DNA from: Deltaproteobacteria bacterium
GTDB taxonomy: Bacteria > Desulfobacterota > Binatia > UBA9968
Assembly: GCA_016874755.1 (NCBI GenBank)
Contig: VGTH01000024.1
Span: 1-64,000 of the forward strand
Length of the DNA: 64,000 nucleotides
Reading direction: 5' to 3'
Part shown: positions 1 to 64,000 of the stretch, in pieces
Layout of the letters: each line of letters starts with the position of its first letter
Position numbering within the stretch: position 1 is the first letter of the stretch
Notes under the pieces: generated by a model
Database searches by the model: none
What the model was told of the DNA's origin: nothing
Seen by the model: only the letters and a program-made list of their open reading frames with translations
Program-made: the position numbers and the translations under genes

Positions 1-9
1 ATCGGCGAA

Positions 10-171
10 TTAAACCGAACGATTTGCGCTGATGCCTTCGCTCCTCCAGAGTTCCACTTCGATCGACACAGTGTCATCGGTTTTCCCGGTCGCATGAATA
101 ATTCGGGCTAGGCACTTGAGATATTCGTCTCGTCCCAAGTTAACCCCGGGCCATCCAGTATGAGTGCGAAT
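10..171 (-). other. short open frame without a visible start, possible gene fragment
   Basis: This minus-strand frame stays open for 53 codons after an in-frame TAG and ends in TAA at position 10. Its translation contains GWPGVNLGRDEYLKCLARII and KTDDTVSIEVELWRSEG, which look like real protein, but no ATG or ribosome site is seen and I do not recognise a family. It lies downstream of two decayed genes on the same strand and may be the 3-prime remnant of a third. It could also be chance. Confidence 0.2.
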
Positions 172-346
172 CTATTGTAACGCCAAGATTCGCAACCCAA
201 CGGCGCGGTATCAAAGTCGCGTCGGCACCCTAATCGATCAGCATCGCGACGTCATTCACCGTCTTGTTGGTGTTGGAAACACGCAGGGCAACGTGGGCTA
301 CCGGAGCTGGCGGATTGAAGAGGTGAGAGTCATACGACGGCGCTAG
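140..346 (-). pseudogene. retropepsin-like clan AA aspartic protease remnant
   Basis: The minus strand reads FNPPAPVAHVALRVSN, then AMLID, a TAG stop at 230-232, then GADATLIPRRWVANLGV. This is the N-terminal half of a bacterial retropepsin-like protease. The catalytic D-S/T-G-A-D motif is interrupted because the Ser/Thr codon has become TAG, so a single base change (for example TCG to TAG) explains it. After LGV the homology ends and the frame stops at 140-142, so the C-terminal half is missing. No start codon is visible. It follows directly behind the antitoxin-like relic, an arrangement expected for a two-gene unit. The gene is dead unless the stop is read through. Confidence 0.6.
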
Positions 347-347
347 G

Positions 348-546
348 TTATTCCTTGATTACCTCTTTCACAAAATCCACTGCTTGTTGTGGACGGGCCA
401 ACCCGCGGGCTACTCACGAATGCAGTCGGTTTGAGATCAACGTCAGGTATGACGATGTAAACTTTCGTGCGATCTGGCAAACATATTGTGTCAGGCAGGC
501 GGATGAGGCCGTTTTCGACGATTCCTTCTATAGTCGTTGCACCCAT
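348..546 (-). pseudogene. AF2212/DUF104-like antitoxin-type small protein, frameshifted
   Basis: The reading starts at an ATG at 546 behind a GGGGTGA ribosome site. It gives TIEGIVENGLIRLP and TKVYIVIPDV, the N-terminal pattern of small AF2212/DUF104-like beta-barrel proteins usually called antitoxins. After SSPR the frame is lost. Shifting by one base near 402-409 restores LARPQQAVDFVKEVIKE and a TAA at 348-350, which is the expected C-terminus. The uncorrected frame runs on to a TAG at 343. I therefore call it a one-base frameshift pseudogene. The adjacent protease relic is decayed too, so the whole unit appears inactive. Confidence 0.6.
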
Positions 547-653
547 CGTTCACCCCGGCTTCCGAGACATGTGCGTTAGTCCAGCATGCACTTCGGCTAG
601 CCGCCAAATCGCGCCTGTGACTGGATAAGTGCGGCAAGGTCAACCAAAGTATC

Positions 654-1808
654 TCATCGACGCCCCCACAGTTCCTTCGTCGCCAGCCTTGCTCCCTCGG
701 CCATCGCTTCGAATTTAGCCCAGCAGATTTGCGCGCTGCCGACGCGCGGGCCCAGGCCGCAGTCGGTGCCGGCCATGACGTTTTCGCGGCCGACGATTTT
801 GGCGTAGCGCACCAGGCGATCGGCGATGGCTTGCGGGTGCTCGACGATGTCAGTGGCATGACCGACCACGCCCAGCACCAGCACTTTGCCGGCGGGGAGT
901 TTGACTTCTTCCCAGACGCGCCATTCGTGTTCGTGGCGCGGGTTGGCGGCTTCGATGGAGACCGTGTTGGCTTTGACTTTTAGAATCAAATCGATGATGT
1001 CGCGCAGTGGAATGTCGTATTTGTGCGGCCCGTGATAGCTGCCCCAGCAGGTGTGAAAGCGCACGCGGTCCGGCGGGATGTCGCGCAGGCCGTGGTTCAA
1101 CGCGTCGACGCGCAGCTCGGCGTACTTGCGATACTCCGGCACGGTCATCTTCGACATGAACTGCCAGCCGTCGGGGAGATCGGGATCGTCGATCTGCAAT
1201 AAAAACCCGGCATCGACGATGGCTTTGTATTCTTCGTGCATGGCATCGGCAATCGCCGTCAAATACTGCTCATCGCTCGCGTAGTAATCGTTTTTCATCC
1301 AGTGCTCGATGGTCCCCGGGGCGATCGCAGGGAGAAACGCTTCTTCGTATTTCTGCCCCTGCAATGCGGCTTTGAAGTCGGCGAGCTCGGCCTTGAGCGA
1401 CTCATGGCCGACGTATTTCAACGGCGCGTTGCAGAAGACCCGTTTAACATTATCGCCGCGGTGATAGGTGCGCGCTTCGAAGTAATCGCTGAATTCGGTC
1501 AGATCGCGAGCGAAGATGGTTGAGGCGTGGTCGCTGGCTTTGACCTCCCGCTCTATGAACCCGCTTAGCCGGTCGCGCGCATAGCGGGAAAAGTTGGACT
1601 TCCCCTGCTCGCCATCGTTGATGATGTCGAGGCCGCAGGCGATCTGTTTTTTGACGATGTCGCTAACCGCCGTGCTGACCCGTTTGGCAAATGCATTGGC
1701 ATCGAGGGCCTTGCCCGCGACCTGCGCATTGTGCAGGTCTTTTAAATCCGCCGGCTGCGGCAGCGCGCCGGCGTGGGTGGTTAATATTCTTTCGGAACTA
1801 TATTTCAT
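654..1808 (-). CDS. MetE C-terminal-domain-like methyltransferase
   Basis: This 384-residue protein resembles the catalytic C-terminal barrel of cobalamin-independent methionine synthase (MetE, UROD/MetE-like superfamily). It lacks the N-terminal half of full MetE (about 750 residues). The zinc-ligand pattern is intact: HTC in RFHTCWGSYHG, a Glu in SIEAANPRHEHEW and a Cys in GTDCGLGPRVG. Such short relatives transfer methyl or alkyl groups between thiols and small carriers. The natural substrate cannot be read from the sequence. The ATG at 1808 follows a GGGGGA ribosome site. It lies downstream of the diiron-type gene on the same strand, about 100 bases apart, and may be cotranscribed. A vitamin-B12-dependent MetH is also present in the window, so a catabolic or alternative methylthiol role is plausible. 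Confidence 0.8.
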   Translation of the reverse strand: MKYSSERILTTHAGALPQPADLKDLHNAQVAGKALDANAFAKRVSTAVSDIVKKQIACGLDIINDGEQGKSNFSRYARDRLSGFIEREVKASDHASTIFARDLTEFSDYFEARTYHRGDNVKRVFCNAPLKYVGHESLKAELADFKAALQGQKYEEAFLPAIAPGTIEHWMKNDYYASDEQYLTAIADAMHEEYKAIVDAGFLLQIDDPDLPDGWQFMSKMTVPEYRKYAELRVDALNHGLRDIPPDRVRFHTCWGSYHGPHKYDIPLRDIIDLILKVKANTVSIEAANPRHEHEWRVWEEVKLPAGKVLVLGVVGHATDIVEHPQAIADRLVRYAKIVGRENVMAGTDCGLGPRVGSAQICWAKFEAMAEGARLATKELWGRR

Positions 1809-1870
1809 TGATTTCCCCCGACGATAAATAAATAGGACGGTACCTTTCTGAAAGGTGCTGTGCCGTTTTC

Positions 1871-1907
1871 CGAAACACGAAACTCTAAACCCGAAACACG
1901 AAACTCT
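1871..1907. repeat. 16-base direct repeat, two copies
   Basis: CGAAACACGAAACTCT occurs at 1871-1886 and again at 1892-1907, separated by five bases. It fills the gap between two minus-strand genes and abuts the stop of the downstream-numbered one. No function is evident. Confidence 0.6.
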
Positions 1908-2576
1908 TTAAGCATACGCGTCGTAGATGCCCTCGAACTTGGCGACTTTGAAGCGCACCATGTTGCGCGCCGCGACCCGAACGGCTTCCTTTTGCCGATC
2001 GGTGTTGGCGTTTTTCGCTATGGTCTCGGCGGCCATCGCCGTGTGTTCTTTGTCGACTTTGCCGTGCACCGCGAAAAACGTCCGCGCCCGGCTATCCATG
2101 CCGTAGTATTTCTCCAGCGCCGTGTCGAATTCCTCCGAATAGCGCTGCACCATGGTTTCGTTGACCAGCGCGCCGGCCCGGGTCTCCGCCTGTTCGCCGA
2201 CGAACATGCCGCGAATAATCGCTCCGGTGTGAGCGACGCACTCGTAGATCATGATGCCGTTCTCAAAATCCGCTTCCGTCAAACCCATCGCTAGACCGAA
2301 CCGCTTCATCAGTCCCGGGTGCGATTGCTCTTCGGTGAACAGCTCGACGAATTGATTGTACACCGCCTGGTTGCTGGCATTTTTCACCATGCAGTAGGCG
2401 AGCCCCTTGTTGATGACGTGATTGGATAAATAGTGCTGCAGCGCAAAACCGGTTATGCGCTTTTTCGACAATTTGCCGGCGCGCAGCTCGGTGAAGTAGC
2501 GCGTGTTCATGAGTTGTTCGACACCGGGATTGATAATCTCTTTCATGAGCGAATCGATGAAAGCTTGGTTTTCCAT
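1908..2576 (-). CDS. haem-oxygenase-like diiron protein (HDO / TenA-PqqC fold)
   Basis: This 222-residue, mostly helical protein has the pattern of the iron-containing redox enzyme family (haem-oxygenase-like diiron oxidases and oxygenases). Candidate metal ligands are visible: E82-E83 and H86 in FTEEQSHPG, acidic residues E140 and E149 in the middle helices, and the H-x3-D-x2-H motif at H171, D175 and H178 in VHGKVDKEHT. Family members perform oxidative cleavage or N-oxygenation on amino-acid-like substrates, but the substrate here is unknown. The ATG at 2576 has a GGAG site six bases upstream. It is divergent from the first alpha/beta-hydrolase and upstream of the MetE-like gene on the same strand. 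Confidence 0.75.
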   Translation of the reverse strand: MENQAFIDSLMKEIINPGVEQLMNTRYFTELRAGKLSKKRITGFALQHYLSNHVINKGLAYCMVKNASNQAVYNQFVELFTEEQSHPGLMKRFGLAMGLTEADFENGIMIYECVAHTGAIIRGMFVGEQAETRAGALVNETMVQRYSEEFDTALEKYYGMDSRARTFFAVHGKVDKEHTAMAAETIAKNANTDRQKEAVRVAARNMVRFKVAKFEGIYDAYA

Positions 2577-2671
2577 GGCGAACTCCTTCGAAAACTGATG
2601 GTTGCGCTATGAAGACTCGCAGAGCGGCAAAAAGGTGTCAAGCTTGGTTGTCAGGCCGAGGCAAATTTACG

Positions 2672-2701
2672 TTGACAGGCGGGTCAGACCCTCCCTATAG
2701 A
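2672..2701 (+). promoter_or_regulatory. sigma-70-type promoter for the first alpha/beta-hydrolase
   Basis: A perfect -35 TTGACA (2672-2677) is followed 18 bases later by TATAGA (2696-2701). It lies 31 bases ahead of the ATG at 2733, in the divergent gap with the diiron-type gene. Found by eye only. Confidence 0.55.
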
Positions 2702-2732
2702 TAGTCAGCGCGCCAGATTGACGGAGGGATCC

Positions 2733-3569
2733 ATGCCGAGAGTTAAGATCGATGACTTTGAGATCTACTACGAAAGTCAGGGCTCCGGTGAAGCCGTGCT
2801 CTTGGTTCCGCCCAACTGGTGGCCGTGCGCGACGTGGAACGTGCAAGTGGTGCCGACGCTGGCAATGAAATATTGCACGATCATTTATGATCAGCGCGGC
2901 ACAGGCAACAGCGACAAACCGAAGGACGGCTACACCGTCGCCCAGTTCGCGCAGGACGGCATTCAATTATTGACGAAACTTGGTGTGGCGAAATGTCATC
3001 TGGTTGGCTTCGCCATCGGCGGGCAGGTCGTCCAGGCGATGGCGATCGCGCGGCCCGATCTGGTGGCGAGCTTGACGATTTCAACGACCGGTTCGGGCTC
3101 CCGCGGTCTCGACGGCAAGCCGCGCGACGTCGGGCCGGAGGCGCTGAACGAAATCGCCAAGATCGGGTTCGAAAAATATATTCTCGAACATATCGACAAC
3201 GATCACATGGCGTACAATCCGGAGTATTATCACTCGCACCGCGAGCAGGCGGCGAGGTTGGCTAAAGCATTGTGGTCGGGACAGAGCACGGTGGAGCAAT
3301 ATCGCGTTCACGAGTTGGCGCGCTTGACTTGGGACACCTTGGCCGAGGCTCCAAAAGTGAAAGTGCCGACGCTGGTGCTGTGCGGCGCCGACGACGGCAT
3401 CCAGCGCCGCGGCAGCACGCCAGAGGCGGCGGCGCGGGCGCTGGCGCCGCTGATTCGCGGCGCGGAGCTGGCGTTGATACCCGGCGTGCGCCACATGACC
3501 TTTTGGGATGGCACCGGCGCGCTGGCAAAGCTGCAAGAATTCTTCGCGCGCCATCCGATTTCGCAGTAA
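2733..3569 (+). CDS. alpha/beta-hydrolase fold protein without nucleophile serine, paralogue 1
   Basis: This 278-residue protein has a clear alpha/beta-hydrolase core: RGTGNS loop (55-60), nucleophile-elbow strand (88-100), acid loop CGADD (218-222) and His loop RHMTFWDG (253-260). The elbow reads GFAIGG with Ala94 where family members carry Ser, Asp or Cys. The usual HG oxyanion motif is replaced by WWP (29-31). Acid D220/D221 and H254 remain. Classical ester hydrolysis is therefore unlikely; binding, lyase-like or cofactor-free redox roles are open. I chose the ATG at 2733, not an in-frame upstream TTG, because GGAGGGA lies just before it and the paralogue begins at the same residue. A strong promoter precedes it. 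Confidence 0.85.
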   Translation: MPRVKIDDFEIYYESQGSGEAVLLVPPNWWPCATWNVQVVPTLAMKYCTIIYDQRGTGNSDKPKDGYTVAQFAQDGIQLLTKLGVAKCHLVGFAIGGQVVQAMAIARPDLVASLTISTTGSGSRGLDGKPRDVGPEALNEIAKIGFEKYILEHIDNDHMAYNPEYYHSHREQAARLAKALWSGQSTVEQYRVHELARLTWDTLAEAPKVKVPTLVLCGADDGIQRRGSTPEAAARALAPLIRGAELALIPGVRHMTFWDGTGALAKLQEFFARHPISQ

Positions 3570-3578
3570 GAAGAAATT

Positions 3579-3659
3579 TAACCACAAGGTTCACGAAGGG
3601 TTCGTAGGGGCGACCGGCCGGTCGCCCTCACCTTCCGAACTTCGTGTGCTTCGTGGTGA
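3579..3659. repeat. dispersed CACGAAG palindromic element, copy 1
   Basis: The outer arms resemble ACCACAAGGTTCACGAAGG and, inverted, CTTCGTGTGCTTCGTGGTG. The centre holds a perfect 20-base palindrome, GGGCGACCGGCCGGTCGCCC, at 3608-3627. Related copies lie at 43488, 44759 and 50367. All four sit in gaps between genes. Confidence 0.7.
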
Positions 3660-3742
3660 TATTGGAATTCTTGCCCGCAACAAGCTCTGCGGCCTTTGTG
3701 TCTTTGCGCGAGATACTTCTGAAACGAGCAATGAGGTGAACT

Positions 3743-4579
3743 ATGCCAATAGCGAAGTTGGGCGATATCGAAGTGTACTACGAAGTCGCCGGCAGCGGTG
3801 AGCCGGTGTTGATGGTGCCGGCCTCTTGGTGGCCGTCGGATACCTGGAACGTGGGCGTGGTCGAATTTCTGTCCAAACGCTTCCAAACCATCATCCTCGA
3901 CTGCCGCGGCTGCGGCCGGAGCAGCGCGCCGAAGGACGGCTACACGGTGCCGCAATTCTCTAGAGATTGCATCGCGCTGTTGGCTCATCTCGGCGTCAGC
4001 CGCTGCCACGCCGTCGGCTTCGCGCTGGGCGGGCAGATTTTGCAGGCGATGGCCATCGAGCGGCCCGATCTCGTCGCAACGCTGACCATCGCGGCCTCAG
4101 GAGCGGGAGCAAAAACCTTGGGCGGCGGGCAGCGAAGCTTAGACCCTGGAACCGAGCAACAGATCGCCGCCGCCGGCTTCGAGCGCTACATCCGCAATTA
4201 CATCGAAAACGACACCATGGCGTTCAATCCGAAGTTTTACCGCGAGAACCCAAACACCGTCGCAGCATTAGCCAATGCCGTTTGGTCCGGCCAGAGCACG
4301 GTCGAAATCTTCCGCAAACACGAAGACGCGCGGCTGACGTGGGACACGCTCGGCAGCGCACCTAAAGTGAAAGTGCCGACGTTGATCATCTGCGGCGCCG
4401 ACGACGACGTCGCCCGCCGCGGCAGCACGCCCGTGGGAACGGCCAAGCGGTTGGCGGAGGTGACACCTGGCGCGGAGTTGTTCTTGATTCCGAACACCAA
4501 ACATATGACGTTTTGGGATGGGACCGGCGGAGTGAATGCGTTACAGGATTTTTTAGTGCGGCACGGCAAAACCAAGTGA
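3743..4579 (+). CDS. alpha/beta-hydrolase fold protein without nucleophile serine, paralogue 2
   Basis: This 278-residue protein aligns with paralogue 1 end to end without gaps, at about 58 percent identity by hand count. The same unusual features are kept: WWP at 29-31, elbow GFALGG with Ala94 in place of the nucleophile, acid loop CGADDD at 218 onward and H254 in KHMTFWDG. Keeping the substitutions while the rest diverges argues against simple decay. The ATG at 3743 follows GAGGTGA. It is on the same strand as paralogue 1 but separated by a repeat element, so it may have its own transcript. Activity is unknown; a role in the same pathway as its paralogues is inference. Confidence 0.85.
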   Translation: MPIAKLGDIEVYYEVAGSGEPVLMVPASWWPSDTWNVGVVEFLSKRFQTIILDCRGCGRSSAPKDGYTVPQFSRDCIALLAHLGVSRCHAVGFALGGQILQAMAIERPDLVATLTIAASGAGAKTLGGGQRSLDPGTEQQIAAAGFERYIRNYIENDTMAFNPKFYRENPNTVAALANAVWSGQSTVEIFRKHEDARLTWDTLGSAPKVKVPTLIICGADDDVARRGSTPVGTAKRLAEVTPGAELFLIPNTKHMTFWDGTGGVNALQDFLVRHGKTK

Positions 4580-4600
4580 TGGATCGAGAAAACCAGAGAG

Positions 4601-4938
4601 CCGGGCCGCGGCTCTGCGGAGAGTCCTGCCGGTCGCAGAAATATTTGCTATGACCGTGAAGCCTTGGAATCCAGAAAGGAGCACAAGCCAGGCAGTTGAG
4701 CCACCGATATGGCCGCTGCCATGGGAATCGATCTCTTGACGGAAGAGCGGTATCGAGATTTGCAAAAACTGGGGGCTTTCGACACAAAAACCTCGAGCTG
4801 GGTTAAGACGCCTGCTGCGATTAGAAAGCTTGGTGGCGCACTGTTCTGTGACCGCCGCTATGACACTGTTTCGTGTACCATAACGCCGCACAGTCGTACT
4901 ATGCGGCGAGGGATTTTCGTCGTGTGTTAAAAATTTAG
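4601..4938 (+). pseudogene. DUF4256 family protein, truncated and broken
   Basis: The plus strand reads SAESPAGRRNICYDREALES, then KEHKPGS, a TGA at 4697-4699, then DMAAAMGIDLLTEERYRDLQ and on through DTKTSSWVKTPAAIRKLGGA. This is the C-terminal part of the DUF4256 family. A one-base loss in the T run at 4869-4871 breaks the frame; correcting it gives VYHNAAQSYYAARDFRRVLK and a TAG at 4936-4938, the normal end. The N-terminal part is missing, since only about 20 bases separate it from the preceding hydrolase stop. The gene thus carries a 5-prime deletion, a nonsense codon and a frameshift. The function of the family is unknown. Confidence 0.65.
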
Positions 4939-4972
4939 CAGCCCAAGTCCTGGAGCAACAAAGAAGCCTCCC

Positions 4973-5260
4973 ATGAAGCGATCGCTCGCAGCGAAAATCA
5001 GAGCCGCCAATTCAGCGCTCATCGCAAATGGAAACTTGGATGCGGAGACCGAGTTCTTCGCACCGGACTATGTCGCTCATCTCACAAACCAGGACATGAC
5101 CGGCGGGCACGATGCGATCCGCAAAGTTCTCCGCATGTATCGGCGCGCGTTCCCGGATACCTTGGTTGATTATCGATCTCGCCGGGCGTCTCTTGCTGGC
5201 GAGGAAACGATGACTGATTGCGTGCCGCGAGAGCGACTGTTTTTCGCCGCCAAATTCTAA
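4973..5260 (+). pseudogene. SnoaL-like / ester cyclase family protein, probably truncated
   Basis: The 95-residue reading starts with an amphipathic helix and has LDAETEFFAPDYVAHL, GGHDAIRKVL and YRRAFPD, the pattern of SnoaL-like (NTF2-fold) proteins. These normally run to about 130-150 residues. After AFPD the expected strands (an EILV-like stretch, a W-x-R segment and a GFPATG-like turn) are absent in every frame I tried, so the second half is lost or replaced. The ATG at 4973 has only a weak ribosome site. It sits among other relics. It may be a transcribed fragment with no function. Confidence 0.45.
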
Positions 5261-5327
5261 GCCTGGAGATTCTAGTTGTGAGGAAACTGAGTCAAGGTTC
5301 TCCCGCCATTCAGAGAGTTGCCGACTA

Positions 5328-5630
5328 TTGGCGCTGCTGGTGATGGCCGCCCTGTTCATGTGCGCCGCCGCCGAGGCACAGACGAGGAAGGCCCGCGTCG
5401 CGCTGCGCATCGACGAAGCTACTGCGGCAAAGCTCTACGATTCGTCGCGTCCGATGCTGACAGCCGACGGCACGGTTAGCGGCGAGGTCGAACGGAAAAT
5501 GACCGGCTTCGTCCTTAAAACAGCCGGGGCGAAAGAACCACCGCCGCCCTCTGAAAAGCTCTATGACTTCGCCCTTGTGAAGAAAGCGCATCTCGCGCTA
5601 CAAGCTAGGGGCTGGCAGCCGGTGCCGTAG
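5328..5630 (+). CDS. short exported protein, possible internally deleted solute-binding protein
   Basis: About 100 residues. The start has a signal-peptide shape (LLVMAALFMCAAAEAQ) with a cleavage site after AEAQ. The rest contains RIDEATAAKLYDSSRPMLTA, DGTVSGEVERKM and a C-terminal LQARGWQPVP. That tail resembles the end of NMT1-like ABC receptors, and the stretch just after cleavage (TRKARVAL) resembles their beginning. It could therefore be a receptor that lost its middle; this is inference. The start is uncertain: a TTG at 5328, a GTG at 5337 and an ATG at 5340 are all in frame and none has a strong ribosome site. It overlaps the left edge of a repeat by two bases. Confidence 0.4.
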   Translation: MALLVMAALFMCAAAEAQTRKARVALRIDEATAAKLYDSSRPMLTADGTVSGEVERKMTGFVLKTAGAKEPPPPSEKLYDFALVKKAHLALQARGWQPVP

Positions 5631-5764
5631 CAGGCTGAAAAACTCGTAAGATAAGAATGGTTCGACAGGCTCACCATGAACGGATTTTATTCGGCGATTT
5701 CAACCTCCGATCCGTTCGCCCTGAGCTTAGTCGAAGGGCTCCGATGAATTTTTAGCAGCCTGCT
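5629..5764. repeat. dispersed GCTTAGTCGAAGGG palindromic element, copy 1
   Basis: Long imperfect inverted repeat. The outer arms are AGCAGGCTGAAAAACTC and GAATTTTTAGCAGCCTGCT. The inner arms are TTCGACAGGCTCACCATGAA and, inverted, TTCGCCCTGAGCTTAGTCGA. A second copy lies at 11648-11760 and an end fragment at 30547. Confidence 0.75.
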
Positions 5765-5788
5765 AGATTTACGCGAGGAAAACGACCT

Positions 5789-6619
5789 ATGCCGAAAGCT
5801 AACCTAGGCGACATTGAAATGTACTACGAGGAGAAAGGTCGAGGCGAGCCCGTTCTTCTCTGCCCTCCCTCCTGGTGGCCGAGCGATACGTGGAACGTCG
5901 CCGTCGTGCCGTTTCTTGCAAAAAAATATCGCACCGTGATTTTTGATTGCCGCGGCACCGGCCACAGCAGCAAGCCGGATCATGGCTACACGATCGACCA
6001 ATTCGCCAAGGACGGCGCAGGGCTGTTAGCGCATCTGAAGATCAACCGCTGCCACGCGGTTGGGTTCGCGCTTGGCGGACAGATCGCCCAGTCGCTGGCG
6101 ATTCAGCGGCCCGATCTGGTGGCGACGCTGACGATTGCCGCCGCGGGTGCCGGTGCCACGGCCACCGACGGCGGGCCGCGGGTTGTTCGCAGCACCGATG
6201 AAGAAGAGATTCGCGAGCATGGCTTTGAGAAATTCATTCGCGGCCACATCGAAAATACCCACATGGCGTTCAACGAAAAATTTTACAACGCGCATCCCGA
6301 AGCGGTGAAAGCGCTGTCCGATGCTTTGTGGCGACGACAGACCAGCCCGGAGCAGCACCGCTACCACTTTGACGCGCGGCGGACTTGGGATACTTTGGGC
6401 AACGCGCCGAAGGTGAAAGTGCCGACGTTGATTCTTTGTGGTGCCGGCGATGACGTGAATCGCGGCGGCAGCACGCCGGTGGGCACAGCGCGAAAATTAG
6501 GCGAGCTGGTTCCTGGTGCAGAACTGAACCTGGTGCCTAACGTGAAGCACATGACTTTTTGGGATGGCGAAGGGGCTTTGCATGCGCTGCGGGGTTTTCT
6601 CGGGCGTCACCCTATTTGA
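5789..6619 (+). CDS. alpha/beta-hydrolase fold protein without nucleophile serine, paralogue 3
   Basis: This 276-residue protein is the third member of the set. It has CPPSWWPSDTWN where HG is expected, DCRGTGHSS, an elbow GFALGG with Ala in place of the nucleophile, acid loop CGAGDD and His loop KHMTFWDGEG. The final acid loop differs slightly (AGDD for ADD). It is separated from paralogue 2 by two gene relics, a short exported ORF and a repeat, as expected if a tandem array was later interrupted. The ATG at 5789 lies behind a GAGGA site. All three copies lack the same residue, so the ancestral gene probably already lacked it. Confidence 0.85.
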   Translation: MPKANLGDIEMYYEEKGRGEPVLLCPPSWWPSDTWNVAVVPFLAKKYRTVIFDCRGTGHSSKPDHGYTIDQFAKDGAGLLAHLKINRCHAVGFALGGQIAQSLAIQRPDLVATLTIAAAGAGATATDGGPRVVRSTDEEEIREHGFEKFIRGHIENTHMAFNEKFYNAHPEAVKALSDALWRRQTSPEQHRYHFDARRTWDTLGNAPKVKVPTLILCGAGDDVNRGGSTPVGTARKLGELVPGAELNLVPNVKHMTFWDGEGALHALRGFLGRHPI

Positions 6620-6681
6620 TCTTAGCGACCGCGGTAAATCGCGCGGAGAGAATATGATGCTGAAGTCCTACGCTTCGAAAG

Positions 6682-6715
6682 TCCCCTCACCCTAGCTCTC
6701 CCAAAGGGCGAGGGA
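6682..6715. repeat. CCCTCACCC / GAGGG short inverted repeat, copy 1
   Basis: CCCCTCACCCTAGCTCTCCC followed by AAAGGGCGAGGG forms an imperfect hairpin. A related element lies at 9426-9458. It sits between paralogue 3 and the hydantoinase gene. Confidence 0.55.
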
Positions 6716-6774
6716 ACCGGATTGCTTCGGCGTCCACTAAAGTTTTAGGATTGGTATCTGCACGGAGTAAGACC

Positions 6775-8604
6775 ATGGAAGCCAAACCGCTGATCACCAG
6801 CGTTGACCCGATTACTTTCGAAATCCTTTCACATCGCCTCTATCAGATCGCCAAGGAGATGGGCACGGCGCTGGAGCGTGTCGGCGGCACGGTCAATACG
6901 ACGCAGATGCACGACTACATGGCTTCGCTCTATCTCGCCAACGGCGACGTCTTATCTGCCGGCGATTCCATGGGCTGGCATGTGGCCTGCGCCGGCTTTG
7001 CAGTGAAACGCATCATCGAGCGCTTCAGTGACAAGATTTATCCCGACGATATTTTTCTGCTCAACGATCCTTACCTCGCGGCGATTCATCAGTCGGATGT
7101 TTACTTAATTTCGCCGATTCACTTCCACGGTCGGCTGATCGGTTGGAGCGCGACGTTCGTCCACGTCATGGACATTGGCGCGCTGTCGCCTGGCGGCAAT
7201 TCGCCGGACGCCACGGAGATTTGCCATGAGGGCATTCGTATTCCCGGGATCAAGCTGGTCGAGCGCGGCGAGCTGAGAAAAGATTTATTCGACGCGTTTA
7301 TCAACATGACGCGCCAGCCGGTGATGGTCGGTCTCGATCTGAAATGCGAGATCGCCGCTAACAACGTTGCCAAGTCGCGCATGCAGACGCTCTACGAGCA
7401 GTTCGGACCTGAGCTGGTTACCGCCGTGTCGCAAGAGATGCTGAATTATTCCGAGGCGGTCGTGCGCCGGCGCATCGCTGAGATTCCCGACGGTAGCTGG
7501 AGCGACAGCGGCAGCATCAACGCCGGTGAAACTTGGAACGTGCATGTGAAATTGACCAAAAAAGGCGACGGTTTGTTGTTCGACTTTACCGGCAGCAGCG
7601 CCCAGGCGAAAAAGGGAATCAATCTGCCGTACCATGCCACCTTCGGCGCGTGCTACGAATCGATGCTCTGCACGCTAGCCTACGATTTGCCGAAGAATCA
7701 CGGCGCCCTCAGACCGATAGAAGTGATCGCGCCAACGGGCACGGTGGTCAATCCGACGCCGCCGGCGCCGGTATCGTTGAATACCACTTCCGGCGGCGCC
7801 ACGGTGAAGTTCGTCGCCAATTCAGCGATGATGCAGATGCTCGCCACCAGCGACAAATGGTCCGGCGAGGTGATGGCGCTTAACGCCGGCCATCGCCTAG
7901 CGCGCCACGCCGGCGTCAATCAGCATGGCAAGTACTACGTCTCGACACTGTCCGAGGGCGCCCTCGACGGCACCGGCGCGCGCTCCTACAAAGACGGCGA
8001 CGACACCGGGCGCGGCTTGAGCTGTCATAATATCGAATGGCTCGAAGCCAACTTTCCGCTACTCTATCTATTTCGCCGCAATACCATGGGCGGTGCTGGC
8101 GCGGGAAAATTCCGCGGCGGCACCGGCGGCGAATCGGCCCTGACTGTGCACGATGCGCCGCAGGGCAAAGTCAAAGGCGTCGCGCTGGGTGTCGCCGGCG
8201 TGCGCAACTCAGGCCAAGGCATGTTCGGTGGCTACCCCGGCGCGCCGAGTCTGCTCATGCTCACCGAAGGCGCGCGCGTTGAAGAGACCATTACAGCGCA
8301 GCAAGCGCCGGATCGTTTGGAAGAGCTCCGCGGCACCAGCAAACTTTTACCCTACTGCGAGTTCGACATCGCGAAAAATTCCATCCTCTACATGCGCATG
8401 TCGAGCGGCGGCGGCTACGGCGACCCGCTCGATCGCGAGCCGGAGCGGGTCTTGAGGGACGTCGAGAACGGTCTGGTGTCGCGCCAGGAAGCGCGCGAGG
8501 TTTACGGCGTGGTTATTGACGGCATGGAGCCGGTCTTGAACTTGGCGTCCACCGAGGGCACGCGCTCTGAATTCAAAAAGAAAAGATTGCAGGAACAGCC
8601 ATGA
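6775..8604 (+). CDS. hydantoinase B / oxoprolinase family protein
   Basis: This 609-residue protein belongs to the HyuB (hydantoinase_B) family. Diagnostic stretches include DPITFEILSHRLYQIAKEMG, FLLNDPY, GWSATFVHVMDIG, and the C-terminal glycine-rich RMSSGGGYGDPLDREPERV. The family acts with an ATP-using HyuA subunit on hydantoins, 5-oxoproline, acetone or acetophenone. No HyuA is present in the window. The ATG at 6775 follows GGAG; an in-frame TTG further upstream lacks support. The stop overlaps the next start (ATGA), so it is translationally coupled to a gamma-type zinc subunit. That pairing points to a carboxylase-like complex more than to a simple hydantoinase. Confidence 0.88.
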   Translation: MEAKPLITSVDPITFEILSHRLYQIAKEMGTALERVGGTVNTTQMHDYMASLYLANGDVLSAGDSMGWHVACAGFAVKRIIERFSDKIYPDDIFLLNDPYLAAIHQSDVYLISPIHFHGRLIGWSATFVHVMDIGALSPGGNSPDATEICHEGIRIPGIKLVERGELRKDLFDAFINMTRQPVMVGLDLKCEIAANNVAKSRMQTLYEQFGPELVTAVSQEMLNYSEAVVRRRIAEIPDGSWSDSGSINAGETWNVHVKLTKKGDGLLFDFTGSSAQAKKGINLPYHATFGACYESMLCTLAYDLPKNHGALRPIEVIAPTGTVVNPTPPAPVSLNTTSGGATVKFVANSAMMQMLATSDKWSGEVMALNAGHRLARHAGVNQHGKYYVSTLSEGALDGTGARSYKDGDDTGRGLSCHNIEWLEANFPLLYLFRRNTMGGAGAGKFRGGTGGESALTVHDAPQGKVKGVALGVAGVRNSGQGMFGGYPGAPSLLMLTEGARVEETITAQQAPDRLEELRGTSKLLPYCEFDIAKNSILYMRMSSGGGYGDPLDREPERVLRDVENGLVSRQEAREVYGVVIDGMEPVLNLASTEGTRSEFKKKRLQEQP

Positions 8605-8861
8605 ACCATCCGCTGCGAGAAAACATGGATATTGCGACCGTCGATGGCGCCGATTGGATACGCTGCACGCGCTGCCAACATCGCTACTGCCGAGCGGATC
8701 AAGACTGGCGCCAATTCGCCAAGGTCCGGCTTTTGCCGCCGACCCAGGCCGGTCAATTGATGTCGGTGTTGAGCGGCGACTATTTGCTGCGCCAGCACTA
8801 CTGCCCGTCGTGCGCCGTGTTGTTGGATACCGACTTTGTCGAGGAAAAGAAAAATGGCTGA
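8601..8861 (+). CDS. small zinc-ribbon subunit, acetone carboxylase gamma-like
   Basis: This 86-residue protein has two CxxC pairs (CTRC near residue 22 and CPSC near residue 68) with RLLPPTQAG and EE-rich ends between and after them. The layout matches the small gamma subunit family of acetone carboxylase-type enzymes, which binds zinc. It starts inside the hyuB stop and overlaps the next gene by eight bases, so the three genes form one operon. It probably supports the HyuB protein in a multisubunit enzyme. The substrate is unknown. Confidence 0.65.
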   Translation: MNHPLRENMDIATVDGADWIRCTRCQHRYCRADQDWRQFAKVRLLPPTQAGQLMSVLSGDYLLRQHYCPSCAVLLDTDFVEEKKNG

Positions 8862-9408
8862 CGAACAACCGAATCGGCCCGTGCCGGAGACGCTCGAGCT
8901 AGATCATCGCACGACCGCCATCGCCGTGTTGGATTTGAGCGTGCGCTGCGAAGACCCCAAAGAAGTTTGCTCGAAGCTGATGCAGCCGCTCGGTGAATTT
9001 CTCGAACGGGCGCGCAAAGCGGCGGTGCCGATTATTTACACGATTTCCGCCATGGCACTGGGGACGCCTCAGGGCGATGTGGCCGGGCCTTTGAAACGGC
9101 GCGAGAGCGAGCCGATTCTTTACCCCGACGCCTTCGACAAATTCATGGGCGGTGAGTTGAAGAAGGAGCTCGACAAGTGGAAGTGCCGCTCACTGGTGAT
9201 CGTCGGCTCAGCGACTAATTTTGCCGTATTGTACACGGCGACGACGGCGGCGCGGATTTTCAAATATGATGTCGTGATTCCGTTGGACGGCGTGAATGCC
9301 AAGCGAAATTACGAGCAAGCATATGCGATTCACCAGATGACGATCTTGCCGGCGTCGGCGCATAAGCAGTTTAGGTTTACCAAGTTGGCGATGGTGGAGT
9401 TTGAGTGA
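8854..9408 (+). CDS. isochorismatase-fold protein lacking the catalytic cysteine
   Basis: This 184-residue protein has the cysteine-hydrolase fold: first-strand Asp in AIAVLDLSV (D27), middle YTISAMALG, and the strand-loop VIVGSATNFAVLYTATTAA. In active members the loop reads GxxTNxCV; here the Cys position is Ala124. Asp27 is kept. Hydrolysis by the Asp-Lys-Cys triad is therefore not expected. The ATG at 8854 follows GAGGAAAAG; an in-frame TTG at 8836 is less likely. It is coupled to the gamma-like gene by overlap, so its product may be a structural or binding partner in the HyuB pathway. Confidence 0.75.
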   Translation: MADEQPNRPVPETLELDHRTTAIAVLDLSVRCEDPKEVCSKLMQPLGEFLERARKAAVPIIYTISAMALGTPQGDVAGPLKRRESEPILYPDAFDKFMGGELKKELDKWKCRSLVIVGSATNFAVLYTATTAARIFKYDVVIPLDGVNAKRNYEQAYAIHQMTILPASAHKQFRFTKLAMVEFE

Positions 9409-10423
9409 GATGCGAATGGGGACAACCCTCACCCCAACCCTCTCTCAGAGGGAGAGGAAGCCGGATCGTTTTACCGTGCGGTTTCTCGTGCTGTTGATCT
9501 TTCTCGCTTGCGGTTTCTTGGTGCTCGCCAACTCACTCCACGCCCAACCCTTGACCAAGCTCCGCGTCGCCAACATCGGCGGCACATCCGACCACATCCA
9601 AATCGCCATCAACGCGGGCATCTACAAGAAGCACGGCTTCGACGTTGAGAACATTCAGGTCGGCAGCTCGGCGACCGTCGTGCAATCCTTGATTGCCGGT
9701 GAGGTTTCGTTCGCCCATGTCGGAGCAGTGCCGGTGGTCTCCGCCGTCGCCAACGGCATCGATCTCAAGATCATCGCCGTGTTCATGAACCGGTTCAACT
9801 ATGTGATGGTGACTTTGCCGGAGTTGCAGAAGCCGCAGGATCTGAAAGGCAAGACCCTCGCCATCAGCCGCTTCGGGTCGGGCGATGAGTTCGCCACGCG
9901 GGAGGCGCTGCGCCGTTGGGGACTCGATCCCGATAAAGACGTGCGCATGCTCCAGGTCGGTCTCACCATGGCGCGCATGGCGGCGCTGCAAGGCAAGCAC
10001 GTGCAAGCGAGCCTGCTGTCACCGCCGCAGGTCGTCGAAGTGCAGCGCCTGGGCCTGAACGTGCTCGCCGATCTCACCGATCTCGACGTCGAGTACGCCC
10101 ATTACACCTTGGCGACCCGCGGCGCGCTGATCGCGGAGAATCGCCCCTTGGTCGAGCGCTTCATGCGCGCCTACGTCGAAGGCATTCGCTTTCACCGCAG
10201 CCACCCCGAAGCGGTGATCCCCTACCTGCGCAAATTCTCGCGCCAAAGCGACGCCGAGTTGAAAGTCACCTACGAGAACCTGCGCAAGCGCATTCGCGAA
10301 GAACCTGTGCCAACTCCCGGCGGTTTGCAGACAATCATTCGCAGCCTGGCGAGCCAGAAAGAAAAAGAGCTCGATCCGCGCCGAGTGATCGACACGAGCT
10401 TCTTTGCTGGAGCGGCACGGTGA
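9401..10423 (+). CDS. NMT1/THI5-like ABC transporter substrate-binding protein
   Basis: This is a periplasmic receptor of the SsuA/TauA/NMT1 type. After the signal segment (VRFLVLLIFLACGFLVLA, cleavage near LHAQ) it shows LRVANIGGTSDHIQIAINAG, GIYKKHGFDVENIQVGSSA, the [20 protein letters not shown] loop and a WGLDPDKDV stretch. Ligands of the family include sulfonates, pyrimidine precursors and aromatic acids; this one cannot be assigned. The ATG at 9401 overlaps the previous stop, but the first 20 or so codons come from a repeat element and read TLTPTLSQRERK. A GTG at 9476, directly before the signal peptide, may be the true start. No permease or ATPase is adjacent. Confidence 0.85.
   Translation: MSEMRMGTTLTPTLSQRERKPDRFTVRFLVLLIFLACGFLVLANSLHAQPLTKLRVANIGGTSDHIQIAINAGIYKKHGFDVENIQVGSSATVVQSLIAGEVSFAHVGAVPVVSAVANGIDLKIIAVFMNRFNYVMVTLPELQKPQDLKGKTLAISRFGSGDEFATREALRRWGLDPDKDVRMLQVGLTMARMAALQGKHVQASLLSPPQVVEVQRLGLNVLADLTDLDVEYAHYTLATRGALIAENRPLVERFMRAYVEGIRFHRSHPEAVIPYLRKFSRQSDAELKVTYENLRKRIREEPVPTPGGLQTIIRSLASQKEKELDPRRVIDTSFFAGAAR
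9426..9458. repeat. CCCTCACCC / GAGGG short inverted repeat, copy 2
   Basis: CCCTCACCCCAACCCTCTCT followed by CAGAGGGAGAGG forms a hairpin. It falls inside the apparent 5-prime end of the substrate-binding-protein gene and supplies its odd N-terminal residues or its ribosome site. Confidence 0.6.
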
Positions 10424-10463
10424 CAAGCGGAGCGATGGAGTGCCGGAGTAAAGGAGTGATGGG

Positions 10464-10745
10464 TTGAAGCCGGAGCCTTTTCTCGTTGCAGTCTCCGAGC
10501 AGGAGACTCGCCGCGAGCGCCAGAAGGCGCGCGAGCTGCGCCAGAGCCAGTGGTGGAAGCGCAAGCGTGCCGCCGGCATCTGCCATCATTGCGGCGGTAA
10601 GTTCGTGCCCAGCGAGTTGACCATGGATCACCTGGTGCCGATCATCCGAGGCGGCAAGTCGACCAAGGGCAACCTGGTGCCGAGCTGCAAGGCGTGCAAC
10701 TCGGCACGCAAGCACAGGCTGCCGTTTGAGTCTAGCGAAAGCTAG
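10464..10745 (+). CDS. small HNH endonuclease-like protein
   Basis: This 93-residue protein has an HNH zinc-binding nuclease domain: CHHCGG (about residues 40-45), the catalytic MDHLVPIIRGG and the second pair CKACN followed by a basic SARKHRLPF. The N-terminal third is a charged helix rich in Arg and Gln. The start is a TTG at 10464, supported by AAGGAG seven bases upstream. There is no phage or intein context, so a stand-alone housekeeping-type HNH protein is most likely. The last codons and stop lie in the left arm of a perfect hairpin. Confidence 0.75.
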   Translation: MKPEPFLVAVSEQETRRERQKARELRQSQWWKRKRAAGICHHCGGKFVPSELTMDHLVPIIRGGKSTKGNLVPSCKACNSARKHRLPFESSES

Positions 10746-10758
10746 ACTCAAACGGCAG
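10719..10758. repeat. perfect 18-base-pair hairpin with GAAA loop
   Basis: CTGCCGTTTGAGTCTAGC (10719-10736), loop GAAA, and its exact complement (10741-10758). The left arm encodes the C-terminus of the HNH protein. There is no T run after it, so it is not a classical terminator, but it could stop transcription or protect the mRNA end. Confidence 0.8.
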
Positions 10759-10844
10759 CGATTCCAGATTCCACATTCCAAATTACAGATTGATGACGCC
10801 GTGCATTAATCTGGAATCTGTAATCTAGAACTTAGAATCCCAAT

Positions 10845-10873
10845 TGCATCGTAGATGCACATTGGACTAGTAT
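10845..10873 (+). promoter_or_regulatory. inverted repeat and possible -10 before the HAD-fold gene
   Basis: TGCATC-GTA-GATGCA is a perfect 6-3-6 inverted repeat at 10845-10859. A TAGTAT at 10868-10873 could be a -10 box, with a poor -35. The repeat may be an operator. Confidence 0.3.
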
Positions 10874-10895
10874 CGATATCAAGGAGGATGTCGCT

Positions 10896-11630
10896 ATGGC
10901 AGTACCCACATTTTTAGTTCGGACCATGTCCGATACCGTCGAGACCGACATCCAACGGGTGTTTACCATCGCCAACGAAATGCTGCCGCGCTATGAGATG
11001 CCGCCGCTTTCGTGGGTCCAATTCAAAAAGATTGCTGACGGTCCTTTCGATCTGTTCTTGATTCCATTGATCTTTGCCCGCGAGTACCAGCAGGACCACA
11101 ATTTGCCTTTCAATGAAGCTAAGCGCGTCGAGATTCGCCGCCATGCGTTGGAGATCGCGCGCAAGCATGGCTACGACGTCAATCCGCCGGACTTTATTCC
11201 AGGCATCGAGCAATCTTTGAAAGAGACCCAAACCGCCGGGCTGAAAAATATTCTCATGACCACCGGCGGGCGACGCTACAAGCACGACGCGATGCAGAAA
11301 GTCGGCATCGGCGGTTATTTTGACGAGATCGTCGACCGCGAGGAAACCTATTACGCCAAGGAGCAGGGCCTCTATCACATCTATCGCAAGCACAAGCTGC
11401 CGGTGCTGCGCATTGTCTTGCTCACCGGCACGGCGACTTATGTGCGTGCTGGCAACAATGTTAGCGGCTGCAAGGTCGGTGACGCCGATTTGGAAGTCGT
11501 CACCGTGGCGTTGTCGACCGAGCACTCGTATAACGACGAGGAAACCTTGCTTGCCGCCAAGCCGACACTGTTGATTCACAAATATGACGAATTGCTGCCG
11601 CGTATGGCTGAGCGCGGCTGGCTATCCTAG
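10896..11630 (+). CDS. HAD-fold protein lacking catalytic aspartates
   Basis: This 244-residue protein follows the phosphoglycolate-phosphatase-type HAD layout but with its active site rewritten. The motif I position reads FLVRTMSDTVETD where FDLDGTLxD is expected, so the nucleophile Asp is absent. Motif II is kept as NILMTTGG (T122-T123). A Lys for motif III is at K155. Motif IV reads LTGTATYVRAGNN where VGDxxxDxxAGxN is expected, so both acidic residues are lost. The helical cap (residues 15-95) is intact. It is therefore likely a non-phosphatase that binds ligand or protein. The ATG at 10896 has a strong AAGGAGG site. Confidence 0.7.
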   Translation: MAVPTFLVRTMSDTVETDIQRVFTIANEMLPRYEMPPLSWVQFKKIADGPFDLFLIPLIFAREYQQDHNLPFNEAKRVEIRRHALEIARKHGYDVNPPDFIPGIEQSLKETQTAGLKNILMTTGGRRYKHDAMQKVGIGGYFDEIVDREETYYAKEQGLYHIYRKHKLPVLRIVLLTGTATYVRAGNNVSGCKVGDADLEVVTVALSTEHSYNDEETLLAAKPTLLIHKYDELLPRMAERGWLS

Positions 11631-11647
11631 ACAGTAGGGAGAAACTG

Positions 11648-11760
11648 GTGAGAATGCTTCGACAAGCTCAGGAAGAACGGATTTCCTGCAACGATTTTTA
11701 ACTTCGATCCGTTCGCCCTGAGCTTAGTCGAAGGGTTCCGATGAGTTTTTCAGCACTCTC
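11648..11760. repeat. dispersed GCTTAGTCGAAGGG palindromic element, copy 2
   Basis: Inner arms TTCGACAAGCTCAGGAAGAA and, inverted, TTCGCCCTGAGCTTAGTCGA; the outer end GATGAGTTTTTCAGCA matches copy 1. It fills most of the 156-base gap before comF. Confidence 0.75.
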
Positions 11761-11786
11761 ATCGAAAAGTTCGCGACGAGCTTTCC

Positions 11787-12590
11787 ATGGACGGGAGCGC
11801 TCTAGTGCCAAGAGATTTCCCGACCATGGAAAGAGCCGCGCAAAACAGATTCACCGATCGTTTCAATGGACTGGTGGATTGGCTCTACCCGCCGCGCTGC
11901 CGCGCCTGCGCCGGGCGGATCTTCGGCCGCGATGCGCAGTATTTTTGCGCTGCTTGTTGGAAGGCGATCCGGCTCGTCGATCACCCGTTTTGCAGCCTCT
12001 GTGGCCGGCCGTTTCCAGACGGTAGTGGCGACGACCATCTGTGCGCCGCATGCATCGCGCGCCGGCCGCACTTCGTGCAAGCGCGCGCCTGGGCCTGTTA
12101 TCCGCGCGAAGAAGACTCCGAGCAGCCGCTGCGCCGCGTGGTGCAGCAGTTTAAGTACGGCCGCAAAGTCGCGCTTGGCAAGCCGCTGGGGCGGCTGATG
12201 GCCGAGGGCTGCGGCGAATTCTTGAGCGTCTGGTCGGTGGATGTCGTTGTCCCGGTGCCGCTTCATCCGCAGCGTTTGCGTTGGCGCGGTTTCAACCAAT
12301 CGGTGCTGCTCGGGCGCCAAATCAGCCTGCACTACAACGTGCCGCTCGACGCGTTCGCATTGCAGCGGGTCGCGGCCACGCCGCCGCAAACCCAACTGAC
12401 GGAAGCAGAGCGACGCCGCAACGTGCGCGGCGCCTTCGAATTGGCGCCGGAACACGCGCTAGAAGACAAGACCGTGCTGCTCGTCGATGATGTATACACT
12501 TCCGGCGCGACGGTAAACGAATGCAGCCGCGCGCTGCTCAAGGGCGGCGCCAAAGAGGTTTTTGTTCTGACCTTAGCGCACGCGGTCTGA
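11787..12590 (+). CDS. comF: ComF family phosphoribosyltransferase-like protein
   Basis: This 267-residue protein has the ComF layout: an N-terminal double zinc finger (CRAC at 38-41, CAAC at 54-57, CSLC at 69-72, CAAC at 86-89) followed by a phosphoribosyltransferase domain with PVPLHPQRLRWRGFNQS (156-172) and the PRPP loop VLLVDDVYTSGAT (230-242). ComF takes part in DNA uptake in competent bacteria and in replication-fork-related steps elsewhere; its enzyme activity is unproven. The start may be the ATG at 11787 or the in-frame ATG at 11826; neither has a strong ribosome site. It is convergent with the creatininase gene, five bases apart. Confidence 0.85.
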   Translation: MDGSALVPRDFPTMERAAQNRFTDRFNGLVDWLYPPRCRACAGRIFGRDAQYFCAACWKAIRLVDHPFCSLCGRPFPDGSGDDHLCAACIARRPHFVQARAWACYPREEDSEQPLRRVVQQFKYGRKVALGKPLGRLMAEGCGEFLSVWSVDVVVPVPLHPQRLRWRGFNQSVLLGRQISLHYNVPLDAFALQRVAATPPQTQLTEAERRRNVRGAFELAPEHALEDKTVLLVDDVYTSGATVNECSRALLKGGAKEVFVLTLAHAV

Positions 12591-12595
12591 AGACT

Positions 12596-13336
12596 TCAAT
12601 GATGCCCTTGCTGCAGCGCGCGCACGGCCTTTTCCAAGGCGTCGAGGGCGCCGTCGTAGAGCTTCTTGCCGATCTCGACCGTGGAAGCGGAGGGCATGCC
12701 GATGACTCCCGGTTCTGAGTGATCTTTCATATTCTGGTAGCGCTTGATGCCGCTGGTCGGTCCGGGCGGCTCGATGCCGAGGGCGCCTGGGGGAATCGCC
12801 TTTTGGTCGACGAGCTGCGGCGCAAGATAAAGCATCAGGGAGGTTTCCAGCTCGCCCGAGTGGCCCATGCCGTTCGATTTCGTCGCTTTGAGCGACTTCA
12901 CCAAGTCGGGAACCAAGTCCCAATAGGCCAACGTATTCACCGTCAGACCGAACTCAACGAATAGTTCTTGCCCGAGCACTTCGAGACTCGAGCGATTGCC
13001 GCCGTGGCCGTTGAGCAGCATCATGCGGCGAAAGCCGTGATGGTGCAGAGACGCGCAGATGTCGTGCAGCAAGTCGATGAATACTTTGGCGCGCAGCGTG
13101 ATCGAGCCGGGATAGTCCATGTGATGGGCGGACACGCCGGCCCACAATGGCGGCAGCAGAAGAACTTCCGGTAGACGTTTTTCCAAATCCTCGGCGATGC
13201 GCGAAGAGGCGAGAATGTCCACCGAGAAGGGCAGATGCGGTCCATGCTGTTCCATGGACCCGACGGGAATCACGCAGATGATTTTCTCGCGGTCGAGTTT
13301 CTTGACATCGGGCCAATGTAGTTCCGCAAGTTTCAT
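12596..13336 (-). CDS. creatininase family amidohydrolase
   Basis: This 246-residue protein matches the creatininase/FAPy-deformylase family. Metal-binding motifs are intact: PVGSMEQHGPHLP (E29, H31), D40 in FSVD, LNGHGGN and GMGHSGELETS. The family hydrolyses cyclic amides such as creatinine or formamidopyrimidines; the substrate here is not assignable. The ATG at 13336 has GGAGG four bases upstream. It is a single gene between convergent comF and the cyclotransferase gene on the same strand. Confidence 0.88.
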   Translation of the reverse strand: MKLAELHWPDVKKLDREKIICVIPVGSMEQHGPHLPFSVDILASSRIAEDLEKRLPEVLLLPPLWAGVSAHHMDYPGSITLRAKVFIDLLHDICASLHHHGFRRMMLLNGHGGNRSSLEVLGQELFVEFGLTVNTLAYWDLVPDLVKSLKATKSNGMGHSGELETSLMLYLAPQLVDQKAIPPGALGIEPPGPTSGIKRYQNMKDHSEPGVIGMPSASTVEIGKKLYDGALDALEKAVRALQQGHH

Positions 13337-13448
13337 AACGCCTCCAGCATGATCATTTCAGTTTGAGCTATCACGCCGGAGAGATGGGCGTCAATCTTCG
13401 CTATGCTTTTGCCGCAGAGATGTGGTGTAGCGAGGTGCGGCGAGTTAA

Positions 13449-13847
13449 CTAGACTCTGGCCAGCGATTGGCAGTACTCGATGTAATCGCCGGAGGGGATC
13501 CGCACCCGGCCAAAGGTCGCCCGTGTGTAGAGATAGGCCCAGCAGCGGATCTGATCTTCATGATCGACGCGGACGGAGACTTCCTCGCGGGTGAAGCGGC
13601 GGCCTTCGTACTCGTCAAGGTGTCCTATGACGTGGGCGGCTTCGTCAATACGGTAAATGTCGCCGATCACGCGATCTTTGGGCGATCTTGAATGCACCGC
13701 TCCCGGGTAGCGCCCTAAATCGTAAAGCTTCCCCTGAAAGTAGCCGGTGCCGAGATACGTGGCGTGGCGCACGAGCAGGTTCTGCATCGGGTGGTTCATG
13801 CCCCTGCGCAATTGGCCGTAGACGAATATGTAAGTCCAATTCTTCAT
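13449..13847 (-). CDS. gamma-glutamylcyclotransferase (AIG2-like) family protein
   Basis: This 132-residue protein has the GGCT fold: phosphate-like loop VYGQLRRGMNHP near the N-terminus, GYFQGKLYDLGRYPGAV in the middle and the catalytic-Glu segment HLDEYEGRRFTREEV (Glu79 or Glu81). Members release 5-oxoproline from gamma-glutamyl peptides. The ATG at 13847 is preferred to a farther in-frame ATG because AAGGGG lies just upstream. It sits alone, with a 110-base gap before creatininase. Confidence 0.8.
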   Translation of the reverse strand: MKNWTYIFVYGQLRRGMNHPMQNLLVRHATYLGTGYFQGKLYDLGRYPGAVHSRSPKDRVIGDIYRIDEAAHVIGHLDEYEGRRFTREEVSVRVDHEDQIRCWAYLYTRATFGRVRIPSGDYIEYCQSLARV

Positions 13848-14145
13848 TCTCACCGTTCCCCTTGCAGCGCTGGCGCAACGCAATGGCAAATAAACCGCCC
13901 GTCCGCATGGGGTTATGTAAAGGGAGATTACATTTCTCAGGCATGCAATTACAAGAAAAGAGCCTGCGATTATTCAACGGAAATCCAAAATTTCCGATGA
14001 CTTGGGCTCTCTTGTGTCCCATCGTGGCACAGCATGTCAGGTTACCGGCAAAGTTTATGCGCCGTCGCGCACTGCCGGCGCCTAGAACCCCGGCGCAACG
14101 GAAAGATGGCCTTCGTCCGGCGCCACATCGAAAGTCATAGGGGCG
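13848..14145. other. intergenic stretch, nothing recognised
   Basis: About 300 bases between the divergent cyclotransferase and regulator genes. Short frames on both strands show no recognisable protein. I see no terminator or RNA gene. Confidence 0.5.
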
Positions 14146-14180
14146 TTGTCACCATCACAATATTTCAATATAATGATATG
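14146..14180 (+). promoter_or_regulatory. promoter and probable operator of the sahR-metH unit
   Basis: TTGTCA (14146-14151), a 17-base spacer and a perfect TATAAT (14169-14174). An AT-rich imperfect palindrome ATAT-N12-ATAT (14160-14179) overlaps the -10 box, where an ArsR-type repressor would bind. The predicted transcript start rules out the ATG at 14178 and supports the ATG at 14193. Confidence 0.6.
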
Positions 14181-14192
14181 AGGGTAACGGCG

Positions 14193-15183
14193 ATGGAGCT
14201 TGTCCGTGTCATAAAAGCATTGGCCGATCCGTTGCGATTGCGCATGCTGGCGGCAGTGGCCGAAGAAGAATTGAGCGTCGGCGAGGTGCAGCAGATCGTC
14301 GTCTCGGCGCAATCGGCGGTGTCGCGCAATCTAGCGATTTTGCGCGACGCCGGATTCGTGCGCGACCGCAAGGAAGGCACCAACGTTTATTTTTCTTTGC
14401 GCGGCGATATGACCGCACCGGCCCAGGAACTCTTCCAGTCGCTGCGCAGCCGCTTCGCCGAGATTCCGGAAATAAAGAAAGATCGCCTGCGCTTGGTCGA
14501 ATGCCGGCGCCGCCGCCTGCATCGCTCGCAAAATTATTTCGAGTCGGTGGCGGGCGATTGGGAGCGCATCCGCAAGACCTATTTCGATGACCGGGTCGCA
14601 TCGCTAGCGATTGAGAAGCTGCTGCCGCGAAGTCTAACCTTGGCTGACATTGGCTGCGGCACGGGAAGTTTGACATTCGAGCTGGCGCGTTTTGCAGAAC
14701 GGGTCATTGGTGTCGATCTTTCTAAAGAAATGCTGCGCCATGCGCGGACGCTGGCCAAGGAGCGTCAATTAACCAACGTCGAGTTTCGCCACGGCGACGC
14801 GGCCAAGCTGCCGCTGGCCGACGACGGCGTCGATGCTGCCTTTAGCGTGATGGTGCTCCATTTTCTGCCCAGCCCGCAACGGGCGGTGGCCGAACTGTGC
14901 CGCATCGCGCGGCCGGACGGTTCGGTGATTCTGGTGGGTTTGGTGCAGCACAACCAGGAATGGATGCGGGAGCAGATGGCGCATCGCTGGCTCGGTTTTG
15001 ACCGGGCATCGATCGAAAAATGGCTTTTGGCCGGCGGCGCAAAGTCATTCGACTACGAGCTGACCGGCTCTTTTGCCGGAGAGAAATTGGCGCGCAACGG
15101 GAACCGCCCGGTGGAGATCTTTGTCGCCCGGGCCGATATCGGCGTGTCGCCCAATCAGCCGATGATGATAGGAAAGGCAACTG

Positions 15184-15197
<14 letters not shown>
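14193..15197 (+). CDS. sahR: ArsR-family regulator fused to a SAM-dependent methyltransferase domain (SahR-like)
   Basis: This 334-residue protein has an N-terminal winged helix (residues 1-75: [39 protein letters not shown], a beta wing with [10 protein letters not shown]). It is followed by a class I methyltransferase domain (about 140-320) with [15 protein letters not shown] and [11 protein letters not shown]. Fused regulators of this type (SahR) sense S-adenosylhomocysteine and control methionine-cycle genes in Proteobacteria. Here the gene overlaps metH by 14 bases, which fits that role and suggests autoregulation through the palindrome at the promoter. The ATG at 14193 has GAGGG eight bases upstream. 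Confidence 0.8.
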
Positions 15198-18877
<3,680 letters not shown>

Positions 18878-18879
<2 letters not shown>

Positions 18880-18919
18880 TCGGACGGATCCGACGGATTG
18901 GACCGATCGGACGGATCGG
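18878..18919. repeat. GATCGGACGGATC short tandem repeat
   Basis: GATCGGACGGATC occurs at 18878-18890 and GATCGGACGGATCGG at 18905-18919. It fills the small gap between convergent metH and ornithine cyclodeaminase genes. No terminator T run is present. Confidence 0.5.
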
Positions 18920-18925
18920 TTGGAG

Positions 18926-20008
18926 TCAGTCGCGAATATCTTGCAAAAACCAGTCGGTGGGAATCTCTTGGCCTAGTCCGCGGCGCTTGGCTTCGCGCAC
19001 CACCCAGCCGGCCGTCGACGCGAACTGCAGGCCCTGCGTGCCGCTGTTGGCGAAGAAGGTCACCTGGTTTTTGTCGGTGCGGCCCTTGCGCTGGCCCGAC
19101 ATGACTTCGGTCAGCACCGGGTAGTCTCTTGAAAAGATGTCGACCTTGGGGTTGGCGATGCGCTTGATCTCTTCGGCGTTGCCGGCGACCACCGCCGCTT
19201 CACCGCCGATGCGCAGTTGGCCGACGTCGAGATTCAGCGTCGGCCGGCCCATGCGAATCACGACGTCGGATTTTTGGACGATCTCCGGGCTCCACTCGTT
19301 GGCCTTGACGCAGGTAAGATGCATGCCCGACTCGATCAAGTCGGGATTGCTGACCAGCACTTCGATCGAATCGGTGCAGGTGGCGACGATGTCGGAGCCG
19401 CGCAGCACCTCTTCCGGCTTTTCCACCGGAACGATCTCCATGCCCAATTTCTTGCTCATCTCGGCGGCGTAGGCTTCGCGGTTTTTTTTCGTCGGACTGT
19501 AAACTTTGACCTTGCTTATTTTGCGGACTTCATTGAAGGCCATTAAATAAGTTCGCGCCATGCCGCCGGAGCCGAAGACGCCGACGGACTTGGAATCATC
19601 GCGGGATAGATATTTGACGCCGAGGCCGGCACAAGCGCCGACGCGCATATGCTGAATGATGCCATCGTTGATGATCGCCAGCGGTTCGCCATTCTTGGTC
19701 GAGAAAACCATAACGAAGCCGCAGAACGTGCCCGGCTGCACGCAATATTTTTCCACGGTCTTGCCGTCGGGCCATTCGAGCATGTCGGACTTCATGCGAA
19801 TCGCAAAGGTCTCGAAGGAGCGCGATGCCCCCTCCATGGTGCCCCAGCGGTACATCAGTTTGGAGTCGTCGTTGGGCACAAAGAAGTCGTAGCGGCCGCG
19901 GTAGTTGGCGCGCTCATTGACCAGATCGCGGTAGCCGATGTCGAGGGCTTCGATACAGCTCTTCATGTCGAGGATCTGTTCGACGGTCTGGTTGTTGATG
20001 AGCAGCAT
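18926..20008 (-). CDS. ornithine cyclodeaminase / mu-crystallin family protein
   Basis: This 360-residue protein has the family layout: an N-terminal dimerisation part with MKSDMLEWPD (the substrate-binding Lys region) and a Rossmann domain with GVFGSGGMARTYLMA (GxGxxA-type NAD(P) site) and KVKVYSPTKKNREAYA. Relatives include ornithine cyclodeaminase, alanine dehydrogenase of archaeal type and imino-acid reductases, so the substrate is uncertain. The ATG at 20008 has GGAGG four bases upstream. It is convergent with metH. Confidence 0.88.
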   Translation of the reverse strand: MLLINNQTVEQILDMKSCIEALDIGYRDLVNERANYRGRYDFFVPNDDSKLMYRWGTMEGASRSFETFAIRMKSDMLEWPDGKTVEKYCVQPGTFCGFVMVFSTKNGEPLAIINDGIIQHMRVGACAGLGVKYLSRDDSKSVGVFGSGGMARTYLMAFNEVRKISKVKVYSPTKKNREAYAAEMSKKLGMEIVPVEKPEEVLRGSDIVATCTDSIEVLVSNPDLIESGMHLTCVKANEWSPEIVQKSDVVIRMGRPTLNLDVGQLRIGGEAAVVAGNAEEIKRIANPKVDIFSRDYPVLTEVMSGQRKGRTDKNQVTFFANSGTQGLQFASTAGWVVREAKRRGLGQEIPTDWFLQDIRD

Positions 20009-20077
20009 GGCGCCTCCGTAAAAATAGCTTACTCTCTTCTATGGCAGAACTACCGCGGCGCAATCAATAGCACCAAC

Positions 20078-20103
20078 GAAAAACGCCGCTCAGTGGCGGC
20101 GTT
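20078..20103 (-). terminator. rho-independent terminator after the DUF1178 gene
   Basis: Read on the minus strand, an 8-base-pair GC-rich stem (arms 20096-20103 and 20082-20089, loop of six) is followed by TTTTT. It lies about 25 bases after the DUF1178 stop. Confidence 0.7.
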
Positions 20104-20128
20104 CGGCAACGGCGGTGTGGCGGGTTTC

Positions 20129-20602
20129 CTAGCTGTCGAGCTCGGGCTTGGGCAGGGGCAGGGGCAGGGGCAGGGGCAGGAAGGGCACACCTTCTTCGGC
20201 CAGCTCCTTGACCTCGGTCACCGTGGCTGTGCCGTGAATCGGCCGTTCTTCGGCCTCGCCTTTGTGGATTTGCTTGGCCTCTTCGGCAAAGCGCGAACCG
20301 ACGTCTTCGAAATTTTCCTTAACGTAATGGTGCACGCGGATCAGCGCCTCTTTGAACTCGGCCGGCGTCATCTGAACTTCCGGAGCCTGATCCCTGGCTG
20401 GCTTTTTCTTGGCCGGCGGCGTCGGCGGTTGCTCTTTCTTGACGTGGACGGCACAGGCGTGGGGGACTTTTTCTACTCTGGTCGTATTGCAGGTCGGGCA
20501 GGTGACGAGCTTTTTTTGCAGTTGCTTCTGAAAGTCTTCGAAACTGGGAAACCAGCCCTCAAAGCTATGGTTCTTCTTGCAGACCAAATCGTAGACGACC
20601 AT
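20129..20602 (-). CDS. DUF1178 family protein
   Basis: This 157-residue protein starts MVVYDLVCKKNHSFEGWFPS, with CPTC (about 35-38), the DUF1178 signature. The middle is a Pro/Lys-rich linker, then a helical domain (YVKENFEDVGSRFAEEAKQI) and EERPIHGTATVTEVKELAEE. Function is unknown; the N-terminal cysteines suggest a zinc ribbon. The C-terminus is odd: LPLPLPLPLP encoded by a hexanucleotide repeat. The ATG has a GAGGTG ribosome site, and a terminator follows the gene. Confidence 0.85.
   Translation of the reverse strand: MVVYDLVCKKNHSFEGWFPSFEDFQKQLQKKLVTCPTCNTTRVEKVPHACAVHVKKEQPPTPPAKKKPARDQAPEVQMTPAEFKEALIRVHHYVKENFEDVGSRFAEEAKQIHKGEAEERPIHGTATVTEVKELAEEGVPFLPLPLPLPLPKPELDS
20149..20180. 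repeat. GGGGCA hexanucleotide microsatellite within a coding region
   Basis: Four perfect GGGGCA units (20155-20178) plus partial units at both ends. On the minus strand they encode alternating Leu-Pro near the C-terminus of the DUF1178 protein. A unit change would add or remove two residues without a frameshift. Confidence 0.85.
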
Positions 20603-20729
20603 TCGTGCACCTCGCGACGTTAAGCATTAAGAACGATGCCGAGGGTTGTCAAGGGGCCGAAGGCCAACAAGTGGCCGGTTTATCCTAAAAGTTTTCACTG
20701 GACCGCACTCATGCTAGTATCATCGGCCA

Positions 20730-21890
20730 ATGGCTGAGCAAATTTCACTGCGCATCGCGCGGCAGATTGCCGAAGTCGCCAAGGCAGATTGGGATCGTCT
20801 GGTTGGCGGCGCGTCGCCGTTTCTCAAGTGGGATTGGCTCGATGGCCTGGAACAGTCGGGCTGCGTCAACGAAAAATCCGGCTGGCTGCCGCATCATATT
20901 GTCGTTGCAAACGGCGCAAAGCTGATCGCCGCCTGTCCGATGTACTTGAAGCTGCACAGCATGGGTGAGTTCGTTTTCGACTACGAATGGGCCGAGGCGG
21001 CGCACCATGCGGGCATTCAATACTATCCCAAAGTGCTGGTCGGCGTGCCCTTCACGCCGGTGACCGGACATCGTTTTCTTACGGCCGAGGGTGAAGATCG
21101 CACGAGCTTGATTCAGTTCATGGGCCAAGCCCTGGCCAAGATCGCAGCCGACAATAAGATCTCATCGATTCACGTTAACTTTTGTTTAGCCGACGAGCGC
21201 GACGCCCTGGCAGCAGTGGGATTTTTTCCGCGCATGGGCATCCAGTACCACTGGCAAAATCGAAAATTTGCATCCTTTGACGACTATCTCGGCAGCTTTC
21301 GCAGCGACCGGCGCAACAAGGTCAAGCGCGAGCGGCGCGAAGTGACGCAGCGCGGCATCACGATCCGCGCCTATGAAGGCGCCGAGCTGACTCAACAGCA
21401 TCTGCGCACCATGTTTCGTTTGTACAAGGGCCATGTCGATCGGCTCTACTACGGCCGGCAGTATTTGACCCAGTCATTCTTCGATGAGATCCACAAGCGC
21501 TTTGCCGACAACACCTGTCTAATGCTTGCCGAACGGGACAGCAAATTCATCGCCGGCACGCTCAATATTCGCGACAACAACGCCATGTATGGGCGTTATT
21601 GGGGTTGCTTCGAGGAGCATCCGTTTTTGCACTTCAACGTTTGTTACTACTCGGCCATCGAGCATTCGATTCAACTGGGCTTGGAGCGCTTCGAGGCCGG
21701 GGCCGGCGGCAGCTTCAAGCAACTGCGCGGCCTCGATCCGGAACATACGACAAGCGTGCATTATATCGTCGACGGCAACTTTCGCCGTGCCGTCGAGCGC
21801 TTTTTGCAGCAAGAGCGTGAAATGATCCAACGCAAGCGCGACATGCAGCTCGAGCACAGCCAGTTGAAACCGCACCAAGAGGAACCGTGA
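20730..21890 (+). CDS. FemAB/GNAT-like protein (PF04339 type)
   Basis: This 386-residue protein matches the family labelled peptidogalycan biosynthesis/recognition, a double GNAT-like fold related to FemAB. Recognisable stretches are SPFLKWDWLDGLEQSGC, the loop PFTPVTGHRFL, SSIHVNF, the RRNKVKRERREV basic helix and ERFEAGAGGSFKQLRGLDP near the C-terminus. It is thought to be a cytosolic acyl or aminoacyl transferase of unproven substrate. The ATG at 20730 lies only ten bases after a possible TAGTAT -10 box, so its leader may be very short. It is a single gene, divergent from the DUF1178 gene. Confidence 0.85.
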   Translation: MAEQISLRIARQIAEVAKADWDRLVGGASPFLKWDWLDGLEQSGCVNEKSGWLPHHIVVANGAKLIAACPMYLKLHSMGEFVFDYEWAEAAHHAGIQYYPKVLVGVPFTPVTGHRFLTAEGEDRTSLIQFMGQALAKIAADNKISSIHVNFCLADERDALAAVGFFPRMGIQYHWQNRKFASFDDYLGSFRSDRRNKVKRERREVTQRGITIRAYEGAELTQQHLRTMFRLYKGHVDRLYYGRQYLTQSFFDEIHKRFADNTCLMLAERDSKFIAGTLNIRDNNAMYGRYWGCFEEHPFLHFNVCYYSAIEHSIQLGLERFEAGAGGSFKQLRGLDPEHTTSVHYIVDGNFRRAVERFLQQEREMIQRKRDMQLEHSQLKPHQEEP

Positions 21891-21979
21891 TTTCTGCCGG
21901 CTGGTTAGAACTTTCCCTTGCCGGGACAGTTTCTTGACTCCACTCGAGGTTTCCATTAACGTCGGCGCGAAGTGCTGCT

Positions 21980-22756
21980 GTGAAATCTTCCTGGAAAAAT
22001 ATCGCCGAGCCGATACTATTCTTTGTCGCGCTATTGATTCTCTGGGAGGTCCTAGTCGAAGTCATCAAAGTTCCGAGTTTCATCCTGCCGCCGCCGCGCG
22101 ATCTTTATACTGCGTTCATCAAGAAACTGCCGATTCTCGGCACCCATGCGGTGATCACTTTCATCGAAGCTTTCGGCGGCTTTGTTCTGTCCTTGATTCT
22201 CGGCGTAGGCTTTGCCATTGCGGTGGTCTACTCGCGCCACCTGCAAAATACTATTTACCCTTTGATCGTTATTCTTTACGCCATGCCCAAGAGCGCTTTC
22301 GCGCCGTTGATGGTGATCTGGGTGGGCTATGGTCTGTTTTCCAAGATTGCCATCGCTTTTCTAGTCGCATTTTTTCCCATCGTCGTGAACACCGTGGTTG
22401 GCTTGAAAGAAGTCGAGCCCGAGCTTTTAGAATTGGCGCGCATCAACCGCGGCTCGGCTTGGGACGTGTTCAAGAAAATCCGCCTGCCCAATTCGCTGCC
22501 GTATATGTTCGCCGGTATCAAAGTCGCTATCGTTTTGTCGGTGACGGGCGCCATCGTGGCCGAGTTCGTGGCCGCTAACGAAGGTTTGGGCTATTTGGTC
22601 TTGCAAGCTAACTATAGCTTGGATACTGCCTTTGCACTGGTTATCTTGTTAATTCTTGCAGTCCTGTCCTTGGGGCTTTTTTGGCTGGCAGAGTTCTGCC
22701 AGCGCAAGCTCGCCCCATGGAGCGCGGCGGTGCGCGAAGTGGAAGGGTCGTTTTGA
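21980..22756 (+). CDS. ABC transporter permease (SsuC/TauC type)
   Basis: This 258-residue inner-membrane protein has about six hydrophobic segments and the binding-protein-dependent transport signature, here YAMPKSAFAPLMVIWVGYG followed by EVEPELLELARINRGS (the EAA loop that docks the ATPase). The start is a GTG at 21980 with a weak ribosome site. It is the first gene of a permease, receptor, ATPase operon. Confidence 0.9.
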   Translation: MKSSWKNIAEPILFFVALLILWEVLVEVIKVPSFILPPPRDLYTAFIKKLPILGTHAVITFIEAFGGFVLSLILGVGFAIAVVYSRHLQNTIYPLIVILYAMPKSAFAPLMVIWVGYGLFSKIAIAFLVAFFPIVVNTVVGLKEVEPELLELARINRGSAWDVFKKIRLPNSLPYMFAGIKVAIVLSVTGAIVAEFVAANEGLGYLVLQANYSLDTAFALVILLILAVLSLGLFWLAEFCQRKLAPWSAAVREVEGSF

Positions 22757-22811
22757 GTAGGCTTGAGGAGTGAGGCGCGAGTTGGAAAGATTTCAGACTA
22801 GGAGGAACGAA

Positions 22812-23810
22812 GTGATTCTCCGACTTGAGAAAGTTTTGTTGACTGTGTTCGTTGGGTTTTGCGCGAGCCAGACATTGGTCCATGCTGCCGAGCTGACGCC
22901 GGCGAATATTCGCATGGATTTTATCATTGGCGGTAAGCACGCACCGTGGTACGTCGCTTTAGAAAAGGGCTTTTATGCCAAGCGCGGCATCGCAGCGACG
23001 ATCCAGGCGAGCACTGGCTCGGCCGACACGGTGCGCACCATCGGCTCGGGGGGCGCTGATTTCGGCTTTGCCGATATCGCGACGATGATCGTCGCCAAAT
23101 CGCGCGGCACGCCGGTGGCGGCAGCGGCGCAGTTCGGCTATGTCGGCGCGACCATTCTCTGGCGCGACGAGGGGGCGATCAAGAGCATTAAAGACCTCGC
23201 CGGCAAGTCCCTGGCGATCAGCCCAGGCCAAGCGCAGTGGTACTTGATGCCGGCCTACGCCAAAATCAACAAAATCGATTTCAAATCGATCAAGATTCAA
23301 GAAACCGCCGCGCCGATTCAGCCGGCAGCGCTGGCGACCAAGAAGGCCGACTTTATCATCATGTTTCGCGCCTCCAACGACGAAGTTGCCGAGCTGGCAG
23401 CGTCCAAGGTTGGCGTCAAGCTGTCGCGGGTGTTCATGAAGGACACCGGCCTCGACATCTACGGCACCAGCCTGATTGTGAAAGACGAGGATATCCAAAA
23501 ACGGCCACAGTTCGTGCGCGCCTACGTCGAGGCTACTTTGGAAGGGCTGCGCTACTCGCGCGACAATCAGGAAGAGGCGATGAAAATCTTGCTCAAGCAC
23601 AAGCCCGAATTAGAGCCGGCCTTGACCACGCAGCAGTTGAAAAACGCTCTGACGGAGGTCTACCTGCCGCCGGAATCCGCCAACATCGGCATGGGTTATA
23701 TGCGCCCTGAAATCATGGAGAAGACCGTCAAGGTTGTGAACGAATATTTCGAAGTGGGCCGCAAGGTGGCGGCCAAAGAAGTCTACACCAATCAGTTCAT
23801 CAAGCGTTAG
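22812..23810 (+). CDS. NMT1/THI5-like ABC substrate-binding protein
   Basis: This 332-residue periplasmic receptor has a signal peptide (LLTVFVGFCASQTLVHAAE), followed by IRMDFIIGGKHAPWYVALEK, GFYAKRGIAATIQASTGSA, ADFGFADIATMI and LAGKSLAISPG. It belongs to the NMT1/THI5/SsuA family. The GTG at 22812 is chosen because GGAGG lies six bases upstream and the signal peptide follows at once; a farther GTG at 22770 is in frame but less likely. It lies between its permease and ATPase. Ligand unknown. Confidence 0.9.
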   Translation: MILRLEKVLLTVFVGFCASQTLVHAAELTPANIRMDFIIGGKHAPWYVALEKGFYAKRGIAATIQASTGSADTVRTIGSGGADFGFADIATMIVAKSRGTPVAAAAQFGYVGATILWRDEGAIKSIKDLAGKSLAISPGQAQWYLMPAYAKINKIDFKSIKIQETAAPIQPAALATKKADFIIMFRASNDEVAELAASKVGVKLSRVFMKDTGLDIYGTSLIVKDEDIQKRPQFVRAYVEATLEGLRYSRDNQEEAMKILLKHKPELEPALTTQQLKNALTEVYLPPESANIGMGYMRPEIMEKTVKVVNEYFEVGRKVAAKEVYTNQFIKR

Positions 23811-23831
23811 GGCGGGCTGAGAGTTAACGAC

Positions 23832-24626
23832 GTGCCGCCGCTGATTGCTGTCGAACAAGTCTCGCGGATTTTTAACACCGGCGCGCGCACCGTGACGGCT
23901 CTGGACCGGGTTTCCTGCGACATCAATCCGGGAAATTTCGTTTCCATCGTCGGGCCCAGCGGCTGCGGCAAGAGCACGTTGTTGAAAATCATCTCCGGGC
24001 TGATGCCGGCATCGTCGGGCTCGGTTTCGGTGGCTGGTCAGCAAGTTGCAGAGCCGCTGGAAAACGTCGGCATGGTCTTCCAGGCGCCGGTTCTGCTCAA
24101 GTGGCGCACCGTGCTCGGCAACGTGTTGCTACCCGTCGAGTTCGCCAAGCTGGACGTCGGCAAATACGCCGATACGGCGCGCGCGCTGATCAAACTCGTC
24201 GGCCTCGCCGGCTTCGAGGAAATGTATCCCCATGAGCTCTCCGGCGGCATGCAGCAGCGCGCGTCGCTGTGCCGCGCGCTGGTGACCGATCCGCAATTAC
24301 TGCTGATGGACGAGCCCTTCGGCGCCCTCGACGCCATGACCCGCGACGAGCTCGATATGGAGCTCCTGCGGATTTGGGAAGAGCGCAAAAAGACCGTGCT
24401 GTTCGTGACGCACAGCATCCAAGAAGCGGTCTTTCTTTCGGATCTGGTCTTTGTCATGTCGGCCCGTCCCGGCCGTTTGCTCGAGACCATCGGCATCGAG
24501 CTGCCGCGGCCGCGCACCATGGAGATGATGAGCACGCCCAGGTTCGGCGAATACACGCTAAAAATCCGCGGGCTGCTGGCGGCGGCGAGCGGCGCTCCGG
24601 GCGCGGTGGCGGGCTCAACTATGTGA
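23832..24626 (+). CDS. ABC transporter ATP-binding protein (SsuB/TauB type)
   Basis: This 264-residue ATPase has Walker A GPSGCGKST, Q-loop MVFQAPVLLKW, signature LSGGMQQRASL, Walker B LLLMDEPFGALD and switch His in VTHSIQEAVFLSD. All catalytic residues are intact. The start is a GTG at 23832, 21 bases after the receptor stop. It drives import with the two preceding genes. Confidence 0.93.
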   Translation: MPPLIAVEQVSRIFNTGARTVTALDRVSCDINPGNFVSIVGPSGCGKSTLLKIISGLMPASSGSVSVAGQQVAEPLENVGMVFQAPVLLKWRTVLGNVLLPVEFAKLDVGKYADTARALIKLVGLAGFEEMYPHELSGGMQQRASLCRALVTDPQLLLMDEPFGALDAMTRDELDMELLRIWEERKKTVLFVTHSIQEAVFLSDLVFVMSARPGRLLETIGIELPRPRTMEMMSTPRFGEYTLKIRGLLAAASGAPGAVAGSTM

Positions 24627-24702
24627 AATTCGATTTATCCTGGGTTACAATACCGCCACTTCGGTGCACCTGCCGAAGCGAATTTCTCGCACGCAATTCT
24701 GT

Positions 24703-25740
24703 ATGGCTAAAGGACTTACCTACGCTCAAGCCGGCGTCAGCATCGAAGCCGGCGACGAATTGGTTCAACGCATCGGCCCGCTCGCCAAAAAAACTGCGAT
24801 TCCTGGCGTGCTCGCCGGCGTCGGCGGCTTCAGCGCGCTGTTCGATCTCAGCCGCCTCGGCTACCGCCAGCCGGTTCTAGTCTCATCGACCGACGGTGTC
24901 GGCACCAAGCTGAAAATCGCTTTCATGACCGGCATTCACGACACCGTGGGTATCGATCTGGTGGCGATGAGCGTCAACGATCTCTTAACCCAAGGGGCGC
25001 GGCCGCTGTTTTTCCTCGACTACTTTGTTTGCGGCTCGCTCGATGTGAAAATCGCCGCAGCGGTGGTGCGCGGCATCGCTGCCGGCTGTCAACAAGTCGA
25101 CTGCGCTCTGATCGGTGGCGAAACCGCCGAGCACCCCGGTGATTTTCCCAAGGGTGAATACGATCTCGCCGGCTTTGTCGTCGGCGTGTTGGAAAAGAAA
25201 AAAATCATCCGTCCCAAAGCGATTTCTGCGGGCGATGTCTTGATCGGCTTGCCGTCCACGGGCTTGCACAGCAATGGTTATTCGCTGGCACGCAAAGTGC
25301 TCCTTGATAGAGGTCGGTTGAAGCTCAAACAAAGAATTCCTGAGCTAGGTCGCGATTTGGCCCAAGAAATGCTCGAGCCCACCCGCATCTATGCGCAAGC
25401 TATGCGTCGGCTCTTTGACAGGGGCGTCATCAAAGGCGCGGCGCATATCACCGGCGGCGGCATCACCGGCAATCTGCCGCGCGTCTTGCCCCAGGGGAAA
25501 CAGGCGGTAATCGAGCGCGCCAGTTGGCGCGTGCCGCCGATCTTTGGTTTGATCCAGAAGCTGGGTGGCGTGGCGCAGGCCGAGATGGATGCGACGTTTA
25601 ACAATGGCATCGGCATGATTCTCGTGGTTGCGAAAAAATCGGCCGATCTTGCGCTGCGCATTTCGCGAGAAATCGGCGAGCGCGCAGTTGTCATAGGTGC
25701 GATTCGCAACGGACCGCGGAGCGCGATCATTCGCGCCTAG
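24703..25740 (+). CDS. purM: phosphoribosylformylglycinamidine cyclo-ligase (AIR synthetase)
   Basis: This 345-residue PurM has the family start GLTYAQAGVSIEAGDELVQR and the ATP/substrate stretch VSSTDGVGTKLKIAF, then DLVAMSVNDLLTQGARPLFF and the C-terminal MDATFNNGIGMILVV. It makes AIR from FGAM in purine synthesis. The ATG at 24703 gives the normal length; the open frame extends upstream without support. The gene is followed three bases later by purN. Confidence 0.96.
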   Translation: MAKGLTYAQAGVSIEAGDELVQRIGPLAKKTAIPGVLAGVGGFSALFDLSRLGYRQPVLVSSTDGVGTKLKIAFMTGIHDTVGIDLVAMSVNDLLTQGARPLFFLDYFVCGSLDVKIAAAVVRGIAAGCQQVDCALIGGETAEHPGDFPKGEYDLAGFVVGVLEKKKIIRPKAISAGDVLIGLPSTGLHSNGYSLARKVLLDRGRLKLKQRIPELGRDLAQEMLEPTRIYAQAMRRLFDRGVIKGAAHITGGGITGNLPRVLPQGKQAVIERASWRVPPIFGLIQKLGGVAQAEMDATFNNGIGMILVVAKKSADLALRISREIGERAVVIGAIRNGPRSAIIRA

Positions 25741-25743
25741 CAA

Positions 25744-26406
25744 ATGGCCAGGCAAGTTCCCATCGGGGTATTGATCTCTGGCAGCGGCACCAACCTGCAA
25801 GCGATCATCGATGCCATCGAGGCAAAAAACCTCGACGCCAAAATCGCCGTGGTGCTGAGCAACAAAGCGGATGCCTATGGCCTGGTGCGGGCGCAGAATC
25901 ATGGTATCGACACGCAATTCATCGATCACAAAAAGTTTTCCAGCCGCGAGGCCTTCGACCGGGCGGTCGTTGATACGCTCCGAGCGCGGGGCGTGGAACT
26001 GGTGGTATTGGCCGGCTTCATGCGGCTGTTGTCGCCGCTGTTTGTCAAAGCTTATTCCAATCGCATTATGAACATTCACCCGGCGCTGCTGCCGGCTTTT
26101 CCCGGTCTGCACGTGCAGCAAAGAGCGCTCGACCACGGCGTGCGCTTTTCCGGCTGCACGGTGCATTTCGTCAACGAAGAGTGTGACGAGGGACCGATAA
26201 TCATCCAAGCCGTGGTGCCGGTTTTCGCCGACGACACAGAAGCGAGTTTGTCGGCGCGTATTCTTAAACAGGAACACCGCATCTTTCCGCGCGCCATCCA
26301 ACTCTATGCCGAAGATCGCCTGCGCGTCGCCGGCCGCCGAGTCATTGTCTCCGGCGCGCCTCAAGATGGGCAGTTGACGCTTGTCCAACCCCCGCTGCAC
26401 GAATGA
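25744..26406 (+). CDS. purN: phosphoribosylglycinamide formyltransferase
   Basis: This 220-residue PurN starts PIGVLISGSGTNLQAIIDA, with AGFMRLLSPLFV, the catalytic NIHPALLPAFPGLH (Asn, His) and FVNEECDEGPIIIQ (active-site Asp). It formylates GAR using 10-formyltetrahydrofolate. It lies directly behind purM, and its stop overlaps the flippase-like gene start by ATGA. Confidence 0.96.
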   Translation: MARQVPIGVLISGSGTNLQAIIDAIEAKNLDAKIAVVLSNKADAYGLVRAQNHGIDTQFIDHKKFSSREAFDRAVVDTLRARGVELVVLAGFMRLLSPLFVKAYSNRIMNIHPALLPAFPGLHVQQRALDHGVRFSGCTVHFVNEECDEGPIIIQAVVPVFADDTEASLSARILKQEHRIFPRAIQLYAEDRLRVAGRRVIVSGAPQDGQLTLVQPPLHE

Positions 26407-27377
26407 AAAAAGCGAAACCAGCGCTCATTCTATTGCTGAAGATCCTGGTCAGCGGCGGCCTGCTCGCGTTCTTTTTCACGCGCACCCATCCTGAGCGGTT
26501 TTTCTCGACCCTGTTGGCGGCGGATTTTTCCTATATCGCGCTCGCTATGGTTGTCTATCTCGCTACCCAAGCGGTCAGCGCGGCGCGCTGGCAGGTACTG
26601 GCGCGGCCGCTCGGTTTTGAACAGCCGTTCGGTCGTTATCTGGTGTTCTATCTGATCGGCATGTTCTTCAATCTTTTTGCGCCGGGCACGGTGGGCGGCG
26701 ATGTCAGCCGAGTTTACTACCTGGCGCAGAGCGGCATGAAGCAAGACGAAACGATCCCCGGCGGACCCACGGTGCGGGGCACGGTGTCGGTATTGGTCGA
26801 TCGCATCGTCGGTATGGCCGTGCTCGTTTGGGTGGGCGCCACTGGACTGCTGCTCTTTCCCGAATACCAGGTGCCAACCACGGTAAAGCTCATAACGTTC
26901 GCTTTGGCGGCAGGATTTATCTTGGCAGGCGTGATGGTGCCGCTGCTGCGCCGGTTGCTGCCGGAGGATGGCCACCCGCTGGCGGTCAAGCTACGGGTGG
27001 CGTTGCGTAGCTACCGCGCCCATGGCCGCGCTCTGCCCAACGCCGTGGCGATTTCGGTCATAGTTCACCTGATCCAGGCCTGGGTCCACTGGATCTTGGG
27101 TAACGCGCTAAGCATCGATATTCCGCTGTCGTACTGCTTTATTCTTTACCCGCTGGTGGGCACCTTTTCGGCGATACCGATTAGTCTCAATGGCCTGGGG
27201 CTGCGCGAGGGGGGATATATTTTTATGTTTGCCGTCATCGGCTTAGGCACGGAGAAGGGGATAGTCTTTGGCCTCCTGTTGTTCTTCGTCGTCGTCGCCA
27301 ATAGCTTGATCGGCGGCCTGGTGTTTTTGCTGCACAAAAGCCCGCGCCCAAGCGCTGTGCCGGATCAAATCAGGTAG
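26403..27377 (+). CDS. flippase-like integral membrane protein (UPF0104 / lysylphosphatidylglycerol synthase TM type)
   Basis: This 324-residue protein has about eight transmembrane segments. Diagnostic stretches are YLVFYLIGMFFNLFAPGTVG, GGDVSRVYYL, VLVDRIVGMAVLV and FSAIPISLNGLGLREGGY. The family is the membrane half of MprF and stand-alone glycan or lipid flippase-like proteins; its cargo is unknown. It starts inside the purN stop, so it is cotranscribed with the purine genes. Its 3-prime end overlaps that of mgtE on the other strand by 13 bases. Confidence 0.85.
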   Translation: MKKAKPALILLLKILVSGGLLAFFFTRTHPERFFSTLLAADFSYIALAMVVYLATQAVSAARWQVLARPLGFEQPFGRYLVFYLIGMFFNLFAPGTVGGDVSRVYYLAQSGMKQDETIPGGPTVRGTVSVLVDRIVGMAVLVWVGATGLLLFPEYQVPTTVKLITFALAAGFILAGVMVPLLRRLLPEDGHPLAVKLRVALRSYRAHGRALPNAVAISVIVHLIQAWVHWILGNALSIDIPLSYCFILYPLVGTFSAIPISLNGLGLREGGYIFMFAVIGLGTEKGIVFGLLLFFVVVANSLIGGLVFLLHKSPRPSAVPDQIR

Positions 27378-28717
27378 CTGCGAAACAGCGTCGCCAGCCC
27401 GAGGAAAGAAAAAAAACCGAAGGCATCGGTGAGGCCGGTGACGATAATGCCGGAACCTAAGGCCGGATCGACGCGCAGCGCTTTTAAGAGCAGCGGAATC
27501 ACCGCGCCGGATAAGCCAGCCATCAGGCCCAGATTGAATACCAGGGCGCAGGCCAGCACCAGTCCCAGGTACGGGTTGCCTTTCCAGAGGATAGCCAAAA
27601 GGGCGACCAGTGCGCCAGCTGCCAGGGCAATCGAGATGTTCACCGCGATCTGCTTGCCAATCGCTTTCCAAGCTGAGGAAAACTCCAGCTCGCCCAGTGC
27701 GATGGCGCGAATCACCACGGTCGCTGTCTGAGTGGCGCCGTTGCCGCCAACGCCGGCCACCACCGGCATAAAGGTCACCAGCGCGACGATCTCGTGCAAC
27801 GTGTGCTCGAAGAGGCCGACGACGGAAGCCGCCAAACTGGCGGTGAGCAGGTTGATCAGCGTCCACGGCAGACGCATCCGCACCGAACGCGACACCGGCG
27901 TGAAGACGCGGTCCTCTTCGGCGAGACCGGCCATCTTGTACATATCTTCGGTGGCTTCCTCGTGAATGATGTCGATGACGTCGTCGACGGTGATGATGCC
28001 TTCCAGGCGCCCCGACTCATCGACAATCGGCAGGGCGAGCAGCTCATACTTTGAGACCAGGCGGGCGGCTTCTTCTTGATCCATCATGACGTGGGCGCGG
28101 ATGGGATCGGCGATCATCATATCTTTGAGCAGCCGCTGGGGCGGCGCCACCACTAGATTGCGCAGGGGCACAACGCCGACGAGCTTCTCGTCATCGTCCA
28201 CCACATAGAGATAAAAAAAAGTCTCAAGCTCGCCGCGCCGGCGGATCGTGTCGATGGCGCCCTGGGCCGTGGTGCCAGGTGAAAGCGTCATGAAATCGGT
28301 ATTCATGATGCGGCCCACGGTGCCCTCCGGATAGCTGATCAGCTCGCGCACTTCGGCGCGCTGTTCGGGCGCGAGCAGGCCAATGACGCGTTCACGCCGT
28401 TCCTCGGCGAGACCATCGATGAAGGCGATGGCATCGTCGGGCTCGGCGCGTTCGATCAGCCGGCCGAGTTTGTCGTCGTCGATCAGCGCGAGAATATCGG
28501 GGAGCAGCTCGGGGGGCAGCTCCTTGAGCGTTTTGGCGGCACGCCGCGCCGAGAGCAGAATATCGAACAGCTGGCGGACCTCCGGGGCTTGCAGCTCCCT
28601 AAAGAGCAGCGCGATGTCGGCGGGGTGGCGCTGGCCGATGAAGCGCAGCACGCGGTCGGGGCTGGCCGTGCGCAACAGGTCGCGCAAGGTACTTTGATCG
28701 ATGGCCGGTTGTTTCAT
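27365..28717 (-). CDS. mgtE: magnesium transporter MgtE
   Basis: This 450-residue protein has the full MgtE layout: an N-terminal helical domain (ILLSARRAAKTLKELPPE), two CBS domains (about 135-255, GVVPLRNLVVAPPQRLLKDM and LEGIITVDDVIDIIHEEATE) and a five-helix pore domain (residues 285-450) with PVVAGVGGNGATQTATVVIR. It is a Mg2+ channel gated by cytosolic Mg2+. I use the ATG at 28717 (MKQPAIDQSTLRDLL), which gives the standard length; the frame extends 50 codons further. No Mg2+ riboswitch is visible in the 144-base divergent gap. Confidence 0.92.
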   Translation of the reverse strand: MKQPAIDQSTLRDLLRTASPDRVLRFIGQRHPADIALLFRELQAPEVRQLFDILLSARRAAKTLKELPPELLPDILALIDDDKLGRLIERAEPDDAIAFIDGLAEERRERVIGLLAPEQRAEVRELISYPEGTVGRIMNTDFMTLSPGTTAQGAIDTIRRRGELETFFYLYVVDDDEKLVGVVPLRNLVVAPPQRLLKDMMIADPIRAHVMMDQEEAARLVSKYELLALPIVDESGRLEGIITVDDVIDIIHEEATEDMYKMAGLAEEDRVFTPVSRSVRMRLPWTLINLLTASLAASVVGLFEHTLHEIVALVTFMPVVAGVGGNGATQTATVVIRAIALGELEFSSAWKAIGKQIAVNISIALAAGALVALLAILWKGNPYLGLVLACALVFNLGLMAGLSGAVIPLLLKALRVDPALGSGIIVTGLTDAFGFFSFLGLATLFRSYLI

Positions 28718-28861
28718 GACGATCGCGAAGGTTCGTACTTCATACCATCGGCGCGCCGGTTTGCAAATAAAACTGTCGATAAAAGCGCCCTTAAACGGCG
28801 CGCGGGAATTTGCTATGGTAGCGATCACTTGGGCGAGCCGTCGCGGCATACGTTCGAATTT

Positions 28862-30277
28862 ATGCAAAGCAAAATGGCTAACGCACTGTTTGTGATCGGA
28901 CTCCTGTCGGTGTGGCTGGGTTGCGTCGGCCGGGCCGGCGCTGCCGCCGCGGCTAGTGCCGTGGCGCTCGAAGGTCGGCCGCCTTCTTTTGCCGCAATCG
29001 CCAAAAGGACCACGCCGGTGGTCGTCAACATTTCAACGACCACGCAGAAGACCAATCGCAGCGGTAACGATCCATTAGAAGAATTTTTCAACCGTTTTTT
29101 CGGCGACACGCAGCCGCGGGAAAACAGTCAGCGCAGTTTGGGCTCGGGTATTTTGATTAGCAAGGACGGTGAAGTGCTGACCAACTATCACGTGGTGCGC
29201 AGCGCTGACATGATCAAGGTCAAGCTTTCCGACGGCAGCGAATATGAGGCGCGCTTGATCGGCAAAGACGATCGCACCGATCTGGCGCTGATCAAGATTC
29301 GCAAACCTGGAATCGAACTGCCGGTGGCGCGGCTCGGCAGTTCCAATCAATTGGATGTCGGCGATTGGGTGATGGCGATCGGCAACCCGTTCGGTTTGGA
29401 GCACACCGTGACCGCCGGCGTCGTCAGCGCCAAGGGGCGTGTCATTGGCGCCGGCCCCTACGACAATTTCATTCAGACCGATGCCTCGATCAATCCGGGA
29501 AACAGCGGCGGACCGTTGATCAACGGCCTGGGCGAAGTGGTTGGCGTCAACAGCGCGATCTTTAGCCAGAGCGGCGGCAACATCGGCATCGGTTTCGCCA
29601 TTCCCATTGATCTTGCCAAGAAGGTGGCCGATCAGTTGCGCAAGAACGGCAAAGTGGTGCGCGGTTGGCTCGGCATCCGCGTCAACGACGTCTCGCCGCA
29701 GCTAGCCCAGTCGCTTGGGCTTGGCCGCCCGGGCGGCGATATGGCGATGGTCACCGAAGTGGCCGACAACAGCCCCGCCGCGGAAGCCGGAATTAAAACC
29801 GGCGATGTGATCGTCGAGTTCAACGGCAGGACCGTCCCCAAGAGCCATGACTTTCCCACGGTCATCGCCGACACCGCGCCAGGCCAGCGAGTCACGCTAA
29901 AGATCATTCATGAAAAGAGAGAGCAGACGGTTACCGCCAAGATTGCCGAGCTGCCGGAAGAAAGCGACAGCCAAAGACTCGAAAGCCGCGATGCAGAGAT
30001 CGGCGTGCGCGTGCAGCGCATTACTCCCGAAGCCGCGCGCCGGCTGGGACTGAGCTCGAGCAAAGGCGTGCTGGTCATGGAAGTGCAACCCGGCAGTCCC
30101 GCCGACCAAGTGGGGCTGGAGCCGGCCGATATCATCCGCGAAGTAAACCAACGGCCTGTCAACAACGTCAGTGACTTCGATCGGGCCGTGCGCCAAGGGC
30201 GGCGCGGCGATCGTCTCCTGTTGCTTGTGCAGCGGGGGGATAACGCTGTATTCTTTGCTTTGAAACGGAAAGGTTAG
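28862..30277 (+). CDS. degQ: HtrA/DegQ-type periplasmic serine protease
   Basis: This 471-residue Do-like protease has a signal peptide (ALFVIGLLSVWLGCVGRAGA) and a trypsin-like domain with triad H110 (LTNYHVV), D140 (DDRTDLALI) and S215 (NPGNSGGPL). Two PDZ domains follow (about 280-365 and 385-470), each with a GIKTGDVIVEFNG-type loop. It is a periplasmic quality-control protease and chaperone. The ATG at 28862 or 28874 could be the start. TatA follows eight bases after the stop, and a terminator ends the unit. Confidence 0.94.
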   Translation: MQSKMANALFVIGLLSVWLGCVGRAGAAAAASAVALEGRPPSFAAIAKRTTPVVVNISTTTQKTNRSGNDPLEEFFNRFFGDTQPRENSQRSLGSGILISKDGEVLTNYHVVRSADMIKVKLSDGSEYEARLIGKDDRTDLALIKIRKPGIELPVARLGSSNQLDVGDWVMAIGNPFGLEHTVTAGVVSAKGRVIGAGPYDNFIQTDASINPGNSGGPLINGLGEVVGVNSAIFSQSGGNIGIGFAIPIDLAKKVADQLRKNGKVVRGWLGIRVNDVSPQLAQSLGLGRPGGDMAMVTEVADNSPAAEAGIKTGDVIVEFNGRTVPKSHDFPTVIADTAPGQRVTLKIIHEKREQTVTAKIAELPEESDSQRLESRDAEIGVRVQRITPEAARRLGLSSSKGVLVMEVQPGSPADQVGLEPADIIREVNQRPVNNVSDFDRAVRQGRRGDRLLLLVQRGDNAVFFALKRKG

Positions 30278-30285
30278 GAGGCTTT

Positions 30286-30480
30286 ATGTTTGGATTGGGT
30301 GTGCCGGAGCTGTTGGTGATCTTGGGGATCGCCCTGGTAATCTTTGGCCCCAGCAAGCTGCCGCAGATCGGTAGCGGCCTGGGTAAAGCGATCCGCGATT
30401 TCAAGAAGGGCGTGAGTGGCGACGAAGAAGAAACCGGGAAAGACGGTAAGAAAGAAAGCGCTAAAGATCTGCCGCGCTAA
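30286..30480 (+). CDS. tatA: Sec-independent translocase subunit TatA
   Basis: This 64-residue protein has the TatA/E pattern MFGLGVPELLVILGIALVIF, then FGPSKLPQIGSGLGKAIRDF and a charged tail. It has one membrane helix, the FGPxKLP hinge and an amphipathic helix. It forms the Tat pore for folded proteins. An AGGAGG site precedes the ATG. TatB and TatC are not in the window. Confidence 0.95.
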   Translation: MFGLGVPELLVILGIALVIFGPSKLPQIGSGLGKAIRDFKKGVSGDEEETGKDGKKESAKDLPR

Positions 30481-30510
30481 TCTCGCTGACCAGGTAACTC
30501 ATTCATTCCG

Positions 30511-30541
30511 GTTCGCCGGTTCGCGGCGAACTCTTTTCTTT
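30511..30541 (+). terminator. rho-independent terminator after tatA
   Basis: GTTCGCCG (30511-30518), loop GTTCG, CGGCGAAC (30524-30531), then TCTTTTCTTT. It lies 30 bases after the tatA stop. Confidence 0.8.
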
Positions 30542-30546
30542 ATCAG

Positions 30547-30586
30547 TAGGCTGCTGAAAAACTCCTCAAACCGCTTCGACTAACGG
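30547..30586. repeat. end fragment of the GCTTAGTCGAAGGG element
   Basis: GTAGGCTGCTGAAAAACTCC followed by CCGCTTCGACTAACGG matches the outer end of copies 1 and 2 but lacks the full palindrome. Confidence 0.45.
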
Positions 30587-30617
30587 CAAAGGGTATCGGT
30601 ATCAGAGCGGTGCGGAA

Positions 30618-31271
30618 TCAGGCCCGCTCGCGCACGGCGCGAAAGCCGTTGCGGTCGTTGCGGCCGAGCACAACGGTGTAGAGAGAGGTCTTCGACAGCT
30701 TGTAGGCCTTGTCGACTTTAAGGTGGGCGGTTTCGATAAATGGCTTGAGCTTTAAATCGGTGCGCCAGCCGAGCCAGCGCGTCAGCGGATCCAACGCTTG
30801 GGTGAGCGAGCCGACGAGGGGAAACTCGCTGGTGAAGTGGTTGACGATGACGATGCGCCCGCCCGGCTTACACACTCGCTTGGCTTCGGCGACCATGCGC
30901 ACTGGGTCCGGCACGACGGTAACGACATGAAATGCCATGACGTAATCGAAAGTGTTATCCGGGAAGTCCAGTTCCAACGCGTTCATGACCCGGACATTGA
31001 TATGCCGCCACTCGTTCTCGACGATTTTTTGCTTGGCACGGGCCAACATGTCCGGCGCCAGATCGATGCCGGTAATTTCACAATGGCTTGGATATGCGGG
31101 AAAAGAAGTGCCGGTGCCGGCGCCAACTTCGAGCACTTTCGCGCCGGCGGGGATGTCAATGTCCTCAATCACGCGCTGCAGGCGTGAGTAAAAGATTTTG
31201 CCGAAAACCTTGTCGTAGAGTGGGGCAAGTTCTGCGTAGAGCTTGCTTTCGTGTGCTTCAATCTCAGCCAT
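30618..31271 (-). CDS. class I SAM-dependent methyltransferase (PmtA-like)
   Basis: This 217-residue methyltransferase has motif I KVLEVGAGTGTSFPAY, GIDLAPDMLARAKQK, DFPDNTFDYVMAFHVVTVVP and ICKPGG-type VCKPGGRIVIVNHF. The N-terminus YAELAPLYDKVFGKIFYSRL and the C-terminal half match bacterial phosphatidylethanolamine N-methyltransferase-like proteins; a lipid substrate is likely but unproven. The ATG at 31271 lies close behind GTGAGG; a GTG at 31280 is the alternative. Confidence 0.8.
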   Translation of the reverse strand: MAEIEAHESKLYAELAPLYDKVFGKIFYSRLQRVIEDIDIPAGAKVLEVGAGTGTSFPAYPSHCEITGIDLAPDMLARAKQKIVENEWRHINVRVMNALELDFPDNTFDYVMAFHVVTVVPDPVRMVAEAKRVCKPGGRIVIVNHFTSEFPLVGSLTQALDPLTRWLGWRTDLKLKPFIETAHLKVDKAYKLSKTSLYTVVLGRNDRNGFRAVRERA

Positions 31272-31299
31272 CAACCTCACCCAAGCTCAACAAGCTCGT

Positions 31300-31494
31300 C
31301 TACGCATCGCGAATATCTTTGTTCTGTTTCTTGTAGAAGACGGAGATGTCGCGTTTGCGAAATCGCCACTGCTTGCCCTTCTTGAAGGCGGGCAGAATGT
31401 TCTTCCGAGCGAATTCATTGACTGTGTCGGGGCTCAAGTCGAGAATCATCGCGACTTGTCGGCTGTTTAACAGCTCCTCGTCTCTTTTTAACAT
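31300..31494 (-). CDS. excisionase-type helix-turn-helix DNA-binding protein
   Basis: This 64-residue protein has an LLNSRQVAMILDLSPDTVNE helix-turn-helix followed by FARKNILPAFKKGKQWRFRK and a C-terminal DISVFYKK. This is the small MerR-like/excisionase family fold (BldC-type). The ATG at 31494 has a GAGGGG site seven bases upstream; the frame runs on upstream without support. It precedes the methyltransferase gene on the same strand (28 bases). No integrase is near, so a regulator role is more likely than phage excision. Confidence 0.75.
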   Translation of the reverse strand: MLKRDEELLNSRQVAMILDLSPDTVNEFARKNILPAFKKGKQWRFRKRDISVFYKKQNKDIRDA

Positions 31495-31724
31495 GCATCC
31501 CCCTCGGAAGATATCATCCAGCGGTCGCTTAGGCAAAAAGTTTTTTTTATCTAACAAGTTCGATTTGGGGTGTCAAGACAAATTGCGCGCTCAATCGGCC
31601 TCGACGGCGCCACTCAGTTTGAGGATTGCTCGACTGCCCAATTCACTTTAGTTGCACCACCGGGCCACTTCCTTTAGCATACCCGCAAAAGAGTCGTGCA
31701 TCAGCAGCTCTTTTTCTGAGATCC

Positions 31725-34700
31725 ATGAAACGCGCCGGCAAGATTCTCGCTTTCCTCTGCTTCGGCGGCTTCCTGCTACTAGGGGCCGGAGTGCTGGCGT
31801 TTTATCATCTGATCCAGTCCGGCGATTTTCGCGCTTTTTTGGTGCACGAAATCGAGCAGCAGACCCAATTCAAAGTTCAACTCGGCGACGGCAGTTTGGA
31901 AGTTGGCCGCATCATTGGCGTTGGCTTTCGCAACGTTGCTTTTGCCGAGCCCGAGGGCGGAAGCAACGCGCTGACGGCGCAGCATGTTACGGCGCGGGTG
32001 GCGCTCTTGCCGTTGCTGCGGCGCCGTTTCATTGTCAACGAGGTCCGCCTGAGCGCTCCGGTTGTGCGCCTGGTGCGCGACCGGGACGGCAAATTTCCTT
32101 TGTTGGACCGCTTGGCCAATTTGCCCTTTCTGCAACAAGATCATGGGCAATTTAGCGTTGACCTGCGCGCCATTCGGATCAGCGCTGGGGCGGTCGACTT
32201 CGAGGACCACTATCTCGAAAAAGATCCGGTCCAGACCCAGCTGCGTCACCTCGACCTCGATCTTAAGCGATTGCGCGGCCAAGCGCTGCGCGAATTTCTC
32301 CAAAAGCTCGTGCGCCAGCAGATCGATTCGGATCAAGGGGTGCTCGAGTTCGATTTGAAAACTGCCGTTGAGCGCGAGCGCCAACGGGCCAGAGTGCAGG
32401 CCGCTGGCACGATGATGTTTCCCAGTGAGAAACTGGAATTCGCGAAGATGCGATTGAAGGCGACGGCACAGGTAAACGACGCGCCGGCGGCGCTGATCCA
32501 AGCGCTTTCCAGCGGTCGCATCGCCGCCAAATCGCTCAACGGCAACTTCGATGCACAGCTGGTCGTGGAGGGTCAAGTGCAGCAAAAGCTGCAGTTGAAG
32601 GGCGATATCAAATTCGCCGGCCTTGCCGTCGAGGCGCCGGCGCTGTTTTCGGCGCCGCTAAACCCGGGCAAGGGCGAGTTAACCGTGCAGCTAGACTGGC
32701 AGCCGCCGCACTTGCTGGACGTGGCGCGCTTCGATCTCAACACTAGCGATCTCAAGCTCAACGCCCGCGGCGTGTTGCGAAAGATGCCCAACCAGCAGGC
32801 GCAAATTCAATTGAGCGCACTGGCGCCGTCCCTATCCGTGGCGGTTTTCAAAAAATATCTGCCGGCAAAAGGGCTTGCCTCGCCGCAGCTCGATCAACTC
32901 ATGACGTCGCTCCAAGAAGGCGAGATCGAGATCAAGCGCTTGGGCTTGGCGGCCAATCTCGGCGAGCTAAAGCAGCTTAGTTTCGACGGCCTGCGCGACC
33001 GGCTCAGCCTCGAAGTGGAGCTGCGCAAATTTGCCGGCCGGTTCGGCGCCAATTCTTTGCCCATGCGGGGTGTGCAGGGGAACGTGACCTTTGACAAGGG
33101 GCTGTTTTCGCTAAAGAACCTTCGCGGCAGCTATGGCCAGACTCGCCTTGATGATCTCGATGGCACCTACCGGGTTTTAGCCCAGGGGCAGAGTCATCTC
33201 GATGTGCGCAGCCAGGGAGAATTGGACCTGGCCGAGCTGCGCGAGCAGTTGAAGCAAGACGGCGCGCCGGTACAGCTCGCCAAACTCAGCCAGCAGCTGC
33301 GCGAGGCTGCCGGCCGCGCCAAGTTCGAGATCGCCCTGCAGCGCACCACGCCGGCGCCTCCGGTGGCAGAGGGAAAACTCATTCTCGATGGTGCGCGTCT
33401 GCATTTCGATCGCTATGCGTTGGCGGATGTCAAAGGCGAGCTGGTTTTCACGCCGCAAGAAATCCGCGCTGAGAAAGCGCGGGCGGTGCTCAACGGTTCG
33501 CCGGCGCAGATTCGCTTTAGCGCGCGCAATTACGCCGCGGAGAACGGCGTGTTCGACCTGCGCGTCGACTCGAACGAAATGAAGGCCGGCGTCGTCACCA
33601 CACTCTTTCAACCGAAAGCCAGCTTGTCCGACCCCGGCATGGTGCGCGGCTGGGTGCGCTACCAGGGACCGTTGGCCAATCGTGAAGGGCGCAAGTTCAC
33701 CGGCAATCTGGAGCTCGCCGGCGTGCAGCTCCACTTGCAGCCATTGCTGCAGCCGCTGCGTGAGTTGAACGGCACCATCAAGTTCGACGACGGCGGCATC
33801 GATTTTCAGAACATTCAGGGCTTGCTCGTGGGCGCGCCTGCCAGCGTCAATGGGCGCTGGCGCTTTGGCCAAAAAACGCCGCTGTTTTTCGACTTCGCCT
33901 CGGCCAATCTCGATCTGCAATATTTGATGACGCAGATCGACCATGAAGCCGCTGAGTTCTACGCCAATCTCGAGGCGGTGGGCAAGATTAGCCTGGCGCG
34001 CGGCCGCTACAAGTCGTTCGAGTTTACCGATCTCAAGACCGACGTCGTGATCGACCATAGGGTCTGGAAACTATCGCGGCTGGCGCTCAACGCCGGCGGC
34101 GGCACACTGCAGGGGACTGCGGTGATTCATGACAAGCCGGACGTGGTCGAGTTCAGCGTCGAACCGAAAATGCAGAGCGTGCCGGTGCGCAACCTGTTGT
34201 CCTGGTTCGAGGGCGGCCGAGCCGAGATGACCGGCCGCGTCAACATCGCCGGCCGGCTGGAATCGGTCGGTAAAGATGGCGCCGAACGGCTCAAGAACCT
34301 CTCCGGCGCGTTTCACTTGCGCGTCGAGGACGGCACTATTCGCCGCATGCGTGTCCTCGTGCAGATTCTCAACCTGTTGGATCTGTCGCGCTGGTTTACG
34401 TTTCAGGTGCCGGACTTCGACAAGCGCGGCATCAACTTCCGCAGCATCACTGCCGACTTCAAAGTCAATCGCGGTGTGTACACGACGAACAATCTGATCG
34501 TTGACAGCGACGATTTGCGCATGACGGGGGCGGGCAAAATCGATTCGCCCAAAGATGAGATGGAATTTACCATCGCCGTGCGGCCTTTTGCCGGCATCGA
34601 TACCGGCTTAAATCAGATTCCGCTCATCGGTACCGGTATCGCCGCCATCAAAAATTCATTCTTGGTGGCGAATTTCAACATCAAAGGCTCCATGGACAAT

Positions 34701-34841
34701 CCGACGATTACGCCGGCGCCGCTGAGCACGCTATCGGAATGGGTTCTGGGCATTTTGCGTATTCCTAAAAGCATGTTGACTCTGCCGGGCGGTGAGAAAA
34801 AGGATCCTGCCGAAGTGGCGCCTCGCGAGCCACCGCAATGA
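31725..34841 (+). CDS. AsmA-like outer-membrane biogenesis/lipid-transport family protein
   Basis: This 1038-residue protein has one N-terminal membrane helix (ILAFLCFGGFLLLGAGVLAF) and then a long repetitive beta-rich periplasmic part. The N-terminal AsmA stretch VNEVRLSAPVVRLVRDRDGK and the C-terminal DEMEFTIAVRPFAGIDTGLN and IPLIGTGIAAIKNSF are typical of AsmA/YhdP-like proteins. These are bridge-like lipid-transport proteins between the two membranes. The ATG at 31725 is chosen because the membrane helix follows at once; no strong ribosome site is seen. The stop overlaps the next start (ATGA). Confidence 0.85.
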   Translation: MKRAGKILAFLCFGGFLLLGAGVLAFYHLIQSGDFRAFLVHEIEQQTQFKVQLGDGSLEVGRIIGVGFRNVAFAEPEGGSNALTAQHVTARVALLPLLRRRFIVNEVRLSAPVVRLVRDRDGKFPLLDRLANLPFLQQDHGQFSVDLRAIRISAGAVDFEDHYLEKDPVQTQLRHLDLDLKRLRGQALREFLQKLVRQQIDSDQGVLEFDLKTAVERERQRARVQAAGTMMFPSEKLEFAKMRLKATAQVNDAPAALIQALSSGRIAAKSLNGNFDAQLVVEGQVQQKLQLKGDIKFAGLAVEAPALFSAPLNPGKGELTVQLDWQPPHLLDVARFDLNTSDLKLNARGVLRKMPNQQAQIQLSALAPSLSVAVFKKYLPAKGLASPQLDQLMTSLQEGEIEIKRLGLAANLGELKQLSFDGLRDRLSLEVELRKFAGRFGANSLPMRGVQGNVTFDKGLFSLKNLRGSYGQTRLDDLDGTYRVLAQGQSHLDVRSQGELDLAELREQLKQDGAPVQLAKLSQQLREAAGRAKFEIALQRTTPAPPVAEGKLILDGARLHFDRYALADVKGELVFTPQEIRAEKARAVLNGSPAQIRFSARNYAAENGVFDLRVDSNEMKAGVVTTLFQPKASLSDPGMVRGWVRYQGPLANREGRKFTGNLELAGVQLHLQPLLQPLRELNGTIKFDDGGIDFQNIQGLLVGAPASVNGRWRFGQKTPLFFDFASANLDLQYLMTQIDHEAAEFYANLEAVGKISLARGRYKSFEFTDLKTDVVIDHRVWKLSRLALNAGGGTLQGTAVIHDKPDVVEFSVEPKMQSVPVRNLLSWFEGGRAEMTGRVNIAGRLESVGKDGAERLKNLSGAFHLRVEDGTIRRMRVLVQILNLLDLSRWFTFQVPDFDKRGINFRSITADFKVNRGVYTTNNLIVDSDDLRMTGAGKIDSPKDEMEFTIAVRPFAGIDTGLNQIPLIGTGIAAIKNSFLVANFNIKGSMDNPTITPAPLSTLSEWVLGILRIPKSMLTLPGGEKKDPAEVAPREPPQ

Positions 34842-35107
34842 CGGTGCGGCTCACGCTGTACACGCGCCGGGATTGCTGTTTGTGCGATGAGATGAAGGCG
34901 GCGATCCGCGATGCTGCCGCGCACTGTGATTTCTCTCTGGATGAAATCGACGTCGACGGCTCCGACGACCTGCGCGAGCGCTACGGCGACCAGGTGCCGG
35001 TGCTGTTGATCGATGGCTACAAGGCATTTAAGTATCGAGTGACGTCAAAGGCGCTAACCCGGCGTCTGCAGAAGCGTCCCTCATTGCTCAACCGGTTCTT
35101 GAGATGA
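34838..35107 (+). CDS. glutaredoxin-like thioredoxin-fold protein
   Basis: This 89-residue protein begins VRLTLYTRRDCCLCDEMKAA, with a C-x2-C redox pair, then the cis-Pro loop QVPVLLIDGYKAFKYRV. This is the DUF836/glutaredoxin-like family. It is probably a cytosolic thiol exchanger. It is coupled to the AsmA-like gene by a four-base overlap. The partner is unknown. Confidence 0.85.
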   Translation: MTVRLTLYTRRDCCLCDEMKAAIRDAAAHCDFSLDEIDVDGSDDLRERYGDQVPVLLIDGYKAFKYRVTSKALTRRLQKRPSLLNRFLR

Positions 35108-35241
35108 GTCCAAGCAAATCTAAGGATCAAAGACCATCAGGCGATATTGCCTCGTTTGCATGCTCTCCGCCGGATGAATTTCATGCTGGGATGACCGTCA
35201 AGAGTAATGCTTACCGAAAAAATATCTGCGGGAGTCTAGTC

Positions 35242-35604
35242 ATGCAACTCATCATCGGGAAAAAGGATTTCTTCCTGAGGGCGGCTTTGTTAGGTGCCTT
35301 GGCCGTTTCGTCATCGGTTCAGGCCGCTACCCCGGGGCGGCCAGCTGCCAAAGACGCCAACGTGAGTTGGTCGCTGGCGGGCCGAGAGGGCGAATGCACT
35401 TCCTTAGATGTGCTCAAGAAGAAATTCCCCGATCTCGGCGAAGTGAAGAGTCCCTACCAGATGGCCGACAAGCTGAAGGCCAAAGGTCTAAAAGCTGAGG
35501 TGAAAGAGCACTGGTTGGGCAAGCGCCCGTCGGTCGAAGTGCGCGTGCCGGACAAAGATGTTTACGTGATGTTCGTAAAGACCGATTTGTGCGGCAGAAA
35601 GTAA
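35242..35604 (+). CDS. small secreted protein of unknown function
   Basis: This 120-residue protein has a signal peptide (FFLRAALLGALAVSSSVQAA, cleavage after VQAA). The mature part carries GREGECTSLDVLKKKFPDL, SPYQMADKLKAKGLKAEVKE and ends VMFVKTDLCGRK. It has two cysteines, possibly a disulfide. I do not recognise a family. The ATG at 35242 follows GGGAG by eight bases; the frame extends upstream without support. It lies after glutaredoxin, a possible but unproven link. Confidence 0.65.
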   Translation: MQLIIGKKDFFLRAALLGALAVSSSVQAATPGRPAAKDANVSWSLAGREGECTSLDVLKKKFPDLGEVKSPYQMADKLKAKGLKAEVKEHWLGKRPSVEVRVPDKDVYVMFVKTDLCGRK

Positions 35605-35689
35605 GTCTAGCCGCAAGGGATCTCGGAACCGGATTGTTTCACCGCCAAGAACGCAAAAAACGCAAAAAAGAAATCGGCGCAGATTTCGG

Positions 35690-37522
<1,833 letters not shown>

Positions 37523-37628
37523 CCCTACTTTGTGCGGGAGGGGGGCGGGAATGTCAAGAAAGAGAATTGTGAAAGGCAGAAAGCGGTAAGTGAAAACGGC
37601 CGACGCGAGGCGTGAGTTCAATTTGTCG

Positions 37629-37654
37629 GTTGGGTTAGCGCAGCGTAACCCAAC
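37629..37654. repeat. GTTGGGTTA / TAACCCAAC hairpin
   Basis: Nine-base perfect arms at 37629-37637 and 37646-37654 with loop GCGCAGCG. It is a known type of dispersed short palindrome. It lies in the 234-base divergent gap between typA and the HD gene. Confidence 0.65.
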
Positions 37655-37756
37655 GACTCCGGTTGGTCTGAGCGATTTGGTGGTTCAAATTTTTGTTGCG
37701 CAGGTATTGGCGCGGGAGTAGAGTCCGGACAAAAGCTAAAACGGGAGGGAAAAACC

Positions 37757-38509
37757 ATGGCCAAAACTATGTCGTTGGACGAGCGGGCCGAGGCCCTTGA
37801 GCGCAAGATGAGCGATGATCTCGACAAGGTGCTGTCGAAATCAGCGCTGTTTAACATGGCGGACGGCAAGCTCGGCGCCGTCGGCGCTGACGAGACCGCT
37901 AGGCAGGGCAAGTATTTTCTTATGGGCGACGATCCACGGCTGCCGAAGATGCCAGCCAAGCCGACGCTACTCGATTATTTCGACTACCGCGCCAAGGGCA
38001 TCAATCATATGCTGCAAAGCGCGACCCACGCGCTCAAGGCCTCCATGCCGGAGAAAACGATTCTCGCCTGCTTGCTGCACGACATCGCCAACGCGATCTT
38101 CATCAAGAGCGACCACGGCTACTGGGGCGCGCAGTTGATCGAGCCCTACGTCGACGAAGAAGTGAGCTGGGCCGTGCGCGCACACCAGGCGTTGCGCTTC
38201 TTTGCCGACGATTCGGTCGGCTACGCCTATCCCGAAGCGTACGTCAGAAGTTTAGGGCGCGACTACGAGCCCGACGACTACATCAAAGAAGCCTACCAGC
38301 GCGCCCGCAATCACAAATGGTACATGACCGCGCGGATGATCACCGTCCACGATATTTATTCGTTCGACCCCAACGCGGTGGTGAGCTGGGAACCCTTCGC
38401 TGACCTCGTCGGCCGGCACTTCAAGCAGCCAAAAGAAGGCTTGGGTTTCGACAACAGTCCGGTCGCGCACATGTGGCGCACGATTCGGCGGCCGACAAAA
38501 TACCTGTGA
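37757..38509 (+). CDS. HD-domain oxygenase-type protein (PhnZ-like)
   Basis: This 250-residue helical protein has metal-binding HD signatures: NHMLQSATHALKASM, CLLHDIANAIF (HD pair) and KSDHGYWGAQLIEPYV with the later WAVRAHQALRFF. This resembles HD-domain mixed-valent diiron oxygenases (PhnZ type) more than phosphohydrolases, but sequence alone does not decide. The ATG at 37757 has GGGAGGG upstream. Its next neighbour is a VOC gene relic. Confidence 0.7.
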   Translation: MAKTMSLDERAEALERKMSDDLDKVLSKSALFNMADGKLGAVGADETARQGKYFLMGDDPRLPKMPAKPTLLDYFDYRAKGINHMLQSATHALKASMPEKTILACLLHDIANAIFIKSDHGYWGAQLIEPYVDEEVSWAVRAHQALRFFADDSVGYAYPEAYVRSLGRDYEPDDYIKEAYQRARNHKWYMTARMITVHDIYSFDPNAVVSWEPFADLVGRHFKQPKEGLGFDNSPVAHMWRTIRRPTKYL

Positions 38510-38571
38510 GGGGAGAGCATCAAACCTTGGAATATGATCCGAGCAAAAAGCCGTAGAGGAAGAGTCAAACC

Positions 38572-38685
38572 ATGACGCAGCGCCCACACTGTGCTTATTT
38601 GCATCACACCAGTTTGCCCTGGCGCGATCTCGAAGAGTCGAAGCGGTTCTACATCGAGGTTTTGGGCGGCGAGTTTTGCGGTTAA
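38572..38685 (+). pseudogene. VOC/glyoxalase family N-terminal fragment
   Basis: An ATG at 38572 behind GAGGAAGAG gives 37 codons ending in TAA at 38683. The reading contains YLHHTSLPWRDLEESKRFY and EVLGGEF, the first beta-alpha-beta of the vicinal oxygen chelate fold. Full members have 120 residues or more, so only the first 30 percent remains. Confidence 0.6.
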
Positions 38686-38749
38686 ATCTCCGATCCGGTT
38701 GCCGCTAGGCCACTCGGCGCCCTCTGCGCTGCTGTGGTGAATCTTCCCT

Positions 38750-40531
38750 TTGTTGCGAACCCAGACCCCCTGGGCTATCTTTAATGATTACATGGGGCGG
38801 CTGAAGGTTTATCTGTGGCGCTATCGGCGCCGTTATTTTTTGGGCGGGTTGTGTCTGCTTGCCACGACCACACTGGTGATGTGGATTCCGTGGTGGATTC
38901 GCCAGGCGGTGAGCATCCTCGAACATGGCGGGTCGCTGCGCGATGTCACCTATTACGCGGCGATCATCGGCGCCGCGGCCATCGCCCAGGGCATCGTTCG
39001 GACCTACTCGCGCGCGCTGATCTTTAACGCCGGCCGCAACGTTGAATACGACCTGCGCAACGATCTCTTCGCCCATCTGCAAAAGCTGCCGCTGTCCTAT
39101 TATCACGCACGCCGCACCGGCGACCTAATGTCGCGGGTTATCAACGACATTTCGGCCGTGCGCGTCATGTTGGGTCCCGGGGTTCTCAACGCGGTCAACG
39201 CGCCGCTCTATTATGTCTATGCTTTGGCGTTGATGTTCTCGATGGACGTCCGCATGACGCTGGCGGCGGTGGCGCCGTTCCCGCTGTTGATGTTTTTTGC
39301 TTGCCGTTTTCGCGGCCGCATGATGAAAGCGTCCCAGGAAGTGCAGGCGCAGATGGCGACCTTGAGCAGCCACGTGCAAGAAAATCTAAGCGGCATGCAC
39401 GTGGTCAAGGCGCACAGCCAGGAAGAGTATCAAACCCGTCAGTTTGCCGAGTTCAACGAAGTTTACCAAGAAAAGAGCATGGAAGCGGCGCGCATGCGCG
39501 GCATCGTTCAGCCGGTGATGCAGGGCTTCAATGCTTTGACGGTTTTGATCGTGATCTGGTACGGCGGCATCCGCGTCGTGCGCGGCGACTTGTTGGTTGC
39601 CGACGTGGTGGCGTTCGTCGCCTATCTCAATGTTCTGGCGTGGCCCACCGCCGCCTTCGGCTGGATGTTTTCGTTGATCGAACGGGGCCGCGCCGCCATG
39701 CAGCGGCTCGAAGAGGTGCTCAAGGTCGAGCCTGACATCAAAGATTCGCCTAAAGCCCTGCCGGTGCCGGGGCTCAAAGCCGGCGTCGAATTTCGCGACG
39801 TGGCGTTTTCCTACGGCGGCCAAGCCAACGGCCATGCGGCGCTGGAGGGTATCAATTTTACGCTGCCAGTGGGGCGCTCGGTGGCACTGGTGGGGCGCAT
39901 CGGCTCGGGCAAAAGCACGGTGGCGCAGCTCCTGCCGCGCTTGTTCGACGTCGGCGCCGGGGCGGTGCTGTGGGATGGGCAGGATACTCGCAACTTGTCC
40001 TTGCGCCAGCTGCGCCAGACGATGGGCTACGTGCCGCAGGATCCGTTTCTGTTTTCGACCTCAATTCGACGCAATCTCACCTTTGGCCGCGACGACGTCA
40101 GCGACGAAGAGATCGCCCGGGCGATTCGCCTGGCGCGGCTCGATCGCGACTTGGAAATTTTCCCCAACGGCGCCGATACCGTCGTCGGCGAGCGCGGCGT
40201 GACGTTGTCGGGTGGGCAGAAGCAGCGGGCGACGCTAGCGCGGGCGCTCTTGATGGATCCGCCGGTGTTGGTGCTCGACGATTGTCTGTCGAGCGTCGAT
40301 GCGCAAACCGAAGCGGAAATCTTGGCCGGCATTCGCTCGATTCTCAAAGAAAAGACCTGCCTGATCATTTCGCACCGAACTTCCGCGGTCAAAGAAGCCG
40401 ATGAAATCCTGGTTCTCGACGACGGCAAGATCGTCGAGCGCGGCAATCACCAGCAGTTGGTCGACCGCCGCGGTATTTACGCCGACATCTACGAACAGCA
40501 GCGCTTGAGCGAAGAACTGGAAAGCATCTAG
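38750..40531 (+). CDS. ABC exporter half, degenerate-site subunit
   Basis: This 593-residue protein has six transmembrane helices (1-320) and an ATPase domain: Walker A GRIGSGKST, Q-loop GYVPQDPFLF, signature TLSGGQKQRATL, Walker B VLVLDDCLSSVD and switch His in IISHRTS. The catalytic Glu after Walker B is Asp (LDD), the usual sign of the degenerate partner in heterodimeric exporters (MdlA, LmrC, TM287). The next gene begins immediately after its stop. The start may be the TTG at 38750 or an ATG at 38792. Cargo is unknown, likely a drug or lipid. Confidence 0.88.
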   Translation: MLRTQTPWAIFNDYMGRLKVYLWRYRRRYFLGGLCLLATTTLVMWIPWWIRQAVSILEHGGSLRDVTYYAAIIGAAAIAQGIVRTYSRALIFNAGRNVEYDLRNDLFAHLQKLPLSYYHARRTGDLMSRVINDISAVRVMLGPGVLNAVNAPLYYVYALALMFSMDVRMTLAAVAPFPLLMFFACRFRGRMMKASQEVQAQMATLSSHVQENLSGMHVVKAHSQEEYQTRQFAEFNEVYQEKSMEAARMRGIVQPVMQGFNALTVLIVIWYGGIRVVRGDLLVADVVAFVAYLNVLAWPTAAFGWMFSLIERGRAAMQRLEEVLKVEPDIKDSPKALPVPGLKAGVEFRDVAFSYGGQANGHAALEGINFTLPVGRSVALVGRIGSGKSTVAQLLPRLFDVGAGAVLWDGQDTRNLSLRQLRQTMGYVPQDPFLFSTSIRRNLTFGRDDVSDEEIARAIRLARLDRDLEIFPNGADTVVGERGVTLSGGQKQRATLARALLMDPPVLVLDDCLSSVDAQTEAEILAGIRSILKEKTCLIISHRTSAVKEADEILVLDDGKIVERGNHQQLVDRRGIYADIYEQQRLSEELESI

Positions 40532-42346
40532 ATGGCCCAGGCACACAACCAGGAAGAGGCTCTCGGTAAGGCCTATGACTTTCAGCTCATTCGGCGCCTG
40601 TGGGCGTTCATGGTGCCCTACAAGAAGCTTTTCTGGCTTGCCATGTTGCTCCTGCCGCTGCAGCAAGCGTTTGGATTGGCGCAGCCCTATCTGATGAAGG
40701 TCGCCATCGACGAGTACATTGCGCAGCGAGATCTCTGGGGCTTGCAAAATGTCGGCTTGCTGTTTTTCGGCGCGCTCATCGGCGAAACCGTCACGGCCTT
40801 CTTCCATTTTTATTTGACCATGGAGGTGGCGCAGAAGTGTCTCTCCGACATGCGCGTGGCGATTTTCTCCCATGTGCAGAAATTGCCGATGGCCTACTTC
40901 GACCGCAATCCGGTGGGCCGGCTGGTAACGCGCATGACCACCGACGTCGATGTTTTGCAGGAGATGTTTTCCTCCGGCGTCATGACGCTGTTGTCGGACT
41001 TCATCATGGTCGTGTGGATCGTCGGCATCATGTTCTACATGCACCCGGGCCTGGCGTTGATTTCGCTGGCGCTGATTCCGCCGATGGCACTGGCGATCAA
41101 TTTTTTCCGCGTCAAAGCGCGGCAAAACTATCGGCAGATTCGCGAGCGCATCGCGCGCGTCAATGCTTATTTGGGCGAAGCGATCTCGGGCATGGCGGTG
41201 ATCCAGCTTTTTGCCCGCGAGTCGAAAACCTTCCAAGAGTTCGACGATCTGAACGCCTCGCACCGCGATGCCTACCACCTGTCGAACTTCTACGAAGCGG
41301 CGCTCTATTCGATGGTCGAAGCCGCCGGCGCCGTCAGTGTGGCGCTGCTGCTGTGGTGGGGCGGCGGCGAAGTCCTACACGCTGTGATCGGCATCGGCAC
41401 GCTGGTGGCGTTCAAAGAATATATTCACCGGTTTTTTATTCCGCTGCGCGACTTCAGCCAGAAATACGCGGTCATGCAATCGGCGATGTCGTCGGCGGAA
41501 CGGATTTTTCAGTTGCTTGATACGCCGGTCGCCATTGCGAGCCCCAAACAGCCCGTCGTGCCCAAGACTTTCCGCGGCGAAGTGGAGTTCGACAACGTTT
41601 GGTTTCAGTACAAAGACAACGATCCGGTGTTGAAAGGCGTGTCGTTCAAGATTGCCCCGGGAGAGCGGGTCGCAGTCGTAGGGGCCACAGGGTCCGGCAA
41701 GACGACGACGATTAAATTGCTTAATCGCCTCTACGATATTCAAAAAGGCTCGATCAAGGTGAGCGGCGTCGATGTGCGCGAGTGGGATTTGCCGGCGCTG
41801 CGCCAGCATATCGGCGTGGTTCTGCAAGACGTCTTCTTGTTTTCCGGCGACGTCGCCAGCAATCTGCGCCTGGGCGACAACACGATTCCGCTCGACCGCG
41901 TGGTGGAAGCGGCGCGCGCCGCCAATGCCGACGGCTTCGTGCAGCGCTTGTCGGCCGGCTACGAGGCGCCGGTGCGCGAGCGCGGCAGCAATTTTTCCGG
42001 CGGCCAGAAACAGCTGCTTTCGCTGGCCCGGGTGCTGATGTTCCAGCCCGATATCTTAGTGCTTGATGAAGCGACCTCGAGCGTCGACACTGAGACGGAG
42101 GCCTTGATTCAGGATGCCTTGGAAAAGATCATGCGCAACCGCACCTGTTTGGTGATCGCGCACCGCCTGTCGACCATCCGCACCGCCGATCGGATCATTG
42201 TCCTGCACCACGGTGAAGTGCGCGAGATCGGCTCCCACGCCGAGCTGATGGAGCAGCAGGGGATTTACCATCGCCTCTATCAGTTGCAGTATGAACGAGA
42301 AGAGCTCAAGAGCCTGACGCATGACGCGCCCAAGATTCTGGGATAG
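40532..42346 (+). CDS. ABC exporter half, catalytic subunit
   Basis: This 604-residue partner also has six transmembrane helices (1-320). Its ATPase is canonical: Walker A GATGSGKTT, Q-loop GVVLQDVFLF, signature NFSGGQKQLLSL, Walker B ILVLDEATSSVD with intact Glu, and switch His in VIAHRLS. Together with the preceding subunit it should form a heterodimeric exporter in the inner membrane (MdlAB/LmrCD-like). It directly follows the first gene without a gap. Confidence 0.92.
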   Translation: MAQAHNQEEALGKAYDFQLIRRLWAFMVPYKKLFWLAMLLLPLQQAFGLAQPYLMKVAIDEYIAQRDLWGLQNVGLLFFGALIGETVTAFFHFYLTMEVAQKCLSDMRVAIFSHVQKLPMAYFDRNPVGRLVTRMTTDVDVLQEMFSSGVMTLLSDFIMVVWIVGIMFYMHPGLALISLALIPPMALAINFFRVKARQNYRQIRERIARVNAYLGEAISGMAVIQLFARESKTFQEFDDLNASHRDAYHLSNFYEAALYSMVEAAGAVSVALLLWWGGGEVLHAVIGIGTLVAFKEYIHRFFIPLRDFSQKYAVMQSAMSSAERIFQLLDTPVAIASPKQPVVPKTFRGEVEFDNVWFQYKDNDPVLKGVSFKIAPGERVAVVGATGSGKTTTIKLLNRLYDIQKGSIKVSGVDVREWDLPALRQHIGVVLQDVFLFSGDVASNLRLGDNTIPLDRVVEAARAANADGFVQRLSAGYEAPVRERGSNFSGGQKQLLSLARVLMFQPDILVLDEATSSVDTETEALIQDALEKIMRNRTCLVIAHRLSTIRTADRIIVLHHGEVREIGSHAELMEQQGIYHRLYQLQYEREELKSLTHDAPKILG

Positions 42347-42371
42347 ATTCGCGTTCGATCGCACTCACCTC

Positions 42372-43469
42372 ATGGCCAAATTTCGCCGGCTTCGCTTAGT
42401 TCGCAGTAAAGTCCTCGCCCTAGCACTTGTCACAGTATTTCTTGCAGCCACGCTGTCGGGGTGTTCGCCGCTCTACGTCATGCGCGCCGCCTACGAGGAA
42501 GGCAAAATCCTCTGGCGCCGCGAGCCGATCGCTCGCTTGATCGAGCAGCCAGACGTCGACGTCGACAAACAGGAGAAACTAAAGCTTGTGCTCGCCGTGC
42601 GCGATTACGCGCGCGATTTCCTGCGCATGAACGTCGGCGGCAGCTATTCGAGCTTGTCCTATGTCGATCGGCCCGATCTGACCTACCTCGTGTTGGGGGC
42701 GCCCAAGACCGAGTTGCGGCCCTACACATGGTGGTTCTTGATCATCGGCAATGTGCCTTACAAGGGATATTTTTCGAAGGAAGAGGCGCAGCGCGAGATC
42801 GCACGGCTGGAAGCCGAGGGCTACGATACCAACATGCGCACTTCGGCGGCGTTCAGCACGCTCGGTTGGTTCGACGACCCGCTGTTGTCGCATTTGCTGC
42901 GCTTCGATAAAACCGCGCTGGCTGAAGTCGTCTTCCATGAGCTCTTTCACAACACGCTCTATTTGAAAGGCCAGGGCGCGTTTAACGAAAGCTCGGCCAA
43001 TTTCGTCGGCCACCGCGCCGCCATCGAGTTTTTCAAAACAAAGCATGGCGAAAGCAGCGCGGAATACCAGCGCGCGTTGGTGGGGTGGGAGGAAGAAAAA
43101 GAGTTCGGCGCATTCATCGCCGAGGTCGCACGCACGCTGAGCGATTTGTACAAGAGCGATATCCGGCGCGGCGACAAGCTGCGCCTGCGCGAGTTGGTCT
43201 TCACGCGCAGCAAGGCCGAATGGGCGCGGCGCATCGCCGACCGGCCGCGGCATCGCTTTCGCGGTTTTCCCAAGCAGCCGCTCAACAACGCGGTGCTGAT
43301 GCACTACGTCGTCTACTTGAAAGACTTGCAGCTGTTCGAAACCCTCTACGAATCACAGGGGCGCGACCTCGTGCGCACCGTCGACGCGCTGCGCCAAGCG
43401 ACACAAAGCGGCGGCGAGCCGTTTGAGGCGGTGCGGAAGTGGATCGAACAGCGCCCGCCGATTTCGTAA
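42372..43469 (+). CDS. aminopeptidase-like lipoprotein (PF10023 type)
   Basis: This 365-residue protein has a lipoprotein signal (ALALVTVFLAATLSGC, lipobox LSGC). It also has the family stretches YVMRAAYEEGKILWRREPI, NVGGSYSSLSYVDRPDLTYL and the zinc motif VVFHELFHNTLY (HELFH). The family is annotated as a putative aminopeptidase; the activity is inferred from HExxH. The frame continues 17 codons upstream into the ABC gene, but the signal peptide fits the ATG at 42372. It follows the exporter, perhaps in the same transcript. Confidence 0.8.
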   Translation: MAKFRRLRLVRSKVLALALVTVFLAATLSGCSPLYVMRAAYEEGKILWRREPIARLIEQPDVDVDKQEKLKLVLAVRDYARDFLRMNVGGSYSSLSYVDRPDLTYLVLGAPKTELRPYTWWFLIIGNVPYKGYFSKEEAQREIARLEAEGYDTNMRTSAAFSTLGWFDDPLLSHLLRFDKTALAEVVFHELFHNTLYLKGQGAFNESSANFVGHRAAIEFFKTKHGESSAEYQRALVGWEEEKEFGAFIAEVARTLSDLYKSDIRRGDKLRLRELVFTRSKAEWARRIADRPRHRFRGFPKQPLNNAVLMHYVVYLKDLQLFETLYESQGRDLVRTVDALRQATQSGGEPFEAVRKWIEQRPPIS

Positions 43470-43487
43470 GAGTCGTCCAAGAAAATA

Positions 43488-43584
43488 TTCACCACGAAGA
43501 CGCGAAGGACACGAAGTTCGGAAAAAGAATGTAGAAAAATAATCTTTTCTTGCCTTCGTGCTCTTGGTGCCTTCGTGGTGCGAA
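43488..43584. repeat. dispersed CACGAAG palindromic element, copy 2
   Basis: TTCACCACGAAG at the left and CTTCGTGGTGCGAA at the right, with GGACACGAAGTTCGG and CTTCGTGCTCTTGG as inner arms. It fills much of the gap before the dehydrogenase gene. Confidence 0.75.
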
Positions 43585-43614
43585 TTCTCTTTCGCATTCG
43601 GCACAACTCATCGT

Positions 43615-43642
43615 TTGACAATCCACCATCCTGCCGTAGTAC
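43615..43642 (+). promoter_or_regulatory. possible promoter of the alcohol dehydrogenase gene
   Basis: TTGACA (43615-43620), 16-base spacer, TAGTAC (43637-43642). A long run of G (ribosome site) follows before the ATG at 43681. Confidence 0.4.
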
Positions 43643-43680
43643 CATCGCGCATTCTTGCGACGAGGGGGGGGCTATGGCCA

Positions 43681-44739
43681 ATGAAAGCTGCTGTCTTGCA
43701 TGAACTAAACAAACCGATGAGCATCGAGGATTTCGAGATGCCCGGCATCGGTCCCGATGAAGTCTTGATCAAAGTCAAAGCCTGCGGCGTTTGTCACACC
43801 GATTACAAAGTTATCGAAGGACGGATTCCGAGCAAGATGCCGGCAATCATCGGCCATGAGGTGTCGGGCACCATCGCCGAGGTCGGCGCCAGTCAAAAAG
43901 GCGCTTTTAAAGTCGGCGACGCGGTGATCGTCGGCACGCGCTATCGCTGCGGCCATTGCCAATACTGTATGTCGGGTCGAGAAAATCTCTGCCGGGCGCG
44001 GCCGGCGCCGGCGTCGTTGAAGAGAACCGACGGGCAAGTCATAAACCGCTGGAACGTCGGCGGCTTCTCGCAGTATCTCGCGCTGCCGGGCTACATGGTT
44101 TTCAAGTTGCCGGAGGGATTGTCGCTCGATGAGGCGAGCATCGTCGGCTGCCGCATGACCACGGCTTACAACGCGGTGAAGAACTCAGCCGAAATCAAAC
44201 CGGGCGATTCTGCGCTGGTGATTGGCTGCGGCGGCGTGGGACTCAACACGATTCAATTCTTGAAGACGTTTGGCGCGTATCCGATTATTGCCGTCGATCT
44301 TTACGATCATAAGCTCGAGGCGGCGAAGAAGTTCGGCGCCACACACACAATCAACGGATCGAAGCAGGATCCGGTGCAAGCGGTGCGCGATCTCACCGAC
44401 GGCGGCGTCAACAAGTCCTTTGAAGCTTTGGGCAACGTCAAAACTTCCGATCAGATTGTCGCGGCAACGCGACCTGGCGGCACAGCGACGATCATCGGCG
44501 GTTTGGGCAAAGTGCCGTTCACCATCAGCGACGGCAGCTTCACCATGCAAGAAATCAAGATCGCCGGAGTGGCGCTGCGCCGGCCCACCGACGTCGTCGA
44601 AGTTTTGAACATGGTGCGCGACAAGCGCGTCGAGGTCGGTGGATTGGTGTCCAGGCGTTACAAATACGATGAGATCAATGACGCGTTTCATGATCTCGAA
44701 GCCGGCAAGAACTTGATGGGCATCACCGTGTGGAATTAG
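43681..44739 (+). CDS. zinc-dependent alcohol dehydrogenase family protein
   Basis: This 352-residue medium-chain dehydrogenase has catalytic zinc ligands in KACGVCHTDYKV and IIGHEVSGTI, a structural zinc loop RCGHCQYCMSGRENLC (four Cys) and a nucleotide site VIGCGGVGLNTI. It probably oxidises a primary or aryl alcohol with NAD. The ATG at 43681 follows GAGGGGGG. It is flanked on both sides by the same repeat element, so it is likely its own transcript. The substrate is not assignable. Confidence 0.92.
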   Translation: MKAAVLHELNKPMSIEDFEMPGIGPDEVLIKVKACGVCHTDYKVIEGRIPSKMPAIIGHEVSGTIAEVGASQKGAFKVGDAVIVGTRYRCGHCQYCMSGRENLCRARPAPASLKRTDGQVINRWNVGGFSQYLALPGYMVFKLPEGLSLDEASIVGCRMTTAYNAVKNSAEIKPGDSALVIGCGGVGLNTIQFLKTFGAYPIIAVDLYDHKLEAAKKFGATHTINGSKQDPVQAVRDLTDGGVNKSFEALGNVKTSDQIVAATRPGGTATIIGGLGKVPFTISDGSFTMQEIKIAGVALRRPTDVVEVLNMVRDKRVEVGGLVSRRYKYDEINDAFHDLEAGKNLMGITVWN

Positions 44740-44758
44740 AGGATGGCGTTGCAGATGG

Positions 44759-44858
44759 CTCACCACGAAGGAGGCACGAAGGACACGAAGTTGGGAAAAA
44801 GAATTTAGAAAAATCCTTTTTTCTTACTTTCGTGCTCTCGTGTCTTCGTGGGGTAGTG
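44759..44858. repeat. dispersed CACGAAG palindromic element, copy 3
   Basis: CTCACCACGAAG and, at the other end, CTTCGTGGGGTAGTGAG; inner arms CACGAAGGACACGAAGTTGG and CTTTCGTGCTCTCG. It lies between the dehydrogenase and the amidohydrolase genes. Confidence 0.75.
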
Positions 44859-44865
44859 AGGCTTT

Positions 44866-45927
44866 ATGAACTACAAAATCATCGATGCCGACGGCCATGT
44901 GATCGAAGATGAGTCGTTGTTCGATTTTCTCGACGCTTCCTATCGCGCCAAGGATCATCAGTTGAGCTGGGATCGGATGTTTCCCTCGCTCGACTTTCAT
45001 CACATCGGCGGTCATTCGACGCGCAACAAGAAATCCTTCGGCGGCGGCAAGAAAGTTGGGCCGAAGGAGTGGATGGATTTCGTCGAGATGGCCAATCTCG
45101 AATGCTCGGTGCTCTATCCGACCAAGGGGCTGCGCATCGGTAACATCAGCCACCCCGATTGGGCCTGCTACGTGGCGCGCGCTTACAACAACTGGCTGCA
45201 CGAGCGTTATTTGAAGGCGAGTCCGCGCTTGAAAGGCATGGCGCTACTGCCGATGCAGGACGTTGAGGAGGCCGTCGTCGAGCTGCGCCGTGTGATTACC
45301 GAGTTGGGCTTTGTTGGCGCCATGCTGCCGTCGCGCGGTCTGCCCTTCGATCTTGGTCACAAGACTTACTGGCCGATCTATGCGGAAGCGGAGCGGCTTG
45401 GCTGCGCCCTTGGCGTGCATGGCGGCGCGCATCACAGCATGGGGCTCGATACGTTCGAAACCTTCGTGCCAATTCACGCGCTGGGTCATCCGTTGTCGCT
45501 GATCATTGGTTTCACCGGCATGGTCTATCACGGTGTGTTTAATCAATTCCCCAAGCTGCGCATGGGATTTCTCGAAGGCGGCGCCGGCTGGGTGACGTTC
45601 TGGATGGATCGCTTGGATCGTTCGCACTCTTACCATATTGAGTTGAACTTGCGGGGCAAGTACAAAGGCCCGTCGATGGAAGATGTGCCGAGCGATTACA
45701 TCAAAAAAGGCCAAGTGTTTATCGGCTGCGAAGGCAACGAAGAAGGTTTGCCCTATCAAATTCAACGGGCCGGCAATCAGCATTTTCTTTTCGCCAGCGA
45801 TTTCCCCCACGAGATCGGCCCCGAGGATATTTTGCACGAAATTGAAGAGGTCGCCGAAGCGCCGATCAGCGATGACGACAAGCGGGCGGTGCTGCGCGAG
45901 AATGCCAAACGATTCTATCGAATCTAG
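44866..45927 (+). CDS. amidohydrolase-2 family protein
   Basis: This 353-residue metal-dependent hydrolase has IDADGHVIEDESLFDFL (HxH replaced by DxH, as often in this family), PTKGLRIG, HGGAHHSMGLDTFE, LEGGAGWVTFWMDRL and FASDFPHEIGPED (conserved Asp). Members decarboxylate or hydrolyse aromatic or lactone compounds. It begins at once after a repeat element; no strong ribosome site is seen. It may act with the dehydrogenase in one catabolic path, which is inference. Confidence 0.85.
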   Translation: MNYKIIDADGHVIEDESLFDFLDASYRAKDHQLSWDRMFPSLDFHHIGGHSTRNKKSFGGGKKVGPKEWMDFVEMANLECSVLYPTKGLRIGNISHPDWACYVARAYNNWLHERYLKASPRLKGMALLPMQDVEEAVVELRRVITELGFVGAMLPSRGLPFDLGHKTYWPIYAEAERLGCALGVHGGAHHSMGLDTFETFVPIHALGHPLSLIIGFTGMVYHGVFNQFPKLRMGFLEGGAGWVTFWMDRLDRSHSYHIELNLRGKYKGPSMEDVPSDYIKKGQVFIGCEGNEEGLPYQIQRAGNQHFLFASDFPHEIGPEDILHEIEEVAEAPISDDDKRAVLRENAKRFYRI

Positions 45928-46025
45928 GCAATAGGCAAGTGGCATTAGGCAATAGTCAGAATTTGCAGAGGCGTGCTTGATCGCGCCCTCTGACGGTTTG
46001 AACAGGCTTTTCGCCTGCGCTCCGC
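45928..46025. other. intergenic stretch, nothing recognised
   Basis: About 100 bases with two GGCAATAG-like repeats. No gene is supported. Confidence 0.4.
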
Positions 46026-46053
46026 TTGACAACCCCCACCCTACGTTGATAAA
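46026..46053 (+). promoter_or_regulatory. promoter of the TAXI-TRAP locus
   Basis: A perfect TTGACA at 46026-46031 and, after 16 bases, GATAAA at 46048-46053, followed by GGAGG and the first receptor start at 46090. Confidence 0.45.
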
Positions 46054-46089
46054 TAGCGCCACGATTCCGGTTACCTAGGAGGAGTGGCG

Positions 46090-47127
46090 ATGACGTTCTG
46101 GACCATCGGCTGGCGATTTTTTCTGGCGCTGAGCTTCGTGCTCATGCCGGGAATGGCGCTGCGCGACGCAGCGGCAAAACTCGATTGCAGCGCCGCCGGC
46201 AGCGGCGGCGAAATGCCGCGCACAGCGGCAATCGCCACCAACCCCGCCGGCACCGGGGCGCACGCGCTTGGCGCCGGCCTCGCCTCGGTGGCCAACAAAG
46301 CCGCGGGCGTCAATCTCAAAGTTCAGCCCTACAACGGCCCCAACGCCTGGATGCCGCTGCTGGAGAGCGGTGAATTAGAGCTGGGCGTGCTCAACATTCT
46401 CGACTCGCAAATGGCCGCAACCGGCACGGGCAATTACAAAAAAGCCTATCCCATGCTGCGCGTGATCGCCGGCGGTGTTTTCCCATTCACCGCGTCGGTG
46501 ATGGTGCGCGACAAGTCGGATATCAAGCAGATCAGCGACCTCAGGGGCAAACGCATGGCGTGGGACTACGGCGGCCACATGATTTCGCAGACCTTTCTGA
46601 ATGCGGTCTTGGAGACCGGCGGCATCAAGCCGGGCGATGTCCAGCAAATTCGCGTCTCCAACGTCAACGACGGCATCCGCGCCGTGCCCGAGGGAAAAGT
46701 CGATGCCACGTGGGCCTCCCTCGGTACCGGCACCAATGAAGAAGCGAATGCGATGGAGCCGGTGCGCTTTCTCAACGTGCCCAATAACGACAACTCCAAT
46801 AAGATCCTCGGCCGCTACGGCGGCTCGGTGGTCAAGGCGACGCCGTCGGCCGGCGTGCGCGGCGACACCACCGTGCTCGGTTACGCTTTGCACATCGTCG
46901 GGTCGAGCAAGTTGAGCGACCGCTTCGTCGGCGCTCTGGTCAAAGCCTGGTGGGACAATCTTGCCGAGCTGCAGACGATTCATCCGCTATTCAAACAATG
47001 GACCAAAGAGAACCAGGCGATCACCAACTTCACGATTCCGTATCATCCGGGCGCGATCAAGTTTCACCGCGAGAGCGGCGTGTGGGGCGCCAAACATGAC
47101 GCCCGCACCAAGGAGATTTGCGCATAG
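46090..47127 (+). CDS. TAXI-family TRAP substrate-binding protein, copy 1
   Basis: This 345-residue periplasmic receptor has a signal peptide (FFLALSFVLMPGMALRDAAA). Then come KLDCSAAG, the sugar-like fold stretch PAGTGAHALGAGLASVANKA, VQPYNGPNAWMPLLESGELE, LNILDSQMAATGTGNYKKAY and MVRDKSDIKQ. It ends KHDARTKEICA. The mature protein has just two cysteines, one near each end. TAXI receptors deliver dicarboxylates or amino acids to a TRAP permease. The ATG at 46090 follows GGAGG by seven bases; the GTG at 46084 is less likely. Confidence 0.9.
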   Translation: MTFWTIGWRFFLALSFVLMPGMALRDAAAKLDCSAAGSGGEMPRTAAIATNPAGTGAHALGAGLASVANKAAGVNLKVQPYNGPNAWMPLLESGELELGVLNILDSQMAATGTGNYKKAYPMLRVIAGGVFPFTASVMVRDKSDIKQISDLRGKRMAWDYGGHMISQTFLNAVLETGGIKPGDVQQIRVSNVNDGIRAVPEGKVDATWASLGTGTNEEANAMEPVRFLNVPNNDNSNKILGRYGGSVVKATPSAGVRGDTTVLGYALHIVGSSKLSDRFVGALVKAWWDNLAELQTIHPLFKQWTKENQAITNFTIPYHPGAIKFHRESGVWGAKHDARTKEICA

Positions 47128-47160
47128 AAGATTGCCGTAAAGGATTATAGGAGTGTTGGA

Positions 47161-48198
47161 ATGATGAGAAAGATTGGCTCGAGACGATCCCTTGCAGTCA
47201 TAACGATTTCATTTTTCTTGTTGGCTCCAGTTCATTTCGCCAGTGCCAAGCTCGATTGCGGTCCAGCAGCGGCGGGCAACGATTTGCCGCGCACGGCCGC
47301 GATCGCCGCCAATCCGGCCGGCACGGGCGCCCACGCGCTCGCCTCAGGTTTGGCCGCCACGGCGAGCAAAGTGACCGGGGTCACGGTCAAAGTCCAACCT
47401 TATAATGGCCCCAACGCCTGGATGCCGCTGATGGAAAGCGGCGAGCTGGAGTTCGGCGTGTTGAACATCCTCGACGCCCAGATGGCCGCCAGCGGCACCG
47501 GCAACTATAAGAAAGCCTATCCGATGCTGCGCGTGGTGGCCGGCGGCGTCTTCCCGTTCACCGGCAGCATCATGGTGCGCGATAAGTCCGACATCAAACA
47601 ATTGGCCGATCTCAAGGGCAAGCGCATGGGCTGGGACTACGGCGGCCATGCGGTGACGCAGACCTGGCTGCAGGCGATCATGGAAGTGGGTGGCTTGAAA
47701 CCGACAGACGTGACCCAGTTCCGGGTTTCAACGGTCAATGACGCCATCCGGGCGCTGGTCGACGGCCGCGTCGACGCGACCTTTTCCGCCGTCGGCACCG
47801 GCACGAATGAGGAAGCCAACGCCCAAGAGCCGATTCGCTTTCTCGGCATTCAAAATGTCGAGGCGGCGAACAAGATACTCGGCCGCTATGGCGGTGCCGC
47901 AGTGAAAGCGATTCCGGCGGCGGGCATCCGCGGCGATATCAATGTCATCGGCTACGCGCTCCATATCGTCGGCTCGTCCAAGGTCAACGAACGCACGGTG
48001 ACGGCCATCACCAAAGCATGGTGGGATAATATCGGCGAATTGCAGACAGTCCATCCGCTGTTCAAACAGTGGAACAAGGAGAATCAGGCGATCACCAACT
48101 TCACGATTCCTTACCATCCGGGGGCGGTGAAGTTTTATAAAGAAGCCGGTGTTTGGAGCGCCAAGCACGACGCCCGGACCAAAGAGATCTGCGGCTAG
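47161..48198 (+). CDS. TAXI-family TRAP substrate-binding protein, copy 2
   Basis: This 345-residue paralogue is very close to copy 1, with a signal peptide (LAVITISFFLLAPVHFASA), KLDCGPAAAGNDLPRTAAIA, VQPYNGPNAWMPLMESGELE and LNILDAQMAASGTGNYKKAY, and it ends TKEICG. The two cysteines are conserved. The N-terminal half is nearly the same; differences concentrate in the loops ahead of the ligand site and in the middle (LGIQNVEAANKILGRYGG). It has GGAG upstream and a short gap from copy 1, so it is in the same operon. Confidence 0.9.
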   Translation: MMRKIGSRRSLAVITISFFLLAPVHFASAKLDCGPAAAGNDLPRTAAIAANPAGTGAHALASGLAATASKVTGVTVKVQPYNGPNAWMPLMESGELEFGVLNILDAQMAASGTGNYKKAYPMLRVVAGGVFPFTGSIMVRDKSDIKQLADLKGKRMGWDYGGHAVTQTWLQAIMEVGGLKPTDVTQFRVSTVNDAIRALVDGRVDATFSAVGTGTNEEANAQEPIRFLGIQNVEAANKILGRYGGAAVKAIPAAGIRGDINVIGYALHIVGSSKVNERTVTAITKAWWDNIGELQTVHPLFKQWNKENQAITNFTIPYHPGAVKFYKEAGVWSAKHDARTKEICG

Positions 48199-48235
48199 AA
48201 GAACTAGTGGGATGGAGTAAAGGAGTGTTGGAGTG

Positions 48236-49270
48236 ATGCACGGCAAAACTCGCGCTAATATTTTTGCTCCGCTGCTGCTTCTCGCACAACTAATATTCGC
48301 GGCCGGCGCCGGCGCCAAAGTCGACTGCGGTCCGGTGACCAACAACAGTAACGATTTGGCGCGCAGCGTCGCCATCGGCACCAGCCCGGCGGGCACGGGG
48401 GCATTTTCCCTGGGCTCGGGCTTGGCCGCGGTGGCGAGTAAGGCAACCCCCATCATCGCCAAGGTGCAGCCCTATGCCGGCCCCAATACGTTTGTGCCGC
48501 TGCTCGAAAGCGGCGAAATCGAGTTCGGCATCATCAACATTCTCGATTCCTATATGGCGATGACCGGCACGGGGACCTACAAGCGTACTTTCCCTAGCCT
48601 GCGCGTCCTGACCGGCGGTGTGTTTCCGTTCACCGGCGGCATCATGGTGCGCGACAAATCGGATATTCGCCTGGTGAGCGATTTGAAGGGCAAGCGGCTG
48701 GCGTGGGATTTCGGCGGCCACGCGGTGGTCCAGGCATTGTTCAACGCGGCGCTGGAGACCGGCGGCATCAAAGGCTCGGATGTTTCCCAGGTGCGCGTGA
48801 CGACCTCCAATGACGGCATCCGCGGCGTCGCCGAAGGCAAAGTGGACGCCACCTACGCATCGCTGGGCACCGGCCAGAACGAAGAAGCCAACGCCCAGGA
48901 GCCGATTCGCTTCCTGAGCATGCCAAACACCGAGGCTAACAATAAAATCCTCGGGCGTCTCGGCGCGTCGGTGGTGAAAGCCGAGCCGATGACCGGCATC
49001 CGCGGCGAGACTTTCATCGTCGGCTATCCGCTGCATATTCTCACCTCCACCAAGGTCAACGAGCGCACGGCCATGGCGGTGCTCAAAGCTTGGTGGGACA
49101 ATCACGCCGAGCTGCAAACGATTCATCCGCTGTTCAAGCAGTTCACCAAGGACGTGCAGGCGATTACGAATTTCACGATTCCGTACCATTCGGGGGCGGT
49201 GAAGTTTTACAAAGAAGCCGGCGTCTGGGGCGCGAAGCATGACGCGCGGATGAAGGAGATTTGCAGTTGA
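48236..49270 (+). CDS. TAXI-family TRAP substrate-binding protein, copy 3
   Basis: This 344-residue paralogue has a signal peptide (IFAPLLLLAQLIFAAGAGA), then KVDCGPVTNNSNDLARSVAI and VQPYAGPNTFVPLLESGEIE, the most divergent version of the ligand-facing PYNGPN loop. It also differs in FGIINILDSYMAMTGTGTYK. It ends MKEICS. The two cysteines are conserved. The ATG at 48236 follows AAAGGAG by ten bases; a GTG at 48233 is adjacent. The changed loop suggests a different ligand from copies 1 and 2. Confidence 0.9.
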   Translation: MHGKTRANIFAPLLLLAQLIFAAGAGAKVDCGPVTNNSNDLARSVAIGTSPAGTGAFSLGSGLAAVASKATPIIAKVQPYAGPNTFVPLLESGEIEFGIINILDSYMAMTGTGTYKRTFPSLRVLTGGVFPFTGGIMVRDKSDIRLVSDLKGKRLAWDFGGHAVVQALFNAALETGGIKGSDVSQVRVTTSNDGIRGVAEGKVDATYASLGTGQNEEANAQEPIRFLSMPNTEANNKILGRLGASVVKAEPMTGIRGETFIVGYPLHILTSTKVNERTAMAVLKAWWDNHAELQTIHPLFKQFTKDVQAITNFTIPYHSGAVKFYKEAGVWGAKHDARMKEICS

Positions 49271-49304
49271 AATGTCGAGAGCGATGGAAAGATAAGGAGT
49301 CGGT

Positions 49305-50354
49305 ATGAAAGCAAAATTATTAGCGAACCTCGGCGTGATCCTGCTCGCGATGGCGTCATTCCTCTGGCCGCAGTGGAGCGTGACTGCGCTGGCGCAAACG
49401 AAAATCGCCTGCGGGCCGACGCTCAATACGAGTAGCGACCTGCCAAAAACCATTGCCATTGGGACCAATCTAGCTGGGACTGGGGCTCACGCATTGGGTT
49501 CCGGGCTGGCCGCGGTGGCGAGCAAGATCACGCCGATCATCGGCAAGGTGCAACCCTACAATGGCCCCAACGCTTGGATGCCGCTGATGGACAGCGGCGA
49601 GCTGGAATTCGGCATCATGAACATCATCGACGCCAAGATGGCGGCCACGGGCACCGGCAACTATAAGAAGGCCTATCCGACTCTCAGAGTCGCCACCGGC
49701 GGCATGTTTCCCTTCACCGGCAGCATGACGGTGCGCGATAAATCCGATATCAAGCAGATTGGCGATCTCAAAGGTAAACGGGTGGCGTGGGATTTCGGCG
49801 GCCATGCGATCACCCAGACCTGGCAAAGCGCGGCGCTGGAAACCGGCGGGATCAAAGCCAGTGACGTCGTACAGGTACGTTTCTCGAATCTTAACGATGC
49901 TCTGCGCGCCGTGCCGGAGGGCAAAGTGGACGCGTCCTTCAGCGCTATCGGCATCGGCATCGTCGAAGAAGCCAACGCAATGGAGCCGATTCGGTTTCTC
50001 AACATCCCGCCCAACGACAATTCCAACAGAATCCTCGCCCAATATGGCGGATCGGTGGTCAAATCGGATCCCGCCGCGGGTATCCGCGGCGACACCACTG
50101 TGATCGGCTACCCGCTCCATTTAGTCACATCGACGAAGCTAAGCGAAAGAACCGTCAGCACATTGGTAAAAGTCTGGTTGGATAATCTGGCGGAACTGCA
50201 AACGATCCATCCATTGTTCAAGAAGTGGACCAAGGAAAATCAGGTGATCGACAACTTCACGATTCCCTACCATCCTGGGGCCGTAAAATTCTACAAAGAG
50301 GCGGGCATGTGGTCAGCCAAGCATGACGCGCGCACCAAGGAGATTTGCAGCTGA
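49305..50354 (+). CDS. TAXI-family TRAP substrate-binding protein, copy 4
   Basis: This 349-residue paralogue has a signal peptide with a longer hydrophobic core and an AQT cleavage region, KIACGPTLNTSSDLPKTIAI, VQPYNGPNAWMPLMDSGELE, MNIIDAKMAATGTGNYKKAY and the end TKEICS. The two cysteines are again conserved and no other cysteine is in the mature part. It has AAGGAG before the ATG. It is followed, after a repeat element, by the TRAP permease. Confidence 0.9.
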   Translation: MKAKLLANLGVILLAMASFLWPQWSVTALAQTKIACGPTLNTSSDLPKTIAIGTNLAGTGAHALGSGLAAVASKITPIIGKVQPYNGPNAWMPLMDSGELEFGIMNIIDAKMAATGTGNYKKAYPTLRVATGGMFPFTGSMTVRDKSDIKQIGDLKGKRVAWDFGGHAITQTWQSAALETGGIKASDVVQVRFSNLNDALRAVPEGKVDASFSAIGIGIVEEANAMEPIRFLNIPPNDNSNRILAQYGGSVVKSDPAAGIRGDTTVIGYPLHLVTSTKLSERTVSTLVKVWLDNLAELQTIHPLFKKWTKENQVIDNFTIPYHPGAVKFYKEAGMWSAKHDARTKEICS

Positions 50355-50366
50355 GCGCAGGCTGGG

Positions 50367-50457
50367 TTCACCACGAAGGCGCGAAGTTCGCGAAGTCAAG
50401 AAAAGATTCACCTACTAAATATTCCGAACTTCGTGCTCTGCGTGCCATCGTGGTGAA
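50367..50457. repeat. dispersed CACGAAG palindromic element, copy 4
   Basis: TTCACCACGAAGGCGCGAAG at the left and CTTCGTGCTCTGCGTG then TCGTGGTGAA at the right. It lies between the fourth receptor and the permease gene, and could modulate expression of the permease. Confidence 0.75.
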
Positions 50458-50483
50458 CGATTCCACGGCGCAAGGAAACTTCC

Positions 50484-52445
50484 ATGGAAATCGAAGAGAA
50501 TGTCCGCACCCGTGACTTGAGCGGCTTTGTCGAAGTCCTCGGGCGCTGTCTGTTGGTGGCGATCCCGCTGACGGGCATGTTTTTCCTGTTGAACCTGCCC
50601 CAATATCTAGGCTGGTTGGTTTTTAACGAACAGTATCTCGGGCTCTATCTGGGACTAGCGCTGTGCGCGACCTATCTCCTCGTACCGGCGGTGCCGCGCC
50701 CCAGCAAGAGGGTGCCCTGGTACGATGTCATTGCTTCCATCGCGGGTCTCGCGGTGGGGCTCTACGTTTTTATTTTTTACCCGGCAATCGTCAATTCGCT
50801 GGGGGAGATCTCCACCGAGCGGGTGATTCTCGGCATCGTTACGATTTTCCTGCTCGCCGAAGGCTCGCGCCGTTTGATCGGCTGGCCGCTGGTCATCATC
50901 GCCGGGTTTTTCTTCTTTTATGCACTGTTCGCCTATATCTTTCCGGGCGATTTCTACGGCAAGGGATGGTCGATCAGCCGGCTTGCCACCTATCTCTATC
51001 TCGACGCCAACGGCATCTTTGGCCAGGCGCTTCAGGTGGGCGCCAGCATCGTGGTTGTCTTCGTCATTTTCGGCGAAGTGCTGCATCGGGTCGGCGGCGC
51101 CGAATTTCTGAGCGATTTCGCCCTCGCGCTCATGGGCCGGTTTCGCGGCGGCCAGGCGAAGATCGCCATCGTGTCGTCGAGCCTATTTGGCAACATCAGT
51201 GGCAGCGCCGTGGCCAATGTGGTCGTCGACGGCGCGTTTACCATTCCGATGATGAAAAAAGCCGGCTATCCGCCGCCCCAGGCGGCCGCCGTGGAAGCGG
51301 TGGCGTCGACCGGCGGGCAGATTATGCCGCCAGTCATGGGCGCAGCGGCGTTCTTGATCGCCGAATACTTGCAAATGCCCTACGCCAGCGTGGCGCTCGC
51401 GGCGCTGGTGCCGGCGATTCTTTACTACGTTACCCTGTTCATCCAAGTCGATCTTTTGGCCGCGCGCAACGGCATCCGCGGCCTGCCGCGCGAAGAGGTG
51501 CCCGCGCTTCTGCCAGTGCTCAAGCGCTCGGCGAGCTTTGTCGTGCCGCTGGCGGTGCTGATCTTCTGGATGTTTTTCCTGAACCGCCGGCCGGAAGAGG
51601 CTGGACTTCTCGCCGCACTGGCGGCGTTGATCATTGGATTTTTCACGCCCGGCGTCAAAATCGGCTGGAGCGGCATATTTCAGATACTCATGAACGCCGG
51701 CCGCGGCATGTTGGAGATTGCCACGATCACCGGACTCGCCGGCGTGGTGATCGGCGTCTTGCAGCTGACCGGATTGGGTTTTACGCTGACGTTGACCTTG
51801 CTCAACCTCGGCCAGAGCAACGCGCTCCTCCTGCTCGTGCTCACGGCGGTCGTCAGCATCATCCTCGGCATGGGCATGCCGACCACCGCGGTCTACGTCT
51901 TGTTGGCAGTGTTGGTGGCGCCGGGGTTGGTGAAGCTCGGCATCGTGCCCATCGCCGCGCACCTATTCATCTTCTACTTTGGCATGTTGAGCATGGTGAC
52001 ACCGCCGGTGTGCATCGCCAGCTACGCCGCGGCCACCATCGGCAAAACCGATCCGGTGCAAACCGGCTGGCAGGCGATGAAGCTCTGCAGCATCGCCTAC
52101 GTCGTGCCGTTCCTGTTTGTGTTTTCGCCGTCGCTGCTTTTGATCGGCCGCTGGTACGAAGTCGTGCTCTCGGTGGCAACCGCCATTGCCGGTTCCATCT
52201 TGCTCGGTGTCGGCATTGTTGGTTATCTATTTCGCCCGGTGCCGGCGCTGAAGCGGGCGCTGTTCCTGATCGCCGCGGTCGGATTATTGATTCCAGTCGT
52301 GCACACTGGCAAGTTCGCCATGCTCACCTGGGCAAGCAACGGCATCGGTTTCGCTCTCGCGTTAACACTTGTTTTCATCGAATGGGCGGCGCGCAGGCCG
52401 CAAGCGGCGATGTCGGTGACGGCGCGGACAGGCGCGGCGAAATAG
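50484..52445 (+). CDS. TRAP transporter fused permease (DctQ-DctM type)
   Basis: This 653-residue inner-membrane protein has an N-terminal four-helix DctQ-like part (about 20-165) and a longer DctM-like part with the family core GNISGSAVANVVVDGAFTIP, MKKAGYPPPQAAAVEAVAST and GGQIMPPVMGAAAFLIA. This matches the fused permeases that work with TAXI receptors. The C-terminal part adds further helices. It is the only permease for the four receptors before it. Confidence 0.93.
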   Translation: MEIEENVRTRDLSGFVEVLGRCLLVAIPLTGMFFLLNLPQYLGWLVFNEQYLGLYLGLALCATYLLVPAVPRPSKRVPWYDVIASIAGLAVGLYVFIFYPAIVNSLGEISTERVILGIVTIFLLAEGSRRLIGWPLVIIAGFFFFYALFAYIFPGDFYGKGWSISRLATYLYLDANGIFGQALQVGASIVVVFVIFGEVLHRVGGAEFLSDFALALMGRFRGGQAKIAIVSSSLFGNISGSAVANVVVDGAFTIPMMKKAGYPPPQAAAVEAVASTGGQIMPPVMGAAAFLIAEYLQMPYASVALAALVPAILYYVTLFIQVDLLAARNGIRGLPREEVPALLPVLKRSASFVVPLAVLIFWMFFLNRRPEEAGLLAALAALIIGFFTPGVKIGWSGIFQILMNAGRGMLEIATITGLAGVVIGVLQLTGLGFTLTLTLLNLGQSNALLLLVLTAVVSIILGMGMPTTAVYVLLAVLVAPGLVKLGIVPIAAHLFIFYFGMLSMVTPPVCIASYAAATIGKTDPVQTGWQAMKLCSIAYVVPFLFVFSPSLLLIGRWYEVVLSVATAIAGSILLGVGIVGYLFRPVPALKRALFLIAAVGLLIPVVHTGKFAMLTWASNGIGFALALTLVFIEWAARRPQAAMSVTARTGAAK

Positions 52446-52465
52446 CACGGCGCGAGCCGATCGAT

Positions 52466-53524
52466 CTAGCGGGGGGCGGGAGCTGGCTTGGGGGCGTTCT
52501 CGTCGGCCGTCTTGGCGCTAAATATCATAACCACGCTCAGCGCCACCGTGCCGCGCTGCAGCGCCGGCAGCTGCCATTTTTGCATCTCGTCGACAATCAG
52601 TTTCTTGAAGCCGAAATCGATCAACGTCGCGCCGCTCTCGTAGATCTTGGTGATCTTGCCATTGCCGTCGCTCCACAAATCTACCGTCAAGTCTCCGGTC
52701 AAGCCGCTCACCTCGAGCATGCGTGCTTGATAGAGAGTCTTTAGCTCGGGCATTTTGCGCCCGATAAACTCGCGCAGCTTGCCGGCGCTGGCGGCATCGA
52801 TATCGACGTCGTCGATTTTGGCGCTGAGTTCGCTCAGGGCGACCTCGGCCTGCGGCTGGGTGAGGCTGAGCGCGGGCGCGGCTGAGGGCTGAGCTTTTTC
52901 AACCGTCATGCTGTTTCTCCCCGAGGCGCCGCGCAGGGTAATGAACGCCACGATGGCGGCGATCAGCGCTAAACCCAAAATGAGCAGGCCAGGACGCGCG
53001 CCGATTTTCGAGTCGGCGGAGACCGCGATGAGTTGGCGCAGCCGAGCCGACCAGCCGCCTGCAAAAGCCGCTTCGAAAGGCTCGATCGAGACCTCCGCCG
53101 GTCCGCCGCTTCTGCGCGGCGATTCGTCGGGCATCTTGATCGCACCCGCGACCTCGTCGCGTGGCATCGCGGAGTCGAGCGTTTGGTTGAGCACGAGACG
53201 GCGCAGCAATCTCTGATAGCTCCACATTCGGCCATGATCCTGCTGCCGTTCCGCAGCGTCATAACAGACCATGAGTATTTTACGAACGATGCCGCGCTCG
53301 ACTCCACTAAGATCGGTGTAATCGCGCAGATGCTCGACTTCGGCTTCGTGATCCGCTGGGCCGTCCAGGACGACTCTAATGAGCAGTTCGTAAAGCCGCG
53401 CGGTGCGGTCTAACGGATCGTCGCGCAACATATTGCCGGCGCGAGTGAGGGCCTCTTTGAAATCGCCGGCGCGACAAAACCGGTCGATTTGTTCATGCAG
53501 GGCGGATGCGTGTTCCGGGCTCAT
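52466..53524 (-). CDS. TonB-like / AgmX-type membrane protein with cytosolic helical domain
   Basis: This 352-residue protein has an N-terminal helical, TPR-like part (1-120), one membrane helix (about 180-200: LLILGLALIAAIVAFITL), a short Ala/Pro-rich linker, then a C-terminal domain (250-345) with EVSGLTGDLTVDLWSDGNGK, ITKIYESGATLIDFGF and MQKWQLPALQRGTVALSVVM. That last domain resembles the AgmX/PglI and TonB C-terminal families. It likely spans the inner membrane with the C-terminus in the periplasm. Its start codon overlaps the stop of a short upstream ORF. Confidence 0.6.
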   Translation of the reverse strand: MSPEHASALHEQIDRFCRAGDFKEALTRAGNMLRDDPLDRTARLYELLIRVVLDGPADHEAEVEHLRDYTDLSGVERGIVRKILMVCYDAAERQQDHGRMWSYQRLLRRLVLNQTLDSAMPRDEVAGAIKMPDESPRRSGGPAEVSIEPFEAAFAGGWSARLRQLIAVSADSKIGARPGLLILGLALIAAIVAFITLRGASGRNSMTVEKAQPSAAPALSLTQPQAEVALSELSAKIDDVDIDAASAGKLREFIGRKMPELKTLYQARMLEVSGLTGDLTVDLWSDGNGKITKIYESGATLIDFGFKKLIVDEMQKWQLPALQRGTVALSVVMIFSAKTADENAPKPAPAPR

Positions 53525-53682
53525 TGTGCCATCGCAGGGGGGGCTGCCTCGCCCATCGAGAAGCTATCGGTTGGCAAACAGAATACCAAGCCGTTGTCAG
53601 TGGAACGATGGCGAACGGAGAGATTGCCGCGCCGCGCCCGACCATGAAACTCAGAAGTTAAACCAGCCTGTCGAGTAGCCAT
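53521..53682 (-). CDS. short ORF overlapping the TonB-like gene start
   Basis: Minus-strand ATG at 53682 gives 53 residues, starting MATRQAGLTSEFHGRARRGN and ending SFSMGEAAPPAMAQ; its TGA overlaps the next ATG (ATGA). It has a Cys in LVFCLPTD and no recognised family. Coupling to the following gene supports it, but the ribosome site is weak. Confidence 0.3.
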   Translation of the reverse strand: MATRQAGLTSEFHGRARRGNLSVRHRSTDNGLVFCLPTDSFSMGEAAPPAMAQ

Positions 53683-53857
53683 GCCAGCGACCGTTTCTTG
53701 CAGTAGCTAGCGTACTTTCTAACAGCGAAGCTCGTGATGTCAAGAATGCTTGAAGAGTTACCGCGCGGCAGGGGATCGCCGTCGGCAAAGTGCGCCAAAA
53801 GGCGCCCTTCGCGAGTATCTTAGGGAGCCGCTGAGAGGGAGTGTGAGGCGAAACCGC
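53683..53857. other. intergenic stretch, nothing recognised
   Basis: About 175 bases between two minus-strand genes. No gene, terminator or RNA is supported. Confidence 0.4.
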
Positions 53858-54838
53858 TTAGTTGAGCTGCTTGAAGAAGCCTTCTTTGTCGAGCTCTTTC
53901 AAGAAGCTCGTGTCGACAAACTCCTCGGGCCGCTTGGATTTTGCCGCCGGCACGCGGCCCGCCACTTCGTTGATGGCGTTGCGCACGCCATCGAGACTGG
54001 GATAGGCGCCATAGTCCGTCACCTGCAAGAAGCTTCTGTAGCTTGCCTCAAGGATGTCCGGATCTTGAGTCTTCAAATGTTGTGTCATGGCATTTTTGGT
54101 GGCCTCAGGGTTCTTCTTTGCGAAGTGGACGCTTTCGATAAAGCCCTTGAGAAAGCGCTTGACCGTCTGCGGTTCGGCGCGAACGTATTTCTCCGTCGTC
54201 TCGACGATCAGTTGGGGATAGGGAATCTTGAGCGTGGCGATGTCGAGCAATATGTGGTGCCCCAATTTCTTCGCCTCGAAATCCAGCGGCGCCGAGAGTA
54301 GAGTTGCGTCGATGGAGCCGGCGGACAACGCTTGCACGCGGCTTGGCTGTGTACCGATCTGCAGCAGGGTTACGTCTTTGACAGGGTCGATGCCCTGTTT
54401 GCGCAACACCAAGCGCACCGCCGTGTCCGTGCCGGAGCCGAAACGGCTAATCGCGATCTTCTTGCCCTTTAGCTGCCCCCATTGGGTGATTTGTTTCGTC
54501 GTCACCAGGCTATAGGGCAGTGTATTGACCAGACAGGCCAGCATGATGGTGTCGGCGCCCTGGGTGCGCGACGCCACTGTGGTCGGGCCGGAGTTGAGCG
54601 CGATCTTGACCTCGCCTGAGCGCGCCACTTGCGCCAGCGTGCTGCCGGACTCGAAGACCGTGACTTTGGTCTCTAGGCCGTGCTTGCGCCACAAGCCGGC
54701 GTCATGGGCCAGATGGGCATAGGTCAGGCTGATCGCCGGGCCGGCGACACCAACGTTAAAAACCTTGTCCGATTGGGCAGCGGCCGGCGGCGCCGCCAGC
54801 AACAACCAGACACTGAGCAGCTTTAGTGGATGCTTCAT
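53858..54838 (-). CDS. NMT1/THI5-like ABC substrate-binding protein
   Basis: This 326-residue receptor has a signal peptide ([16 protein letters not shown]), then [80 protein letters not shown] and [16 protein letters not shown]. The ISRFGSGT loop matches the receptor at 9401. No permease or ATPase is adjacent. The ATG at 54838 is chosen because the signal peptide follows at once; the frame runs on 21 codons upstream. Confidence 0.88.
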
Positions 54839-55028
54839 TGTATATTTCACACCCGCCTGCGGCGGATGTTTCCTTTGCCTATTAGGTGTTGTTTGTAGCA
54901 AATTCGCTGCGTCGGGTCGAGAGCGTTTCGCGATAGGTGTGTACGAGTCAGGCGCCTTGAAAATAGTGCCCCGCCATAGTTTAGTGAGTTTCTCATCAAT
55001 TCATCGACTAAATCAGGAGCTTTTTCTC

Positions 55029-56702
55029 ATGGCTGATAATTTGAAACCGCGCAGCGGCGTCATCACCGATGGTCCCGATCGAGCGCCGACCCGAGCGATG
55101 CTGAAAGCGGCGGGTTTTTCCGACGATGACCTGCGCAAGCCGATCATCGGCGTGGCCAACACGTGGATCGAAATCGGGCCGTGCAATTTTCACCTGCGCC
55201 GGCTGGCCGCGAAAGTGAAAGAAGGCATCCGCGCGGCCGGCGCGACCCCGATGGAGTTCAATACCGTCTCGATCTCCGACGGCATCAGCATGGGCGTCGA
55301 AGGCATGAAGTGTTCGCTGATCAGCCGCGAGGTTATCGCCGATTCCATCGAATTGGTCGCGCGCGGCAACCACTTTGACGGGCTCGTCTGTTTGTCGGGC
55401 TGCGACAAGACTAATCCGGGCGTGGTGATGGCGCTGGCGCGCCTCGACATTCCCGGACTGGCACTCTACGGCGGTTCGATCGCGCCGGGGCATTTGGGCG
55501 AAAAGGATCTCACCATTCAAGATGTCTTCGAAGCGGTCGGTGCGTACGCGAGCAAGCGCATCGATGCCAATCAATTTCTCGCCGTGGAAAACGCCGCCTG
55601 CCCTGGCGCCGGTGCCTGCGGCGGCCAATTTACCGCCAATACCATGTCGACGGTGATGGAGTTTCTCGGCATCTCACCGATGGGCAGTAACGGCATTCCT
55701 GCCACCGTCTCCGAGAAAGACGACGCGGCGTTTAACGCTGGCAGACTGGTCGTCGAACTGCTGCGTCAAGACTTACGGCCATCGAAAATTCTGACCCGTA
55801 AAGCGATCGAGAACGCGATCGCATCCGTCGCCGCCACCGGCGGCTCGACCAACGCCGTGCTGCATTTGCTCGCAATCGCTCGCGAAGCGGGTGTGGACTT
55901 GAACATCGACGACTTCGATCGCATCAGCGAGAAAACGCCGCTGATTGCCGATTTGAAACCGGGCGGCCGCTTTGTCGCCAACGATCTCTACAAAGCCGGC
56001 GGCATTCAACTGGTGGCCAAACGGTTGATCGAGGCCGGTTTGATTCACGGCGATACGATCACCGTGACGGGAAAGACGCTGGCCGAAGCGGCGCAGATGA
56101 CCAAAGAAGTCGCCGGCCAAGAAGTCGTGCGGGCGATGAATAGTCCCCTCAAAGCGACTGGCGGGTTGGTGATTCTCAAAGGCAATCTCGCGCCCGAAGG
56201 CTGCGTCGTCAAAGTCGCCGGCCACGAGCGCCTGCTGCACCGCGGCCCGGCGCGGGTGTTCGACCGCGAAGAAGATGCCTTTGCTGCCGTGCAAGCGGGC
56301 CAGATCAAAGACAACGACGTCGTGGTGATACGCTACGAAGGTCCGAAGGGCGGCCCGGGCATGCGCGAGATGCTCGGCGTCACTGCGGCGCTGGTCGGCG
56401 CCGGTTTGGGTGACTCCGTTGCGCTGCTCACAGACGGCAGATTTTCCGGCGCGACCCATGGTTTGATGGCGGGACACGTCGCGCCGGAAGCGGCCCATGG
56501 CGGGCCGATCGCCGCTGTGCGCGACGGCGATTCGATTGTCTTCGATATCAAAAAGCGCGAGCTCAACGTCGAGATTCCACAAGCCGAATTGCAAGCGCGC
56601 TTGAGCCAGTGGCGCGCACCGGCACCGCGTTACAAAACCGGCGTCATGGCGAAGTATGCCAAGCTGGTTTCGTCGGCTGCTGAGGGCGCAGTGACGCGCT
56701 AG
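55029..56702 (+). CDS. ilvD: dihydroxy-acid dehydratase
   Basis: This 557-residue IlvD has the family start [20 protein letters not shown]. The Fe-S cysteine stretches are [20 protein letters not shown] and [18 protein letters not shown], followed by [20 protein letters not shown] and the C-terminal [20 protein letters not shown]. It makes branched-chain 2-oxo acids in Ile/Val synthesis. The length matches the family. It is divergent from the receptor gene at 53858, and no other ilv gene is in the window. Confidence 0.96.
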
Positions 56703-56821
56703 CCGAGAGGAACCTCGCCGCGTTTGGCCGATCGCGGCTGCAGCCGGTGCGCTGTTTTGGGCCTTGCTATCGAACGCAAATCTGCTTAAACCAATAGCGA
56801 TCTCTGTTCGTGAGGTAGGTC

Positions 56822-57100
56822 ATGTCGTCCTGGGGATTGTTCGCTTTGGCACTGTTGATTGGAATCATTATCTCTGCGGCGGCAGCGTTTGTGATTTTTC
56901 GCATGCTCATCCAACAGACCAACGCCCGGGTGCTGCGTCTCGAGCGCGAACTGGCGCTGATTCGCGCCAGCGAAGACGACAAACAGCAGCGGCTCAATGA
57001 AATATTCCTCGCGGTGACGGGTCTGCACCGGTCGACCGAGGAACGCTTGAGCAGCATTCGCGAAAAGATCGAGCGATACTTTGCCACCAATAGCCACTGA
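56822..57100 (+). CDS. small single-helix membrane protein with coiled coil
   Basis: This 92-residue protein has one N-terminal membrane helix (LFALALLIGIIISAAAAFVI) and then a charged coiled coil (QTNARVLRLERELALIRASE, DDKQQRLNEIFLAV). I do not recognise a family. The ATG at 56822 lies behind a GAGG site. It sits between ilvD and the dehydrogenase without clear links. Confidence 0.55.
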   Translation: MSSWGLFALALLIGIIISAAAAFVIFRMLIQQTNARVLRLERELALIRASEDDKQQRLNEIFLAVTGLHRSTEERLSSIREKIERYFATNSH

Positions 57101-57180
57101 GTCGGTATAACTTCCCGGCACCGCCTTGCCGGATTCGCAAGTTCTCTGAAATTCTGCCGCGAAATTTCCGCCGTTTTCTT

Positions 57181-57208
57181 TTGACAGCTCGCCACGCTCT
57201 TAGATAGT
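57181..57208 (+). promoter_or_regulatory. promoter of the alpha-hydroxy-acid dehydrogenase gene
   Basis: TTGACA (57181-57186), 16-base spacer, GATAGT (57203-57208), then AGAGGAG before the ATG at 57256. Confidence 0.5.
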
Positions 57209-57255
57209 CTCGGGCGCAGTTTGCTACTTTCAACCCGCCAAGAGGAGTGTGTGTC

Positions 57256-58335
57256 ATGGCTCTGGACTTTGTCACCAATCAAGAAGTCATCGTCGCGGCG
57301 CGCAAAATTCTGCCGCAGGACGTTTGGGACTATCTCAGCGGCGGCGCCGAATCGGAAACCACCATGCGGCGCAATCGCCTGGGCTTCGACTACCTGGCGC
57401 TGCGGCCGCGCATCTGCGTCGACGTTTCCAAGATCGATACGTCGACGACCTTTCTCGGCCAGAAACTCAGAATCCCGGTCATGCTCGCGCCGATGGGCTC
57501 GCTGCAATCGATCACGCCGGAAGGCGGCGTCGCGGTGGGCAAGGCGGCGGCGCAATTCGGCTCGATCAATTTCGTAAGCTCAGTGACCCAACCGACGTTG
57601 GAAGAGATCGCCGCGGCGACGACTACGCCGAAAATCTTTCAGCTCTATATTCGCGGCGGATTGGACTGGTGCAAACAGATGGTCGACCGCGCGCTCAAGG
57701 CCGGCTACATGGCGCTCTGTTTGACCGTCGACACGGCGCACTACAGCCGGCGCGAGCGGCAGATGATGAACCGCTGGCTGCCGCCGAGCAAACGGGTCGA
57801 GAACAACACACGGATTTTTCAAGCGATGCTCACCTGGGAGTTGATGGCGGCGATCAAAAAGCACGCCGGCGTGCCGCTGATTCTCAAAGGCGTGGGCACC
57901 GCGGAGGATGCGAAAATCGCCGTCGACCACGGCGTCGAAGTGGTTTACATCTCCAACCACGGCGGCCGCCAGTTGGACCATGGCCGCGGCACCATCGATA
58001 TCGTTCCCGAAGTAGTCGATGCGGTCAACGGCAAGGCCGACGTCGTGCTCGACGGCGGCGTCATGCGCGGCACCGACATTCTCAAAGCCATCGCGCTCGG
58101 CTGCAAAGCGGTCACCATCGGCAAGCTGCAAGGCTGGGGCCTGGCCGCCGGGGCCGACGCCGGCGTCGTGCGCGTGCTCGAAATACTCGAAGAAGAGCTG
58201 ATCATCGACATGGGGCTCTTGGGCGTGACGCGCATCGACCAGGTGAACTCGAACCATGTCTGTCAATCATACCCGGTCGCCTGGCCGCACGAGATGAGCG
58301 CGTTCCCCTATATGCCGGGCGGCCAGCTGCGCTGA
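57256..58335 (+). CDS. FMN-dependent alpha-hydroxy-acid dehydrogenase/oxidase
   Basis: This 359-residue protein has the family stretches DVWDYLSGGAESETTMRRNR, VMLAPMGSLQSITPEGGVAV, and the catalytic VVYISNHGGRQLDHGRGTID (active-site His), followed by VVLDGGVMRGTDILKAIALG. The FMN and substrate residues look intact. It oxidises lactate, glycolate, mandelate or similar acids. The ATG at 57256 follows AGAGGAG; a GTG at 57247 is the alternative. The downstream cytochrome c relic suggests it may once have passed electrons to a cytochrome. Confidence 0.9.
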   Translation: MALDFVTNQEVIVAARKILPQDVWDYLSGGAESETTMRRNRLGFDYLALRPRICVDVSKIDTSTTFLGQKLRIPVMLAPMGSLQSITPEGGVAVGKAAAQFGSINFVSSVTQPTLEEIAAATTTPKIFQLYIRGGLDWCKQMVDRALKAGYMALCLTVDTAHYSRRERQMMNRWLPPSKRVENNTRIFQAMLTWELMAAIKKHAGVPLILKGVGTAEDAKIAVDHGVEVVYISNHGGRQLDHGRGTIDIVPEVVDAVNGKADVVLDGGVMRGTDILKAIALGCKAVTIGKLQGWGLAAGADAGVVRVLEILEEELIIDMGLLGVTRIDQVNSNHVCQSYPVAWPHEMSAFPYMPGGQLR

Positions 58336-58353
58336 AGTTGCGCGCTGTTTTAG

Positions 58354-58548
58354 TCGCCCGGAGATTGCCGGAGCCACACAGCTCAACCCGGACAACATTT
58401 CACCAGGACAGCGCCAGGCTTGGACCGCGAGTGCTTCGACAAAGCGGTCAACGACGGCAAAGGCCAGATGCCGCCCAGGGCGGGAGTGCTCAGCGAAGAG
58501 GAAATAGATCAGTTGTGGGTGTATGTTCGGTCGAGGATCGACGGTTAG
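58354..58548 (+). pseudogene. cytochrome c C-terminal relic
   Basis: A plus-strand frame between an in-frame TAG and the final TAG (58546-58548) reads GDCRSH, then LDRECFDKAVNDGKG, QMPPRAGVLSEEEIDQLWVY and VRSRIDG. This is the C-terminal half of a c-type cytochrome (MPP axial ligand stretch, LSEEEIDxLWxYVRS). The haem motif is reduced to CRSH where CxxCH is expected, and no start codon exists. It overlaps the AOR gene end by four bases. Confidence 0.5.
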
Positions 58549-60350
58549 AGTTGGGCCACCGCCTCAAGGCCTAGCGCCGCCAATTTTTCTGCGGGAATAA
58601 ACCCATCGGCACGCCAACCCCGCGCTGAATAATAGCTCTGCACCATCTGGCGCAGTTCTTCAGCATCTAGCCCAATGCCTTGACCGACACCGCTGGGCAG
58701 CGCTTCGCTCAGCAAACGTTGCGGCAAACCATCGTCGCTCGGTTGCCAGCCTTCGCGAACGTTGAAAAGTTTTTTCAACGTGTGAATGCGTGTGCCGATC
58801 TGTTTGAGTTCGATAGCCGAAATGTCCCAGCCAGTGACTTTGCTGAGTAGCTCGGCGGCTTCGCCATAGAAATCATCGAAACATTTGCGCAGAAACTTGC
58901 AGACGATTAATGAATCGAGCACGGCGGCGAAATCTTCGGACTCAGCAACGATCCTTCCTCGGTTGGTATCAGCTTTGAAACGATCGACAGCTCCGGAGAA
59001 ATCGGCTTCATAGGCGCCCGAGCGATTGTGACAGGCGCCGCGCGGACTGACCGCCAGGCCGAGCGCCATGCTCTTCAAGCTGCGCGGCTCGTAGCCGGGC
59101 AGCTCCAAGCCTTTCACATGCATGGCCCAGTAATCGCTGCCGTTGCCGAGGACCTGCGCGGCGCGCCGTGAACCCTCGGCGAGCAGCGTTCCTAGAGCGC
59201 GCCGCTCGGCAATCGCTTCGAGCGCCGCCAGCAGCGCCTCGGCGTTGCCAAAGCGCAGGCCGTTGAAGTCCGGCAACAGCCCTCTCTCGCCGCATTCCAT
59301 CGCCCAGGCGAGCGTGCCGCCGGCGCTGATCGTGTCGAGACCGTAGCGGTCGCAGAGCTGCGCCGCCTGGAGCACGACGTTGGGATCTTCAATGCCGCAC
59401 AGCGGGCCGAGCGCAAAAAGGGTCTCGTATTCGAGACGCTGCTCGTCGCCGTCGAGCGCTTTGAACAGGCGCTCGCATTGAATCGTGCAGGCCGCGCAGC
59501 CGTGGCGACGGCTAAAATTGTTTTCCGTCAGCGTCTCGCCGCTGAGCGCGTCGGCGTGATCAAAGGTCGATCGTTGAAAGTTGCGCGTCGGCAGCGTGCC
59601 GAGTTGGTTAAAAACCGATAAATTCGCCACCGTGCCGATCTCGCGATACTTGTCGGTGACCGAGCTAAGGCTGCGTGCGCGCAGAGCCTGGGCAATTTTC
59701 TCAACGCCCGAGGAATCGGCCACAGCGGTGCTGCGATCGCCGCATAGCGCGATCGCTTTTAGGTTCTTCGATCCCATCACGGCGCCGACGCCACCGCGGC
59801 CGGCGTGGCGGCCTTCGTTGCTGATGGTCGCGAAACGGACGAGATTTTCGCCGGCTTTGCCGATGGCGGCGATGCGAACGCTTGCGCCGCCCAGCTCGGC
59901 GCGAATGGCTGCTGCGGTATTAATGGGGCTCTTGCCAGCCAGTGTCTCTGCGCTGCGAAATGCGACGTTGTCGTTGTCAATAAAGAGATAAGCCGGTTTT
60001 TCCGCTCGTCCGGTGATGACGATGGCGTCAAAACCAAGCCGTTTTAGCTCTAACGCAAAATGGCTGGAAGAGAGCGAGTCGGCGATAAACCCAGTCAGCG
60101 GCGACTTGGTGACGACGGCATATTTCGCCGTGGTGGTAAGGCTGGTGCCGACTAGAGGAGCGCTCACGAATATTAACGGATTGTCTGGCGAGAACGGGTC
60201 GACGCCCGGTGGCGCGTATTCATAGAGGAGGCTCGTGCCCAGACCGATGCCGCCAACGAAAGCGCGCAAACGCGCTTCTTCGATGTCGCGCCGGACGATT
60301 CGTTGCGAGGTCAAATCGACATGCAGCAAGCGGCGGTGAAAGCCGTACAT
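58545..60350 (-). CDS. aldehyde:ferredoxin oxidoreductase family protein
   Basis: This 601-residue tungsten/molybdopterin enzyme begins MYGFHRRLLHVDLTSQRIVR. It has FVGGIGLGTSLLYEYAP, KYAVVTKSPLTGFIADS and ISNEGRHAGRGGVGAVMGSK. The Fe-S cysteines are C285, C288 and C292 (HGCAACTIQC) plus C484 (LIVCKF). All four are present. It would oxidise aldehydes or reduce acids with ferredoxin. It begins three bases after the MobA-MoaD fusion, so the two are one transcript. Confidence 0.9.
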   Translation of the reverse strand: MYGFHRRLLHVDLTSQRIVRRDIEEARLRAFVGGIGLGTSLLYEYAPPGVDPFSPDNPLIFVSAPLVGTSLTTTAKYAVVTKSPLTGFIADSLSSSHFALELKRLGFDAIVITGRAEKPAYLFIDNDNVAFRSAETLAGKSPINTAAAIRAELGGASVRIAAIGKAGENLVRFATISNEGRHAGRGGVGAVMGSKNLKAIALCGDRSTAVADSSGVEKIAQALRARSLSSVTDKYREIGTVANLSVFNQLGTLPTRNFQRSTFDHADALSGETLTENNFSRRHGCAACTIQCERLFKALDGDEQRLEYETLFALGPLCGIEDPNVVLQAAQLCDRYGLDTISAGGTLAWAMECGERGLLPDFNGLRFGNAEALLAALEAIAERRALGTLLAEGSRRAAQVLGNGSDYWAMHVKGLELPGYEPRSLKSMALGLAVSPRGACHNRSGAYEADFSGAVDRFKADTNRGRIVAESEDFAAVLDSLIVCKFLRKCFDDFYGEAAELLSKVTGWDISAIELKQIGTRIHTLKKLFNVREGWQPSDDGLPQRLLSEALPSGVGQGIGLDAEELRQMVQSYYSARGWRADGFIPAEKLAALGLEAVAQL

Positions 60351-60353
60351 CGC

Positions 60354-61241
60354 TCAACCTCCGGCATCGGCGGAGAGTAAAAAAATCCTATCCCCGGAGT
60401 TGATTTTGGCGCTTGGGGATCGCTCGAAATGGAGGCCGTTGATGTTGCAGGTGTAGCCGGCGGTCAGACCGTTAGCACCGATGATTTTGCCGCGCAGCTC
60501 CGGCAAGCGTTCAGCCAGGGCGTTTAAAACATGTGAGAGTGTCGCATCGCGCGGCAATGAGAGTGCGACGTCTCTTCTCTTTGCGACCATGCGGGCCACG
60601 CCAAAGAGTTCCACGGAAACTGCGATTGGGTCGGTCATTCTTGATTCCCAGAGCTGCAGCGCGGCGTGGTATTCCTCGGGCGAGTTCATGTTGAGAAAGC
60701 TCAAGCCATCGGGGTCCAAGCGGCGGATTTCGTCTTCGTGAACTTTACGCGTACGAACTTTGTCGTACAGAAAAATCGGCCGCAGCTCGTTGCGGTCCAG
60801 TTGGTCTTTGAGCAACGGTGTGCAGCTCGTTCGATAAACCGCGTGCAGCGGCTGGTAGCGATCTTCCCAAAACGGTACCACGACGTCGAAGTTAGAGATT
60901 TGAGAGATCAGATTCGAGATCAAAGTAAGATTGAGAAACGGCGCATCACAGGATGTCACGAAACACACTTCTTTGGTTGAGGCGTTGAGTCCATGGTAGA
61001 TGCCGCTCACAGGACCTTGGTAGGCGACGTCGTCGCGCACCACTAGAGCCGGTATTTTCGGCAGCTCTTGGTCCGGTGCTGCGACAACAACGGTTTCGGT
61101 GAACATTGTACTCAAATGTCGGAGGACATGCGTGATCAGTGGCTCGCCATCGAAAGGTAACAGCGCTTTGGGCCGGCCCATGCGCGAGCTTTTGCCGCCG
61201 ACGAGAATAACAGCGGTGGCGTGATCGAGAACAGAAGCCAT
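60354..61241 (-). CDS. MobA-MoaD fusion protein (molybdenum/tungsten cofactor)
   Basis: This 295-residue protein is a fusion. Residues 1-200 are MobA-like with AVILVGGKSSRMGRPKALLP (GTP/MPT-nucleotide site), VVRDDVAYQGPVSGIYHGLN and CFVTSCDAPFLN. Residues 203-295 are a MoaD/ThiS-like beta-grasp domain (ISVELFG-type VSVELFGVARMVAKRRDVAL) that ends ADAGG, the Gly-Gly needed for thiocarboxylate formation. It couples sulfur carriage and nucleotide attachment in molybdopterin synthesis. No break occurs at the junction. The AOR gene follows three bases later. Confidence 0.88.
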   Translation of the reverse strand: MASVLDHATAVILVGGKSSRMGRPKALLPFDGEPLITHVLRHLSTMFTETVVVAAPDQELPKIPALVVRDDVAYQGPVSGIYHGLNASTKEVCFVTSCDAPFLNLTLISNLISQISNFDVVVPFWEDRYQPLHAVYRTSCTPLLKDQLDRNELRPIFLYDKVRTRKVHEDEIRRLDPDGLSFLNMNSPEEYHAALQLWESRMTDPIAVSVELFGVARMVAKRRDVALSLPRDATLSHVLNALAERLPELRGKIIGANGLTAGYTCNINGLHFERSPSAKINSGDRIFLLSADAGG

Positions 61242-61346
61242 AAGACAGCGTAGGGTCGGCGCAGCGGCATAGTCAAGGCGCTTCGTGCACTGTGTAGGGG
61301 CGATTCATGAGTCGCCATCACGAAACATACCCAGGCGGTGGTCTGT

Positions 61347-61398
61347 GTAGGGTGCGCCGTGCGCACCATCCGGAAACGGTGCGCACGGCGCACCCTAC
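61347..61398. repeat. perfect 21-base-pair hairpin repeat
   Basis: Arms at 61347-61367 and 61378-61398 are exact complements (GTAGGGTGCGCCGTGCGCAC at the left edge), with a ten-base loop. It fills part of the 184-base gap between the formate dehydrogenase gene and the MobA-MoaD gene. It may terminate or attenuate transcription. Confidence 0.85.
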
Positions 61399-61425
61399 GG
61401 GGATTCGGTCGGGCTTGAGCGGAAA

Positions 61426-63579
61426 TTAATACCGGCCTCGCGCGGTCTGCGGCGGGAGCTCTTCTTTTTCCGCCGATTGTACGCGCACGGCGCAGGCTTT
61501 GTACTCGGGGATCTTCGCCAGAGGATCGACGGCATCTATTGTAAGCAGGTTGGCGGCGGCCTCGTGGAAATGCATGGGAATGAAGACCACGCCGACCGTG
61601 GTTCGCTGCGTTACCCACGCTCGCAGCACGACGGTGCCGCGGCGCGATGAGACCCGCACGGCTTGGCCGTCTGCGATTTTCAATTTGGCCGCGTCGGCGG
61701 GATTGATCTCGACGCGTGCCTGCGGAAAGAGATCGTCGAGTTGCGAGTGGCGCGTCAGCGTGCCGCCGTGCCAGTGTTCCAACACACGCCCGGTGGTGAG
61801 GATGAACGGATATTCCTCGTCCGGCATCTCGACGGCGGGGACGTACTCCAACGGATGGAATTTGCCTCTGCCGCGGGGAAACGTGTCGGTGAACAAATAC
61901 GGTGTGCCGGGATGGTTATCGTCCCAGACGGGAGTCTGCAGGCCACCTTTTTCAAGCCGCGGATATTTTACGCCGGCATATTCCGGCACCACGCGGCCCA
62001 TCTCTTCGAGTACCTCGGCGGGCGATTGATACGACCAGAACGCAGATTTTGGTCGACCGAGCTTCTTTTCGATGCGTTGCGCGAGCGCGCAGTTGATCTG
62101 CCAGTCGGCGCGCGCTTGGCCGCGCGGTTCGATGGCTTTGCGCACGCGCTGGACCCGGCGATCGGTGTTAGTGAAGGTGCCATCTTTCTCGGCCCACGAC
62201 GTTGCCGGCAGAAACACGTCCGCATAGGCGCCGGATTCGTTGATGAACAGATCCTGGGCTGAAAGAAATTCTAACTGCTCAATCATGTGGCGCGCGTGGT
62301 TCAAATTGGGCTCGGACATCATCGGATTCTCGCCCATGATGTGCAGCGCGCGCACACCGCCGGGGTGAACTGCATCCATGATCTCAGTGGTGGTCAATCC
62401 CAAATGGCGATTGAGACCGCCGGCTTCGACATTCCACGCCTGCTCGAATCGGCGTGCTGCCGCTTCGCTGTCGACGCGCTGATAGCCGGGATAGTGCCAG
62501 GGCATGGCGCCGGAGTCGGACGCGCCCTGGACATTGTTCTGGCCGCGCAGCGGATTGAGCCCGGTGCCTTGGCGGCCGATGTGGCCGGTGAGCAATGCCA
62601 GGTTAATCAGCGACATCGCGTTGTCGGTGCCGTGAGAATGCTCGGGAATGCCCAGGGCCCAATAGATTGCCGCGTTCTTCTCGCCGGCGTACATGCGCGC
62701 GGCTTGAATAATCAAATTCCTGTCGACGCCGGAGATCTTTTCTGCGTATTCGGGCGTGAACTTTTCCAGCGATTTGACAAACTCAGTAAAATTTTCAGTG
62801 CGACGGTCGATGAAGTCCTGGTTGTAAAGCTTCTCTTTCACGATGACATGCGCCATGGCGGAGAAGAGCGGCACGTCGGTGCCGGGCTTTTCGGGCAGCC
62901 AGAGCGCCGCATAGTTGACCATCTCGACGCGGCGCGGATCGACGACGATCAGCTTGGCGCCGTGCTTTTCGACGGCGGCTTTCATCTGCAGTGCGATGAT
63001 CGGATGAGTTTCTGCCGTGTTCGATCCCGTCACGATGAAAACATCGTTGTGAATCACTTCGGCGGCGGTGTTGCTCATCGCCGAGGAGCCCACGGCCATC
63101 TGCAGTGCGACAACGGAACCGGCGTGGCACAGCCGCGTGCAGTGGTCGACGTTGTTGCTGCGAAACAACGCGCGGAAGAGTTTCTGCAGGAGATAATTGT
63201 CTTCGTTGGTGGCTTTGGCGCAGCAATAGACCGCCATGGCCTTGGCGCCATCGCGCTGGTAGATCTCGACCATGCGGCTGGCGGTGTAGTCGAGAGCTTC
63301 GTCCCAAGTGACTTCGTGCCATTCAGCACGGTCGAAGGCTTGCGTGCGCGCGCCGGGTTGCTGGTGAGTTTTTCGAATCAACGGCGTTGTGACCCGGTCT
63401 CTGTTGTAGATGAAGTCGTAGCCGAAGCGGCCTTTGACGCAGAGGTTGCCGTGGTTGACCGTCGAATCGAAGGGCGAGGTGACTTTGTAAATGTAGTCGC
63501 CTTTAATGTGCAACTGCAGGTTACAGCCGACGCCACAGTATGGACAGGTGGTCGGAACGACGCGATCGGCGGTGATCAT
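61426..63579 (-). CDS. fdhA: formate dehydrogenase catalytic subunit (molybdopterin oxidoreductase)
   Basis: This 717-residue protein has an N-terminal [4Fe-4S] site (C12, C15, C19, C47: CPYCGVGC and NLCVKGRFG) and the metal-ligand Cys151-His152 in TRLCHAGSV, where many relatives have selenocysteine. It has the molybdopterin stretches [20 protein letters not shown] and [20 protein letters not shown], and the C-terminal [20 protein letters not shown]. It oxidises formate or reduces CO2. The ATG at 63579 overlaps the stop of the preceding Fe-S gene by ATGA. The frame extends upstream without support. Confidence 0.93.
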
Positions 63580-64000
63580 GACTTCCTCCGGCGCCGGTTG
63601 CTGCCCCGGGTCGCCTGCATGATTTCGCTTAAGTCTTTTCCCTGTTCGAGCAGGGCTTCGCGCTTGGGTTTGAGCGCCCCGGTGGGGCAGACGCCAACGC
63701 ACTGGCCGCAGAAGACGCAAGTAGTTTCCGGCATCGACTTATCGAAGAACGTGCCGATGCTGGTGTCGAAGCCGCGGCCTTTGAAGTTAATCGCATAGGT
63801 GTACTGCGCGTCGTCGGCGCAGACCTGGACGCAGCGCCAGCAGAGAATGCACTTGTCGTAGTCGCGGACATACATCGGGTTGTCGTCGAGCAGTTCGCGC
63901 TCGCGCTTTTTCGCATCGACGAATCGTGACCGGTCGGCGTGATAGTCGGCGATAAACTGTTGAATCTCCGGTGCCTCGGCGAGATCCACGGCGGAGTTGA
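63576..64000 (-). CDS. iron-sulfur subunit of formate dehydrogenase, 5-prime end beyond the window
   Basis: The visible part (about 141 codons) has two [4Fe-4S] clusters of the ferredoxin type: [11 protein letters not shown] and [12 protein letters not shown]. The stretch [12 protein letters not shown] before the first is the pattern seen in the N-terminal region of FdhA/NuoG-like proteins. The frame is open to the window edge, so the start is not visible; the first internal GTG (63989) reads [12 protein letters not shown] but the preceding codons continue the frame. It overlaps fdhA by four bases. It likely carries electrons from the catalytic subunit to NAD or ferredoxin. Confidence 0.85.

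Follow-up and report, generated by a model that had tools for sequence, protein, structure and literature searches.

Three genes at the beginning of this stretch of Binatia DNA encode proteins of the alpha/beta-hydrolase fold that are devoid of the catalytic nucleophile, raising the question of whether they are hydrolases on their way to being lost or proteins that have come to do something else. The window (64,000 nucleotides; positions 1 to 64,000 of contig VGTH01000024.1, forward strand) carries AB1 (2733..3569; 278 aa), AB2 (3743..4579; 278 aa) and AB3 (5789..6619; 276 aa), all on the plus strand, as do all motifs given below by coordinate. All three are intact open reading frames whose products match Pfam alpha/beta-hydrolase models above the cut-off and share about 57-63% pairwise protein identity (AB2/AB3, 63.4%; AB1/AB3, 56.9%); for AB1 and AB2, estimated by hand at some 58% in a preliminary description of the sequence, alignment gave 161 identical residues out of 278 (57.9%). 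Where GxSxG is expected, AB1 reads GFAIGG (3006..3023) and AB2 and AB3 read GFALGG (4016..4033 and 6062..6079, respectively), Ala94 occupying the nucleophile elbow (3012..3014, 4022..4024 and 6068..6070). The oxyanion loop (residues 29-31) reads WWP in each protein (2817..2825, 3827..3835 and 5873..5881). Asp221, the acid after strand beta7 (3393..3395, 4403..4405 and 6449..6451), and His254 with its HMTFWDG tail (3492..3512, 4502..4522 and 6548..6568) are present in all three, as had been noted from the sequence. The paralogues have separate partners in the tree: AB1 groups with L087 from the sister species G009 and with L035, AB2 with L066_412 (G009), and AB3 with L066_1497 (G009) and L025.

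The missing Ser, and nothing further, speaks for local decay, that is, for dead paralogues heading for loss. Against this, the Ala-bearing proteins formed one branch of the tree with a support of 100/100, and Ala94, WWP, Asp221, His254 and the whole HMTFWDG segment were invariant in all 26 distinct members of this clade. The 22 next homologues, taken by score rather than as a random sample, all carried a Ser nucleophile and were only about 30-34% identical; no close homologue combining Ser with a normal loop, the sign of decay named in the preliminary description, was found. Ten of the 84 distinct homologue rows, with profile matches of at most 180 residues, were omitted from tree and alignment, and the presence of Ser in 51 other rows holds for aligned rows only, since L015 and L019, two of the omitted rows from the same genome as the window, carry Ala at the elbow. 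Members were recovered from 22 of the 148 genomes of the class Binatia, every one in a single order, to which the family was confined among the genomes searched. Pairs with dS <2 numbered 236, and the 30 with the lowest dS were examined: of the 27 closest, 24 had a dN/dS of 0.09-0.16 and three of 0.17-0.30, and the pairs ranked 28-30 (dS >1) gave 0.34-0.36. Among AB1, AB2 and AB3, it ranged from 0.18 to 0.29. Internal stops were absent from all 27 gene copies, and all four Ala codons were in use at Ala94. The low dN/dS of the 24 pairs and the use of four codons thus argue against decay, which, given also the family-wide site, the fully supported branch and the lack of internal stops, was rejected as having next to no probability. 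Judged from the sequences, the absence of the nucleophile is a long-standing feature of the family, maintained by purifying selection; Ala and WWP mark a clade, and the earlier proposal that selection has kept the altered site is borne out.

The same description had WWP replacing the usual HG motif. WWP does occur in all three paralogues, but part of it is common: a GTGWP loop occurs in five of the Ser-bearing 22, and HGWP forms the oxyanion loop of arylesterases and bromoperoxidases, so that WP alone is not unusual. The oddity is Trp29, the residue before WP being Trp in 26/26 clade members versus Gly (13/22) or Ala (9/22) in the next homologues. Ala94 and Trp29 are fixed together throughout the clade (26/26) and in none of the 22. 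These Ser-bearing sister families from Binatia (L004, L007, L088 and others) resemble the clade in Arg197 and Trp35 (22/22 each) and in Asp221 and His254 (21/22 each), but differ in their GHSMG(G/A)R elbow, with Ser in 22/22, and in having no Trp at position 29. Compared with a classical serine hydrolase, in which Ser, Cys or Asp occupies the elbow, the family has Ala in every member, while the acid after beta7 and the His after beta8 are in place in all 26, following strands 213-218 and 245-249 of the AB3 model. Two more families of the same lineage, a second one of the hydrolase fold and an isochorismatase-like one, also have Ala at the nucleophile position.

Since the shared loss of this catalytic residue is ancient and the remainder of the active site has been preserved by selection, AB1-AB3 most likely do a different job from classical hydrolases. 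Loss of the nucleophile argues, on sequence grounds, against the classical acyl-enzyme route. The non-hydrolytic function initially proposed nevertheless goes further than the evidence, since water might still be activated by the conserved His-Asp pair. The reading we favour, somewhat better than evenly, is that AB1-AB3 are enzymes in which His254-Asp221 serves as a general base with no acyl-enzyme being formed, akin to the HOD-type cofactor-free dioxygenases. An ancestral hydrolase would have dropped its covalent nucleophile and retained the pair, His254 deprotonating the substrate or activating water, and Ala94 and the Trp29-Trp30 loop may have made the pocket at the former oxyanion site more hydrophobic. 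The reaction would most likely be either a lyase-type C-C or C-heteroatom cleavage or, by analogy with the HOD family, a step requiring O2. We consider it rather unlikely, though worth weighing, that the proteins instead bind a ligand or partner through the old active-site pocket without catalysis, as sensors, carriers or regulators of adjacent transport or 2-oxoacid dehydrogenase genes. The lost nucleophile, the bulky Trp in place of Gly/Ala by the oxyanion site in 26/26 members and the frequent adjacency of transporter genes fit such a role, the fold has inactive members according to PMC11878206, and retention of His and Asp is also something a binding protein could display. The enzyme reading is nevertheless favoured because the dyad is invariant in 26/26 members, which would not be required once catalysis had been lost; Asp221, His254 and the entire HMTFWDG segment are unchanged across the clade, and all three old paralogues have retained the dyad. 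A relocated nucleophile in a rearranged triad, with Thr256, Ser228 or Thr229 as possible side chains, is highly improbable in our estimation, even though these three residues are invariant in 26/26 members and differ from those of most of the 22 Ser relatives.

With His254-Asp221 acting as the base, the substrate would perhaps be some small organic molecule that an ABC importer brings into the cell. A gene for such an importer adjoins a family gene in 14 of the 22 genomes, with no such adjacency in the other eight, and none lies beside AB1-AB3 in the window. The importer and E1 genes that adjoin the family elsewhere have no close relatives in the window's genome (best matches, 35% and 33%), and a search for their remnants between AB2 and AB3 yielded nothing beyond a weak match of the NMT1 type (31% over 51 aa). 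Since that genome encodes 100 related solute-binding proteins, adjacency to one of their genes says little about the substrate. Scanning of positions 2500-6800 returned four promoter-like sites (shuffle mean, 1.5) and six terminator-like sites (shuffle mean, 5.0). Hydantoinase genes were also seen, HyuB in the window and HyuA plus a partial HyuB in L037; the search of 36 further stretches, many overlapping one another, gave no match.

Structure prediction, run on 33 sequences (L043, which has a stop codon in its stretch, L057, other distant loci and the second L030 copy being omitted), gave for AB3 a confident, canonical alpha/beta-hydrolase fold, which together with the Pfam matches places the proteins in this superfamily. 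The elbow and loop regions are confidently modeled and the elbow is canonical, Ala94 lying between strand 88-93 and helix 95-106; the block around Asp221 scores 83, below the rest of the site. Esterases and an enol-lactonase are the top fold matches among those listed. The closest solved structure by sequence is the metagenomic esterase Est1 (6eb3, 8v16; E 1e-31), which among the matches listed is also the closest by fold (8v16_A; Z 35.0, rmsd 2.1, 260 aligned residues); Est1 differs in its Ser-bearing GVSMGG elbow and in the absence of a WW loop. PcaD is likewise near in fold (2xua_H; Z 32.4, rmsd 2.3, 255 aligned), although the PcaD sequence compared has a Ser nucleophile. The corresponding 3-oxoadipate enol-lactonase model, TIGR02427, matches 20/20 members scanned and is the best-scoring NCBIfam model for AB1-AB3; at 97-112 bits against a cut-off of 255.85, membership in PcaD was rejected. 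That this is the best named profile, however far under its cut-off, and that esterases and an enol-lactonase lead the fold matches, would accord with proteins that are still hydrolases, His-activated water attacking an enol lactone, vinyl ether, beta-diketone or other activated substrate. With Trp rebuilding the oxyanion loop, we regard such general-base hydrolysis as distinctly unlikely.

For catalysis by His254-Asp221 with no covalent nucleophile, the precedent is the HOD family. PMC10548524 describes cofactor-free dioxygenases of this fold in which a His-Asp pair deprotonates the substrate and the nucleophile is dispensable, being Ala in some members, including an AqdC; the S101A variant of HOD kept its kcat while KM rose 60-fold (PMC10548524). 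Of five HOD-family genes compared, two, HOD and Rhodococcus AqdC1, carry Ser in this place (the AqdC1 elbow reads SASHGG, with Ala one residue before), and three, from Prescottella, Nocardia and Rahnella plasmids (taken from among 31 records), have Ala. With these three further relatives, the precedent for nucleophile-free catalysis stands. The two families share the alpha/beta-hydrolase fold, and the His base and dispensable nucleophile of HOD are paralleled, by sequence, by His254 and Ala94; Trp also occurs in the oxyanion loop (GWC/GWG) of all five HOD-family genes. Membership was nonetheless rejected: the acid of HOD and its relatives follows beta6 (IMDWLM/VLDWLM in HOD and AqdC1), where the Binatia clade has neither Asp nor Glu, its own acid following beta7; the sequences are distant (26.6 bits); and HOD and AqdC1 form a separate branch of length 3.2. 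HOD did not appear in the list of fold matches of the AB3 model, which was capped at 50. Given the different placement of the acid, HOD is a precedent for mechanism only. It is conceivable, if tentative, that the family comprises lineage-specific, cofactor-free and nucleophile-free enzymes that arose independently of HOD and catalyze a reaction new to the fold; our search of open-licence PMC articles recognized no paper on an Ala/WWP family. Were our reading right, the annotation "alpha/beta hydrolase" could mislead on mechanism in Binatia, and the 26 distinct members, with Ser relatives in the same genomes, would provide a natural series on how a covalent hydrolase changes its role. The family would then be, alongside HOD, another independent case in which a serine-hydrolase-like fold gave rise to an enzyme without a nucleophile.

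AB1 (2733-3569), AB2 (3743-4579) and AB3 (5789-6619) are open reading frames of the + strand that match Pfam Abhydrolase_1 with E-values of 5e-18 to 2.5e-22 and share 56.9-63.4% pairwise identity; the value of about 58% counted by hand for AB1 and AB2 in a preliminary description was correct. Each of the three carries the GFA(I/L)GG nucleophile elbow, the WWP oxyanion loop, Asp221 and a His254 followed by MTFWDG, confirming the altered site, the Asp and His and the FWDG tail reported earlier.

A family alignment was built from 27 copies, yielding 26 distinct rows, and compared with the 22 next homologues by score. Trp29, Trp30, Pro31, Gly92, Phe93, Ala94, Gly96 and Gln98 were invariant in the 26 rows, as were Asp221, His254 and HMTFWDG. 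All 22 next homologues, in contrast, read GHSMG(G/A)R with Ser, and had Gly (13) or Ala (9) at position 29, Asp (21) or Glu (1) at position 221, and His (21) or a gap (1) at position 254. The proposal that Ala and WWP define a clade was thus borne out. Part of the WWP motif is older, since 5 of these 22 homologues combine GTGWP with a normal Ser.

A search of 148 genomes of the same class with a profile built from AB1-AB3 found the 27 copies in 22 of them, which all belong to two GTDB families of one order, f1 (14/25 genomes) and f3 (8/9 listed genomes). With this profile the lowest-scoring clade member reached 430 bits and the next homologue 189; the nearest paralogues of AB1-AB3 in their own genome are 31-34% identical to them. 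When 395 genomes were drawn from the phylum and up to six candidates scored in each, the window's own genome was the sole one to yield a family member. A search for two conserved peptides in 84,980 species genomes, one that members without both peptides escape, gave 40 confirmed loci, 17 at 57-82% identity and 23 at 26-41%, the former labelled Binatia, 'Deltaproteobacteria' or, once, Syntrophobacter. The label of this last locus (CAMDBU010000145.1, Syntrophobacter sp. SbD2) looks wrong, as its contig agrees in number and length with G011:C145, and G011 is placed in the Binatia genus of the window.

In a maximum-likelihood tree of 77 rows, from which ten short rows were excluded (among them L015 and L019, Ala-bearing proteins of another family from the window's own genome), the Ala rows formed a single group with 100/100 support and a stem length of 1.05, recovered in 200/200 bootstrap trees. 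AB1, AB2 and AB3 fell into three separate subclades, and in each of these the gene is joined by a different close relative from the sister species; the duplications are therefore older than the split of the two species, and the altered site was kept in every copy. Nei-Gojobori dN/dS was 0.09-0.16 in 24 and 0.17-0.30 in 3 of the 27 closest pairs, which have branches in common and hence are not independent, 0.34-0.36 in the next three (dS above 1), and 0.18-0.29 among AB1-AB3. Ala94 is encoded by GCC (13), GCG (7), GCT (5) and GCA (1). The clade is under purifying selection, in agreement with the earlier view that selection has kept the same altered site, and decay of these genes is rejected. 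Within the alpha/beta-hydrolases, the Ala clade is a genuine branch that lacks the nucleophile and is specific to its lineage.

An AlphaFold2 model predicted from a 33-row alignment (pLDDT 92.9, pTM 0.92; by ten-residue block, 97 at the elbow, 93-94 at the oxyanion loop, 83 at Asp221 and 91 at His254) places Ala94 between strand 88-93 and helix 95-106, the place of the nucleophile in relatives. The top fold matches included the esterases 8v16_A (Z 35.0, rmsd 2.1, 260 aligned) and 6eb3_A (34.8, 2.1, 262) and the enol-lactonase 2xua_H (32.4, 2.3, 255); that the clade itself hydrolyses its substrates, by a general-base route, strikes us as improbable.

Neighbours were mapped at 22 loci, one per genome. 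Profiles served for the window and 20 fetched stretches, and L037 was inspected by eye and searched with tblastn. As the f3 genomes belong to one genus, the loci are not independent. An ABC ATPase gene lies within about 30 bases downstream of the family gene in 7/8 f3 loci; at L037, the one exception, a hydantoinase A gene (886-2952) takes its place. Farther on and on the same strand, six of the seven encode a luciferase-like monooxygenase, an ornithine-cyclodeaminase-like protein, a solute-binding protein and a permease; the stretch of the remaining locus, L116, stops inside the cyclodeaminase. In f1, a solute-binding protein adjoins the family gene in 7/13 loci (window not counted), and E1 alpha and beta genes resembling pyruvate dehydrogenase occur in five, four of which also have the adjacent binding protein. 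Altogether, an importer gene of this ABC type adjoins the family gene at 14/22 loci (15 with an ATPase fragment at L104), and at L107 and L120 the adjoining gene encodes an NMT1-type binding protein; neither kind was adjacent in the window, L113, L121, L122 (whose stretch stops at the gene) or L037. The importer parts scored best against 2-aminoethylphosphonate-type models, always below the model cut-offs, and f1 and f3 importers are related, not close, given identities of 42-49% (ATPases), 33-34% (permeases) and 24-33% (binding proteins). We give low weight to inferring a substrate from this adjacency, because the best matches to E1 alpha (33%) and to the solute-binding protein (35%) in the window's genome are not close, and the 5.56 Mb of this genome contain 100 matches to one solute-binding protein, a large expansion of uptake receptors.

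The window's own neighbours encode MetE-like and haem-oxygenase-like proteins (654-2576, divergent from AB1), hydantoinase B (6751-8601), an isochorismatase-like protein and an NMT1 protein. The MetE-like/haem-oxygenase-like pair also lies near a family gene in the sister species (L105) and in G008 (L107). A SnoaL-like frame of 95 aa between AB2 and AB3 (4973-5260) appears truncated, its Pfam match spanning only about half of the model.

The isochorismatase-like protein (8836-9405) has Ala, in the motif NFAV, at the position of the catalytic Cys of such proteins. Its PDB match 5hwg reads FAV at the point where 5ha8 has FCV. Ala was found in 9/9 relatives from the GTDB family aligning fully there, with the catalytic Asp and Lys kept; rows L145 and L146 were partial. 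The group is a second nucleophile-less hydrolase-type family of the stretch. L015 (G000:C70:2507-3310) and L019/L164 (G000:C35:23741-24505) belong to a second Ala-elbow alpha/beta-hydrolase family, separate from that of AB1-AB3, which reads G/A-V-A-GGG or SAAGG, with Ala in 20/20 distinct rows covering the elbow and His and Asp retained where covered.

Because the His-Asp pair is kept while the nucleophile is lost, the sequences point to general-base chemistry, and we lean towards regarding the Ala clade as general-base enzymes. Passages of a review describe carboxy lyases of the fold without Ser and some inactive members (PMC11878206); that the Ala clade is likewise a pseudoenzyme seems to us unlikely. 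Among the papers listed in searches of the open-licence PMC literature, none was recognised as treating the family. For a general-base enzyme, the best precedent found on the fold is that of the cofactor-free dioxygenases, in which, according to sections of PMC10548524, the His-Asp pair deprotonates the substrate and the nucleophile is dispensable, with Ala in its place in AqdC and in a variety of organisms, while HOD S101A keeps its kcat with a 60-fold higher KM. In plasmid records, HOD (SHSHGG) and Rhodococcus AqdC1 (SASHGG) have Ser at this position; Ala stands there in three other relatives of HOD (Prescottella, Nocardia and Rahnella). Membership of the Ala clade in the HOD/AqdC group is ruled out, its acid lying on beta7 whereas that of HOD/AqdC lies on beta6, and HOD and AqdC1 falling outside the Ala grouping in the tree; by analogy, the clade may therefore share the mechanism of these dioxygenases, not their membership.
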